From assembly GCA_030998225.1 (NCBI GenBank), contig JAPYXD010000466.1, positions 3,761,001 to 3,825,000 on the forward strand: a stretch of 64,000 nucleotides of DNA, read 5' to 3'. Every line of letters begins with the position of its first letter. Positions within the stretch are counted from its first letter, which is position 1. The position numbers and the translations under genes are program-made. The stretch comes from Diplolepis rosae (lineage: Eukaryota; Arthropoda; Insecta; Hymenoptera; Diplolepididae). This document shows positions 1-64,000 of the stretch, piece by piece. The notes beneath the pieces were generated by a model. The model searched no databases. It was given only the letters and a program-made list of their open reading frames with translations, and was not told the origin of the DNA.

Positions 1-1446
1 TTGTTTGAAATGTCACTGTAAAATTTTGATTTATCGGAATATAAGACATCTTCAGAATTTACAAAAGTCGACGAGGAAAATAACGAGTTACAAAACTTTT
101 CTGCCGCGGCGCTTAAATTCACTTCTGAACATTCTACTTTGAAAGCGAGCATTTGTAAGCTTTTTTTCATGATTTGCTGCTCTACCCCTCGAGTGCCATT
201 CACTAAACTTTTGAAAACACGCATATTTGATTCGTAAGGGAACGTTGAGTGTGATCACGCTGGACCATTATGTTTGACCGATTGCGTAAAGTGCTCGAGC
301 ATGTGGACATTGAATCTCATATTTTGAAGCCCGTATAAACTTTCAAAATCTATGACGTATCCGGTCAAGTCATCTTCGCAGTTATCTAACTCGCATTCAG
401 TTATTTCGTTTTTCAACAATGTGTAAGTCGCGTTTACGAGAGTAGCGTGATGAACCAACAAATCTTTGTCCATCAGTGAATTTTTAAATAATTCATTGTA
501 GACTGGCACACTATAAACAAGGATCCAATTTCGCCAATCCTTAGCTTTCATATTTGAATAGTTTTTATATATCAACTCTGGCTTCTTCTGCATTTCGCGA
601 ATGGGTTTGATTTGCGACAAATATGAATCAATTTGTTCCTTGACTTTTTTCGATGTAATGCACAAATCGTATTGAAAACTGACTATTCCAAGAAACTCAG
701 TGTGCATTATATCAAAAGGTACACCCCATATGACATTGAAATTTTGTTCTGCTGAAATGGCACAAGGACCCTTGACTCCACGAGAAACAATTGTTGATTT
801 TCTTTTGTTCTTAATGTTTTTACATTTTTCATAAGCTTCAACGTCTTTCCAATAATGAATAGGAGTCCTTAACAAACCTGAACTTTTTTCAACAGGATAA
901 CGAACGCATCCGGAATACCATTCACCTTTGTCATAACAAAAAGGACAGCCGTAATAAGCATTGAATTTCACACGATTTTGAATCAAAGGTCGGGCCCCGG
1001 AATCCACACACGCGCAATTAATGGAAAACTGCAAACTCATTAAGTTGCCAGTGATGGTCGACGTAAATGAAACATTTTTTTCGTTTAATTTTCGTAACTG
1101 CTCGAGAAAATCGCTAATTATTACGTTTGATAATTCAATTGTTGGTTCCCCTGAGTGAAATAGCACACTTGCAAGAAGCATATTCCCATATCTGTGTTGA
1201 AAAGTTGCGTCGTTTATCATTATTTGAAGTGGCCATAAACTTTGCGACGACTTATTAAATATTGGAGCGCCATCAAACCCTAAATTGAACGTTATGAGAT
1301 TTTCTGAGTTTTCATATAATCGCTGCAAAATTTTACCGTGCTCTACATCTCTCATGATTCCATCGAATTCTGGTCCATTTCTTCTCCTGTACAGTTTTTC
1401 AGAAATATCATTATTAAGAAATTTTCTGTGAAAAAAGGAACGCTTC

Positions 1447-1518
1447 CACTCCGCTGGGTATCGAGGCCAGGTCCTTTCGATTGCCGGTCGAATGCTCTGT
1501 CATCTGAGCTACGGAGGT
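1447..1518 (-). repeat. tRNA-like sequence (tRNA-Ala-like, anticodon GGC), probably a SINE head
   Basis: On the minus strand 72 nt fold as a cloverleaf. The D stem GCTC/GAGC and anticodon stem TTCGA/TCGAA are perfect, the 7-nt anticodon loop CCGGCAA gives GGC, the variable loop has 5 nt, and the T loop is CTCGATA. Defects argue against a working tRNA: C instead of the invariant U33, a C-C mismatch in the T stem, and two unpaired acceptor positions. The A- and B-box-like segments are partly kept. Its place inside an insertion points to a tRNA-derived SINE. Confidence 0.6.
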
Positions 1519-1582
1519 TCCACAACTTTTCTCACAGAAATTTGTTAACGCCAATCTTGGCTACGGATAAACCGGGAACTAT

Positions 1583-1870
1583 TTTCTGATTTTTCTAAAT
1601 CATTTCAGTCGATTATGTCGATCATTAGAAGAGTGTATCACTGTATGTGACAACGGAACTCTACTATATCGACCTTATCAACCTATGATTCAGAATTAAT
1701 GTAACGTCTCGCAAGGCTAGATGGAATTTTTTTTTAATCATAATTAAATTATTTTATCATAATTATGATATAGTATATAGTCGATATAGTAGAGTTCCGT
1801 TATCACATACAGTGATACACTCTTCTAATGATCGACATAATCGACTGAAATGATTTAGAAAAATCAGAAA
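1583..1870. repeat. Near-perfect 90-bp inverted repeat (hairpin)
   Basis: Arms 1583-1672 and 1781-1870 are reverse complements with one mismatch (position 1651), separated by 108 bp of AT-rich DNA. The right arm supplies the last codons of the truncated N-terminal transposase frame. Such arms would form a long stem in RNA or cruciform DNA. Confidence 0.9.
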
Positions 1871-2592
1871 TATCATGTTTCATTTCTTTGTTTCTTAAGA
1901 GTAAATTCATTTGATATTCCAAATCGATTGAATAAAATGAATTCGGCGCCAGCGCATATATGACATTTACTGTTGCACATTTATCGCATAGAATTGATGC
2001 TTCATCAACATAGACGTTTCCGGAACATAAAATATTGAAACACTTGAAGCAAAAAAAGTTTCGCGTAATTACTTCTGGCATATCGAGCACACGATCCATT
2101 CTGTGTTGCGAAATTTTCAAATCATTGAATTCAGGTCCGGCGCAAGTTTTAACCAAGTCAATTAAACTCGACCTTGCCTCCTTTGTCAACGAATGTTTCA
2201 AAGAAAAAGCTGAGCAAAGGTACACAACGTCATTTTTGTTTCTTTGGAATCGTCAATTTCCATGTCATTGGTGTTTGATGATGTTGGACGTTCGATCCTG
2301 CTGATGAAGTCACTCATTGTATCAGTTTTTTGATACTTCTCTCTTGAAACGCTGTCAACTTTTACGTTGAACATTGCATCGTTCCTCTGCGCTGATGTTG
2401 CGATTTCTTCTGAAACTGGAAATAAAAAAAATGATATTTGTGGGCTGTGATTAAGCAGAAATAGATAATGTATGATGTACTATATTTAAATGTTTCAACC
2501 TAGTTCATACTATTGTAATACTATGTCAATTATTAATATACCAGATAATGACATGTTACATTAAAAATTCCATGAAACATGACAGCAATTGG

Positions 2593-2829
2593 TACACGGA
2601 GAAAATATTATAACGAAAACAGCATGGAACATCCCATATTTTTGTTTCACGAGACGAATCGTACCGAAAATGCACGATTGTATACTACTATTGCACAGCT
2701 CTATGCCAAAAAAGCATAGGAGCCGTGCAATTAAAGTATCGGCTCGTGCATTTTCGGTGCAATTCGTCCTGTGAAACAGAAGCATGCGATGTTCAATGCT
2801 GTTTTTGCTACAGTATAACCTCCGCGTAA
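2593..2829. mobile_element. Palindromic MITE, about 237 bp, ends TACACGGAG/CTCCGCGTA
   Basis: The two halves are diverged reverse complements around a centre at about 2713 (for example ACAGCATGGAACATC on the left and GATGTTCAATGCTGT on the right). The two small reading frames on opposite strands here are by-products of the palindrome. The terminal motif ACACGGAGAAA recurs at the ends of the fold-back element at 52619-52886, so both may belong to one MITE superfamily. Confidence 0.7.
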
Positions 2830-3338
2830 TACATTGAAAACAAAGACATTTTTAATTATTGAATTTGTTATACTGTTTATTCGATTCTCACTAATTTGAG
2901 TTTTCTCGTGTCGAATATTCCATCTTTTTCTCGTCGTTTCGGATACCATTGAAGGATGAAAATTCGGATCTAGTGGCAATTTGTAGAATCTCCTTTCTCT
3001 GTAAAAAATATGAAATTTTTTAAACTATTAATTCAATTTTTTTCATTATTAGATGTGCTGCGAATATATTTACCGAGATGAGTCACTGCCTGGTAAATGT
3101 TTCGCATTGCAATATTGATTCGTGAACATTTTTACAGCAAAATTCTACCCAAAAAGAAACTAAATCATATAAATACAATTTATTTCTGCACTTTTACTCA
3201 ATAAAAATGTTATGCATTTCTAAAAATGTTTTAATGGTAATTTTAATATTCCGTAACCAGGCAATTTTAATGCTTTAAATCGAATTTTTATTAAAAAAAG
3301 ACTGGTTATCGTTACGTATAACGATGAAATTTACAATT
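2830..3338. other. AT-rich stretch, possible single exon of the transposase gene
   Basis: Nothing certain. On the minus strand a candidate splice acceptor (TTTTTTACAG) just above position 3000 is followed by about 100 nt that read KLPLDPNFHPSMVSETTRKR without a stop. This may be an upstream exon of the transposase or chance. Confidence 0.25.
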
Positions 3339-3699
3339 ACACTCCACGCTCTCTTATATGACGAGCTCGGGACCGAGAACTTTCCTTTATACGACAGCGC
3401 AAGAGGAACCCGCCTATACCCTGCCACTATACAATATAATATTACATTATGAGGGATGAAGCATAGCGATTGCAACGAGTGTGAAGTTTGCTGCCCAAGC
3501 GAGACGAGGGCTGCATTCACACTCATTGAATCCATAATTTTTTCTTTCGACTAATGCATATTATTTTCCATAGCAACTCTTTTCAGAATTGGATTTGATG
3601 TAATTTTACAGCGAAAAAGTGGGAATGGAGGGGAACGACCTTCCTGTCGTATAGGAGAGCGGCAAATGGTCGTATAAGGGAGCGCGGAGTGTACATATA
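3339..3699. repeat. MITE-like inverted terminal repeats, about 360 bp
   Basis: ACACTCCACGCTCTCTTATA near 3340 is matched in inverted form by TATAAGGGAGCGCGGAGTGT near 3677-3696 (about 25-bp ends), and internal words such as CCTATACGAC also recur inverted. No coding sequence lies inside. A short (TG)n/(CG)n run follows at about 3740-3770. Confidence 0.6.
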
Positions 3700-3913
3700 G
3701 TAATTCAAATACATATATGTGTATGCACTTCTGTATATGCCATGTGTGTGCATGTGTGTGTGCGCGCACTCTTTTGTTTATCTCTACCTAGAAAAAAATT
3801 TGAGGTTGAGTGAAAAAATAGCATGTGCAAAAAATGCAAAAAAAGCAAAAAAAAAACGTACAAGAGTAATCACCAGACTAGATTAATCGCAATTAATCGC
3901 GTGTCAAAGTGCT

Positions 3914-6900
3914 ATGAAGTGGTACGTGATTAATTTTCTGGATCCTCCTCAAGGAGGGGAGGACAAGTTTGTTTATTCATCGAAAATGATGATGGTGGGA
4001 AACAAATACGAAGAATCGAAGTTTCGAGAAGGAGCGAAATACAAAATAAATCACAACTTCTACGGCGACTTAAGCGTTGGCGAGGCACAAATTATATCTG
4101 CACACGGTAATTTATGCATTACAATGATAATTGAATTTGTTTATCTTAAATTCGATATTTTTTTATGCATAAAGTCATTCCTTTTATCTGCAATGAAACA
4201 TTTGATGAGCAGTTTTCGAGTTCTTTTATTAATTGTATTTCTCAATGTAGGTTTGGTTACATTAATTTATAAAAAAAAAACAAAATCATTTACATCAAAA
4301 TTTTAATAATCATGCATTGATGACTTTGTTTTTTAGAATCGGAAGATGCTGCAATTACAGCAATGAAAAAATGTCGAGGAGCTGGAATTCCCTCTCGACT
4401 CTTACAGAGCGCCACAGAAGCAGAAGAGAGCGATGCCAAGGAAACGGTAGAAAAAGAAAAATCGGTATATACTCGAATTTACTTTTCTTTTCATTTTTTA
4501 AACTTATTAACCCTTCTGTGCCTTGATCTCTCATTTATATTCGTCTATTCTTTAATTCCCAGAAAATAAATTCCGCGTCCCAAAAAGAAAAATACGAAAC
4601 CCTTCGTATGGAAACATTGCGAAAATTGAAGGAGGACCGATTGATGGGTAAAACAAAGCTAGAAATAGATGGTGAATCAGAACCAAAATTATAGAATTAA
4701 AATTAAAATTAAATAAAATTTAAAATAAAAAAATAAAATTAAATAAAAATTATAGAATATTATCCATTATTATGCATTATCTTATCAAGGTAATGTGAAT
4801 ATTATCCTCAATATCCTTTATTACTCTTGCTTTGTCCATTCTTTATAGGTGAATGAGATTGATGAAAATAATTCCAGCGACATTCCAGCACGAAAAAGCT
4901 CGCCTCTAACAGAGGTGAGTTTCATTTTACATTATTCACGAAGTATTAAAGATGACAGGGTAGATCAAATTTATACTTCTTTTAGTTACCAAATCATTGT
5001 CATTTTATTGTTTACACTCATTTTTTTGGTTCACAGTTGAATCATTTTACTTGTATCAAATGACATTCACTGTAACTTGCACAATTTAATGTGATTGACT
5101 TTTATTTTTCATTCTTGTAATGTTTTTTATTACTGCTCATAATTATTCCAAGGAATCAAAAAATAAGAAAAACGATTTGCGACATCAGGTAAATTACCTG
5201 GAGAATCTAAACAAAGAACTCTGTCAAGAAGTAACTGAACTGAAACTTCTCGTTACGAAAGTGAAGGACAAAAATATGTGTTACTCACAACTTTATCGAA
5301 CAAAGAAGCAGAGTACAAATCAAATGTAACCAAATTGGAAGATGTGATTGTAGAAAAGGAGAATGACATCGACTTCTTATTAGAATCATTAAAGAAGCTG
5401 GAAATTTGATCGAAAGAAGGTGACGATTCACTTAAAAAATGTTATAATTTGATTATGTTTAAGCAATAAAAGAAAAGAGGGCTGAAAATTCGAAATTTAT
5501 ATTGCGACATAAATGAATCTATCATATTGTAAAAACTAATCAATTAATGGTTTCAACAAATACCCCACGCCTCATTAGTAGTTTTTGTGTCACAGACATT
5601 GTCATTAACAATCATTGTTTCACTATTTTTGTATGTGAGATTTGAGTATATTAAGTTGAATCTAATGATATTTGCAACAGGTCACGTGATTTTTTTATAT
5701 AATTTTGAATTATTTTAATTTCTTAGTCTTTTTAAAATTATGCAAATCAAGTTTTTTTACAAAGAAATTACTGTATTATAATTTAAATTTTGAGTTTTTA
5801 AATGAAATGAAGATTTTTCAACAAAAAGTTTATCTTTATAAATGGTGAAAAATCGGTCGATTTAGATACAGTCCAAAATATTTTGCAGATTGCTTCAAAT
5901 ATTGGATCATTTCTTTTTTCAGAACTTGTCAATAACTCAGGAACGTCGCAAAGAGGTCCTGCGATTGTTGAAAAACCTGATGTCGAAGCATCCATTTTCG
6001 AAAATGATGGGAATGGATATGTGAGTTAAAAAGTGTTATATAACAAATTACTGATTGGGATTCATGATGTATTGAATTTTGAGATTGGCTATTTGTAATG
6101 GATTTTTGGGTTAGAATTTTTAATTATTAAAAATTAATTTTTAAGAAGTGGCTACTTTAAAATGACTTTTTCATTATTAAAAATGGATATTTAGTAATGA
6201 ATTTATGAACGCGTTCCAAAATCTTCAAAGACATTCATACCGCAGCCCATAAAATCAATTATTAATGGAATTTCAATTAATTTTAATTGAAATGAAATTT
6301 ATCTTGAAAAATTATGATAGAAAAAACGAAACTCATTTGGTGTACAGGATGATTCTCGATTCGAAAGTATTATCACATGTTTACATTGGTATGCTACAGT
6401 TTTTTTTTAAACGAAAGCAAATAACATTTAAAGTTCAATGAAAATGAATAGTTCGATTATAAATGAAACGGGGGATTTGCATCAATTTTTTCGTTTTATT
6501 TAGAAATAAATTGAATGAATTTGTAATTTTTTATGCATGGTATGATGGTTCCTTATTTTAAACATTTCAAAGTTTTGCTAAACTTTTAAATTCACCAACA
6601 ATCTTAGAACATTTTCAATTTACTGTCATTTCTATATTTGTTAAGTTCGGTAAATGGTGGCTGTTAGATTATTCATTTGCATCACTCATAATGAATGCTT
6701 GCTACAAAAATGCAATGGGGAAAGTGTAATAAATCATATGAGAATGTCTTTTGTCGTAGATTTACATTGGGCAAAAATTGTGGCTCCAAAGAATGTATTC
6801 GACATGATTTACAACGAATGTAAGATTCCAGCCAGTTTTGTGAAAAATATGACGATTGCTGTCTTTGGATACGACATTTTGCGGAAATCAACGATAACTG

Positions 6901-7700
6901 GTCGAGGAAGCAATAGAAATATCAAAAAATCAAAAGGACAAGAAATGGAACAGTTGGGCCCCCTTTGTGTATTGGCCATTAAAGGTGAAAATAATTTACC
7001 TATGAATTAAAATTCGATTGACAATCTCTTTACACCGCTTGAATATTCGTCGGTACATGTGTTTCACTTATTTTATATATTAGTTTAAGCAAGTAAACAT
7101 ATTCGAGAGCTCGAGCTTTTATTTTTTTCTACTGACGTCGAGTGCATTTTTTATTACATGATGAACAGATTCGTTCAAGAAATTTCTCACGGAGAAAACG
7201 AAAATATCCTCCGTTACCGAGATTGACGACCTGGTCGAGTCAACGAAAAGTATTATTCGAAGAAAAGCTGCTCAAGTAAAAGCTGGTACATATCTTTGAA
7301 ATTATTTTATAATTATTAATAAAATCTAGTTCTTGTAGGCAAAGATAAATTGATTTTCAAACATACGAGTTTATTAATTTTTAAATACGAACTATCAGAT
7401 TACACACAAAAAATCGACTGGACACCAAGGAAAAGGAAGCCTCGTGAAAACCTCGAAGGATAAAGCGTAGAAGGAAGTGAAGAAATCGCGAACGAATCAG
7501 GAAACGATGACAATTTGAACGCAGAAACTACCGACAACACCAACGAGCTCCACGATATAGATCCCGAGAAACAAGAGGATGGAGAGCCATCCAATCCAGA
7601 CAAAAATCCTATTGAGGCGATTATAGAGGTAGACCCCTCTATTCTCCCAGATGAAATGGAGGCCCTCGTCGAAAGTTTCGACAAGGTCCAAAAAGGTTAA
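3914..7700 (+). pseudogene. BEN-domain coiled-coil gene, multi-exon, apparently broken
   Basis: The exons look like those of an insect BEN-domain chromatin/transcription factor. The first exon (3914-about 4108) encodes an MKWYVINFLD-type N-terminal module. Small acidic/basic exons follow at about 4337-4465, 4562-4694 and 4849-4914. A leucine-rich coiled-coil exon lies at about 5153-5409, an exon at 5923-6020 ends in GTGAGT, and the BEN core (about 6760-6984) shows VAPKNVFDMIYNECK and ITGRGSNRN. The BEN C-terminal helix exon is about 7170-7285 and the last exon about 7398-7700. Breaks: the coiled coil changes frame near 5275, and the last exon has an in-frame TAA near 7462 followed by about 78 further open acidic codons. 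Introns are present, so this is not a processed copy. It is either a decayed duplicate or a gene with assembly errors. BEN domains bind DNA and often recruit repressors. Confidence 0.65.
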
Positions 7701-7883
7701 ATTCATGGGAATACACTTGTTTTCACATGTATTAAGTATTTTAAATCACATTTTTCTGTTATTTGAAATGAACATCGAAGCGAAAAAATGTATTCCATTT
7801 GTATGAACGTTATGTTATAAGATAAAATACACATAATATAATATATATATATATGTTTTTGTCGTATTATCCTTGATGAAAGT

Positions 7884-8806
7884 TTCGTATTGGATTTCAA
7901 TCCGACGTATTCCGAGCTATTCCGGGCCATTCCGTAATTTTCCTCCGTTTCAATCCGTGCTATTCCGAATCGATCCGATGCAAGTTTTGAATCCCTTCCA
8001 ATCCGAGCGTCAACCTCGAGTTCAAATTCGAATCAATCTGTGGCAGTTCCTTAGAAGCTGTTTCACTCCATTCCTTTAAAAGAAGTCAAATCTGAATGAA
8101 CCCGAAACAACCTTTGAATCCTTTTGAATCCGAATGAAATTGAATCACATCCTGACATACTTTTGAATCCGAATCAATCCGTCTGCTCAATCCGAATGAA
8201 TCCGAGACTCAACTGGACAAACTTTTGAATTCTTCTCAATCCGTCACCCTGTCTCAGTCCAAACCGATTCAATCCGAAATAAGTTCTGAATCATCTTTTA
8301 AATCCGAAGTTTTCCTGAAAATTCAATCCGAAGTCAAGTTGAAAACCGTACTAAACCGTATATTTTCTCGAAGTTCAATCTGAATCAATCCGAACTCGAA
8401 TTGATCCAAACCGAATTTTCAATGAGAATTAATCCGAACGAATCCAAGGTCGGAATGATTCGAATTTATCTGGATTGAAAACTGAGTTTCGGATTTGTTC
8501 GGATTAATTCGGATAGTTGCCTCGGATTAAATCGTATTAAGTCGGATTGAATGTTCTCTCCAAATTCCGGATTAGGGCGCATTGGTTCGGATTAGAATTT
8601 CTGTGTCGACTTCGAATTGGGTCGGATTGGAATCATTTCGCCATCACCGGATTGGGTCGGATTATAATTTTTCTGCTGACTTCGGTTTAGGTCGGATTCG
8701 ATCGGATGCGATTCCTATATTTTTCACGGAATGGCTCCAAATATAACTGATTGGGACGGAGACAGATTTCGGAATAAGACGGATTAGAACGTATTGGATT
8801 TTTTCA
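7884..8806. repeat. Degenerate CCGAAT/ATTCGG fold-back repeat, about 0.9 kb
   Basis: From about 7884 to 8450 the plus strand is packed with variants of AATCCGAATCAATCCG. From about 8460 to 8806 it is packed with the reverse complement, GGATT(G/C)GGTCGGATT. The strand switch is abrupt, near 8455. The outer ends also match inverted (GTATTGGATTTC at 7890 and GTATTGGATTTTTT at 8790 read differently, but ATTCCG/CGGAAT blocks line up). No coding potential was seen. Confidence 0.75.
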
Positions 8807-9061
8807 GCAATAAATGAGTCAAAAATTGAAGTACTAAAGTAAGCAGCGTTTTAATATTCTGCGTAGGCATTCAATCCACATGCATTTTAATCCTTCATAT
8901 GAGAGCATACAAAATTTGTCTACACAAATTATTCATTGCCAAAGTCTTTGGATACCTACAGAAAACATTGACGACGATTCTTCCTATTCTTCCCGTTAAC
9001 ATTGAATGCACGTGACTTTAAATGAAAATTTAATACCTACAGGAAGAATTCAGAAACGGTA
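8807..9061. other. AT-rich spacer with no recognised feature
   Basis: No gene, RNA or repeat was recognised between the fold-back repeat and the gypsy remnant. Confidence 0.5.
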
Positions 9062-10907
9062 TTAAATCCCATTGGCTTTCTAAACGGCTCTATTTTCACT
9101 CGTTTGCCGGGAAAACAAGTGTAATAGATTCTGATCGTTAGTTTGGAGCAACATTGCTCCCAAACCTTCACTTGAAGCATCAGTGTATAATTCAGTCCTA
9201 GACGCGTTCGAATTGAAAATTCCCAATATTGGTTCTTCCTCGAATTTTAATTTAATTTCACCAAAACACGCTTCCTGACGAGAGGTCCATTCAAACGACC
9301 GAACGGATTTTAAGAGATCAATTAGCGGATTAACGATCTTTGCAAACAGGTGTAAACCTCCTAAAAAAAATGGCAAGGCCAATAAACATTCGAACTCCTT
9401 GTACGTTTGTAGGGATCGGAAAATCAAGAATCGCTTGCAACTTACGTCGTCCGGGTTGAATGCCCTTTTCGCTGACCGTGTACCCTAGAAATTCTACTTC
9501 CGTGATTACAAATTGACACTTTTTTAAATTCAAGGTTAGACCTGCATCGGATAACAGTTTCAAAACTTTTTCCATTTTTTCTAACATTTCTTTCCTGGAT
9601 TTAGCATGAATAAGAATATCGAATAAGATCTTATAAGAATCTTATCTTAATCTTATCTTATAAGAATAAGTTAACGCTAGACTGTTCCCATAGGGACCAA
9701 AGATTATTTTCATTAATTTATTAAAATAAAAGGGAGCATTCATCAGCCGGAATATTGCGCGTTCGAATTGTCCGGTTTCATCTTGAGTTATAAACGCTGT
9801 TTTTTGTTTAGCATTTTCGCTTAAAGGTATCTGTATATACCCTGGAGCAAGATCTAAGGTCGTAAACAAAACTGCTCCATTTAAACTTTCAATTTCATCA
9901 TCTAAATTAGGCATAGGAAAGTTTAATCTCACCGTCTTCTTATTCAAGCGTCTGTAATTAATTACTAATCTGTGACTGCCGTCTGACTATTTGGCAAAAA
10001 AACTTTCCTTTCCTCTTTACCTGAACGGTAGGGCTTTGCAGACGGAGGCTCGGTTCCAGGCTTTTCTACTATCTCCATTTCCAAAAGGTGCGTTAGACCG
10101 ATTTCTGATACATCTCTAGCAACTGTTTGTCGGCATTTGTTAATCAATTCTAGCAACATATTCTTTTCTTCAGACGATCGACTTTCGTGTATAATTATTT
10201 GCTCAGTAGTAACCGGCTTTTTATTCGTAGAAATCTTTGGTAAATCTTTTCCTAAAACCATTACGCAATGTCCAAGGGAATCATCCTTCTTTATTTCAAA
10301 TTTTTCTTTTGATTCATTTTTAAACGTAACTCAAGTTCGGATTCGCTAATATTTACTTTAATTTAAAAAATTGAGGCAGGATTTAACGAAATCGTTTCCG
10401 ACGATTTTATTTCAATAAGATCAGATTTAGGGCCTTTTTCAAAAATATCCGGACTGAAATGGAACTTATCACGATCTAAAAACTCCAATTTTCCGTCGAT
10501 CTTGAAATGTGTGACATGAGGCAAATCGATAAAATTTCGACCATTAATAGCGTCATGTTGTTGAACGTCGTCAGGTATAATCCTAAATAAAACGTTTTCG
10601 GCACTAAATGGTCAATTGTAACTTTTTCGCGAATGATTCCACAAGATTTAATGACATTTCCAGATTAACCGAAACCAAGCAGATTACTTGAAACACGGAA
10701 GATTTCAAAACCATTCTCAATAACGACAGATGCTTTAATTGTGCAGTCCGAACTGCCCGTATCAATCAAAGCATTAACAATACCATTGCCGATCCGTACC
10801 AATTTACCATAAGTTCCGATACTTTTTTCAGAATCTGATATTACCAAATTAATTTTACCCTCTGAAAGAGACTTTGGCTTAGTGCACTCTTTAGCAACAT
10901 GCATCAT
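9062..10907 (-). pseudogene. Eroded Ty3/gypsy gag-pol remnant (PR, RT, RNase H)
   Basis: The minus strand reads, in several frames, a gag C-terminal end, an aspartic protease with ALIDTGSSDCT (about 10760), a pre-RT region (10261-9965), RT palm (9947-9642: TTLDLAPGYIQIPL, RLMNAPFYFNKLM), RT thumb (9587-9330: FLGYTVSEKGIQPG) and the start of RNase H (9427-9080: LYTDASSEGLGAMLL). Frame breaks lie near 9965, 9640 and 9400. The YxDD box is destroyed by an AT-rich TAAGAT-type duplication at about 9612-9670. No integrase, LTR or primer site was seen. The sequence differs from the other three gypsy elements here, so it is a separate lineage. It encodes no intact enzyme. Confidence 0.8.
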
Positions 10908-12013
10908 TTTAGGTAAGTGTTTATCAAAATATCAAAGTCGAGAGAAACATAATTCTCGATCTTAGCTCAACAGCTGCCAGCATGAAATCGAAGCTAGAAA
11001 GTGGGGACACACCCAGACGCCGCGTTTAGTTGTGTGAGGATCCAAACAGTTCAGTGGTGGGGGCCGTTTACGTCCACGTTCTGCGAACCAGCCCTGTCCG
11101 ACAAAAAACAAAATGGCGGTTCCTTAGTGATTATAGTTTCTATGTGCGGAGTTTTCTCACCAGAGTGGCGCTGCACGCAGCACGCTCTACAAAAGCATTA
11201 TACTAATAGACAAATATTTAAAAAAATTTAAATAATTAAGTTTCTGAACAATATGGAATGAGAAAATGTTCCTAAAATGATTCTAGGACATAAAATACAC
11301 ATTTTGCATAAATCAATCAATACAAAATAAAAAAAAGAACACATTAAACTTCGTAAAATATATACTGTGGATACGCATGAAGAATTCTTGAGACCCTGAA
11401 CAAAATTTTTTTTATGTTATCCCCATATAACTGAAAATATATTTAAAAATAAATAAAAAGGTTAAGCTTCTAAAAAGAAGTATTTTCCATTTTTATTTTC
11501 CAGCTTCAAACAAATGAAATGAAAAATAATTATTTTGTTAAGCCCTGTGTTCAACATAAAAAACCGTGTCAAGGGAAATATATACTCAATTAAAAATTTG
11601 TAAATGTAACAAAAAATATTCATTACTATAAAATTTGCTAGTACATATTTTCAACACATTTTAAATTTTTGACATGTACAGATCGATGATGCCTAGTTAA
11701 GTGTCGCAAAGCTTGACTGCTTTTTTCTTCAAGACGCTAAATTTTTAAAATTCAGCCATTTCCTGTCTTACGAATTGTCTCATTCTTATTTAAAATAAAA
11801 TTAAATCACATATGCTAACATTTCTACAGCTTCATTGGCATGTTCTTTGCATTGAAAAATAAATTTTGTTTCGCATGACAAAAAATATTCATTACTATAA
11901 AATTTGCTAGTACATATTTTTAACATATTTTAAATTTTTAACATGTACAGATCGATGATGACTAGTTAAGTGTGGCAAAGCTTGGCATGCTTTTTTTTCA
12001 AAACGCTAAATTT

Positions 12014-12754
12014 TTAAAATTCAGCCATTTCCTGTCTTACGAATTGTCTCATTCGTATTTGAAGATAAAATTGAAATATATACGCTAACATCTCCACAGC
12101 TTCATTGGCATGTTCTTTGCATTGAAAACTAAATTTTGTTTCAGATGAAATTAAATCGTCTAGAATTAGATCAAAAGAATTGCTAGACCGGCAATGTTTG
12201 TTAAATAGGTATTCGACAACTGTGATAAGCTTGTATAACTTAACATTTGGATGTATGAAATCTTTATTTATTCTTGCAAATCTACTCAAACTGTCAGGTA
12301 ACTGTTCACAAGAAAAAGTTATCGTATCTGCATAAATTTCAGAAGTAGTCAAAAATGCATTTAAGCATGTCGAACACTGAGTGTGCTGTTTGATGTAAGC
12401 AGTTATACGACAAGTTGTGTAAAAAATCAAACAATCTCTAACAGCTGGTAAAGCATAATCGTGCGCTACTGCATCTACAAAATCACTAAAATCAGTGTCT
12501 TCACAATCGATTATTGCTTTTAACTTTTCTCGAATTTCTTGAATTGCGCTTTTACTATTCGACTGATGTAATTCTTTCAATTTTGAAATTATTATTAAGG
12601 GCTGTGGAGGGTTGCCATCGAAAGTACTACAATTTCAAAGCTTTGCAGGTTTCAAAATGCCAAAGGCAGCTAATATCTTGTATATTTGCAAGAAGGTTGG
12701 TGTACAAGGATGATCATTTGTTCCTCCAGCTAATCTGATAGTGCCAAAAAATCT
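12014..12754 (-). pseudogene. P-element transposase C-terminal exons
   Basis: An exon with acceptor TTTGTTTAG at about 12755 starts RFFGTIRLAGGTNDHP, matching the FF..IR..GG..DHP motif of P-family transposases. A stop follows near 12637. The frame at 12580-12014 (188 codons) then encodes the cysteine-containing C-terminal region (ITAYIKQHTQCSTCLNAF) and ends in MRQFVRQEMAEF. A break lies between the two, so this copy is not expected to make active transposase. The C-terminal end EAVEMLAYI...QEMAE is present three times in the element: here, in the tandem duplicate (about 11755-11860), and inverted in the right arm. Confidence 0.65.
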
Positions 12755-12989
12755 CTAAACAAAAGGAAAGGAACAAAAAATTAGTGAAATTTTTATAAAG
12801 TCTTGATAATATTCCATTCGAAATCTCATACCGAATAAAATATTTTATCTTGTTCAGTTAAATTTACTGAAATTAAGGAAGGTAAAGAAATACTAAATGG
12901 ATTTTGAATGCAACATCAAGGACACTATATTTCTTATACAAATCCATTTAGTAAAAAAATATAAAAGTGCTTTCTTCGATATTTATATT

Positions 12990-13133
12990 TCACTGGAAGC
13001 TGTGGAGATGTTAGCATATATAATTCAATTTTATCTTCAAATACGAATGAGACAATTCGTAAGACAGGAAATGGCTGAGATTAAAAAAGTTAGAGCCTTG
13101 AAGAAAAAAGCAGCCAAGCTTTGTGACACTTAA
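12990..13133 (+). pseudogene. Inverted duplicate of the transposase C-terminus in the right arm
   Basis: The plus strand reads EAVEMLAYIIQFYLQIRMRQ and on to MAEIKKVRALKKKAAKLCDT, then a stop. The two left-arm copies on the minus strand stop at MAEF followed by TAA, so the right arm keeps about 18 extra codons that look ancestral. The frame could only be used as a fusion to upstream arm sequence and I do not propose a function. Confidence 0.6.
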
Positions 13134-13624
13134 CTAGTCATCATCGATCTGTACATGTTAAAAGTTTAAAATATGTTAAAAATATGTACTAGCAAATTTT
13201 ATAGTAATGAATATTTTTTGTTACATTTACAAATTTTTAATTGAGTATATATTTCCCTTCACATGGTTTTTTATGTTGCACACAAGGCTTAACAAAATAA
13301 TTAATTTTGATTTCATTCGTTTGAAGCTGGAAAATAAAAATGGAAAATATTTCTATTTCGAAGCTTAAGCTTTTATTTATTTTAAAATATATTTTCAGTT
13401 ATATGGGGATAACATAAAAAAAATTTTGTTCAGGGTCTCAAGAATTCTTCATGCGTATCCACAGTATATATTTTAAAAAGTTTAATGTGTTCTTTTCTTT
13501 ATTTTGTATTAATTGATTTATGCAGAATGTGTATTTTATGTCCTAAAATCATTTTAGGAACATTTTTTCATTTCATATTGTTCAGAAACTTAATTATTAA
13601 AATTTTTTAAATATTTGTCTATTA

Positions 13625-14171
13625 TGTTACGTCAGAAACGTAACATTTCTCTTCTTAAAAGATTCCTCGTTTCATGTAAGGATCGGAAAGGATCCTCTCT
13701 AAGGGATGAGGAGAAGTCAGTGATTGAGAATGGTTATTGATATAAAGTATGTTTATTGACAATCAAATTGAGAAACGAATAAGCATCATGGCATTGGAAA
13801 TCGAATTGAAATTTAGATGTAACTTTGTAATTAACCCGAGTGAAATTTGTCTGATGATTTATTGAGTCCAGTGGAGCGAAGGTGGTCAGTTGAGTCTTCG
13901 TTGAGATCTTTGAGATAGTACTTGTTTGATGGGAAATTCGTTGTTGAGACGGTTGGTCTAGTCGATTCTTGATCCAAGTTTAGAGGGAATTTTGGAAGGT
14001 GATTCCCCTTCACTTTCTAATGTCGTTGAACTCAGCGTCGAGTAAGAATTCGTCTGAGTAGCGGTAAAATCTGATGAGGCTGGACTGAACTCGTAGCGTA
14101 GAGATAATGAAACTGGACTAGACTGAACTGAACTCGCCGTGTAGAGATGATGGTACTGGACTAGACTGAAC
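13625..14171 (-). repeat. LTR-like copy of G1 (left), partial
   Basis: The sequence beginning TGTTACGTCAGAAACGTAAC is repeated at 24782 with very high identity for about 540 bp, including a 60-codon frame on the minus strand and 41-44-bp subrepeats (TCGCCGTGTAGAGATGATGG type, two copies here against four on the right). Similarity ends at about 14168 within the subrepeats. As the 3' LTR of a minus-strand element it would be expected to match the right LTR throughout, so it is truncated or rearranged. Confidence 0.65.
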
Positions 14172-15693
14172 TGAACATATTTTTAATTTAATTTAACAAT
14201 TCATAACATAAAACTTTCGTTTATACGTAATTATAGGAATTAAAATTTTAGCTTATTGTAGCGAATTAAAAATCCATAACAAGTTTTACATAAATGCATA
14301 GTAATAACAGAGGATACAATTCTGGAAATATTACAATCATTGATTACATATGTTATAGTGGTAATTAGGTAATTTGACTAATTTTTTTGATTTATAATAA
14401 CTATTTAAACTTACAACATGGTGATTTTTCATGAAAAGAAGATTAAAAATTGTAAAATTTTATCGATTAGTTATAAAATACTAAAGAGTAATTTCCAAGA
14501 ATTACGATCGTTAATGTTTACATTAGTAAAAATAAAATATGGAAAGCATTATAAATTATTATATATATTATTAATATAATATTAGTAGAGATTAAAAAAA
14601 ATATTAGGATCGTTGATTACATATATTAATTAATAGACGTCGTAACTTGGTACATTAAAGAGAAAAAACTTGGTTAAATCTAAAATTGATTTCTTCAAAA
14701 CATGGCATTGCTATTGCTTATTATTACTTTTACATGTTTCTAAAAATTAATTTCATGAACTTCAATTTCATTGGTGTATTATTAAATGAATAAAATAATC
14801 ATAAGAAAAACAATTTTACGTAATAACAGGGTAATAGATTCTTCTACAATTTTTGTACTTTTAACTGTTTTTCTAATGTTTTTTTTTGTAAAATTAATAG
14901 AATTATTTGTGCATAAAATATATGAAAAATAGTAATTATTTAATTTGTTATTGTTTCACGTTAATTTCTATTGGAAAAGCAATTTTCACATTAACAATTT
15001 TGTAACGCCATCGCACAGTTCACATTTACAGACTCAATATTTGTAGAAACTGTTCTTCCAATAGGATGGGAATCAAGAAAAGTTCCCTTGATGGATGAAA
15101 ATAAAAATTGAAATTATATTTATGATGGCACCAATTATGAAGTGCTTATTTATTCTTGTCATAAAAAGTATTTTTTTGACCCAAATAAGAAGAAAAATGC
15201 AAATATTTCTATATTTTTCTTCAGGTGATAAAATAGAATGTTGATTCGAATGAAAACTAGCATTTGTCTTAATAAAAAGTTGTTAATTTGTCTTTTGAAA
15301 GGTTGGTGAGCATGAATAAAATTGATTAAATTAAACGCAAAGAAAGTACTCATAAGAATTTTAAAGAAATATAATTTTTTTTTGATGATATTAGATTATT
15401 AGTTTTTGCTGAACAAAAGAGAAAAGTTGAAAAATTTTGATGCATTTGATAAATACTTGCTAGTTTGAGAAGTTTAATTTACTCTGAAAAAAAAAAATGA
15501 AATATATTGAAATTTTTTTATTGCTATTTGAAGGTGCAGTGAGCTTCTCAAATCTCTGAAATAGCAAAAATGAGATTAGAATAAAATTTCAAAGGATCTT
15601 TTTGTTTAAAACATTTCCTGGTTTAGTTATTCTAAACGATTTGGTTTTATGCAAAGTTTATATTATTTTAAGTTTGAATTTAAATTCAGTTAA
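14172..15693. other. AT-rich 3' region of G1 without a recognised gene
   Basis: About 1.5 kb between the end of the G1 integrase and its left LTR copy. Only short AT-biased frames are present. An env gene would be expected here in an errantivirus but no Baculo-F-like motif or furin site was seen. Confidence 0.5.
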
Positions 15694-18600
15694 TCAATTT
15701 TGTATATTTATGTGCGATCTTTTTATTCGATTGACGTGAACTACTGCCGGTTTTCCTTTTATGTTGATTTTTACATATCCTTTTCCTAGTACATCTAGAA
15801 CTTCGTGAGGTCCTGTGTATTGATTATCCAGCTTTTTAATTTTTCCTCCTTTTAATAAAAATACATTATCCCCAATTTTTATTTCCAAGGGATTTATTTT
15901 TCTATCGTGGTACATTTTTGATTTTTCTTTTGCCTTTATGATGTTTTCTCTTGCTTGTGTTCGCATTTCATGCAGTTGTGTGACAAAGTTGATCAAATAA
16001 TCATCATAGGTTTGTAATTTTTCATTCTGTGACAGAGTTTCACTAGAGGGTTCACGGGCTAATTTGCCAAAAACTAATTCATAAGGCGTACATTTTGTGG
16101 CTTCGTGTACACTTGTATTATATGAAAACATTGCTAATTCTAGCCAATCGTCCCATTCTGAGTTTTTTGCTACAAATTGTTTGAGACATGATGTGATCGT
16201 TCAAGTGATCCATTGGATTGAGGGTGAAAAGCTGTGGTACGAAATTGTTTGATTCTAAAGCGTTTTGTTAATCTTTTTAATAAATTGCTCAAAAAATCTC
16301 TGCCTTGATCCGTTAGTACTCCTTTTGGCGATCCAAATATGCAAATAAATTTTTTCACGAATGCGTCTGCTATTGTACCAGCTTGATGATTAGGAAGAGG
16401 TATTGCCAGAGAATATTTTGTAAAATTATCATGTATAGTAAGAATATACAGATTTCCAGACTTTGTTTCTGGTAGTGGACCAACAATATCCATTGATATT
16501 TTTTCGAAGGTTATCAGTGATAACCATAGGATTTTCAGTTTTAACCCGAACTAATTTTTTTATTTGGCATTGTAAGCAGCCTTGAATATACTTTTGAATA
16601 TTGACTTTCATATTTTCCCAACAAAATTTTTGGCGAATTCGATTATAGGTCTTTGTGACGCCTTTATGGCCTCCTAATGCTGAGGAGTGTGCTTCTTCAA
16701 TTAATTGTGATCTTTGTTCTTTTGTTGGATATTGCGTTATTCCATTACAAACGATCATTTTTGTAAGTTCATGTAATGAATAAAGTGACAATTTTATATT
16801 ATTTAAGGTTTCAGATAAATTGTCTTTGGCTTCTTCTTCAATCGGAAGAGCAAAATGATAGTAGTTTCCTTTTTTTATTTCTTTCGCCGTTCCCTTCTGT
16901 ATGTTTTTAAATTTTGGTAAGGTTCCACGTTTTTCTAGACTTTTTGATCCATTATCTCGAGGATTTCCATTTGTTGTAACAAAGTATACATAATTATCTT
17001 TTCGCATCGTTAATTGATCGCGACATTCTACGATATTTTTATTCATTAAAATTTGCCTGGTAGATTTTGGGTTGGATGGAGGGGGCTTTGGCGGTGGACT
17101 TTGGGGTTTTCTTCGCATTCTGAATTATTGTCATTTTCGAGATTTTTCCTGGTTTTTATTTGTTGATTTTTGTTTATTTCAGAATTTCGTTCATTAAAAG
17201 TGTCTTCGATATTTTCATTTTCAAAAATTTCTTCAATACAAGAGCTTTCAGAGCTCTCTTCATCTTCAGGTTCCATATCAATTACTTCGTCTTCAGAAGT
17301 AGAAAAATAATTTTCGCTTTTTTTCCCTTGAGGTATAATAAATTGTTTAGGCTTTTTGCCATTTTTATTTCTTTTCTTTTTTGCTTGGATTTCTTTTAAA
17401 TAGTCCAAATATTCAGGATCAGAATCAGGATCAGAGTCGGAATCTGATTTTACTTTTGTTCGGCTTCCTTTTTGCATATTTATTTCTGGTAATTCATTTT
17501 CATATATTTGTTTTCTTGGTCTACCTATCTTTCTTTTTGTTTGAGAGGGAATAATTATTAAATTTGTAAGTAGATTTTTTCTTGGCCTACCTCGAGGTTT
17601 TTTCACAAGAGGTTTAGAAGAAAAATTTTCGTCTAATTTTTCTTGGATTTCATTTTGATTTAAATTTTCTAGATTTTTATGCTGATTCGAATTTTTCATT
17701 TGTTCTTGTTTTTTCTTTTTACCCCTAGTAGTCATGGTTTTCCATGGCGAATTTTCATAATTTTTTCCAAGTATTGGACTTAAGAGTATAATAATCATAA
17801 ACAGAAGCTTTGATGCTAAAAGTTTCAATAAACTTGTATATTTCATAAAATTGTTACAAATGTTATTTAATAATTCTTCATTGGGAGAAACAATAAAAGT
17901 TTCTAAAAACTTAGGATTGATATTTAATATTGGATCTTGTGATGATTCACTAAAGTCATTTATATCATCTTGGGTAAATATCGAATTGAAATATTCTCTT
18001 TTGGAATTATTTCCTTTTTTGATATTATTTTCTTCGTTATTTTTCATAAAGATATTCTCAAGATTCGTTTCCTCTTGAGATATAAAGGTATCATCATCAT
18101 CTTCGTGTAAATTTCTTGATCTTTCTTCATTAATAATAGGGTTTCTTGAAAGAGCGTCTGCATTGACAGTCATTTTTCCTGCTTTGTATACTACATCAAA
18201 ATCATATTCTGCGAGTTTTAACCTCCAGCGCGAAACTCGTGAGCAAGGGTCCTTAGAATTTTGAAACCAAACTAGTGGTTTATGATCGGTTACTAGGGTA
18301 AATTTTCTTCCATATAAATAAGGACGGAAATGAGTGACACAAAATATTATTGCAAGTGCTTCTTTTTCATATGTGTCATATTTTTTCTCAGTGTCACTTA
18401 AACTACGTGAAGCATATGCTATTGGCTTATCCTTGCCTATTTTACCTTGTGATAATATACCTCCTATTGCGTATCCTGAGGCATCTGTTGTGAGAAGAAA
18501 GGGTTGAGAAAAATCGGGTCGTTGTAAAAGTGGTTCTTCGCATAATCTTGATTTTAAAATATCAAAAGCTGTTTGCTGTTTATCGGTCCAGATGAAAGGG

Positions 18601-19610
18601 GTATCCTTTTTTAGAAGTTGATTAAGAGGATTGGCAATTTTTGAAAATCCTTCGATAAATCTACAATAATATCCTGCTAATCCTAAAAATTGTTTGACAT
18701 TCTTTTGTGTTTTTGGAACTGGAAATTTTTTTACGGCTATTATTTTTTTGGGGTCCGGTCGAACTCCATTTTTATCAATTATATGACCTAAACATCCTAT
18801 CTCAGGTTGTAGAAATTCACATTTGTCTGGTTGTAAATGAAGGTTTGCTTTTCGAAGACGTTGTATTAAATTATTAAATTTTTTCTCATGTTATTCTAGT
18901 GTATTGGCAAATATGACTATGTCGTCAAGATATACAAAGAGTTCTGTCCCTATTAATCCAGTTAAAGTAATGTCCATTAACCTTTGAAATGTTGCAGGAG
19001 CGATTTTTAAACCAAAGGGCATTCTATCAAATTCATAATGACCATGAGGTGTAGAAAGTGCAGTTTTATGAGAGTCTTTAGGGTCCATTTTTATATGATG
19101 AAAACCAGTAGCTAAATCAAATACTGAAAAATATTTGGCAGATCCGAGTGAATCGAGTATATCGTTTATGTTAGGTAGTGGGTAAGAATCTCCGATTGTT
19201 TTTTCGTTAAGTTTTCTGAAGTCAAGAACCATTCGCCATTTTATTTTACCTTTAGAGTCTGGTTTTTTAGGAACAATCCAAACTGGAGTGTTATACGGTG
19301 ATTGTGAAGATTTTATTATTTTATTTTTCAATAATTCGTCAACTTGTTTTGTAATTTCTTCTTTATGGACAGGGGGAAATCTATATTGTCTTGAAAAAAT
19401 TGGAGAATCATCCATAGTTGGAATCGAATGTTGCAAAACGTTAGTAGCGTCAAGTGGTTCTCCTGGGATTTGAAATCTGTCTGCACTGTTAATAATTGAG
19501 GAGTTATATTCAATAAGGCGACAGGCGCTCGAAAACCTGTAAAAGTATTGTCCGCCTCGTGATGTCATAGTCAAAAATTGAAAATCGAAATTCGAAAAAT
19601 CCAAAAACAT
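15694..19610 (-). pseudogene. G1 pol: RT, RNase H, AT-hook spacer, integrase
   Basis: Ty3/gypsy polyprotein on the minus strand. RT lies at 19510-18891 (VFDLATGFHHI, MPFGLKIAPATFQ, FVYLDDIVIF), followed in the same frame by a TAA at 18893-18891. The thumb and RNase H (LLTTDASGYAIGGILSQ, ADALSRNP) run to about 18145. A spacer of about 370 codons has acidic stretches, a hydrophobic run (residues about 115-136 of the 18173-17046 frame) and two AT-hook cores. The integrase has an HHCC finger (about 16720-16560), catalytic Asp in MDIVGP (16493) and LTDQGRD (about 16310), and Glu in NGSLER (about 16205), with a C-terminal GPHEVLDVLG module (16131-15694). Frame changes occur near 17080, 16460 and 16150. 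A palindrome at 19494-20736 splits the N-terminal end. Confidence 0.85.
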
Positions 19611-20736
19611 GGTTTTATAGCTCGTGAAAAATGAATGTTAGTTTCCTCTTACAGTTTTTTTATAACGTTGCAAATTTTCGAGTAAATTAATAAAAAGTGT
19701 GTTGGTTTTAAAGCATAGAAACCATGTTTTATTTCAATCCACTCGCCTCGAGAAATTCATTAATGAACGGATTGCGAAATTTTGTTTTGCGTTCTACTCG
19801 TGAATCTCTGGCGGAGGCGACAGTGCTTGCAAAAATTTTTTTTGTTCATTGTTAAATGGTTTTTTTTTAATCTGAAGAAAAAACCATGTTTTTCGAGCTT
19901 CGGACCGAAAAAGTGAGCGAGGAAGTTTGAGCTACAGTAAACTTCCCGCGAACAAGTTGATCATTAGTATATGGAGCAACTTTTTGGAAAATATCAACTC
20001 AATTGAACAATTACTTTCGAAAATACAACGAGTTGAACAGAAATGCGAATCAGGTTTCTGACGCTCATTTTCATCGCATGCCACTCCTACTCTCTTTCTC
20101 TATCTTCCTTCGCTTTTACTCATCGGCGCGCCTGCATTGCTCGTAACAAAACCGGTAAAATCGCGTCAAAACCTAATTCGCATTTGCGTTCAACTCGTTG
20201 TATTTTCGAAAGTAATTGTTCAATTGAGTTGATATTTTCCAAAAAGTTGCTCCATATCCTAATGATGAACTTGTTCGCGGGAAGTTTACTGTAGGTCAAA
20301 CTTCCTCGTTCACTTTTTCGGTCCGAAGCTCGAAAAACATGGTTTTTTCGTCGGATTAAAAAAAAAACCATTTAACAATGAACAAAAAAATTTTTTGCAA
20401 GCACTGTCGCCTCCGCCAGAGATTCACGGGTAGAACGCAAAACAAAATTTTGCAATCCGTTAATTAATGAATTTTTCGAGGCGAGTGGATTGAAATAAGA
20501 CATGGTTTCTAAGCTTTAAAACCAACACACTTTTTATTAATTTACTCGAAAATTTGCAACGTTATAAAAAAACTGTAAGAGGAAACTAACATTCATTTTT
20601 CACGAGCTATAAAACCATGTTTTTGGTTTTTTCGAATTTCGATTTTCAATTTTTGACTATGACATCACGAGGCGGACAATACTTTTTCAGGTTTTCGAGC
20701 GCCTGTCGCCTTATTGAATATAACTCCTCAATTAAT
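19494..20736. mobile_element. 1.24-kb palindromic fold-back element inside G1 pol
   Basis: Two arms of about 610 bp are near-perfect reverse complements around about 20115. For example GAGGAGTTATATTCAATAAG at 19499 is mirrored at 20711-20730, and AACATGGTTTTATAGCTCGT at 19607 is mirrored at about 20605-20624. The G1 reading frame (RLIEE on the right, NSADRFQIPGEPL on the left) resumes on either side, so the element inserted into pol. Flanking TTAAT/ATTAAC suggests a short TA-rich target site, but its length is not resolved. There is no coding capacity, so it is a large MITE or fold-back transposon. Confidence 0.85.
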
Positions 20737-21793
20737 CTCTCTACATGTTCGTATTCGTCTTGATTCAAATTTTCCAAACGAAGAAGTTTTTTAATGCATT
20801 CTATTCTTTCTTCAGCTGTTATGTTAAAAAATCTGCATGGATTGTTGAAAAAATTTTCGGTTTTTAAGAAGCTATTCAGAATTTGGTTAGATAAATCGTC
20901 ATCACTTAAGTTTTTTAAATTGCTTGATTGACTTGTTACATTTTGAAAATCTCTTTCTTCAAAGTCTTCTAAAGTAACAGTCGGTATTGATATTGTTACT
21001 GAAATTTCTTTTGTATTTGCAAATTTGATATAAGCTTTACCATTGCAATTTTGTACAATTGCGTCTCCGGCATAAATTCCTTCGCCAAAATGTAGTCGAG
21101 GTACGTAACCTTCGCTTTTCTCAGTATTTTCAATTGAAATATAAAATGTTCTTACTGTTCTAGCTGGAATTGTTAATATCTGTGTCGATTCAAATGGATA
21201 CAGTTTATTTTGTATTTCTAGACATTTTAATACATAATTTATATTGACTTTATTTTCTCAAAAAAATTCTGAACCTAGAACTCCGTCTTCGTCTATTGGA
21301 ACTTCATTAGGAATTATATTCAATATTGTTGGATATCCTAGAATGTTTATTTGTATTTGTCCCATTGTAAAAAGTGGTAAATTATTTATTCCTGTAAGTT
21401 TTAACACTATTTTTTCATCTATTGGCAAATTAGGATTTACGGAATTTTGTTTAATCAAATTTCGACCAGCACCGGTATCTATCATCATGCGAGCAGGGCT
21501 TTGAAGGCCTTCTGCGCATATCATTATCGATGGAATTATACTTGTTTTGGAAACGCTTATCTTTATAGCCGGTTGATCGTTAAAAGTAGATGCTTCTGGT
21601 TCTTGCCTTACGCTTTCCTCAGTGCATCCGTGCTGGGGAGAGCATTTGAGTTTTCCGAATTTTGCGATTGTTGTTTATTTATTCTAACGTTACAATTAGT
21701 TATAATATGTCCTGGTTTTTTACAATAGTTGCATATAACTTCTGACTTTTGTGGATAATTTCGATTTGGTCTACTTAATTGCTGATTTCGCAT
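20737..21793 (-). pseudogene. G1 protease and linker to RT
   Basis: The minus-strand frame 21524-21258 contains ARMMIDTGAGRNLIKQ, the DTGA active site of a retropepsin, and ILGSEFF-type flap/terminal residues follow. Just upstream (21793-21608) a CCHC knuckle reads CNYCKKPGHIITNC. The rest, down to the palindrome, encodes the protease-RT linker in broken frames. Confidence 0.75.
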
Positions 21794-23505
21794 TTCTCGT
21801 TGGCTATTTTGGTTTAAAAATTGTCTGTGATTTGCAAACCTGTTGTCATCTAGATTTTCTTGTCTATTATCATTATTTCTGTTTCTCGAAAAATTATTAT
21901 TATTGTAATTATGGAATCTATTGCTGTTAGGATAATTTTTCTGTTACTTGAAAAGTTATTGTAATTGTTGTTCCTGTTCCTTGAAAAATTGTTATTCGGA
22001 TAGTTATTATTATCATAATTGTTATTTCTGTTTCCTAAAAAGTGGTTATTCCGGTAACTATTTCTTGCAGAATTATTGTAAATATTTTCTCGTCGTTGGT
22101 GATTATTACTAGGGTGTTGATTTTGCATAAAAAAATTAGGATTTTGTTTTCTAGATACTGCTTCTTGTGCTTTGGTTAAATGATAACAATTTTCAGCAAC
22201 ATGACCTGGTTTTTTACATATTATACAATTTATGTTGTTATCTCGTGCAACATTGAACCGAGTTGTTTTAATATTTCTATTATTTATAGAACCATCCATT
22301 TTTAAATAATCTGAATTTGTATTTCTTCGTAGTGCGGATGATGCTGCCAAATCTCTTTCTACGCTGATTGTGTCATTGAAAACTTCTTTAAATGATTCCT
22401 TTGTTTTTACTCGAATTTCTAATTCAGGACGCAGACCGCGAATAAAGCATTGAATAACGTCTTTTTGAAGGTTCTGTTTGAAGGTATTATCTACTTGTCC
22501 ATTATTGTTGAGTCTATGGAGCGTCTTCGATTCTGTCGGCAATCTCCTTAATTCTAGCTGCATACGAAAGTACGTTCTCTTTTTCCCACATATAGGTATT
22601 CCCTAATTCTCCTTGTAATTGTTACACACTTTTTGCTGGGGCGTATACTCTTTTGAGTTTTTCAATTAATTCTTCGATGTTATTATAAGTCGATCCAAAG
22701 ATACATTTTCTCGCTTCTCCTGATAATTTACTTCGTAATAGTCGTCCTAAATTTTCTCGAGCTGCGGGTGTTGGCAGCATTGCCTTTGCCTCATAACATC
22801 CTTCAATAAAATGAGATAATGGAATGTTACTTCCATCAAATAAGGGTACTACTTCTAACGCGTCGCGTAAGGATACTTGTTGATTATTAGGTAGGACCAT
22901 TTCGTTGTTTCTAATTTGATTAACGTTTTCTGCAGGATTGTTGTGAACAATTTGTTCCATTTGTTCGTTGTCGGTACTATTATCGTCGCTATCGTTATTA
23001 CTTAAAATTGTTTGGCGTTTAAGAGAATTTTCTGATAAATTTATTTTAGTTCTTTCTTCGACTGTATTTTTTGGAATTATCGTTGAACTAAGTAAACTTA
23101 TATCTTCGTTGTCAATATAAGTAGTTTCTTTTTTTAATGTTTCGTCCTGATCAATTGATCCACAAATAATACTTGAATTAGTTTTTGAATTTGAATTACG
23201 CCAATTATTCGAGTCAGATAAATTGCTTGTTCCGGCAGTTTCGAATTGTTCAAACGTTAAGGTTTTCTCTAAAGAAATATTATCTAATTGAAATCTGATA
23301 TTTATTTGTCCTTGTTAGAAATATTTTCAAAATTATTTTTAGTTACCTTTTCATTCACAGTAACTGTTATTTTTGGTTTAAGGGGACCAGTTTGATTTTG
23401 TGCCACAAATTTTGCAAGTTCAATATTTTTCTTAACTTGACTGCGTGTAATAGGATTTCCTTGAAATTGTGATTTCCCTAATTCACTGGGATTGGGTCCC
23501 GACAT
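21794..23505 (-). pseudogene. G1 gag (capsid, Asn-rich tail, zinc knuckle)
   Basis: The minus strand carries a start-like frame at 23505-23302 (MSGPNPSELGKSQ), a capsid-like frame at 22960-22622 (VVPLFDGSNIPLSHFIEGCY) and 22563-21850 with capsid C-terminal helices, then a CCHC knuckle CIICKKPGHVAENC and a long Asn/Arg-rich tail. The frame breaks at about 22622 and 22563. Together with the knuckle at 21750 this gag had two CCHC motifs. It packages element RNA in the usual scheme, but this copy is broken. Confidence 0.75.
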
Positions 23506-23519
23506 AGGTTATTATAAAA

Positions 23520-24745
23520 TAAAATTTTACTGATACGTACATGGAGACACTATTTAAATTGTAATATACATAAATATTTAATTGGATTAACAGAAATTTT
23601 TTTTTCAAATATCTTTCGTTTTAAAATATTTTTATAATTAATAAATGCGATTTATCATTAGAAAATATGAATTGTCTCAATGTTCCGAGTCAGGTAAATT
23701 TATAATCATCAATCAAAATTCTTAAAATAATATGCCTTAATTCTACCAATTTCCATGTGCTTACAGAAAAAAAATTTATTTAGGATTTTTTGTTTCAAAT
23801 TTATTCTTATTGAAACTAATTTTGGTCCTTGTGTTACCTGGGATACTTGATATGTTTTTTTTTATATGATTTTCGAATGGTATAGGTCACAAATGGGTTT
23901 TAAATAATTGTTACTCACAAAAAAATTTTTTTGTTCTATTTTTTATTATACACACATTAACAAAATTATAAATTATACAGAATTTAGTTAATGCAAGATT
24001 GGACAAGCCTGACTCAAGCACAACATCTTGGTCAATCTTTTGCAATTAAAAATATTCTGTTAGTTAACAGAGTTAAAATAAAAGTTCCAAACGATACTGT
24101 ATGAGTACTTGAATTTTGCCTTACCCAATTGGTCGTAATCAAATGGTGACCGTTCAACGAATCTAAAGAGGACTTATAGTCTCCTGTGCTGCTTTTTCTC
24201 GTTTTAACTCGAATTAAAACTTAGTCAACAATTTAGAATTAAAGAAGTACGAGATTAGACAGGCATGACTCAAGCACAAAATCCTATGTAATCTCTGCAC
24301 TTTCAGAAATTCCGATAATAAAATTTCAAATAAAATAAGCCTTTTGATCACTTAGGTTAGCCTCTAGGTCAAATCCCTGCGTGACTCAACAGAATTTATT
24401 TTATTTTAGCACAGTTTGTACAAAATAACCAGAAATAAGGAAATTAAACAATTTTTCAATTAAAATAATTATTTAATCACTTAGGTTAGCCTCAAGGTCA
24501 GATCCCTTTGTGATTTGATAAAATTATTTTATTTTAACAAGATATGTGTATAAAATTTCAAATAAAATAAAATAATTATTTAATCACTTAGGTTAGCCTC
24601 AAGGTCAAATCCTTTCGTGATTTTATCAAATTTATTTTATTTTAACCAATATGTGTGTTATCAGATGAATTATAATTGTACTTTATCAAGTCTTGATTCC
24701 TAGTAATTATAAAATTTCAATATCCCATTCACTGACTTTAAGTGT
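23520..24745 (-). other. G1 5' leader with repeated AGGTCA-type motifs
   Basis: Untranslated leader between the primer site and gag. Three copies of a roughly 107-130-bp repeat carry TCACTTAGGTTAGCCTC followed by an extended half site: TCTAGGTCA at 24363, TCAAGGTCA at 24492 and TCAAGGTCA at 24599. Upstream a second motif, GACTCAAGCACAA, occurs twice (about 24011 and 24263). Confidence 0.6.
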
Positions 24746-24764
24746 TTCCCGGGCCGATGCACCA
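24746..24764 (-). other. G1 primer binding site, tRNA-Gly type
   Basis: The plus strand TTCCCGGGCCGATGCACCA equals the 3' end of an insect tRNA-Gly (TTCCCGGCCGATGCACCA) with one extra G. On the element's minus strand this is the primer site, 17 nt inside the right LTR start at 24782. The spacing is longer than usual. Confidence 0.75.
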
Positions 24765-24781
24765 AAAAAAGAGATTGGGTA

Positions 24782-25906
24782 TGTTACGTCAGAAACGTAA
24801 CATTTCTCTTCTTAAAAGATTCCTCGTTTTATGTAAGGATCGGAAAGGATCCTCTCTAAGGGATGAGGAGAAGTCAGTGATTGCGAATGGTTATTGATAT
24901 AATGTATGTTTATTGACAATCAAATTGAGAAACGAATAAGCATCATGGAATTGGAAATCGAATTGAAATTTAGATGTACCTTTGTAATTACCCCGAGTGA
25001 AATTTGTCTGATGATTTATTGAGTCCAGTGGAGCGAAGGTGGTCAGTTGAGTCTTCGTTGAGATCCTTGAGATAGTACTTGTTTGATGGGAAATTCGTTG
25101 TTGAGACGGTTGGTCTAGTCGATTCTTGATCCAAGTTTAGAGAGAATTTTGGATGGTGATACCCCTTCACTTTCTGATGTCGTTGAACTCAGCGTCGAGT
25201 AAGAATTCGTCTGAGTAGCGGTAAAATCTGATGAGGCTGGACTGAACTCGTAGCGTAGAGATAATGAAACTGGACTAGACTGAACTGAACTCGCCGTGTA
25301 GAGATGATGGTACTGGACTAGACTTAACTGAACTCGCCGTGTAGAGATGATGATACTGGACTAGACTGAACGGAACTCGCCGTGTAGAGATGATGGTACT
25401 AGACTGACTTCTCTTGGGATTTTTGCCTTTTATAGAACTTTTGCAAAGTTGCTTATAGTGGGAGCAAAATCAAGGTGTACCACCTTTGGTATTAAGATCG
25501 GATGAGTTGCCCTCTCTGATGACTCGTGCTCCAATGAAATTCATTACCTGGCACTAATGCCGCAATCTATTTTATCTGTTATTCGATTCTAACGAAAAGG
25601 TCAACTAATGTGGAAGTAAAAACAAGGTGTATCATCTTTTCCATATTTGGTATTTTAAGATCGGATGAGTTGCCTTCTCTGATCACTTATGCTTCGATGA
25701 AATTTATTACCTGGCATTAGTGTCATAGTCAAATATATCAAGTCTATTTTATCTGTTATTCGATTCTAACGAAAAGGTCAACTACTGTGGAAGTAAAAAC
25801 AAGGTTTACGATCTTTTCCATATTTTGGTGTTTAAAGTCGAATGAGTTGCCTTTACCGATGAGTCACGTTCCGATGAAATTTATTACTTGGCGTTAATGT
25901 TAATAT
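24782..25906 (-). repeat. G1 right (5') LTR with nested tandem repeats, outer end unresolved
   Basis: Starts TGTTACGTCAG and matches the left copy to about 25320. It contains four 41-44-bp subrepeats (about 25243-25420). A 150-178-bp repeat (GATCGGATGAGTTGCC ... AACGAAAAGGTCAACTA) follows, present 2.6 times at about 25471-25906. A terminal CA matching TGTTAC would be TGTAACA at 26506-26512, but repeats obscure the end. Confidence 0.6.
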
Positions 25907-28070
25907 TAATATTGTTTGAATATTTTATATTAAATTTTCCCCTTTTTATTCATATTTATCTCATACAAAAACTATTTTGGAACATTCAGCTGATATTAAT
26001 ATTCAAATATTAATATATCTCAAATTAATTAGTTGAGTTTGAAATTTTTGTCACTGCCTACATTATCGGAGGATCATATTAATATATCTTTTAAGTAAAA
26101 TTTATGGTTCAATAAGTGTTTAAAGTCTCAAAACAAAATATCGATTTATATATTTTTTAATTATAAATAACTGGCCTATATCGACCCTAAATAATATTAA
26201 TAGATAGATGATTTTTTACTTCGACATTATTTCTGGACCCTAAAGCCAAAGTAAAAAATCATCTATCTATATATTTTTTAGCCTTGTAAATGAATTATTC
26301 GAAATTGAAAAATTATATGGACAATTATTTATATCAAGATAAGATAAATCATGAGATTCAGATTTAAAAAAGAAAAAGTTCAAATAAAATACTTTGGAAG
26401 GTTTTTTTGAATATAAATATACTTCTTAAAATTACTTTGATACGTAGTAAACTTGAGAAATATTTTTTTGGAATAAAATACTTTAAACATTTTTTAAAAA
26501 TAATATGTAACATCTTTCACATGACTAATTGAGTATAGAAGTGCGAATAAAAGGTTTCAATTATTACGGAAATAAATAAATTATATCTAATTTTTTACAC
26601 AAAATTACACATTGAGATTTCTTTGTTATGAAGTAAAATTGACAAATTTTATAATAATAAAATACTTTAAAAAAACTTTTTTGAATACTTAGCAACTTTT
26701 ATATGGCAATTTAATATATAAGCGTGAATAAAATTTTTGATTAAAAAAAAATTAATAAATGTATTTTATTATTATATTTGTCAATTTTGCTTCATACCAA
26801 AGAATTCTCAATATGTGATTTCGTATACAAAATAAGGTATAATTTATTTTATTTTTAAATAATCAAACCTTTTATTTACATTTATTGGTTGAAATTGACA
26901 TAAAATATGTCAAGTATAATAAAAGTTATTTTTGAGGTATTTTATTCCAAAGGAATTTTCATAAATATCATTTCATGCTAGAGGAATTTAAGGTGTAATT
27001 TTCAATACAAAATTAAATATGGTTTTTTATTTTTTCAATAATCAAATCTTTTATTCACAATTATGTATTGAAAAAGAGGCTCTTAAAAAGTGTTACATAT
27101 TTTAAAAGCTTTTTCAAAGTATTTTATTGTGTAATTTTGTATGCAACATTAGATATAGTTTATATATTTCAAAATAATTATACCTCTTATGTATACTTTT
27201 ATATTGAAGTAGTCATACGAAGGATTTTAAGTATTCTGAAAACTTTTCTAAAGTATTTCACCCCAAAGATATATTTTTCAATTTTACTTTATGTCAGGGA
27301 AATCTCATGATGTTATTTCTTATGCAAATTTAGGTAAAATTTATTTTGTTTTATAATCAAACCCTTTATTTATACAGGCATGGAAATTATTCTATAATTA
27401 CACATCGGTAATTAAATGTTCACCATTTCTTGTTTCAGCTTTTGTTCAAGTGACTTAATTTTTATAAAAACAATTTAAATTTTTTTATTTTACCTGTTGT
27501 TTCATTTATATTGTAAGTGACTTAATTTTGATAATAACAACTCAAAAAAAATTCCTAATAATGTCATAAAAGTTAATAAAATTCTGCATCTAGTGAGCTC
27601 AATTTGAAAGAAAAATGTTGATTTCATGAAAAGATACTACAATAATGTCAAATTTTGATATTTTTTCATATGAAGAAGTTACCTTACACAAGCTTTTACA
27701 GAAATTTCGTCAAGTGTTCTTGTTGATCAAAATAATGTATAGATTATAGTCATCATGAAATTTTACTACTTTTTAGTCAACATTGTTATTAATATCCCTA
27801 AATTTCATTAAAGTATGGTATACATTGGTTTTTAAAAAAATCTTGTAAGAAGTTACACGTTTTTAAAATTATACAACTTTTACTGTATCATATTTGACCC
27901 TAAGATAGTATACAGAAAAAAAATACTAATAATATTTTGATTAGCTATCAAAATACTATGAAGGCATACTTTTGAAATGAGGCCAAAAAATTTTTACACT
28001 GTTAATTTTTTCTAAGAGTTATTAACATTTTATTGATAGTTTGGATTTCTCAAAATAATGTATAGACTAT
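25907..28070. repeat. AT-rich nested direct and inverted repeats
   Basis: No gene. A 21-bp-arm hairpin lies at about 26199-26272 (TAGATAGATGATTTTTTACTT and its complement). From about 26500 to 27390 an AT-rich unit of about 170 bp containing ATAATCAAACCTTTTATTTA recurs at about 26862, 27041 and 27352. The segment 26510-26690 pairs in inverted form with 26750-26900 (centre about 26720). The stretch 27400-28070 shows nothing recognisable. Confidence 0.55.
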
Positions 28071-28257
28071 TGTTATGAGTACTGATGAAATATCCCCTCC
28101 CTTAGCCCTTAAGTGTATAAGCAAGAACTCGCTGCAGCGGCAGGCAGTTCTGTCCTAACTTTCTAACTGTGTATTTGAGAAATACAGAAGCTGAGCATCG
28201 AATCGTGACTCATCAGTAATCGGAAAAGTGCTAGTTTACTGAATTCAACGCATAACA
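28071..28257 (+). repeat. G2 5' LTR, 187 bp
   Basis: Starts TGTTATGAGT and ends GCATAACA, giving the inverted termini TGTTATG/CATAACA. A TATAA at 28116-28120 could serve as its promoter. It ends 3 bp before the primer site. No 3' partner was found, because the element is cut off in env. Confidence 0.8.
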
Positions 28258-28260
28258 TTT

Positions 28261-28278
28261 TGGCGATCCAGCCAGGAT
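28261..28278 (+). other. G2 primer binding site, tRNA-Arg type
   Basis: TGGCGATCCAGCCAGGAT matches the complement of an insect tRNA-Arg(ACG) 3' end (TGGCGATCCTGCCAGGA) with one mismatch in the first 17 bases. It lies 3 bp after the LTR. Confidence 0.75.
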
Positions 28279-29056
28279 ACCGCAAACTTCTCGAATTATA
28301 ATTCCACGGAATCCTCAAGAAACAATTCACATAGAAGCGGGAAAAAACCTGGAATAATGTCGAAAAAACAAGGACATATAAATATATACGGATATTGAAG
28401 ACAGAACTCCGAACTCTCTACGGAAGTTCGCATTGAATATCGAATAAAACTAGATCCTGAACCTAGTAGGGACTATACGACGTAAATTCGATAATCTTGG
28501 AAATTGAAAGGGTACGCAACAAACCGTGACAATATTCCTACGAGACCCACAATCAGGCGGAAGACGTAACGGTGTGATTACAGTCCAGCAACAGGAGAAA
28601 GCAACAAGTTATATCACCAACTAAGGCGGAAACTCGAGGACATAATACACCGTATGTTAAAAATAAAGTGAAAGCTTGTAAAAATTCATCGAAACTTTCC
28701 TTGGCCATAGAGAATAAATCTCATTTGCCTTCGTTGAACGGGGACTGTACACTACGGTTACAGGTTGAGTAAAGTTGTGGAAGGAAAGGGTGAGGCATAC
28801 TCCTGGTGATCCAGAGCACTACCTCTCCTCAACAAAATAAATAACACTACTTTGGAATCTACGTTATTGTCTTAGAGCGATAAAGTTGAATTCCACAGTA
28901 ATAAAATAATAAAAACTTAAAATTGTATCGCGACATACACTCGATAACACAAACAAAGTACAAGGTACAAAGTACAAGGTACACAGTACTCATATCACAC
29001 TGGCATTCCACCAATATAGAGATAGGAGAGACGCTAGATACGAGACAGACGAAAAC
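28279..29056 (+). other. G2 5' untranslated leader
   Basis: About 780 bp between primer site and gag. There is no long frame. A short AAGTACAAGGTAC repeat occurs at about 28955-28990. It presumably holds the packaging signal and a splice donor, neither of which I can place. Confidence 0.5.
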
Positions 29057-30214
29057 ATGAGTGACTCATCTCTTTCTCCCGAACAACCAACGTACATAAG
29101 AGCAATGACCTCGCCCAGGGCACAATCTCCCAGTCACTTGACTACGGATGAACTATTAACAAGAGTACTATCTCAAATGGAAACATTGACCAATGCATTC
29201 AATTCTCTAAAAAAGGAAAATGATAACCGTATAGAGGAAATATCACAGTTGGCCAGGAAAATAGGATGCTCAGCGGAAGTAGAGACAGATAAAGAAGCAC
29301 CATAATTAGAAATAATAGAAGATACCTGCGATGGAGAACAAGAAGACGGAAGAGTTAACCCAAAAGAAAATATAAACCGATCAAAATTTTGTACACAACC
29401 CACTTACGAAAGCGAAGACCCCATCAATGCTACTATAGCTCTCGAAAGTATAAGAACTTTGAATGGATAAGACGACATAGGAGTAGAAGATTTTGTGAAG
29501 TCAGTAAAAAGAGCCAGAATGAAAACATCACAACCAAATTTATTACTAGATTTGATTATAGCAAAGAAAATTCAGGGATTAGCAAAAAAGGCAATCAGGT
29601 ATCAGCAGATCAACTCTTTTGACGACCTCTACGAAGCATTAAGACAGAACCTTAGACAAACTAGCTCCATATTAGCCCTTATGTCTAAACTGGAATCATG
29701 TAAACAAGGCCTGACCGAAACTGTACAAAATTTCACGTTGCGATTTCGCCAAATAGTAAACGAAATAAACGATGCCATCCAATCACAACACATAAACTTG
29801 ATCGAAAGAAGGTTAAAAATGAAACTCGAAGAACTGGAAGCGGTAAATAGGTACCTACTTAATTTAAAAAAAGAAATCGGAATACAAATTAGATTATTGA
29901 AACCAGCCACCATCAACGAAGCCCAAGCACATGCAGTTGAAACAGAAACGTGGATAAGAGAAAACCAGCCAACACGAATAACCACGCCTAAAACTGTTAT
30001 GACAAGTAAATTTATCAAACCGCAGGTATTTAGACCAAGTGCAAACACAACTAGTAACAGAATACCCAATAAAAGTCTGCCGTTACTAGATGGAACAAAA
30101 ATGAACTGTAACAAGTGTTGCAGAATAGGACACCTGGCCAACCAATGTTATAAACAGGGTTTTCAGGTTGGTCAAAATATAAAAAGACCCCCACAGCCAA
30201 TAAGAATAATATAA
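29057..30214 (+). pseudogene. G2 gag
   Basis: Frames 29057-29305 and 29495-30214 encode a Ty3/gypsy-type gag: a coiled N-terminal region (MSDSSLSPEQ..., LSQMETLTNAFNSLKKEN), a capsid region and a CCHC zinc knuckle CNKCCRIGHLANQC near 30107-30148. In-frame stops near 29303 and 29470 break the first half. Confidence 0.75.
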
Positions 30215-30234
30215 GAAGAGGAAACAGAGAAAGA

Positions 30235-33200
30235 ATGGATGTCCCAGGAAGAAATACAAGAGCAATCAAGGTACGAGGAATCAGCAGAATATCAACTGTT
30301 AGCGGAAGACTTAGATCAATCCATGCAAAAATAAGAACCGGAGAATACCGTCTATTGGTTGATACAGGAGCAGCAATAAATATAATAAATGAAAAAACTC
30401 TGGACAAAAAGGATGAGAGAAAAGAATGCGAGAAAACCTTTTCTATGGGAAAAGATGTACATATATCAAAACAAAAAACCACTCTAAATTTTTTTAATAA
30501 GGAGCAAACTTTTTACATAGTACCAGATGACTTTTCATTACCTGAGGAAAGAATAATCGGAATAAACTTCCTCTCTCAATACGACAGATCCTCTATAACA
30601 CCAAAATATCTGATAATAGATCAAATAAAACTACCAATATACGAAGATGGGGAATTCGTTTTGCCCAACTCAGAAAAAATATGTAAAATAAAAATAAAAG
30701 AAGAAGTGAATCAGGGCATCCTAATTTTGGATCAGGAAAATATCCCTGATGGTATTTACAGAGCTAATGAAGGATTTGTAAAAATCTCTATACGAAATAA
30801 TACCTCGAATCCACTACAAGTAAAAAATAACATAGAGAAATATGAATCGATTTTTGAAATTAGAGAAAAAGAGGAAACAGCACTCCAACATAATGAAAAC
30901 ATACACCAGAGAACATTACAAATATTGCAATCATCAAAACTAAATCACTTAGAACCAGAACAAAGAGAAATTATCGAGAAATTAATAGCGCAATACCAAG
31001 AAGTATTCTCGATCGATACCGAGCCCTTACCCTGTACAGATCTGACTGAACATGAAATAACATTAAAATCTGGAAAAATCATAAATTTAAGATCACATAG
31101 GCTACCAGATAAACACAGAGAATTTTCGCTGGAAGAAACTAATAAATTATTTGAAAAGGGAATCATTAGGGAATCACAGTCCCCATATAACTCCCCACTT
31201 TTGATAGTACCAAGAAAGGGAAACAAATTATGAATGGTCATAGACTACAGGAAAATCAATGAGAACACCGATCAAGACGCCTACCCACTACCAATTATAG
31301 ACGATATATTAGATTAACTAGGAAATGCAAAATTCTTTTCTGCCTTTGACCTCTCCGCAGGATTTCACCAGATCCCCATGAGAGAACAAGATAAGAAATA
31401 CACAGCATATTCTACTTCACAGGGACATTTTGAGTATAATAGGATGACTTCTGGACTCAAAAATGCCCCCGCAACGTTCCAGAGAATAATGGATAATGCA
31501 TTCCGAGGACTGATAGGAAATAAATGTTTTGCGTACATCGACGATATTGTGATATTCGGAAAAACACTAGACCAACAGAATCAAAATTTAGAAGAAGTGC
31601 TCCAGAGAATAAAGGAATTAGGACTGAGACTGGAGCCGACTAAGTGCGAATATTTGAAACCTGAACTCGAATACTCAGGACATATTATAACTAAAGAAGG
31701 GGTAAAACCCAATCCTGAAAAATTAAGCACGATACAAAATTTTAAAAAATTGGAAACCGTCAGGATGTACAATCCTTCTTGGGACTAGATGGATATTATA
31801 AAAAATTTATAAAAAAAACTCTGAATTGCGAGAAAGTATTCTACGACCTAAAAAATGCCTTGATATCTGCGCCAGTCTTGAAATTTCCCAACTTTAAGGA
31901 ACAATTTATTTTAACCACAGACGCCTCAAACTTAGGCTTAGGAGCCGTCTTGAGTCAGAAGGGACACCCTTGCCTATTCATATCAAGAAAATTAAATAAA
32001 GTGGAGGGAAAATATACAACATCGGAAAAAGAACTCTTAGCAATAGTTTGGGCGATGAAAAGACTGAGACAATATTTATTGGGTAATAAATTCAAGATAC
32101 AAACTGACCACAAAGCCCTCGTATGGTTACATAATGTAAAGGACCCAAGCTCAAGACTTTTAAGATGGAGATTACGTATGGAGGAATACGACTACGATAT
32201 TGAATATGTGAAAAGAAAGGAGAATAGAGTAGCAGATTGTGTCTCTCGATTATTTCCAATAAACGATAACGATATCCTTAGGCAGACAATAGCAAACGCA
32301 GAATTAAACTTAGACAGCGGGAAAACGAGTAAAAAAATGTTGGAACACATAGAAAGCAATTTACAAGAAATAAAACCTACAGGAAATCGCAAGTCAACGG
32401 TTATAGAAGATAGGATTTTAGAAAATGAAGAAAAAATCAAGATTCCTCACAGAAAAATACGGGAACCCCCGATAGAAGAAAAAACCCCGTCAACGAGCCA
32501 TCCCAGTAATTCCGTATACAGCGATTTCATAGAATGGAAACTAAACCCATCCTATGGGAAAGTCAAAACAAAACCAAATGCCGTAAGCAAACTATGAAAA
32601 GAGATAAAAAAGGAAGATATGCCGCCATATACCGAAGAAGAATGGTTGACAAAACTCACCTGGACCATAGAAGAAATAGAAAACAAAAAACTGACAATAA
32701 TAAGACTAATTTTCGGAGATCCGTTGTTTACACCAATTGAAAAAGAGAGTATTCAAGAATTGATAGAATTTTTGACAAACCACTATCCTCACCTAAGTCT
32801 TCATGTATGCTTTTCATCAACCAGAGAATTAACCAAAGAAGAAAAAAAGAAGATAATACAAGAAGCCCATTCCACACACCTTGGGGAAAAGAATACTATA
32901 GAGAAAGCCCGTAAAACAGCAATATGGAATGGAATGGACGAGTACATAAAAAGATTTGTGCAATCCTGTCCAATTTGTCAACTTCAAAACACAGTACGAA
33001 TAAAAAATCAAGCCGAGAGTATAATCCCACATATACCACTTGCCCCAAACGAAAAAATATCGTTGGACATCTTTGGACCACTTCCGATAACCAAGAAGGG
33101 AAACAAATACATACTAAGCATTCAGGATAAACTAACACGTTACATTGTGCTAATACCACTACAAGACGAAACATCGAATACTATAGTAGAAGCACTCTTA

Positions 33201-33690
33201 GATCACAGCATTTATACATTCGGAGCACCTAAGAATATTTTAACAGACCAAGGAACCAATTTCTTATCAGAACTGGTAACATAATGTTAAGAAGCTTTAA
33301 AGATAAAGCATATAAAAACTACATCATTCCATCCACAATCAAACGGCAATATAGAACGAATGTAGTCCATGATATTAAACCTTATCAAAACAAGTATAGC
33401 TGAAAATAATAGAGAATGGGATGATAACATAAAAATAATAAATTTTACTATAAATACTACGCCAAATCAAACTACGAAATTCACACCATACGAGTCAACG
33501 TTTGGAAGAAATCCCAATGTTCCATCGGCATTAAGAACATCCACCAATCTCACCCACCAAGACTTGATAAGAAAATGGAAAAAGAAACACGAAGATACTG
33601 TGAGAAAAGCTAAAGAAAGTATACAGTTGGAAATGGAAGAAAAAAAAAAGATTGGACGAGAACATCACACGAAAACACCCCGTTTATAAA
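30235..33690 (+). pseudogene. G2 pol: protease, RT, RNase H, integrase
   Basis: Protease: LLVDTGAAINII (about 30353). RT spans about 31020-31760, with FSAFDLSAGFHQIP, GLKNAPATFQRIM and CFAYIDDIVIF. RNase H: LTTDASNLGLGAVLSQ (about 31910) and QTDHKALVWLH. Integrase: HHCC finger (about 32865-32980), SLDIFGP (33063), LTDQGTNF (33239) and the Glu region near 33345. Breaks in pol: TGA at 31231-31233, TAA near 31315, a frame change near 31770, a stop near 32595, and a stop and frame change near 33282-33370. The order matches errantiviruses. It is broken as a replication unit. Confidence 0.85.
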
Positions 33691-33860
33691 ATCAAGGATA
33701 AAGTAAAAATAATAAACAACACAAAAAATAAATAAATTAGAACAATCCTGGAAAGGCCCTTATGAGATAATAGATTTACTAGACAATAATAATATTGTAA
33801 TTCAGAATAAGGAAAAAATATTGAAGATACATATAGACCAATGCCTGCCTTATTTTTCAG

Positions 33861-34825
33861 ATGATAGTGAAGACGACCTTCCCTCTACTTCTACTAACGA
33901 TCGTTAGGGGCAACTACACCATCAACGATATTGCAAGAAATATATACATTGAAGAAGAAAGTAAAATTCATCTATACCACGAAACTTGGAGACTAATAGT
34001 TGGAATCAATATGACAAATAACAGAGAAAGAATCAGCGCAATAGACAAAACAATATCAATATCAGAACAAGCATGCATTAAAAAGTGCCTACCCCAATAT
34101 GAAATAGAACTCATTCGAAGAAGGTACAATAGACTGATATTTCGAAATTATATATTAACAAAGCTATTAGGAAAACAGCGCAATAAACGAGGATTGGACA
34201 ACTTCGTCAGAGACATCTCTAAAACATTATTTGGAACCTTAAATGAAGGAGACATTGCTCAAATTAATAGCGAATTCGACAACTTATATAGAGATAATAA
34301 AAATATTGCTTCCATCTTGACTAACCATACTAAAATACTTAAGTTGATCCTGGATTCAACCTCAACAAACCATGAATCGACAATGTTGCAGGAAATTTAG
34401 GAAAGAGCGATAGCAAGGAATTTAAGCAATGGAATTAATAAAGCTACACAAGAAAACTTTATAAACAGTAAGCTAGTAGTAGCGGCTCTCTTAATAGTTG
34501 AAATAAACGAAGATATCGATATGGCGACAAACGCTATTAACGATGGAAAACACGGGATTATACATCCTCAAATACTAACACCTGCGATGTTAAAAGAAAC
34601 AATTAAATAATTCGAAAACAACCAGAGAGCAAGATACCAGTTTGATAATAGTGAAGAGAATTATCTACACATAATGGATATAAGTACATTATCAGTAGCC
34701 ATCATAAGAGAACTCTTTACCTACATACTAGAGATTCCGATATTAGAAAAAGAAGAAGGAACGTTATTACATTTGATCCCAACACCACACTTATACCAAA
34801 AAACCTATTTCTCCTTAAGGCGGTA
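33861..34825 (+). pseudogene. G2 env, Baculo-F-like envelope protein, truncated
   Basis: The first frame (33861-34400, 179 codons) has a hydrophobic signal-like start, then a furin-type site RNKR at residues 107-110 followed by GLDNFV..ISKTLFG, the fusion-peptide region typical of errantivirus/baculovirus F proteins. A TAG at about 34398 interrupts it. The frame continues with one further stop (about 34607) and is lost near 34825, where Mutator-like DNA begins. The transmembrane anchor is not seen. It lies about 170 bp after pol with no accessory frame between. Confidence 0.75.
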
Positions 34826-36057
34826 TTCTAGTCTAGAATTTTAAAAAATAGATTTTTTTTCTTTCCCATATTTTTAAAGAATAGACCTTTAAGAATATTT
34901 CCTCCGAAGGGATTTAAAAAAAAATTTAATTATTTACGGAATTATATCTTTTTTAGTGATGCAGCGCGCGAACCGGTCACATGTATTGTCCACCTGGTTC
35001 ATCAAGCTGGTGTAAGTGGCAAAAAGCAGCGGTTGAGGGTACATTAGATGACTTTGTTCACGAAAATCTCCCTCTGAATGACAAAATATTAGAAGCAATC
35101 AAGCCGATATACGAAAGTTTATCCGATGAAAATTTGCTGCACCGTTGTTTGGGCTCGGAAACCCAAAATAACAATGAATCGCTGAATTCATTGATTTGGA
35201 CTTTTGCGCCGAAACACGTTCATGCAGGAAAGAAGACATATGAAATTGCAAATTATTTAGCAGTTTGCATTTTCAATGAAGGCTTTTTACCAATTTTGAA
35301 AATAATAAGCGTCATGGGAATTACAATTGGTCCAGAAGCCCATGCGTTCGCTAGCAAACGGGACGAAACTCGGATACGCCGCTCCGAAGTACGAGCTTCT
35401 GATGCTTCTAAGAAAGCTAGAACTGCTCGTCTAGCAGAAAGAAGCGAAGAAGAAGATCTATTTGAACAAGAGAGGAAGGTCCCATGTATGGAGCAGGAAT
35501 CGCCAATTAACGAAATGTGAGTAAAAACTGCCTGCAACTTTTCTTAAATCTTTAAACGCGTTTTTCTCGAAACTACTTTTTCCAACACGTTTGACATGAT
35601 TTCTCAAGTTCTAATGAACCGATTAACTTGAAATTTGGCGTGGACCTTCTTTATATATCCCTCTATCGTTCAAACTAGGATTATGTGAAAATTTTGATTT
35701 TTACTATTTTTCAAAATTTTAAAACTTTATAGAAAACAGGGCAAAAACAAACTTTTTTTTCAAACAGTCGCCATTTTGTGAAAATTTTTTTTTTGTTTTT
35801 TTTCCCTATTTCAGGCGATAGCGATATTCTTACTCGTTAAGAATCTATTTTATTTTTTTTTTTAGATCACCAGAAGGGTTGGAATTGTGTCAATATGGAC
35901 GCACCCTTTTTTTCACCCCCGCCACTTTCACCAGCCTGTAGCTTTGTCAATTTTCAAATTTTTTTGATTTTTAATTTTTTTGTATTGTTAAAATATTAAT
36001 AAATATTTCATAAAAAATGGATCGTAAAAATATTTTTAGTTTTTACATTCTCATCAT
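34826..36057 (+). mobile_element. Mutator-like (MULE) transposase fragment and 3' flank
   Basis: The frame 34981-35520 (179 codons) reads CPPGSSSWCKWQKAA, then LLHRCLGSETQNNNESLNSLIW and a basic/acidic tail. A SWCKWQ motif followed by a TQN-NESxNSLIW motif is common in arthropod transposase-like proteins that I associate with the Mutator superfamily, and this is their C-terminal part. The catalytic core is absent. The element seems to have landed in or replaced the end of the G2 env. The 500 bp after the stop are AT-rich with no gene. Confidence 0.5.
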
Positions 36058-36870
36058 CATCAAAAATGACTTTCGAAATTTTCATCAAATCTTTACGTTT
36101 TGAGACCCCCTGAGTAAGAAAAAACGGGTTTTACGAAAGTGTCTGTCTGTCTGTCGTGTGCGGCATAACTCTCGATAGAATTATCAGATTGAATTGAGCT
36201 TTGGTACACTTTATCGGAGCCGAAAAAGTGAGGACAAGTTCGTTAACCAGCCACATCCAATCAAAATTGAGGGATTGAGCACTACTTTTGTGTTTTTGAA
36301 AATAATTTTTTGAAAAAATCAAAAATTTCAATACTGGTTTTTGATAGTGCCCATAAATCTCTACAAATTATCCTGATAACATTTTCTGATTAAATCAAAA
36401 TTAGAAATGTTACAGCATATTCAAATTCGAAAAAAGTCAATATTAAAATTCCATTTTCCAGTTAAATTATACGAGATACGAAAAAACGATATGATACAAT
36501 ATTATTTTTTACATAAAGACCTACAAATTTGAATTGTAACATTTTTTCATAAGATGCATATTTTTCTTTTTAATTAAAAAAAAACTATTGAAAATCCAAA
36601 ATTCAATTTTTTAACAATAATATTCGAAATACGAAAAAAACGTAAGAATACAAAGTTGTTCGTTTCAAAAGGATCTACAAATTTTGTTTCACACAGTTTC
36701 TGATAAAACATATATTTTTCGTTTCAATTCCAAAAATTCGACTTTTTTCACCAAAATATGAGATACGAAATAAGCGTTGTTCTGCAAAATCGTTTCCTTA
36801 AATAAAGTCTACGATTGTTTTTCCTTTTTGAGATATTTGGAAGAAAATAAATTTATCAATAATCATTTAA
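36058..36870 (-). repeat. Long inverted repeat, left copy
   Basis: Reverse complement of 51067-52065, with interruptions. Landmarks are a (GTCT)n run at 36141-36154 matched by (AGAC)n at about 51965-51985, CCCCCTGAGT matched by ACTCAGGGGG, and AACTTGTCC/GTTAACCAGCCACATCC blocks. The two copies are 14.2 kb apart. The family is unknown to me, and both lack coding sequence. Confidence 0.8.
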
Positions 36871-37225
36871 TTTATTAAAAGTGACTGAAATGTATACTGA
36901 AAATCGAGCGCGAAGCGCGAGCGTCATGATGAGAATTTGTTCCTTAAGGCTAATAGAGCCTTAAGTGAATTGAATTTCCTGTTTAACTTAAATTCAAAAA
37001 GAAATAGAGTGACTTTGAGAAAATGTGTAATTTACATCATCTGTAATATAATTATAAAATTAGTTTGAGCTTCAGTATCAAATTATAAGAAATAAACTTA
37101 AATGTATCATTACAACCTATAAATTTAGATATAGCATGCGAAACATTTGTTAAACACGAAGAAATTGTAACACCTAAAAAGCTGGAGGGAGAAAAATGTA
37201 AAGTTTATAATGAATATGTCGATAT
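36871..37225. other. Junction region with GC hairpin and dispersed repeat
   Basis: Contains a GAGCGCGAAGCGCGAGCG mini-palindrome at about 36905 and a 45-bp word at about 37068-37113 (TTCAGTATCAAATTATAAGA...) that recurs inverted at 54156-54200. There is no gene. This is where the 3' end of G3 (rest of env and left LTR) should be, but neither is present. Confidence 0.5.
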
Positions 37226-37813
37226 TTAATAATAATTTAATAATAACGAATATTGCGATTCTATTTTGTTGATAGTTTCATTAAATTCTTTTTGAAGGAT
37301 TTGTATTTGGTTAGTTTTCTTGGTTAAATCTTGGTGAATATTATTCACTTCTGCTTTTATTATGTGGATTTGTTTTCCAATTATTTTACTGATGTTATTT
37401 TGCTTTTCATAAATATCATTTATTGCTTCGTTGTATTCCTGTGCGTCGTCGGAAGTCATGACTCCTATTACTGGTCCTAGAATGCTGCCTATGAATCCTA
37501 GAAGAGGTGCTCTTCGCCTAAGCATGGTCCTGGGAGGGATTATTTCATGGGGTATGTCCTGGTGTAATTACATTAATATTGTACTTAAATCCTCATTTAT
37601 AGTTTCAAGTTGATGTAGCTTTTCATTGAGGCTATCCAATTTTATAATATCTTTGCAATTAGTACTTTTCAGTCGATTTGGGCATATCTTGTAGATTTTC
37701 TGAATTTCTGATTTTATTTTGTCGAATTGAATATGCTCCTGTAGTTTTTGGGGGTCCATGAATAGTATTCCTGTACAGATCATTGTTGCTTGGCCTAGGA
37801 TCTGGGCAATCAT
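37226..37813 (-). pseudogene. G3 env, Baculo-F-like envelope protein, truncated
   Basis: Two minus-strand frames. 37813-37568 begins with a hydrophobic signal-like segment and has cysteines (ICPNRL..NCKDII). 37525-37226 carries an RRR cleavage-like site followed by a hydrophobic glycine-rich fusion-peptide region and then a heptad-like helix. This is the Baculo-F/errantivirus env layout. A frame change separates the two pieces, and the C-terminal half with the membrane anchor is missing at the junction near 37220. Confidence 0.75.
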
Positions 37814-38501
37814 CCTGTTGTTTGTCTACTTGTCTACAAAAGTAAGGTTTGTGTTAGAATTTTATCAAATTTTTATCAGGGATGTTATCTTCTGTTACTT
37901 TATTGTGTTGATAAGGGAAGAAAGAATAAGGCAACCTCCATATCCTCTCCCTTGATTTCTTTATTCCCTTATTTTCGTGAACTCAGAATATGCCGACGTG
38001 AAACAAGAAAAAAAAAATTATTAAATATAAAAGTGATGTAATTATATATAAGAATATGAAATAGTTAATGAGTTTTTGAGACTACCAATCAATTGCATAA
38101 ATTTTATCAAATACTATAGGTGTTTTGGGATTTGAATTATTGCTTGAACTTTTTATGTTTAAACTCTTTCAAATTTATTTTACAAAGTTTGTATAGATAG
38201 GTATAATATAATTTGTACATTGGTATAATGGTAATGTACGACTAATCTAGTTATAATGTGTATCTGAGAAATTATCTATAATACTAGTAGTGATATATGG
38301 TATGAATCATGAGTAATGCTAACTAATTATAACTTTGTTAATCCTATAATGTATAGCTTTATAAGTTGAAAGATAATAATGAAGATGTTTGTTTGTTATA
38401 ACATTAGTGGTAATGCGTCTGTCGATGCATAGTAGGGGTTTCCTAGCGAATTTTACTAGCTAAGTTGTATTCTATGAATTTCATATTGAAGGAAGACTTC
38501 T
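37814..38501. other. AT-rich spacer between G3 accessory frame and env
   Basis: About 690 bp with no open frame longer than chance and no recognised motif. Confidence 0.5.
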
Positions 38502-39093
38502 CTAGGGCGTCAGATAGATAAGATTTGTATTTTCATCCCCTTGTGGAGGACCCCAGAAGTCTTCTTCAGTATATTCCTGATCGTCGGGAAGCCGCTTGTT
38601 TCGTTTAATTTGTTTTTTACAATTTGCCATAGTATGGCCCCTCAAATAACAGTATTCGCAGCAAGTTTCCCATTTGTACAATTTGATTAATAAAGTCGCG
38701 GGGTTGTCCATACAAATAACGTACTGTTCGTCCCTACTATTACAATCATTTTTGTGCTCACTAAAAAAATACAGCTTTTCAAGGGCCGTTAACATTTTTC
38801 TCGCGGCCTCATGTTCTGCGCTACGTATTTTTCTTTCCCCGTTGCTTATGGTACTGAATTTATTCTCGCGTCTGCGGTCTTCTACTTCGCACCTAACGAC
38901 GAAAACTTTTGCGTTATCGGCTCCCGTGGTTTCCTCTAATGTGTATTTTGGTTTAGTAAAACTTTACTCTGCCGCCAGCTCCTCTAACTGCCCTTTAGCG
39001 AACCGCAGGTTATTTATCTCCCCTTTTGGATGGAGGGTAGCGGGATATATCTTTCCCTTTGGTGGTTGCGTATTAATGACGGACATGAGTTTC
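38502..39093 (-). pseudogene. G3 accessory gene: dsRNA-binding domain plus CCHC zinc knuckle
   Basis: Read on the minus strand from an ATG at 39086, the frame runs about 40 codons, meets a TAA at 38966-38964, then stays open for 153 codons to 38502. Around and after the stop the sequence has the pattern of a double-stranded-RNA-binding domain: helix 1, KPKYTLEETTG, a DNAKVFVVRCEVED strand pair, then GERKIRSAEHEAARKMLTAL, which matches the basic, Ala-rich helix 2 of the family. About 30 residues later comes the CCHC knuckle CEYCYLRGHTMANC, and G3 gag itself shows no knuckle. A TACTAAC (39117-39111) and a pyrimidine-rich acceptor ending at 39094 lie just before the ATG. Role inferred: RNA binding, perhaps silencing suppression. 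The stop makes this copy non-functional as it stands. Confidence 0.7.
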
Positions 39094-39117
39094 CTGTAAA
39101 AGAAAATTGGGTTAGTA
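39094..39117 (-). promoter_or_regulatory. Candidate branch point and 3' splice site before the G3 accessory gene
   Basis: The minus strand shows TACTAAC followed by CCAATTTTCTTTTACAG, a textbook branch point and 3' splice site, 8 nt before the accessory ATG. Errantiviruses make env from a spliced subgenomic RNA, so this site could deliver the accessory frame the same way. Confidence 0.55.
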
Positions 39118-39127
39118 ATTTTAAATT

Positions 39128-42100
39128 TTAGTAGTGTACTAACTTAAGTTTGTTAAAATGTTTCTGGAATAGTTTTCCGTCGGGTTTTTCCAAGATGGCG
39201 TTGTTTTTGTCTAATATTTTTATAAGGGTGTAGGGGCCATGATATTTACTATCCAATTTCCCGTGCGTTTTAACTTCCCTTTGGACGTATACTTGATCTC
39301 CTACATTTCCTAAAAATGGCCTTACCTTTCGGTCATAATTTTCTTTTGAGTGTTCCTTCGCGGTGATCAAACTTTTTGCTGCTATTAATTAATTTGCGAA
39401 GGGTAGAAGTTGGTCCCAATCGTCGTAGGTTTCTGCATACGTCCTTGTGTAATCCATTAATACGGCATGGGTCCTTTCCAGGGATCCGTTTGATTGCGGT
39501 CTATATCCAGAGATGGTAACTTGTTTTACCCCGAAAATTTTTGATAATTTTCTGAGTAAATTATTGATGAAACTTCCTCCCCTGTCTGTGAGTATGGCTC
39601 TCGGGGCTCCGTATTGTGAGAATAAGTGTTTTGCTATTGCATGAGCGATAGTAGTTGCCGAAATATCCGGTATGGGGACGGCTATGCAGTACTTAGATAA
39701 ATTGTCCTGCATAGTGAGAATATGTTTATTACCGTCAGGGGTGGTAGACAATTTTCCTACTGTGTCTAAGGATACTTTGTCGAAGGTGTCGAGGGGTGTA
39801 TCGGTGATTAACATGGGTTCGTGAATTTTTGCCCGTACAATTTTTTGTTTCTGGCAAATGTCACATGTTCTGACAAATTCAGTAACTTGATCTTTTAGTC
39901 CTGGCCACATGTATCTTTCTCTAATTCTTCGATACGTTTTATTTATGCCTTTGTGACCCCCAATTTTACTCTCATGATTTTCAGAAATAATTTGAGTACG
40001 TACCTCCTCTGGAAGTATATTTACGTTGCCATAACATATCGTTATTTCTATTTTTGAATTAGTGAATTCTTGAGTTAGTATCTCGCGCAATTTTCCTTTT
40101 GGTAATGTGTCACTAAAATCTCCATGTTTTGAAATGCGAAATCCCGAAATATTTTCCTTTTCTAAAGCTATTCTCAAATTATGTACGGCTACTCTAACGT
40201 ATTCTTCGTTTATTTCATCAAAATGGTTTTGTTTAACTATGAGTGAATATATGTTAAAGTGTTTATGAGGGGTGATAAGCACTTCCCCTATTTTAGGTTT
40301 CCTATCTTTCAGGTCCTGAGGGTCTACTGCTCCCAGGTCCACTAGTAGTCGGCTCACGGGGGTGACAAACTCACAGTCAGCCGAGAGAAAATGTACATAG
40401 TTATTCTTTAAATAAGTGAGATTCTCTCGACAGCTATTTAGTCTGACCGGCACGTTTTTACTACTGTGCGTCTCCGTTCTACTGGACATTTCACAGGCCC
40501 TAGGCAGTGCCGGAGGGATGCAAGTGATTGACGGTCGCGAATGGTCAGACGGCAAACTAGTGGTATCCATGGTAAGTTCGTCTGAGTATGTAGGTATATT
40601 TATTCCCATTCTGCGAGTATTATTTTTGTCAGTTGATAGATTGAAATTAGGGTCGTTATCGAGTTTTTCTGGAAAGGGCGTGGAAATAGCCCTGGGTTTT
40701 CTTAGTGCTGAGGGGGTATATTTCCCTAAAGCATCCGGGGTTGAAGCTATTCCAGGGTGAAAAGTGACACTTTTTCTGGTGTGAGCGTGTAAATTTCTGA
40801 CCGGGGCTTCTTCATCTGAGGATGAAATACCCGGGTCCAGATTTTCCTCAATTTCGGAATTTGTCACCTTTCTTTTTTCCTGAGTCTCTTTTAGTATTTC
40901 TTCAGCTATTTTTATAGCTGATTCAATTCTGTTCGTGAATTCGGTCTCGCTTTCAGGTTCCATTTCTTCAATGGCATCAAGGAGCTCTTGATTATTTTCT
41001 CCTTCCGAAACTGCTGTGACTTCAAGAAGTGGGGCTTCTTCATTCACTTCTGTCTTCTCCAGCCAGTCTTCATGTGCCTTCAAGGATTGTTTAAATCGTG
41101 AAAATGATTTCTCTATATTTTCTTTAGTGGAATCAGGCCTTTTTTGTTCCATCTGGTCTGTTTCCTGTTCTTCTTCTGTCATACTGTCATCACTGTCGCT
41201 GGGTGGCGGACTCACCGTTTTAATGGGTCCTGCTTCTTGCTTTTCGGTCATAGGGGTTAACTCTTCCTGATCTTCTGGGAAGAATTCAGTTGAGCACTCT
41301 GGTGCTTTTGCCGGTGCACTCTTAGGTATTGTTGACGATGGGTACGCTGCAGGTGGTAAATTCAGGCTCGGTAACATACTTTTTCTTTTTCTGAGGATTG
41401 GGGGTGGTTCTTGATCCTCTTCTGTGTTTTCCGAACTACTATCTTCTTTATAATCTGGTCGATTCTGAACTCGTTGAGTCTCTATCCGTCGCCTAATCAG
41501 GCGTTTAGTGATGGTGCTCCTGTCCAGATCAGCTGATGTTGATGCACTAGATTTAGACCTAGCAAGGGTTGGTTTTTGAGGTTTGGAAGTAGATGGTTTA
41601 GAAGGTAAAATCCTAGACGTGAATCCTTTTTTAGTCTGAACCGCGGGTTTATTCTTGGCTTCAGGTTTTGAACCAAGCTTCGTGCTATTTTCCTCTCGTT
41701 TATTAGCTTGCCTAGTCAACATTGGCAGTAACCTGGCAGTCTGTTTTTCTTCTTTGCCTTCTTTGTCAGAATTTTCTACGATTGGATTTCTTGATAGGGC
41801 ATCAGCATTAGTATTTAATTTTCCTGGTTTGTATTTAAATTCATATTCGTAGTTTCTTAATTTTAGTCTCCAGCGAATCAGTCTTTGGCCTGGATCTTTT
41901 ACAGAATCTATCCACCTGAGGGGCTCATGGTCGCTCATGAGGGTAAATTTTCTTCCATAAATGTAGGGTCGAAATTGTTGTACCGCGTAAAGCACCGCAA
42001 GGCATTCCTTCTCCGTGGTAGAATAATTTAATTCAGGTCCAACTAACACCCTTGACATATATGCTACAGGGTATTGTAATATGGGGCTTTCGCACAGAGC

Positions 42101-43312
42101 CTGTCGTAAATCCTTGAAGCTCTTCTCTTCCTCCGGTCCCCATTTAAATACTACTTCCTTTTTTAATAAATTTGATAGAGGCTTTGCTCTTGCTGAGAAG
42201 TCCCTGATGAATCTTCTGTAATATCCAGCTAGTCCTAGGAATTGTTTTATGTTTCTTGGTGTTTTTGGTCTGGGAAATTTTTGAGCAGCCTCGATCTTTT
42301 TAGGATCTGGCTTTACTCCTTTGTCTGTAATTATGTGCCCTAAATATGCTATTTCCTTGAAAAGAAATTCGCACTTTTCCGGTTGTAGTGACAGATTGGC
42401 TTCTTTCAGTTGCTTGAGAAAACGTCTTACCTTTTTTCCGTGATCTTCTAAATCTTTTGCGTATATTACTATGTCGTCCAGGTAGACAAATAGTTCTGTC
42501 CCCTGTAGCCCTAATAGGACTTGGTCCATTAGGCGCTGGAATGTAGCCAGTGAATTTTTCAATCCCATGGGCATTCTGACGTACTCATAATGCCCATTCA
42601 ATGATGAAAATGCTGTTTTTTGTCTATCATTCGGATCTAGTTCTATTTGGTGGAAACCACTGGTCAGATCAAAAATAGAGAAATAATGTGCAGTACCTAA
42701 GTGATCTAAAATATCTGCAATATTTGGCAATGGGTATGCATCCCCAATTGTTTTCTCGTTTAGAAGCCGAAAGTCAATTACTATTCTCCATTTCTTCTTT
42801 CCTGTGGCGTCTATCTTTTTGGGTATAATCAGTAGGGGTGAGTTATAAAGAGATTTTGAGTTTTGAATTGCTCCTTCCGTCTTCATTTTTTGTATTAGTC
42901 TCTCAACTTCTTCCCTTTGAGAGGGTGAAAATCGGTATGGTCTGGTGTTAATAGGTACGTCGTCCAAGGTGTGAATTCTGTGCCGTACTAAATGAGTAGG
43001 GTTTAGGGATTCTCCTGGAAGATAAAAATTATCAGGAAAGTCTCTAATTATTTCTAGTACGTGTTCCTTTTTCTCGGGGTTTGAATGATCTAGTCGAAGG
43101 TGTTTTATCACCTCTTCAGCCTTATTTACTGGGGGTGAATAATCTTCGTCGGTAGAGTATTCGTCGCAATCCTCTCTTGGAAATTTATAATATTCAAAGG
43201 GGATGATTTCTTGCGGGGGTATTTCTATTTCGAGGTCATCATCGGTGGTGTTAATAGCGAATACATGACAAATTCCATTCGAGTTGGTTACGGCTGCTTC
43301 GCCTAATAGCAA
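39128..43312 (-). pseudogene. G3 pol: RT, RNase H, long acidic spacer, integrase
   Basis: A single open frame of 1307 codons (43312-39389), plus a separate integrase C-terminal frame (39370-39128: KYHGPYTLIKILD). RT is at residues about 120-370, with FDLTSGFHQIEL and FVYLDDIVIY (YLDD 277-280). RNase H runs to ADALSRNP (503-510) but lacks about 28 residues after ILQYP (415), including the TDAS aspartate. Residues 511 to about 960 are a low-complexity Ser/Glu/Pro-rich spacer. In the integrase the HHCC finger is H1113, H1120, C1150, C1153 and the catalytic triad is D1183, D1243, E1279, with 35 residues between the last two. After residue 1307 a stop follows and roughly 70 residues of the usual integrase linker are missing. 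It would make inactive RNase H. Confidence 0.85.
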
Positions 43313-43345
43313 GCCTTCTGTAGTTTTTATTAAGGGTAAGTACCC

Positions 43346-43793
43346 TTATTTTAATTCTGAATTTATCACTGCTATTGGGTTAGCTCGTCGAGTCCTGGCT
43401 CTTACCTTGATTGGTCCTAGTAGAGGTTCTTTGTAATCTGTGGTATTTTCTAACGCTACTCTAGATTCATTGTCTATGAACGGTATAGGTTTTGTGGGGT
43501 TGGAATGCGTCACAATAGTGTTATGCCAAAAGGATATTTCCACCTTCTCTTGTCGAAGATATTCTCGACCTAATATACAACATGAAGAGTGATTTTAGAT
43601 TTCATTAATTCGATGTTTACAGTGCCTATGGTCGAAATTCTACTTTGTGTGATTCCTGTAATTTCTATTGCTTCATTTTCATTAACCAGTAGGTCCTCAT
43701 CTAAAGCATCTAATTTAATAACATTTATGTCTGCACCTGTGTCCACTAGAAACCTTGCCTTTGACTGTAAAAGTTCCTTTGACGAAAGCTCTA
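43346..43793 (-). pseudogene. G3 protease region
   Basis: The minus strand contains ARFLVDTGADINVIKLDALD (about 43753-43690), a retropepsin active site, followed by ITGI and a flap-like region. Frame changes near 43585 and 43346 separate it from the RT frame, and the downstream piece 43543-43346 reads as the protease-RT linker. Confidence 0.75.
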
Positions 43794-44930
43794 CTACTGG
43801 GGATTCTCGACTGAGTTTGGTACAGAAGATTTTTCTCGCTTCTTGAGAAATCTCACGCTGTTCTGACGCTCTGTTTTCTCCACGCTCGTCGTCGCGTCTG
43901 TTCGGCGAGCGGAGTCGAAGTTTAAATCATTTTTATTAGCTGGAGCGGGTGATTGTGCTCTCGGGGGTGTATTAGTTCCTTTATATGGGTAATTGTGATT
44001 AGGGTAAGGGTTGTTTGATGCGAGCGAACCTGGGTAGTACGGATAAGGTTGATAGGGTAAATAAGGTGGGTATTGAAATGGGGGTGCGTAATTATTTGGG
44101 TAATTAGGCACTATTGGTGATGTAGGTCTCCTTATTATCCCTGTTGGTCCTTGTCTGGATTCCATTGCTCTATTCCTATCCGGTGATGACGCAAACCTAA
44201 CATGAGGGCTCGGGCTTCTATCTCTTGGTCCTATATAAGGTGTGGAATATCGATTTTCCGCAATATTATTGATAGGAAAATGTGGGTTTAATTGATGTCG
44301 AGCCTCATACTCGAGTGCGTATTTTAATGGTGCTTCTAATGACGAGGGATTCCGTGATTCCACCATTCCTGATATTACATCGGGTAGTCCTCGGATGAAA
44401 GCCTCTAAGGCGCAATCATTTAAGGGTAGTAGCATTTACTCCGCGTGCTGATATTTATGTTTTAACGCCGCTTGAGCTCCGGATTTTAATAGGGTAATTC
44501 TGTCGTAGAACTCGCTTACGCTTTCGCTGCGAGACATCCTAATTGTGGATATTTCATGCACATACCACGAGTAAGTTTTGTGGGGGGCAAAACGCTGTTT
44601 GAGATTCTGTATTAAATCGCTTATTGTGGAAAATATTTTTCCGTGAGTACTATCTCTTGCAGCACCCTTTAATCGCGCTAGTACCGCCATTATGTACTGC
44701 CTTTCGCAATTTGCAGGTACACTGGATTCTCCGTTTAGAACATCTTGAATAAAATCTCTAACTGGCATATTTTTTCCGTTAAAAGTGGGTATATTCATCA
44801 CTCCTTGCTGTATAGCAAAACATTCCGCCATTGAAGTGACCATGGCGTCACTAAGGGTGCGTGAGATGTTCCCTGTGAACTCTCCACCCTGCGTTTTGCC
44901 ATGAGTGGTACTATTTTTGTCGTGAGGCAC
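43794..44930 (-). pseudogene. G3 gag, one in-frame stop
   Basis: Starts at ATG 44930 (MPHDKNSTTHGKTQ). Capsid-like residues VMNIPTFNGKNMPVRDFIQD and a helical region follow, with a TAA at 44438-44436. The same frame continues at once (MLLPLNDCALEAFIRGLPD, as in capsid C-terminal domains) into a Pro/Tyr-rich tail ending at 43794. Apart from that stop the gag is intact over about 378 codons. No CCHC knuckle is present, which is usual for errantiviruses. Confidence 0.8.
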
Positions 44931-45799
44931 TTTGATTTATTTTTAGTTATTCGGCAAGTTAAATGCAATCCGTTATAATATAGTTTTTCCAGAAAACGGG
45001 AGTTTCGAATGCTCCTTGTGTGTGAAATTATATTGAATTTAATACCTGATACTCAATTTCGATTATTAATAAAAAAAAACCGACTTTTTCAAAAATTAAT
45101 TAAATTAATTAAATTAATTATTATTAATTATTCATTATTATTCATTAAAAAATTAATAAATTAATTAGATTGCCAGTGTAATGCCAAAATTTGTTTTTGA
45201 AACAAAATTGTTTTTGTAATTAGTCCTTCCAAAATTAGGTTGCCCTATATAAAATGCTTATTGTTTTTAATTATTATAATTATATCGATTTTTATTTCCA
45301 GTATTGTAATTTTTCTAAGAAATATTTAGACTTTGTCCGGAATATTTATTTTGAAAAGAGTTGGAAATGATTTTCCAATTACTCCGGACATGCCTGTACC
45401 TATTTCTGGATTTATAATGTTGAATTCGATTTCTTGCTTTAATATGGGGATTTTTACTACACCACTTGTTGTAAGGGTGGCGTTGTGTATAATGTAAATT
45501 TTGAGATGATGATGATGTTATTGATGATGGCAGAGCTTGTGATCACACGAAGTATACCAACGCTTAAAATAAGATAATTTATTTTAAGATTTTAGTCCTA
45601 AATATTTAAATTTTGACAAGTAGAAATATGTTATCCAATTATTTCTACTAAACTTATAATTTTGTAATTTTGAAAATTCCTAAAATTTGAAGCTTTATTT
45701 ATGTACAATTTTTAATCGAAATAATTGCACATATAATTTTGATTAGCTTCAATTAAATATTTTTTAAAATTATTATCAATTGTGACAACAAAAGTGACA
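44931..45799 (-). other. G3 5' leader
   Basis: Untranslated region between primer site and gag. It contains a TTAATTAAA-type AT run at about 45095-45150 and no frame of note. Confidence 0.5.
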
Positions 45800-45817
45800 A
45801 TCCCACCGCTGCCACCA
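45800..45817 (-). other. G3 primer binding site, tRNA-Leu type
   Basis: The plus strand ATCCCACCGCTGCCACCA is identical over 18 nt to the 3' end of insect tRNA-Leu with CCA. On the element strand it lies 7 nt inside the LTR that starts at 45825. Confidence 0.85.
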
Positions 45818-45824
45818 AATCAGC

Positions 45825-47687
45825 TGTTACGTCCCGAGCAAAAGGCGAGGGTAGGTTGGATTTTTGGTTGTAAGGGAGGAGGTTAGCTGATTATATCAGG
45901 TTGGTAAGGCCTGATAATTTATTTTTGTTTGTGGGTACGTTGTCACTTGTCAGGTCTATGGGCCCTGAGTTGTTCACAATGATAATAAAACACTGAATTT
46001 ACGAATATATAAGGTAATTTATTATAAATAAATAAGTTGTTGCACAAGTTTTCATAAAATGATACTTAGTTGGTAACTTATACTACTTCTCGAGATGAGA
46101 AGGCAATGTTATGAGTTTTATGCGGTTATGAGCCAAATATACAGGTTTTGAGATGCCTATATATGTAACTTCCGCAGTTGATTGTGGACGTTTTACGCTA
46201 ATATACTAGGTTTTGAGATGCCTAGGTATACAACTCACGCTCCACATTCAGCGTTATAGTTAATATAATAAGTTTTGAGATGCTTATTTATATATATAAC
46301 TTACTTGTCTACCTCTTAAATTAGAGGGCAAAAGAGAGAATTGTCGTTTATAACTCCTAATATTGCAAGTCAACGCGCACAAATCCTTGCAGGATAGCTG
46401 GGTTTCGTTTGAGTCTCCGTGAGGTAGCAAAACAACGATAAATTTTGCAGGACGTATGGTGTAAGGGATGCAAGTCCACTAGCAACTGATGTGATCAATT
46501 ATCCGCTTACGTGTCTTGTTAAGTACACGAGAAATGAATCAAACATGCACTTGTTGACAAGATAGGTTAGTTCGTCCCGATTTCAGAAATAAATCACTAT
46601 TAACCGACACGACTAAATACGACGATACACGTAATCCAAAGGAACTATCTAGCACTACGGCTTCCGGACTTGCACCACTTAAGGACCAAGGATTTTATTT
46701 ACCAAGTACCGAATGTTGAGTTGCTCATAGAAATCCAATGAGACTTACGTTTATCGAAGGGTCTGCTCACGACGTTGAACTACCGGTCCAGACCTAACAA
46801 CCGTACAACTGTTCGGAATTTAATGACAAACCTCGAGTGGTGAATCTGGGGTATATATATTATTGGATCTTCCAATAGTGACTGCAGTGGGAGTGGATCG
46901 CGCAAAATTGAATAAAGTCACGCGCCGTGCAAATTTGTATAAAGTCACGCGCGGCGCAATTCTGTATAAAGTCACGTTCGATCAAAGATCTATGTTTCCT
47001 CCCACCACGGTATATTACTATTGGTCAATGTTGATCTGCAATTTGGATGTTATATCCCTTCTATTCTCTCTCTTACCTATTCTTATTTCTAATCAACAAG
47101 TAAAGCCAGGTATGACTAAGAATACCTGTATCTACCTAGTTGTAGCTTATATTTTATGTGTTACAGCCTATAATTGATTGATTGATTGATTTTCTATAAT
47201 CAATCAATCAATATTTGTGATAACATGTTTTCTTATTTGTGGCTGGTTTAAGATTAATTAATAAATTATTTTTATCAATATAAGTAATAATTGTATGCTT
47301 AAATACTAACAGGGATGGTATATTAATTATTAATTAAAGCAGTAATTAGTCAATGTTAATGGCGCCATGCCAGTCAGGTCACTAGCGCTGCATCACTATA
47401 TTATCGACGCGTGGCATGATTCACTGACTAATTAGCGGGCGGGTAATTACCATATGGACCGACCGATGCTCTTCTTTATCACTTGTTACCAAGTGTCGAG
47501 CCGATTTATCGATGTGAGGTAGCGCATTAGTTTACCTCCGTAGAACAATTACCCGGTCCAGGTAGTAATTACCATAAGACTAAATTTAAAGAGTATTTAG
47601 TACTTATTTACGCTTGTGTATTACGTATTGCTCCTATGCAGGGGCAATAATTAAAATTTTAAAACTTAATGTTACCGGGATGTAACA
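45825..47687 (-). repeat. G3 5' LTR, about 1.86 kb, with internal tandem repeats
   Basis: The boundaries are TGTTACGTCCCG at 45825 and CGGGATGTAACA ending at 47687, inverted with one mismatch. Inside, GGTTTTGAGATGCCTA occurs three times about 60 bp apart (about 46146, 46209, 46271). A 28-bp unit, TATAAAGTCACGCGC(C/G)G, occurs three times at about 46905-46982. A small ATTGATTGATTGATT hairpin is at 47175-47215. The matching 3' LTR is absent from the window. The long LTR and repeats may hold enhancers. Confidence 0.7.
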
Positions 47688-50600
47688 GTGTCTTCTAGAA
47701 AGCGGGGTGGACTTCCAGAAGAAGCTGGAATCCCAAGCCACCTCGAAAAGGATGGGTATCTTCCGGAGACTGCACTCTGCGTCTCTGGGAGATACCCCAA
47801 AAAAGCTAACGAAGGGGGAGAAGAGGGTTGCTCCTTTTCCCCACCGAGGATCGGCTTCCCAAGAAAGGGAAGGGCGGCACATCGCCAAACTACGCATCCG
47901 CGAGCATGTCGAGGTTGCCCGGTGCTTCAGGTGCCAGGGATATGGCCATGTGTCGCGCGGCTGCACGCTTGCAGGCAGGAAGGATGCCTGCTGGAGGTGT
48001 GGGGAGCGCGTCGCACTTAGCCAAGGAGTGCAAGGCTGCCCCTAGGTACGTGACTTGTGCTGATAGGGGCGAAAAAGATGTCGCCCATGCTTCGGGGAGC
48101 GGTTATCAACCTCACGATTGCCGCGCCCCGTCTTGCCTCAAGGATAGGCGACTGCTGCGTCATCGAGGTAACAACCTTGAGTGACCACCAGTGCATTAAG
48201 TTTAATATTCAGGAACGGAGTCACCCAGTGAATACGGGAAGGGGCGGCAAGGCGAGGAGCCCTTCCTGAAACACAAAACGACTCAGCAAATACAAGCTTC
48301 GCGAACATCTTGAAGAAACCAGGCTCATAGTTGAGCTTGGTTAGGCAGGGTCTGCCAGGTCGTTGGAGGACACTGTGCGGGCGGCGAGGCGGTAAGTGGT
48401 CGCAGTATGTGACCACTAAATGCCTCGCCGCGGGCACGGGCGTACCGGGGATTCGATGTACTGGTGGAACGACCATTTGTCTATCCTGCGTCGAAAATGC
48501 CTTACAGCGCGGCAGAGATTTTTCCTTTGCTGTGCGAGGCATGGAAAAAAGCAAAATCAGCTCTGAGGCAAGGCATAAAGAAAAGCCGACTTCAGTGCTG
48601 AAAAGACTTGATCGGGGAAGTCAAGAAGGACCCATGGGGTCTCGCCTTCAAAATAGTCACTAAGAGATTGGGGACCAGAAGAAAGACCCCGGGCCTGGAT
48701 AATGCCGATCGAGTCAAATACATAGTGCGGAGCTTGTTTCCACACGTGGAGCCGTTCCAAAGACAGGACCGAAGTTCTTGCGTGGTCCGGCGCGAAGAAC
48801 TCTTCACTATCGAGAAACTAAAGAGAGCAGGTGGGAGGCTTAAGGCAAATACAGCGCCGGGTATCGACGGGGTGCCAAACGAGATCCTCAAAGAGGTGAT
48901 CTGGGCATACCCGTAGATCATCCTGGAAGCCTTCAACTCCTGTCTTCGGGAGGGGAGGTTCTTCGTAGACTGGAAGAAGCAGAGGTTGGTCCTGCTGCGG
49001 AAGGGCAACAAACCTTTAGAAGATGCCTCATCCTTAGACCTATTTGTCTATTGGATACAATAGGGAACCTTCTGGAGGAAAAGATCCTACAAAGACTACA
49101 GGGTCACATGGTCGGCGGGAACGGTCTCTCGGAAAACCAGTTCGGTTTTCGGAAAGGCAGGTCCACAGTTGACGCCATCCAGGCAGTGGATGGCAATGGT
49201 CACTAAAGCAAGAAGAGGAACTGGTAAGCGTAAGGGATTCTGCGCGTTGATCAGTATTGACATATGCAATGCGTTCAACACCGCGAGGTGGAACATCTGC
49301 ATCGAGGCGATGGTACGGAAAAAGGTTCCAGACTACCTGTTGCGAATGATTGATGACTATCTCAGTGACAGGTGGGTGATATACGATGGCGACAAGTGGT
49401 CACTCAAAGAAGAGATGACATGTAGCGCCCCGCAAGGGTCACGGGTGGGTCCACTCGTTTAGAACGTCAGGTATGACGATTTCCTGCGCATGGACATATT
49501 CGCTGGAACGAGCATCATCGGCTTAGCGGACGACGCACTTGTCGTGTGCGCCGTTGACAACGTCGAAATCCTCGAGCTGAGGATCAATGATAGTCTGTGA
49601 CGGGCAAAGCGTTGGTTGGATAGCAGATGCCTGAAAATGGCCCCTGATAAAACCGAGGCTTTGCTGGTCACAGACAGGACATCCTTCCAATATCGGAAGA
49701 TCGTTTTCGGGGAACATGAAATCGAGTGGAAGAAGAGCATTAAGTACCTGGGAGTGCAGTTGGATCGAAGGCTTAGCTTCGGCGAACACCTGCAGATCGC
49801 GACTGCCATAGCCATCCAATGTGTAGCCGCTCTGACTCGGCTCATGCCCAACATTGGTGGCCCTAGGATAGATAAGAGAAGGCTGGTGGCGAGCGTGGTA
49901 AATTCGAAGCTGTTTTATACAGCTTCGATCTGGACAAGTGCCCTTAACAACCATGCTTAATCTTGCTAAACAAACCTGCAGGAAATCGCTCACGCGAAGG
50001 AGGCCATCCGCAAGGATGGAAGGCACAGACTCGTCGAGAAATGGCAGAAGAGATGGCATGGTGTCCAAACCGGGAGATGGACACACCGGCTAATCCCGGA
50101 GCTCGCCTCCTGGCTGGATAGAAAGCAGGGTCAAGTCGGCTTTTACCTGGCGCAAGCGCTTTCCTGCCATGGTTGCTTTAATGCGTACCTAAAGCACTTC
50201 AAGAAAAGAGACGATGAGTCGTGTCGCTACTGCGGATCCCTCGTGGAAAATGCAGAGCACACATTCTTTGTCTGTGCCAGGTGGGGCGCGGGAAGGGAGG
50301 GTGTCGGTCGGGTAGTGGGCGCACAACTCACTCCTAACACGATGGTCTCTCTCTTGCTCCAGTCTGAACAGATATGGATGCTTATCAAATCATTCGTCAC
50401 CCTGGTGATAAATACGAGGGAGCTCGATGGGCGTGCAGAACGCGGCAGCGAAGGCCAGTAAAGTCGGCCTGCCAAGCGGGCGTGTGTCCGCGGATGGGAG
50501 GCCCGGGCGAACGGATGACGGAAGATTCGTACGCGACATTAAGCTGGAACCAAGTTCCCGCGAAATTTAAAGCCGAAAGGCGGTTCCGCGGTCGGTGTAT

Positions 50601-50724
50601 TGGTTCGAGAGAGGGGATTTTTGATTTTAACAGGTATGCCTAGACCCGTCCTAGGAGAGTCCTGTACAACGTCTATAAAAGATTTCGTCATTTTTCCTCC
50701 TCACAAAAAAAAAAAAAAAAAAAA
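47688..50724 (+). pseudogene. R1-clade non-LTR retrotransposon, 5'-truncated, with poly(A)
   Basis: This is a clearly GC-richer insert. It reads a double CCHC finger (CFRCQGYGHVSRGC, CWRCGER; about 47920-48010), then RT in pieces (TAPGIDGVPNEILKE at about 48850, ISIDICNAFNTARW at about 49250, APQGSRVGPLV at 49430, GLADDALVVCAV at about 49520) and a C-terminal CSYCGSLVENAEHTFFVC finger (about 50225-50275). These features place it in the R1/TRAS group of insect LINEs. Stops and frame changes occur throughout (for example about 48916 and 49462). The endonuclease domain is missing. A 20-A tail at about 50705-50724 marks the 3' end. Confidence 0.8.
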
Positions 50725-51066
50725 TATTAGAAGTTTATTGGTAGTCATTTAACATTTATTAATTATAATATTAAATTATAATTAATTATTAAATATTACA
50801 TTATGATTATATTATTATTAAATATTATGTAATAACAAATATAATTTGATAATAAATTATTAAATTTTGATTAATAAATAGATCAATTTTAATCAATTAT
50901 TTTAATAAATGAATATAAATAATATTCGAACATATATCCACATTATACTCTCTTTCTACAAAGCTGAATTTGGAAATTATAAAAAAAAATAATAAAAACG
51001 ATTGTCTAAATTGTATGTTGAGTCTAATTTACAATGCGAATTTCTGTATACAGTTCAGTAACTTTT
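50725..51066. other. AT-rich spacer
   Basis: Mostly TTAAATATTATTA-type sequence, without a gene or recognised element. Confidence 0.5.
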
Positions 51067-52065
51067 TAATAAATTACATGATTAAAATAATTTATTTTCT
51101 TCCAAATCTCTCAAAAAGAAAAAAACAATCGTAGACTTTATTTAAGGAAACGATTTTGCAGAACATCGCTTATTTCGTATCTAACATATTTTGGTGAAAA
51201 AAATCGAATTTTTTTAATATTAAAAATCAAAACATAAAATATAAATCCTGTCCCGAAACGTCTTAATGAGAATTTGTAAATCTCATTTAGGTAAACAATT
51301 TTCCATATAAACGTTTATTTTTATCTCACATATTTGGTCTAAAAAATTGGAATTTTTTAATTTTAAACTTATTTTTTGTAATTGAAACGAAAAATATATG
51401 TTTTATCAGAAACTGCGTCGGAAAAAAATTGTAAATCTTTTTGAAACGAACAACTTCGTATTCTTACGTTTTTTTCATATTTTACATATTATTGTTAAAA
51501 AATTTAATTTTGGATTTTCAATAGTTCTTTTTTAATTAAAAAGAAAAATATGCATCTTATGAAAAAATGTTACAATTCAAATTTGTAGGTCTTTATGTAG
51601 AAAATAATATTGTATCATAACGTTTTTTCGTATTTCATATAATTTAACTGGAAAATGGAATTTTGATATTGACTTTTTTCGAATTTGAATATGCTGTAAC
51701 ATTTCTAATTTTGATTTAATCAAAAAATATTATCAGGATAATTTGTAGAGATTTATGAGCACTATCAAAAACCAGTATTGGAATTTTTGATTTTTTCAAA
51801 AAGTTATTTTCAAATACACAAAAGTAGTGCTCAATCCCTCAATTTTGATTGGATGTGGCTGGTTAACGAACTTGTCCTTACTTTTTCGGCTCCGATAAAG
51901 TTTGCCAAAGCTCAATTCAATCTGATAATTCTATCGAGAGTTATGCCACACACGACCTACTACAGACAGGCAGACAGACAGACACTTTCGTAAAAACCGT
52001 TTTTTCTGACTCAGGGGGTCTCAAAACGTAAAGATTTGATGAAAATTTCGAAAGTCATTTTTCAC
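51067..52065 (+). repeat. Long inverted repeat, right copy
   Basis: Inverted counterpart of 36058-36870, about 190 bp longer because of an extra internal segment (about 51225-51400) that itself resembles neighbouring sequence. The short frame at 51778-51993 mirrors one at 36131-36331 and is a by-product of the repeat. Confidence 0.8.
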
Positions 52066-52094
52066 ATAAAACCAATACCTTCTCATCCATGATG

Positions 52095-52500
52095 AGAATG
52101 TAAAAAGTGCTCTTTCACCAAGACAATGCGCCGTGTCACAAGTCGCTCGCTACCATGGCGAAATTTAATGAATTGAGTTTCGGATTGCTTCCGCACCCAC
52201 CATATTCACCGAATCTGACCCCTAGCGACTACTACCTGTTTGCAGACCTCAAAAAAATGCTCCAACTCTTGCCACAAACAAGAAGAAAATGCTCCAACTC
52301 CAACGAGGAAGTCATCACCGAAACGAACGCTTATTTCGAGGCCAAAGATAAATCGTTCTACAAGAAAGGTATTGAAATGTTATAGAAGTGCTGGACTGAT
52401 TGTGTTGCTTTTGAAGGAGACTATGTTGATGAATAAAGTCGAGTTTTGCCAAAAAAATGTGTTTTTCCTAGTTAGTCCCGGGGCTTATTGATCCACGTGT
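52095..52500 (+). pseudogene. mariner transposase C-terminal fragment
   Basis: VLFHQDNAPCHKS and LLPHPPYSPNLTPSDYYLFADLKK hold the second and third aspartates of a mariner DD34D transposase (D in HQDNA and in TPSDYYLF). The tail FEAKDKSFYKKGIEMLEKCW is split by a TAG near 52383. A short local duplication (AAAATGCTCCAACTC twice, about 52253-52298) disrupts the middle. The terminal repeat region follows at about 52450-52500. The 5' two thirds of the gene are gone. Confidence 0.8.
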
Positions 52501-52618
52501 TAGAAGTATATCCGAAATAGAATACAGGAGTACGTGAAAAAAATGATGTACAGAAATTTTATTTAAACTTCATAATATTTCAATTCAATTTTTACCATTA
52601 TACACTATTTTCTTTAGG

Positions 52619-52886
52619 TACAAGGAGAAACTCTTTATATCAACTTCTACTATAGTATTTTTCAATTTAGGCAAAAACGTATCACTCTAAGACATTCTGT
52701 CAAAAAAATACTAAACTTTAGAAGAATTATATGAAACTTTAACATAGTTCATAACAAATTTTAATATAATTCAGACTAAAGTTTCATATCATTCTTCTAA
52801 CTGACAAAAAATTCTCAGAGTGATACGTTTTTTACCAAATTGAAAAATACTATAGTAAAAATTGATATAAAAAGTTTCTCCGTGTA
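52619..52886. mobile_element. Palindromic MITE, 268 bp
   Basis: Ends TACAAGGAGAAA and TTTCTCCGTGTA. The halves pair as diverged reverse complements (CGTATCACTCT on the left and AGAGTGATACG on the right; AAACTTTA near the centre at about 52755). Same terminal motif as the element at 2593-2829. Confidence 0.75.
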
Positions 52887-53053
52887 TTATACTCTTAATT
52901 GAAAGTGCAAGTTGCATTGACCTTTGGTCTTAAATACTGGTTTATTGTTGAAAAAGATTGATTTTCTGGTCGAAAATGATGAGTTTAATATGAATCTGAC
53001 ATTTTGGCTCAGATCGGAGCCCTTATTAGTGTTTTTTATTATAACCTAAAAAC

Positions 53054-53395
53054 ACACAGAAAAAGTGGGAATTAAAGCTGAATTGAGATTTTCTTGGAAT
53101 GAAATATTTTAGATTTGAAACAACGTAGCTTTTTACATGGTAAATAAATTATATATTTGAAAACGAAAGGCTTGAATATAAGACAATCATAAAAACATTT
53201 CTTTCAAGTGAAGTATTTCAAAGAAATTCTTCACGTGACATTTTCTGCACAGTAAATTGAGTATGTATTGTATGGGTGTAAAATACATAATTTATATTTC
53301 TTGGAATAAGTATACTTAGTAAACCTCAGAAACTTAAACTATTACAATTGTCACATAAAAATTTTACGTAAATTTAACAACCGACTTTTTCTGTA
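53054..53395. mobile_element. MITE with AGAAAAAGT(G/C)GG ends, about 340 bp
   Basis: ACACAGAAAAAGTGGG on the left is inverted as CCGACTTTTTCTGTA on the right. The interior is AT-rich with no frame. The stretch from 53396 to 53990 shows nothing further. Confidence 0.55.
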
Positions 53396-53996
53396 TCTTT
53401 TCATAATTTAATAAAAAAACCCTGATGAGGGTTCCGATATAAGCTGAAATGTCAGCTTATAAACAAATCTTTTCCAAAAATATACTACTATTAATTTCTA
53501 CTTATATCTTAATATGGTATTTAAATTAATAGATTAATAATAAAAAAACACAATAATAGAAAAAATATGTTTTTAATCCTTTTACAGACAATTTCAAAAC
53601 AGCATTTAAGAAGAGATATCAAAATATTGAAATAAGACTATAATCTTAGAAATTTTAGACATTTTTACCTATGTAAAAAACAAGATTCAGATATACTTTC
53701 AACTTAAAATTTTTGCAAAAAATGTCTCATTTTTTAATTTAAATTGAAAAATGGTTGAACTTCAAATAAAATTATTTAAGCAAAGAAGACAAGGCATATC
53801 AATTTTATTTTCTAAAGTTGGAAAGTTCATGATTTTATAGCTCCTCGTAATAGCTCTTAGACTTCCGTTTTTACAACAAAATCATATACATAATATAGAA
53901 CAGAACTTAAAATTTATTATTAGCAAGCATATCCCGCTCAAAAATGCAACAAATTGCATCTATGTGGAAAATATCATCATACAGAAATTCTCGATT

Positions 53997-54150
53997 AAAT
54001 AATCAATAAAAAATCTGCCCGCTTCGCGGGCACATTCTCATCGCGCTCTTCGCGCGCATGTTTGAGCGCGCCTAGGGCGCGCGATTTGATCGTCACGTTT
54101 CGCGCTCCGTTCTTCCTGGACCTCGCGCTTCGCGCTCGGTCTTGTGCTCT
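53997..54150. repeat. Cluster of GC-rich mini-hairpins
   Basis: Successive short palindromes lie in otherwise AT-rich DNA: GCCCGCTTCGCGGGC, GCGCTCTTCGCGCGC, GCGCGCCTAGGGCGCGC and GCGCTTCGCGC. A single related unit (GCGCGAAGCGCG) lies at about 36905 near the other inverted repeat. Function unknown. Confidence 0.7.
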
Positions 54151-54199
54151 TTGCATACATTTAAGTTTATTTCTTATAATTTAATACTGAAGCTTAAAC

Positions 54200-55311
54200 A
54201 GGCCGCACAAACGCCAATCTTTGCAGCAAAAGTTAAAAATTCCTTTAAACATGAGAAGGATTGCGATGAAAGTACAATCGGGTTGCATTAATTGGCAACC
54301 AGATGAAATTTCTCCTGATGAAAATAATTTATCTGTTGAGGAGAGAAAAAATTATCTTCATCAAATCGATCTTCATAAAGTTCATACTGAAGACGAAATC
54401 AGAATGATAGTTGAAAACTTAGATATGACATATGGATCACAACGACAGTATTTGAATGATATTTCCAATATTCCAAAAATAACAGAAATTTCAACACAAT
54501 GGCAAATACTTCTGCAAAAAAAAAGCCCTATTTTGGCATTTTCAAAAATTAACTGGCCACACAGTGCGGGGATGTAGCCACAGATTTACACAAAACCTGC
54601 ATTAAACTCTACGTTTTTGGAAAATTAAAAATGTTTTTCAAAGAAATAGGAGAAGGTTGCACACAGAATGTTAAAAATCACGATGCAATGTCAGTTCCAC
54701 CGAGGATATTCAAAGAAACCATGAGTACTTTGATCATACTTCATCCAGTAAGTTTTTCGATTAGCCTATTTCTTAATTTTTCATTGCACTTATTCATCAT
54801 TTATATTAAAAAGTATACTTAAGTTATGTAAAAGTATATAAATATGTTAATTTTCTATAGACAAAAAGAAGCAAAGATAATGCTGATCTTGAAAACAGTG
54901 ACGTTATTCCCGTTGAACATCCTTGCATTCTTTATAATGACAAGTCAACTTTAATTACTTTATTTAATTCATATGATTATAATTGTCATTAGAACTTACA
55001 AAAATTCTAATTATCCTTTTTTGCTTAACAGGGGACAAAACGAAATACTGGCTAGCTATGGATGAACAAAAGTTTGAAGAAACGGACTGTTTCATAGAAG
55101 CTCTACAAATGCTCCTATGCGTTTACTTTGTTTTTAATCGGACATATCCCAAAAGTAATGTTTGCATGCTGCTTTTTATTGAGATGTATTTGTGCAACAT
55201 TATTTCAGAAAAAGGGACAAGAGCATCCCAATCTGACAAAAGTAAAGTCCTAACTTTATACAGAAATTTAAGCAAACTAGAAGTGGATTGTTAAATTGAG
55301 TTTTTATGTTG
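54200..55311 (+). pseudogene. Unrecognised multi-exon gene, frame-broken
   Basis: The frame 54221-54577 includes INWQPDEISPDENNLSVEERK and a helical, charged region. A plausible upstream reading (AQTPIFAAKVKNSFKHEKD) is in another frame, so there is a frame change near 54285. Exon-like segments follow: about 54630-54750 (donor GTAAGT), about 54862-54970, about 55032-55160 (WLAMDEQKFEETDCFIEALQ, then LLCVYFVFNRTYPKS), and a last coding exon from about 55209 (acceptor TATTTCAG) ending NLSKLEVDC-stop at about 55294. The overall pattern recalls a family of uncharacterised arthropod proteins, but I cannot name it. Confidence 0.4.
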
Positions 55312-55319
55312 AAGGTAAT

Positions 55320-55531
55320 CAGAGACGGATCCAAGGGGGTGGTCCTGGGGGTCCGGCCCCCCCCCCCCCCCCCGAAATATCGGACTCCCTCAAATCTCAC
55401 TAGCGAAGAAATTCGAGTTTGTCTAACACAATTCTAACGTCACGTTTTGTGAAAGCCGAAATATCTTTTATTTTAAAATTTTTCGATCGGACCCCCCCCC
55501 CCCCCCCAATTTTTTTCTAGATTCGTCCCTG
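55320..55531. mobile_element. hAT-type MITE with 8-bp target duplication, poly-C tracts
   Basis: Terminal repeats CAGAGACGGATCCAAG and CTAGATTCGTCCCTG, flanked by AAGGTAAT at 55312-55319 and 55532-55539, the exact 8-bp duplication typical of hAT elements. It carries two long C runs (about 55361-55374 and 55492-55507), whose exact lengths may be unreliable. Confidence 0.85.
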
Positions 55532-55629
55532 AAGGTAATATTTGATATTTATTTATTCATTGCAATGGTTATTTTCTTTACGAACAATTTAAGTGCGCAT
55601 AATTTTACAATGATTAGTAGATATTAGAT

Positions 55630-57000
55630 ACAATGATACTACCTGTACTATCTTTCATTTTTTTCCAGATTGTCAAAGTTGGAAAATCTCCGTTGCTTCT
55701 TTTGAAAAAAAAATGTTTTGAAAAAGTTTTCATGTTTTTAAGGTAATAATCAAAGTTGGTAATTCCTTTTGAGATTTATGTAATAATCCTCTCCTAGCGA
55801 ACTGGCTGCACGCTAGCTTTACGCTGTAGCGTAAAGCTATCGTAAAGCTATCGTAAAGTAGCATTATAACTCATGAATCAGGGAAAATAAATATTCAAAA
55901 CGTTTTTATCCTTATTCTAAGGTAAAAATAACGTTAACTGGTAATTGAAACATGCAATAATTTTATTTATTAACGCTCAAAATTTAAAAAAAACATAATA
56001 CCTGTCATTAAAGACAGTGCAGCAGTTCATCACTTTCCATGTCTTCACCGTCAGGATTGACTATTTGTTAGAGTGAGATGAAAATATAGTTGTGTCTCAC
56101 TCCAACCAATGGTCAACTTTAACCGTGAAGACGTTCCACAAAAGGTGAACCACTGCACTGCCTTCAATGACAGGTATTATGTTTTTTTAATTTTTAGCGT
56201 TAATAAATAAAATTATTGCATATGTCCATTACCTTTTAACGTTATTTTCAACGTAGAATAAGGATAAAAACATTTTGAATATTTATTTTGCCTCATTCAT
56301 GGGTTATAATGCTACTAAACGATAGGCGTTCAGCTAGTTCGCTAGGGTCTGAAATTGATACAATGATACTATACTATTTTTTTTTTCAGATTATCAAAGT
56401 AGGAAAACCTCCGCTGTTTCTTTTGAAAGAAAAATTTTGTCGTTTTGGAAAAGTTTTCATGCTTTTAAGATAATAATTAAAGCTGGTAATTCCTTTCGAG
56501 ATTTTTGTAATAATCCTCTGAAATTGATACAATGATACTATACTATTTTTTATTTTTTTCCAGATTATCAAAGTTGGAAAACCTCCGCTGTTTCTTTTGA
56601 AAATAAAATGTTGTCGTTTTGAAAAAGTTGTCATGTTTTTAAGGTAATAATTAAAGTTGGTAATTCCTTTTGAGATTTTTGTAATAATCCTCTGAAATTG
56701 ATAGTGATACTATACTATATTTAAAGAATTTGAAAATCTTTCTGTGGAGAAAAAGATTTTCAAATTCTTTAAATATTTGAATTCAATTGCATTATTTGCT
56801 ATACAAGAGTTTGATATTGTCTACGAGAACACCTGCCGACAACCTCACCTAATTAATTTGAAATACTATACTATCTTTCATTTTTTTCCAGATTATTAAA
56901 GTTGCATAATGGTTCTCAAGAAGGAGTTTCAGCTAATAGTTTTAAAAAGTTCCTTTTATTAAGGTAATAAATTGTGTTTAATAATTACTTTAAACTGATT
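55630..57000 (+). repeat. Array of repeated terminal-exon-like cassettes
   Basis: Four exon-like units have a TTTTTCCAG/TTTTTTCAG acceptor, a body of 72-80 nt starting ATT(A/G)T(C/T)AAAGTTG, and a GTAATAA donor: 55669-55742, 56390-56469 (donor changed to ATAATA), 56564-56643 and 56892-56963. Two units form a 172-bp direct tandem (about 56351-56522 and 56523-56694). In one frame the bodies read LSKLEN..CFF-stop, like the NLSKLEVDC-stop end of the gene just upstream. A 23-bp-arm hairpin lies at about 56718-56777. Confidence 0.6.
55796..56346. mobile_element. Fold-back MITE, about 550 bp, inside the cassette array
   Basis: Ends CCTAGCGAACTGGCTG and CAGCTAGTTCGCTAGG. Long diverged inverted arms continue inward (TACCTGTCATTAAAGACAG and CTTCAATGACAGGTATTATG). 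It interrupts a cassette that is intact in its neighbour (AATCCTCT|GAAATTGATA), which shows it is an insertion. A flanking TCT on both sides suggests a 3-bp target duplication. Confidence 0.8.
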
Positions 57001-57049
57001 TATAACGAACGTTCCATCAGACACAACTTTATGTCACTTTTTTTTCCAG

Positions 57050-57123
57050 ATCTCCTTCAAGAACGAGAAAATAAATTTTATAAAATGTATTAATATAAAA
57101 TTATCATTCTGTTTCACAATAAA
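57050..57123 (+). other. Last exon-like unit with poly(A) signal
   Basis: A TTTTTTTTCCAG acceptor at 57039-57049 is followed by a short open end (ISFKNEKINFIKCIN-stop) and AATAAA at 57118-57123. It could be the final 3' exon of the upstream gene or of the cassette array. Confidence 0.45.
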
Positions 57124-57254
57124 ATATTTCTTTTTATATGTTTCTTATACGTTTTTTATTTCACCTTATTTTATCTTATTTCTTAATTATAAATTAATAT
57201 TCTAAATATATATACATAAATTTATCACATCCGCAATGTAATATTACTGACGCC

Positions 57255-58250
57255 TGTAACGGTGTACCGGTTTACGGTACTAGCTATAAGGGGTTCTAGC
57301 ACCCTTTCGCTCATAACCAAATATGCTAGTAAAAGCGCGGTCTGAATTACCGACCAATTCAGCGTGAAAATTCGAACCTTCAATAGTTAGATTTTCAGTC
57401 TAACGTGAGTAAGTTCTAAATCTGCTTATATAGATATGCGAATAAGTAAAACGTAGCTTCTCTGTCTATAGTTGCGACGTTAAATATAGTATTGCGACAT
57501 TGTAATCAGTAATTACGACGCAGAATTGTAAAACACGTGCAAGAATGCTAGGAATGCGAGAGAATACGTCATTGTTATCGTTATAGATGACTCATAGGGC
57601 TATTTATAGTGACAGAACGTGCCTTAAGCTCCAAAACGACCGGATGTAATGTTCATAAACTTTACAAAGAATTACGATATTTGATCCTAGAGTGTTTATA
57701 AATGTCAATCATCGACTGACTCATTCTGCGACTTAATTTTGATGGGCGGTCCTACGTGACCTATTCGCCCATTCGTCGATAGAACATAAAATTGTGTTAC
57801 GTCGGCACTTTGATTGGCTGAAGGCTATGGAGAGATGGCAAAATCCCACCTAAAGCACTTATTATAAATATAGCTGCAGAGCGCAAAAACGGCAGATTTT
57901 GAATCTCGAAAAGCTCCTTGAGAATATATAAACCTGCGACTCATTGTACAAAGAACTTAGAAATATTTCGTCTGAAATCGGACTTGTAAAAATTGTCGGT
58001 AAGTCAGGCGAGCAAAGCCTGACAGTTGATTTGTAAACAGGTGTAAAGCAACAAAACAATTATTAAACTCAATAATAATAAACGTTGAGTGACTTTTGAA
58101 CAAGTGTTTAGTTCATTCAAACCAAATCTTTCCTCGCGGGTACTCGTTTCAACGAGTCAACGACAGCAACGAATTCCACAATCAACGAATCAGGGCCCAG
58201 CTACGCAATCAACGTAAGGGAGCAACCAACTACAGAGCTGGGTCGTAACA
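57255..58250. repeat. Solo LTR, about 1 kb
   Basis: Begins TGTAACGGTG and ends GGTCGTAACA, with near-matching flanks CGCC and CGCT (or ACGC/ACGC if shifted by one). Inside are a TATAAATATA near 57862 and AATAATAAA near 58070. No adjoining gag, pol or primer site was found. The ends resemble those of the G1 and G3 LTRs but the body differs. Confidence 0.65.
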
Positions 58251-59244
58251 CGCTAAGAAAACTTACAGCGGATTGGAAATTTTTTGAAATATATACGAGA
58301 AAATTACTATAACCTGTACATTTCTGTACCGATTGTAAATTTACAACTGTCACTGATGTTTCACGTAACCTCAAAGTAAAATAACAGAGAGAATTGTATT
58401 TTTGCTGACTGACGTAAAAATCCTACGTTAAGCGTGGATAATCGACTCTACGTTGAACGTGGTAAAATTACATAAAAATTTTTTACAGTGTATGTATTTA
58501 GCTTCATTGGTCTGGTTCCGCGCGCTCATTTGAAATTGTTCCACAATCAAGCAGTTATACAAACCAATCGTTCAAATGTACATTTATATTTTGTAACGTG
58601 CCAGACGTTCCACAGTCTGGCAGTTATTCTCCTCTACATGGGACTGCGCTCGAAGTAGTATAAGGAGGCCGAACTCCATACATTCGAGTTTGTCGCAGTG
58701 ACTGTACAATAAGTAACAAGCTTGAAGAAATGCAACCAATTCTAAGTATGAATCGCATCTGCACATCTATCTCCTTTTCTTCATAGAAAATGTTAGAGTG
58801 AGAATTTGGGTTCACCCCAATAAGAAAGTACGCATTAAATGGCATTAAATTTGAGAAAAAAACGACATCGAGAATGAAACTTTTGAATGCGTATTAATGT
58901 CTGGTCATTGAAATTCATCCAAAAGTTTCACTTTCAATTCCGTTACTTTCCATATTTAAACATTTCAATGGCATAAAATGCGCACTTTTTACTGGGACAG
59001 AATCAAAGTACCATTATAGCTTAGATTTTTTTTCAGTACCAAACAGACTTTCTTTGCTTGTTGAATAGAAGTTGATGGATCATTAAGGGCTTTCTACTGC
59101 ATTCAGTGCTAAATTTAATAACCATATATACTGTAATTGCAATTACTGACGTAATCACATCACTGTATTCTTCAAAAATAATATAAATTTTATTGGATGA
59201 ATTTACATTGAATTGAACAGATTTAAAACAGGATACATTTCTAG
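58251..59244. other. Spacer downstream of FIGNL1 with one small MITE
   Basis: A MITE-like inverted repeat spans about 58813-58998 (CCAATAAGAAAGTACGCATT on the left and its diverged complement AATGCGCACTTTTTACTGG on the right). The two small frames at 58584-58845 are unconvincing. The rest holds no recognised gene. Confidence 0.5.
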
Positions 59245-62200
59245 CTAGAAACTTTGTGAATTTCCTGATCCGTAAGTTTTATCCCAATCGATATAAACAT
59301 TAAGATCTGCTGGAGATACACTAGGGCGAACAAAAGCGAGCGCATCCTTAAAATCCTGGACAGTGGTTTTCCTGATATCTTCTGGGTTGATGTTTTCAAT
59401 TTGACTGAACGGAATACTTCTAATTGGACCCATACTCGCTTCTTTACAGAGATTGGTCATATCAGCTCCAGAATATCCTTCAGCAAGTTTTGCAATTTCA
59501 ACAATATCTTCCTTTGTGAGCTGGTGCTTCTCGGTCTTGAGAAGGTTTTCTACGATTTGAACTCTGGCTGAAAATTCAGGTAGGGGGATGTAAAGACGCT
59601 TGACAAGTCTCCGACGTGCAGCTTCATCAAGTTCATAGGGTCGATTTGTAGCACCGAGAACAAGGAGTCTGTCTTTATCGCTGGTCGCTGCTCCATCCAG
59701 TTGTACGAGAAATTCGGTTTTCATTCTTCTAGAACTTTCATGTTCCTGGTCTGACCTTTGACTCAATAAAGAATCAATTTCATCGATGAAGACTACGGAT
59801 GGCTGATACACTCGAGCGACTGCAAAAAGTGCTCGGACCTGCACAGCCGTTTATTTATTTTATAATTATTTTATATCAGTTCGGGGGTATGTCTCGACAG
59901 TAGTTAACACGTTCCGTGCAGCGTGGGACGTATACAATCACAATCCCCACTGCGGCCTGAACATAATGACTTTAAGGAGTATGGCGCGGAACGTATTAAA
60001 ATCTACAATTTTTGTGGTCAGATTTAGCACAGTGGTAAACCGCGGAACTAATAGCACTGGCAGGGCCGAATTTAAGTATGTGCACTTTGGGCAACTGTCC
60101 AGAGCAGCACATTTGGGGAACGGCAAATTTTGGATGAGAATTTTTTTTTTCATTTTTTGGGAATTTGAAATTTCATTGAAAAAATGTCATTCTATTTTCG
60201 AAACAGCAAAATTTAAATGAATTATGAATTTCGTATTCTATTTCGACTCCTCTCCTATTAGTACAATTTTATAGAGTTACTTTTTAAAAGAATGTTATTA
60301 GTTAACTCTGTAATTCATTTAGTATTTGCACATTGACCAGTGAAAATTTGTCGAAAAAATTTAAGGCTAAAATGGGGAAGGTGGGGGGAGGGGCTGGATT
60401 TTACTACTGCCCAGGGGGTGCATGAAGGGTAAATTCGGCCCTGAGCACTGGGTATCACTATAGCAGGATTTTATACAGTGGTTTACGTACGAGTATGATT
60501 TTAAAATTTCATTCAATTTTATTTGATGCATGCTCCATTTAAGTGTATTAGTTTATAGAAAAATCCGTTTTATACAAATAACTATGAAAAAATAGATGTT
60601 TCCTGAATTAGAATCATATCTAGAAGTACATCTGAAATACATAAAGCTCATTATTTTTACATTTCAGTTCACATAAGTAAATTAATTAATTGAAGAAAAA
60701 TAAAAACAAGCTTTCGAAATCTATAGCTTTTGTTGTGATAAGAACGTAAACAAATATAAACAGTCAGACACAGTGCTACCCAACTCCAAAAGTTCTGCTA
60801 TTTACGAATCTCATATGTGATCTCACAAAAATGGTCACTGTGTTTTACTCCTGTTAGGCCTAACCCCTGTTCAAGTTATACAAGCAAAAAGAAATACTCA
60901 CCAATTTTTCACCTTCGCCAATCCACTTGGAAGTCAGCGAACTCGCCGAAATCGAAAAGAACGTAGATTTACTCTGCGAAGCGATACATTTTCCAATTAA
61001 CGTTTTCCCTGTTCCTGGGGGTCCGAATAGTAAAATTCCTTTTGGAGGTTGACGTAACCCAGTAAACAATTCAGGCCGAAGCATCGGGATGACTACTACC
61101 TCTTGGATAATCCTTTTTGCGTATTCCAAACCGGCAATATCGTCCCAAAAAACTTTCGAACCTGAGTCCATAATTTCATTCTTAATTTGTTCAATCATCT
61201 TTGGTTCAATATTTTTCAGCAATTCATTTTCGCATTCTGGCAACCTCAAGTCTTCTCCGGAACTTCCATAGGATTCAGGAACTTTGTCTCTTTCTCCTCT
61301 AAGAGGACAAATGAACCTAGAACTCACAGTTGATTGAGCACCCAGAGTTTTTCGCGGAGGTTGTCTATTTTTTTTTGCCTGCTGGGCAACTAATTCCGCT
61401 TTAGCTGTTTTAAAACTCGAGAATCGGTTGTTATTTGATTCTGGAGTTGTCTCAAAGGTAGTTTGCTTTTCTTTAAACAAATGTGAATTAAGATTATGTG
61501 AAGGTTTCTGCTCAATTTTTCTTTGGAAATGAGATATAACTCTCTCTGGTATTAAGCTGGTTTTAGTTTCAAGATTTATTTCAAAATTGGATGGTCTTTT
61601 TAATTTTCTATGTCTCGTGCATATGTTGTTTTTCCACATGTCCAACAAATTTCCTACGTGTCTATCACGAAATTCTTTTCCCTTGCAAGGTAGAGTATTG
61701 TCTTTTTGACAAGACAAAGGCTTTAAATGGCGAAGAAGAGTTTGAGGATCAGTTAAGATTGACTTCCATTGCTTTGGATCATTTTCGGTTTTTATGCCCA
61801 GTTCTTTGAATTGGGTCCAATAATTGTTTAGCTCATTTATATTGTCTACCTTTGTTCCGTAATGTTCCAGATTTTGAGACAATAAACTGACTTCCATATC
61901 TTGCGAATCGCTGCAAAACATTGCAATGTTACACATGTATTAAATTGTTTAATCATGCTATTGTTTGAATTCTTTTTTTCGCATTTGAAATAACTGTTTC
62001 AGAATTTAAATTCAAGAGTAAGAATTATTTAACCTTTATTTAAAAATAAATTAAAAAATATATATAGAAAAGTAGTTTATGAAAAAATTATAATTTCAGA
62101 TTGTCATTGTAATAAACATTGTAAGCACTATTGTTAAAATATTTAGAAATTAGTTTCGTCTCAGTTCATTAAAGTGAGTAAGCGGTTCTAAAGATACAAC

Positions 62201-62359
62201 TTACACTTTTTGACCGATGTAATATTTGATAGCAAGACATCTCCGTTCGATATCGACAACTTTCGTACCTTTTTTAGTATTTTTAGAAAACTCGATTTCC
62301 TGAAACGCTGCTAAAAAACTGTTCTTTAAATTTTCATCTATCTGATTTTTAACTTCCAT
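59245..62359 (-). CDS. FIGNL1: Fidgetin-like 1 AAA ATPase
   Basis: Three exons on the minus strand: 62359-62205 (ATG; donor GTAAGT), 61910-60903/60902 (acceptor TTTTGCAG; donor GTGAGT) and 59838-59245. Splicing keeps one frame, giving about 585 residues, close to the metazoan FIGNL1 size. The AAA domain has Walker A GPPGTGKT, a Walker B/arginine region [22 protein letters not shown], sensor 1 [24 protein letters not shown] and a C-terminal Vps4-type helix ending in GSGNSQSF. The N-terminal half holds the linker and a conserved [15 protein letters not shown] segment. FIGNL1 removes RAD51/DMC1 filaments in homologous recombination and meiosis and may act on microtubules. No damage is seen. A hAT MITE sits in intron 2, and a P element starts 101 bp upstream of the ATG. 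Confidence 0.93.
60061..60443. mobile_element. hAT-type MITE in FIGNL1 intron 2, perfect 8-bp target duplication
   Basis: Terminal inverted repeats CAGGGCCGAATTTA and TAAATTCGGCCCTG, flanked by AGCACTGG at 60053-60060 and 60444-60451. It is 383 bp with no transposase. The exact ends and duplication suggest fairly recent insertion. Confidence 0.93.
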
Positions 62360-62460
62360 TATTAAAACTTATGACTTTAACTGTAAACTTGTTTGGCACT
62401 TTTTTTTTATGTTTTGATTTGTAGTTTATGGGCTTATAACCGTATCACGGTAGTATAGAC

Positions 62461-64000
62461 CAGCCCTATCCAACTCCCTGCCTGCAACGGCGAGAACTTG
62501 ATTCCCTTAGTGATTATAGTTTCTATGTGCGAAGTTTTCTCACCAGAGCGGCGCTGCACGCGGCACGCTCTACAAAAGCATTATACTAATAGACAAATAT
62601 TTTAAAAATTTTAAATAATTAAGTTTCTGAACAATATGAAAAGAAAAAATGTTCCTAAAATGATTCTAGGACGTAAAATACACATTTTCCATAAATCAAT
62701 TAATACAAAATAAAAAAAAAGACACACTAAACTTCGTAAAATATATACTGTGGATACGCATGAAGAATTCTTGAGACCCTTAACAAAATTTTTTTTATGT
62801 TATCCCCATATAATCGAAAATATATTTAAAATAAATAAAAAGCTTAAGCTTCTAAATTGAAGTATTTTTATTTTCCAGCTTCAAACGAATGAAATGAAAA
62901 ATAAATATTTTTTTAAGCCCTGTGTTCAACAGAAAAAACCATGCGAAGGGAAATATATACTCTATTAAAAATTTGTAAATGTAACAAAAAATATTCATTA
63001 CTATAAAATTTGCTAGTACATATTTTTAACATATTTTAAATTTTTAACATGTACAGATCGATGATGACTAGTTAAGTGTCGCAAAGCTTGGCTGCTTTTT
63101 TTCAAGACGCTAAATTTTTAAATTTCAGCCATTTTCTGTCTTACGAATTGTCTCATTCTTATTTAAAATAAAATAAAATCACATATGCTAACATCTCTAC
63201 AGCTTCATCGGCATGTTCTTTGCATTGAAAAATTAATTTTATTTCACATGACAACAAATATTCATTACTATAAAATTTGCTAGTACATATTTTTAACATA
63301 TGTATATATGTCTTCGGTTATGTTCGACATATTTCGTACAGAGAATATAGATATATTAGATACTTTATCAGATATAGCTGATTTTTTTCGTCTTTTTTCA
63401 TAATATTCAATCAATTTTTGTAAGTAGTGAACTCGCGAAAAAATATGCACATATGTATTCATTTTAATATGACGTGTTTTGCAGGAAAGATAAACTACCG
63501 TTTATAATAATAATATTAAAATATTTATTTTAATTACTTTATACTTAGTATTTTTTACGCGTATAGTAAAATATCTTTATATAAAATCTGGTCTAATATT
63601 TTATTTCCAGATACGTTCATATTAATCATCAGGGTACTTATTTACCTCCAGAATTTATCTTTATATCCCTTCAATCCATTGCATTTCATCCGAATTCTTC
63701 CAGTGAAATATAAATATCGAGGAAAGCACTTATATATTTTTTTACAAAATGGATTTGTATAAGAAATATAGTGTTGTTGATGTTGCATTCAAAATCCATT
63801 TAGTATTTCTTTAGCTTCCTTAATTTCAGAAAGTTTAACTGAACAAGGTAAAAATATTTTATTCAGTATGAGATTTTGAATCGGATATTATCAATACTGT
63901 ATAAAAGTTTCACTAATTTTTTGTTCCTTTCCTTTTGTTTAGAGATTTTTTGTCACTATCAGATTAGCTGGAGGAACAAAATGATCATCCTTGTACACCA
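62461..64000 (+). mobile_element. P-element-like transposon, copy 2, runs past the window end
   Basis: Left arm 62461-63300 matches the arms of copy 1 (CAGCCCTATCC start, TGATTATAGTTTCTATGTGCG). An unrelated AT-rich stretch at about 63301-63694 looks like an insertion. From 63695 to 64000 the sequence is the reverse complement of 13000-12700 of copy 1, so this copy is inverted relative to copy 1. At 63943 the exon RFF(V)TIRLAGG starts after TTTGTTTAG, with one extra A near 63985 that shifts the frame compared with copy 1. Confidence 0.7.

What the first reader, a model, noticed from the sequence alone, without database searches (positions are those of the whole stretch)
38502..39117. Retroviral-like element with a spliced accessory gene: dsRNA-binding domain plus zinc knuckle
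Seen: between the pol and env remnants of G3, the minus strand encodes KPKYTLEETTG, FVVRCEVED and AEHEAARKMLTAL in the order and spacing of a dsRBD, followed by a CCHC knuckle. A TACTAAC and a strong 3' splice site stand directly before its ATG. Known: insect errantiviruses (gypsy, 17.6, ZAM) carry gag, pol and env only, as far as I know, and several RNA viruses of insects use dsRBD proteins to block Dicer-2. Inferred: this lineage gained a dsRBD-knuckle protein, expressed from spliced RNA, that could counter siRNA/piRNA silencing or act as an RNA chaperone to replace the knuckle missing from its gag. This copy has one in-frame TAA.
Basis: partly seen in the sequence, partly recalled or inferred. 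Interest (0 to 1): 0.88.

Follow-up and report, generated by a model that had tools for sequence, protein, structure and literature searches.

The report
Retrovirus-like element with RNA-binding gene
A family of retrovirus-like elements in an unnamed, probably insect, genome carries a fourth gene, between its polymerase and envelope genes, for a small protein that looks built to bind double-stranded RNA, and selection has kept that gene working, which suggests that the elements carry their own tool against RNA silencing or for handling their RNA.

Summary
Minus-strand frame 39086-38502 (one TAA) encodes a dsRBD (Pfam dsrm above cut-off; a relative's model matches 1di2, TM 0.92 by target length) followed by CX2CX4HX4C. 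This copy is broken, but three searches listed 59 relatives, two of them annotated genes of the wasp Leptopilina boulardi. The window's own genome has at least 150 matches in two subfamilies about 47% identical. The order integrase, this gene, env recurs in both. dN/dS is 0.18-0.23 where dS exceeds 0.15. An AG exactly 7 nt before the ATG, mostly after a pyrimidine tract, recurs in 33 of 37 copies. Gag lacks a knuckle in both subfamilies; both other LTR elements of the window have one or two. I judge it a genuine accessory gene, most likely translated from spliced RNA and shielding element dsRNA from Dicer-2; an RNA-chaperone role is the main rival. Splicing, dsRNA binding and function are untested, and the contact motif KKxAK is only partly kept.

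The parts
39111..39117 (-). branch-point-like TACTAAC
   Evidence: a loosely defined branch-like sequence in 18 of 19 subfamily-A and 18 of 18 subfamily-D copies
39094..39110 (-). pyrimidine tract and AG of a 3' splice-site-like sequence, 7 nt before the ATG
   Evidence: only such site in the window; YAG within 16 nt of the ATG in 16 of 19 subfamily-A and 18 of 18 subfamily-D copies, at exactly 7 nt in 15 and 18
38967..39086 (-). first piece of the accessory gene (40 codons): N-terminal box and start of dsRBD helix 1
   Evidence: no Pfam match on its own
38964..38966 (-). in-frame TAA that breaks this copy
38502..38963 (-). second piece of the accessory gene (153 codons and stop)
38775..39002 (-). 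dsRBD (residues 29-104 by the numbering of relative P0001); the TAA lies inside it
   Evidence: Pfam dsrm; AlphaFold2 and structure comparison on the relative P0001
38619..38660 (-). CX2CX4HX4C zinc knuckle
   Evidence: weak similarity to the knuckle of Arc1, chain 6tap_A, E 0.022
38505..38585 (-). acidic tail with a conserved EEDFW-type motif
   Evidence: motif in 22 of the 27 relatives (of 59) that have the strict knuckle pattern
39128..43345 (-). pol: RT, RNase H, integrase; an in-frame TAA at 39391-39389 separates the integrase tail
   Evidence: Pfam RVT_1, RT_RNaseH, Integrase_H2C2, rve
43570..43926 (-). protease
   Evidence: Pfam RVP 21.1 bits, cut-off 20.7
43794..44936 (-). gag in two pieces around a stop at 44436-44438; no CCHC knuckle
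37226..37825 (-). env remnant in two pieces around a stop at 37568-37570, 3' end missing
   Evidence: Pfam Baculo_F 27.9 bits, cut-off 24.1, for the second piece

Best explanation
A lineage of errantivirus-like endogenous retroviruses carries a fourth gene, between pol and env, for a protein of about 195 residues: N-terminal box, one dsRBD, a conserved middle (YYFSEE ... IKLYKW), a CCHC knuckle and an acidic EEDFW tail. Shown: the dsRBD profile and predicted fold, the fixed place in the element in two subfamilies, purifying selection, the conserved acceptor-like sequence. Inferred: (1) the protein is made from a spliced subgenomic RNA, separately from Gag-Pol, as env is in gypsy; (2) it binds the element's double-stranded or structured RNA; (3) its main benefit is to keep such RNA, or the siRNAs made from it, from Dicer-2 and its loading partners. 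The window copy is a broken member. Confidence is for the whole chain including (3); I hold the anatomy and the selection as all but certain.
Against: No RNA evidence; no donor identified, and no genomic copy of a spliced RNA in the two patterns that were answered. KKxAK is only partly kept: positions 87, 88 and 91 are I/L (26 of 28), R/K (28 of 28) and E (24 of 29); GPxH is complete in 6 of 26 rows (counted by eye); one search gives these motifs. The protein is not strongly basic (net charge -8 to +7 in 16 relatives). Many of the most conserved columns lie outside the dsRBD (8 of 11, 10 of 18). The selection seen is purifying, with no sign of the fast change often seen in immune antagonists (recalled).
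Confidence: 0.45

Rival explanations
1. RNA chaperone or packaging factor: the protein supplies in trans the zinc knuckle that Gag lacks and helps dimerise, package or reverse-transcribe the genomic RNA; the dsRBD grips structured RNA of the element.
For: Gag of the window copy and of 6 of 6 other copies with recognisable gag (8 stretches fetched) has no CX2CX4HX4C, in both subfamilies, while the two other LTR elements of the window have one and two in Gag and gave no match to the dsRBD part of 51 relatives. The knuckle positions are mostly kept in the 32-row alignment (Cys1 24/24, Cys2 21/24, His 23/24, Cys3 22/22). It resembles that of Arc1. Knuckle dN/dS 0.16 and 0.19.
Against: A protein from a spliced RNA is not part of the Gag polyprotein; net charge near zero; 12 of 33 relatives that reach the LYK motif lack the strict knuckle pattern, some of them because they are cut short; Drosophila gypsy also manages without a CCHC Gag and without this gene (recalled; the Gabus 2006 paper is not held, and only its title was seen). 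Three element types are too few for a correlation.
Confidence: 0.3
2. Protein-level decoy: the dsRBD acts like dsRBD3 of Loqs or TRBP and binds Dicer-2, R2D2 or Loqs rather than RNA, with the acidic W-containing tail as a second binding motif.
Against: E of helix 1 is kept in 24 of 25 rows and position 88 is basic in 28 of 28, which suits RNA binding; dsRBDs match each other in fold, so the structural rows do not discriminate.
Confidence: 0.12
3. Expression or export factor (Rev-like or translational) that acts on structured element RNA in the nucleus or cytoplasm.
For: A small RNA-binding protein with its own spliced-type message, as in complex retroviruses (recalled).
Against: No specific evidence here.
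Confidence: 0.1
4. Chance open frame or a passenger gene fragment without function.
For: This copy is broken and 51 of the 150 scored matches have stops (counted by hand).
Against: dN/dS well below 1; fixed position; relatives at 36-44% identity to P0001 with the same layout, two of them in Leptopilina; 7 to 14 stops expected without selection for three pairs of full-length relatives at 38-49% identity.
Confidence: 0.02

Closest known systems
Errantiviruses (gypsy and relatives)
   Same: gag, PR-RT-RH-IN pol, baculovirus-F-type env downstream; gypsy env is made from a spliced RNA (PMC4276936, passages).
   Different: Carries a fourth gene between pol and env; PMC4276936 describes gypsy with three ORFs (passages). 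No RT tree was made here, so the name is used as a likeness.
Invertebrate iridescent virus 6 protein 340R and other dsRBD suppressors of RNAi (DCV 1A)
   Same: Small protein with one dsRBD near the N-terminus and a C-terminal part of 70-90 residues; related fold (one search lists an iridovirus DRBM protein first).
   Different: Mutating K86 or K89 of 340R weakened or abolished its activity (PMC4231766); here KKxAK is only partly kept, and the C-terminal part has a zinc knuckle. No common origin shown.
TRBP / Xlrbpa / Loquacious dsRBDs
   Same: Among the best profile and fold matches in solved structures.
   Different: One dsRBD instead of two or three (number in those proteins recalled), plus a knuckle; about 20-32% identity in the structural alignments.
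Uncharacterized proteins LOC127287195 and LOC127286104 of Leptopilina boulardi
   Same: Same layout over the whole length: PKG box, dsRBD, YYFSEE, knuckle, DEFW tail.
   Different: 44% and 37% identical to P0001; dsrm score of the second is just below the cut-off (22.2 against 23); whether they lie in elements was not testable here.

Membership tests
Pfam dsrm / dsRBD | profile match above the curated cut-off | tested here: met
   window piece 25.3 bits against 23; six of six relatives 23.6-41.3 bits; five of eight above it, with P0054, P0057 and P0059 below (22.2, 15.2, 20.7)
Pfam dsrm / dsRBD | alpha-beta-beta-beta-alpha fold | tested here: met
   model of relative P0001, block pLDDT 78-93 over residues 31-100, second model 75-88; 1di2 TM 0.92 by target length
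Canonical dsRNA-binding dsRBD | region 1: E in helix 1 | tested here: met
   24 of 25 rows
Canonical dsRNA-binding dsRBD | region 2: GPxH loop | tested here: inconclusive
   G 18, P 13, H 12 of 26 rows; complete in 6 of 26 by eye; H is mostly N in the window's subfamily
Canonical dsRNA-binding dsRBD | region 3: KKxAK at the start of helix 2 | tested here: not met
   I/L in 26 of 28, R/K in 28 of 28, E in 24 of 29 at the three basic places
Zinc knuckle (CCHC) | CX2CX4HX4C | tested here: met
   window; 21 of 51 relatives and 27 of 59, several of the others being cut short before it
Errantivirus | gag, pol and a baculovirus-F-like env | tested here: met
Errantivirus | three ORFs only (as described for gypsy) | tested here: not met
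   fourth ORF under selection
Errantivirus | RT groups with errantiviruses in a tree | not tested
   no reference RTs were fetched
Viral suppressor of RNAi | reduces RNAi or blocks Dicer-2 / siRNA loading | not testable with these tools
   needs bench assays
Spliced subgenomic gene | 3' splice-site sequence before the ATG | tested here: met
Spliced subgenomic gene | donor and junction reads | not testable with these tools
   no RNA data; two genome patterns for copies of spliced RNA gave none

The most novel reading that the evidence does not exclude
Endogenous retroviruses of insects encode their own dsRBD-based suppressor of the siRNA pathway, kept by selection through at least two element subfamilies, with relatives in a parasitoid wasp, so that the arms race between RNAi and retroelements is written into the element itself.
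Probability: 0.4. Interest if true: 0.9.

Novelty: new variant of a known kind. Interest (0 to 1): 0.78.

Why it matters
Gypsy, the best-known insect errantivirus, is described with gag, pol and env (PMC4276936, passages). A selected accessory gene with an RNA-binding fold would make some insect elements more like complex retroviruses and gives a direct handle on an open question: whether retroelements actively resist small-RNA silencing rather than only escape it. Many frames in this genome are open (99 of the 150 scored), so the protein can be studied as nature left it.

Tried and rejected
Viral contigs: four scans, three with the accessory protein or its alignments and one with the integrase tail, found no relative. 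Prokaryote genomes: none, as expected of an animal element. Papers: seven topic searches showed, in the titles and abstract starts that were listed, no dsRBD gene in an errantivirus or LTR element; two searches listed 25 of 2,452 and 20 of 60 papers, and I opened few of the papers. One search on a Leptopilina gene name found none. The library holds open-licence papers only. One search looked for dsRBD motifs and for gypsy Gag.

Neither structure model resolves the C-terminal half, so no fold is claimed after about residue 105. The dN/dS values pool pairs that share history, so they are descriptive; among pairs with dS under 0.05 single ratios reach 2.18 (A) and 1.93 (D). Subfamily A to D dS is saturated or not computed in 357 of 360 pairs.

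Copies of spliced RNA: pattern with V at -5 to -7 gave 0; R at -8 gave 3, which look like the ordinary sequence before the ATG, one of them with its AG changed; the subfamily-D pattern did not complete. The patterns cover only part of the possible leaders, so this is inconclusive.

A loss of dsRNA binding from KKxAK alone was considered and not adopted, because E at the third place also occurs in bacterial RNase III dsRBDs (recalled).

Full report
What is there. On the minus strand the window holds a gag (44936-43794), protease, pol (43345-39128) and a 3'-truncated env remnant with a baculovirus F match. Between pol and env lies a frame 39086-38502 with one in-frame TAA. Its long open piece matches Pfam dsrm above the curated cut-off although most of helix 1 is on the other side of the TAA. 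A CX2CX4HX4C knuckle follows. The copy is dead: gag, pol, this frame and env each have stops.

It is not chance. Three protein searches listed 23, 51 and 38 proteins, overlapping, 59 in all; the weakest has E 1.6e-3. Full-length relatives of about 186-219 residues run down to 36% identity to P0001 with the same layout. Two relatives (P0048, P0049) are frames that join integrase to a part of this protein, P0050 joins the integrase end and its start across the acceptor-like site, and P0007 runs out of it into DNA like that downstream in the window, so the neighbourhood is shared. In a tree of 31 rows the window piece lies in a set with P0001, P0002, P0004, P0005 and P0010 (support 99/98).

Own genome. 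The window lies in a 757.7-Mb genome. Of 1470 candidates 150 were scored and listed as matches; counted by hand, 109 (the window's own included) are 59-100% and 41 are 47-51% identical to the query, and 99 of 150 have no stop inside the match. The scored rows are the best ones, so this share is not that of all copies. I fetched 40 short loci, 20 of each subfamily, chosen by me mainly among full-length rows. The integrase tail lies upstream in 38 of 40. Env follows in 6 of 7 longer subfamily-A loci other than the window's (one only in part), in 6 of 6 subfamily-D stretches and in 1 of 2 further subfamily-A stretches.

Selection. Of the 40 loci, 37 gave codons (three dropped because the match began late) plus the window's long piece; stops in five were masked. 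NG86 dN/dS in subfamily A falls from 0.83 (dS under 0.05, 11 pairs) to 0.36, 0.23, 0.20 and 0.18 (dS 0.6-1.5, 44 pairs); in D from 0.58 to 0.41 and 0.23 (dS 0.15-0.30, 68 pairs). That is what a gene kept by selection between insertions, and free after them, should show. By region in A (103 pairs): N-terminus 0.40, dsRBD 0.18, link 0.17, knuckle 0.16, tail 0.22; in D (68 pairs) 0.27, 0.26, 0.29, 0.19, 0.11. The integrase tail of the same copies gives 0.19 (A, 68 pairs) and 0.39 (D, 44 pairs). Pairs are not independent. For three pairs of full-length relatives at 38-49% identity 7 to 14 stops would be expected without selection.

Splice site. TACTAAC with pyrimidine tract and AG occurs once in the window, 0.17 expected. 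A YAG lies within 16 nt before the ATG in 16 of 19 subfamily-A and 18 of 18 subfamily-D copies, at exactly 7 nt in 15 and 18, although the letters differ between the subfamilies; of these 34 sites 33 have 8 or more pyrimidines in the 12 nt before the YAG, one has 4. Three copies were left out of this count because their match began late, and the three without a YAG are L015, L016 and L023. P0050, P0026 and P0029, read upstream of the ATG, encode residues that by eye fit the same site. No donor was identified.

Mechanism. A likely separate message, a lone dsRBD near the N-terminus, a C-terminal part such as the analogous 340R needs (PMC4231766, section read), and RNAi-pathway dsRBDs among the nearest solved matches make a suppressor of the siRNA pathway the likeliest reading, about 0.45. 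The rival with most support is an RNA chaperone: Gag of this lineage lacks the knuckle in both subfamilies, whereas both other LTR elements in the window keep theirs. Both may be true.

Novelty. The listings of the searches named in Tried and rejected show no such gene; preprints and subscription journals were not searched. I file it as a new variant of a known kind: an errantivirus-like element with a selected accessory gene.

Noticed in passing
window 40399-40037 (-): A macrodomain-like region in pol between RNase H and integrase: a profile of the window and five copies (of eight that matched, of nine fetched) matches O-acetyl-ADP-ribose deacetylase 1 (C6orf130) at E 6.7e-07 over profile positions 54-174 of 181; the window sequence alone only E 0.41, Pfam finds none. 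The lysine and aspartate that I recall as catalytic in that enzyme align with K and D here.
   Followed up: partly
window 29471-34844 (+) and 23314-15694 (-): Two other LTR elements with CCHC knuckles in Gag and no match to the dsRBD part of 51 relatives.
   Followed up: partly
window 46304-46303 (-): CAAGTAAGT, a donor-like sequence upstream of gag, possibly inside the LTR; not tested as the donor.
   Followed up: no
window 45817-45801 (-): TGGTGGCAGCGGTGGGA, a possible tRNA primer-binding site.
   Followed up: no
G000:C154:3972279-3972731 (L038): A copy whose accessory frame is part of a 1798-residue open frame that reaches into pol, probably by a deletion.
   Followed up: no
G000:C58:4531765, C239:7097562, C377:319928, C252:882224: Four matches of equal score with a 152-residue frame, 42% identical to P0035; perhaps a third dispersed family.
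   Followed up: no
relatives, C-terminal tail: EEDFW-type acidic motif with a nearly constant tryptophan and low dN/dS; a possible binding motif.
   Followed up: partly
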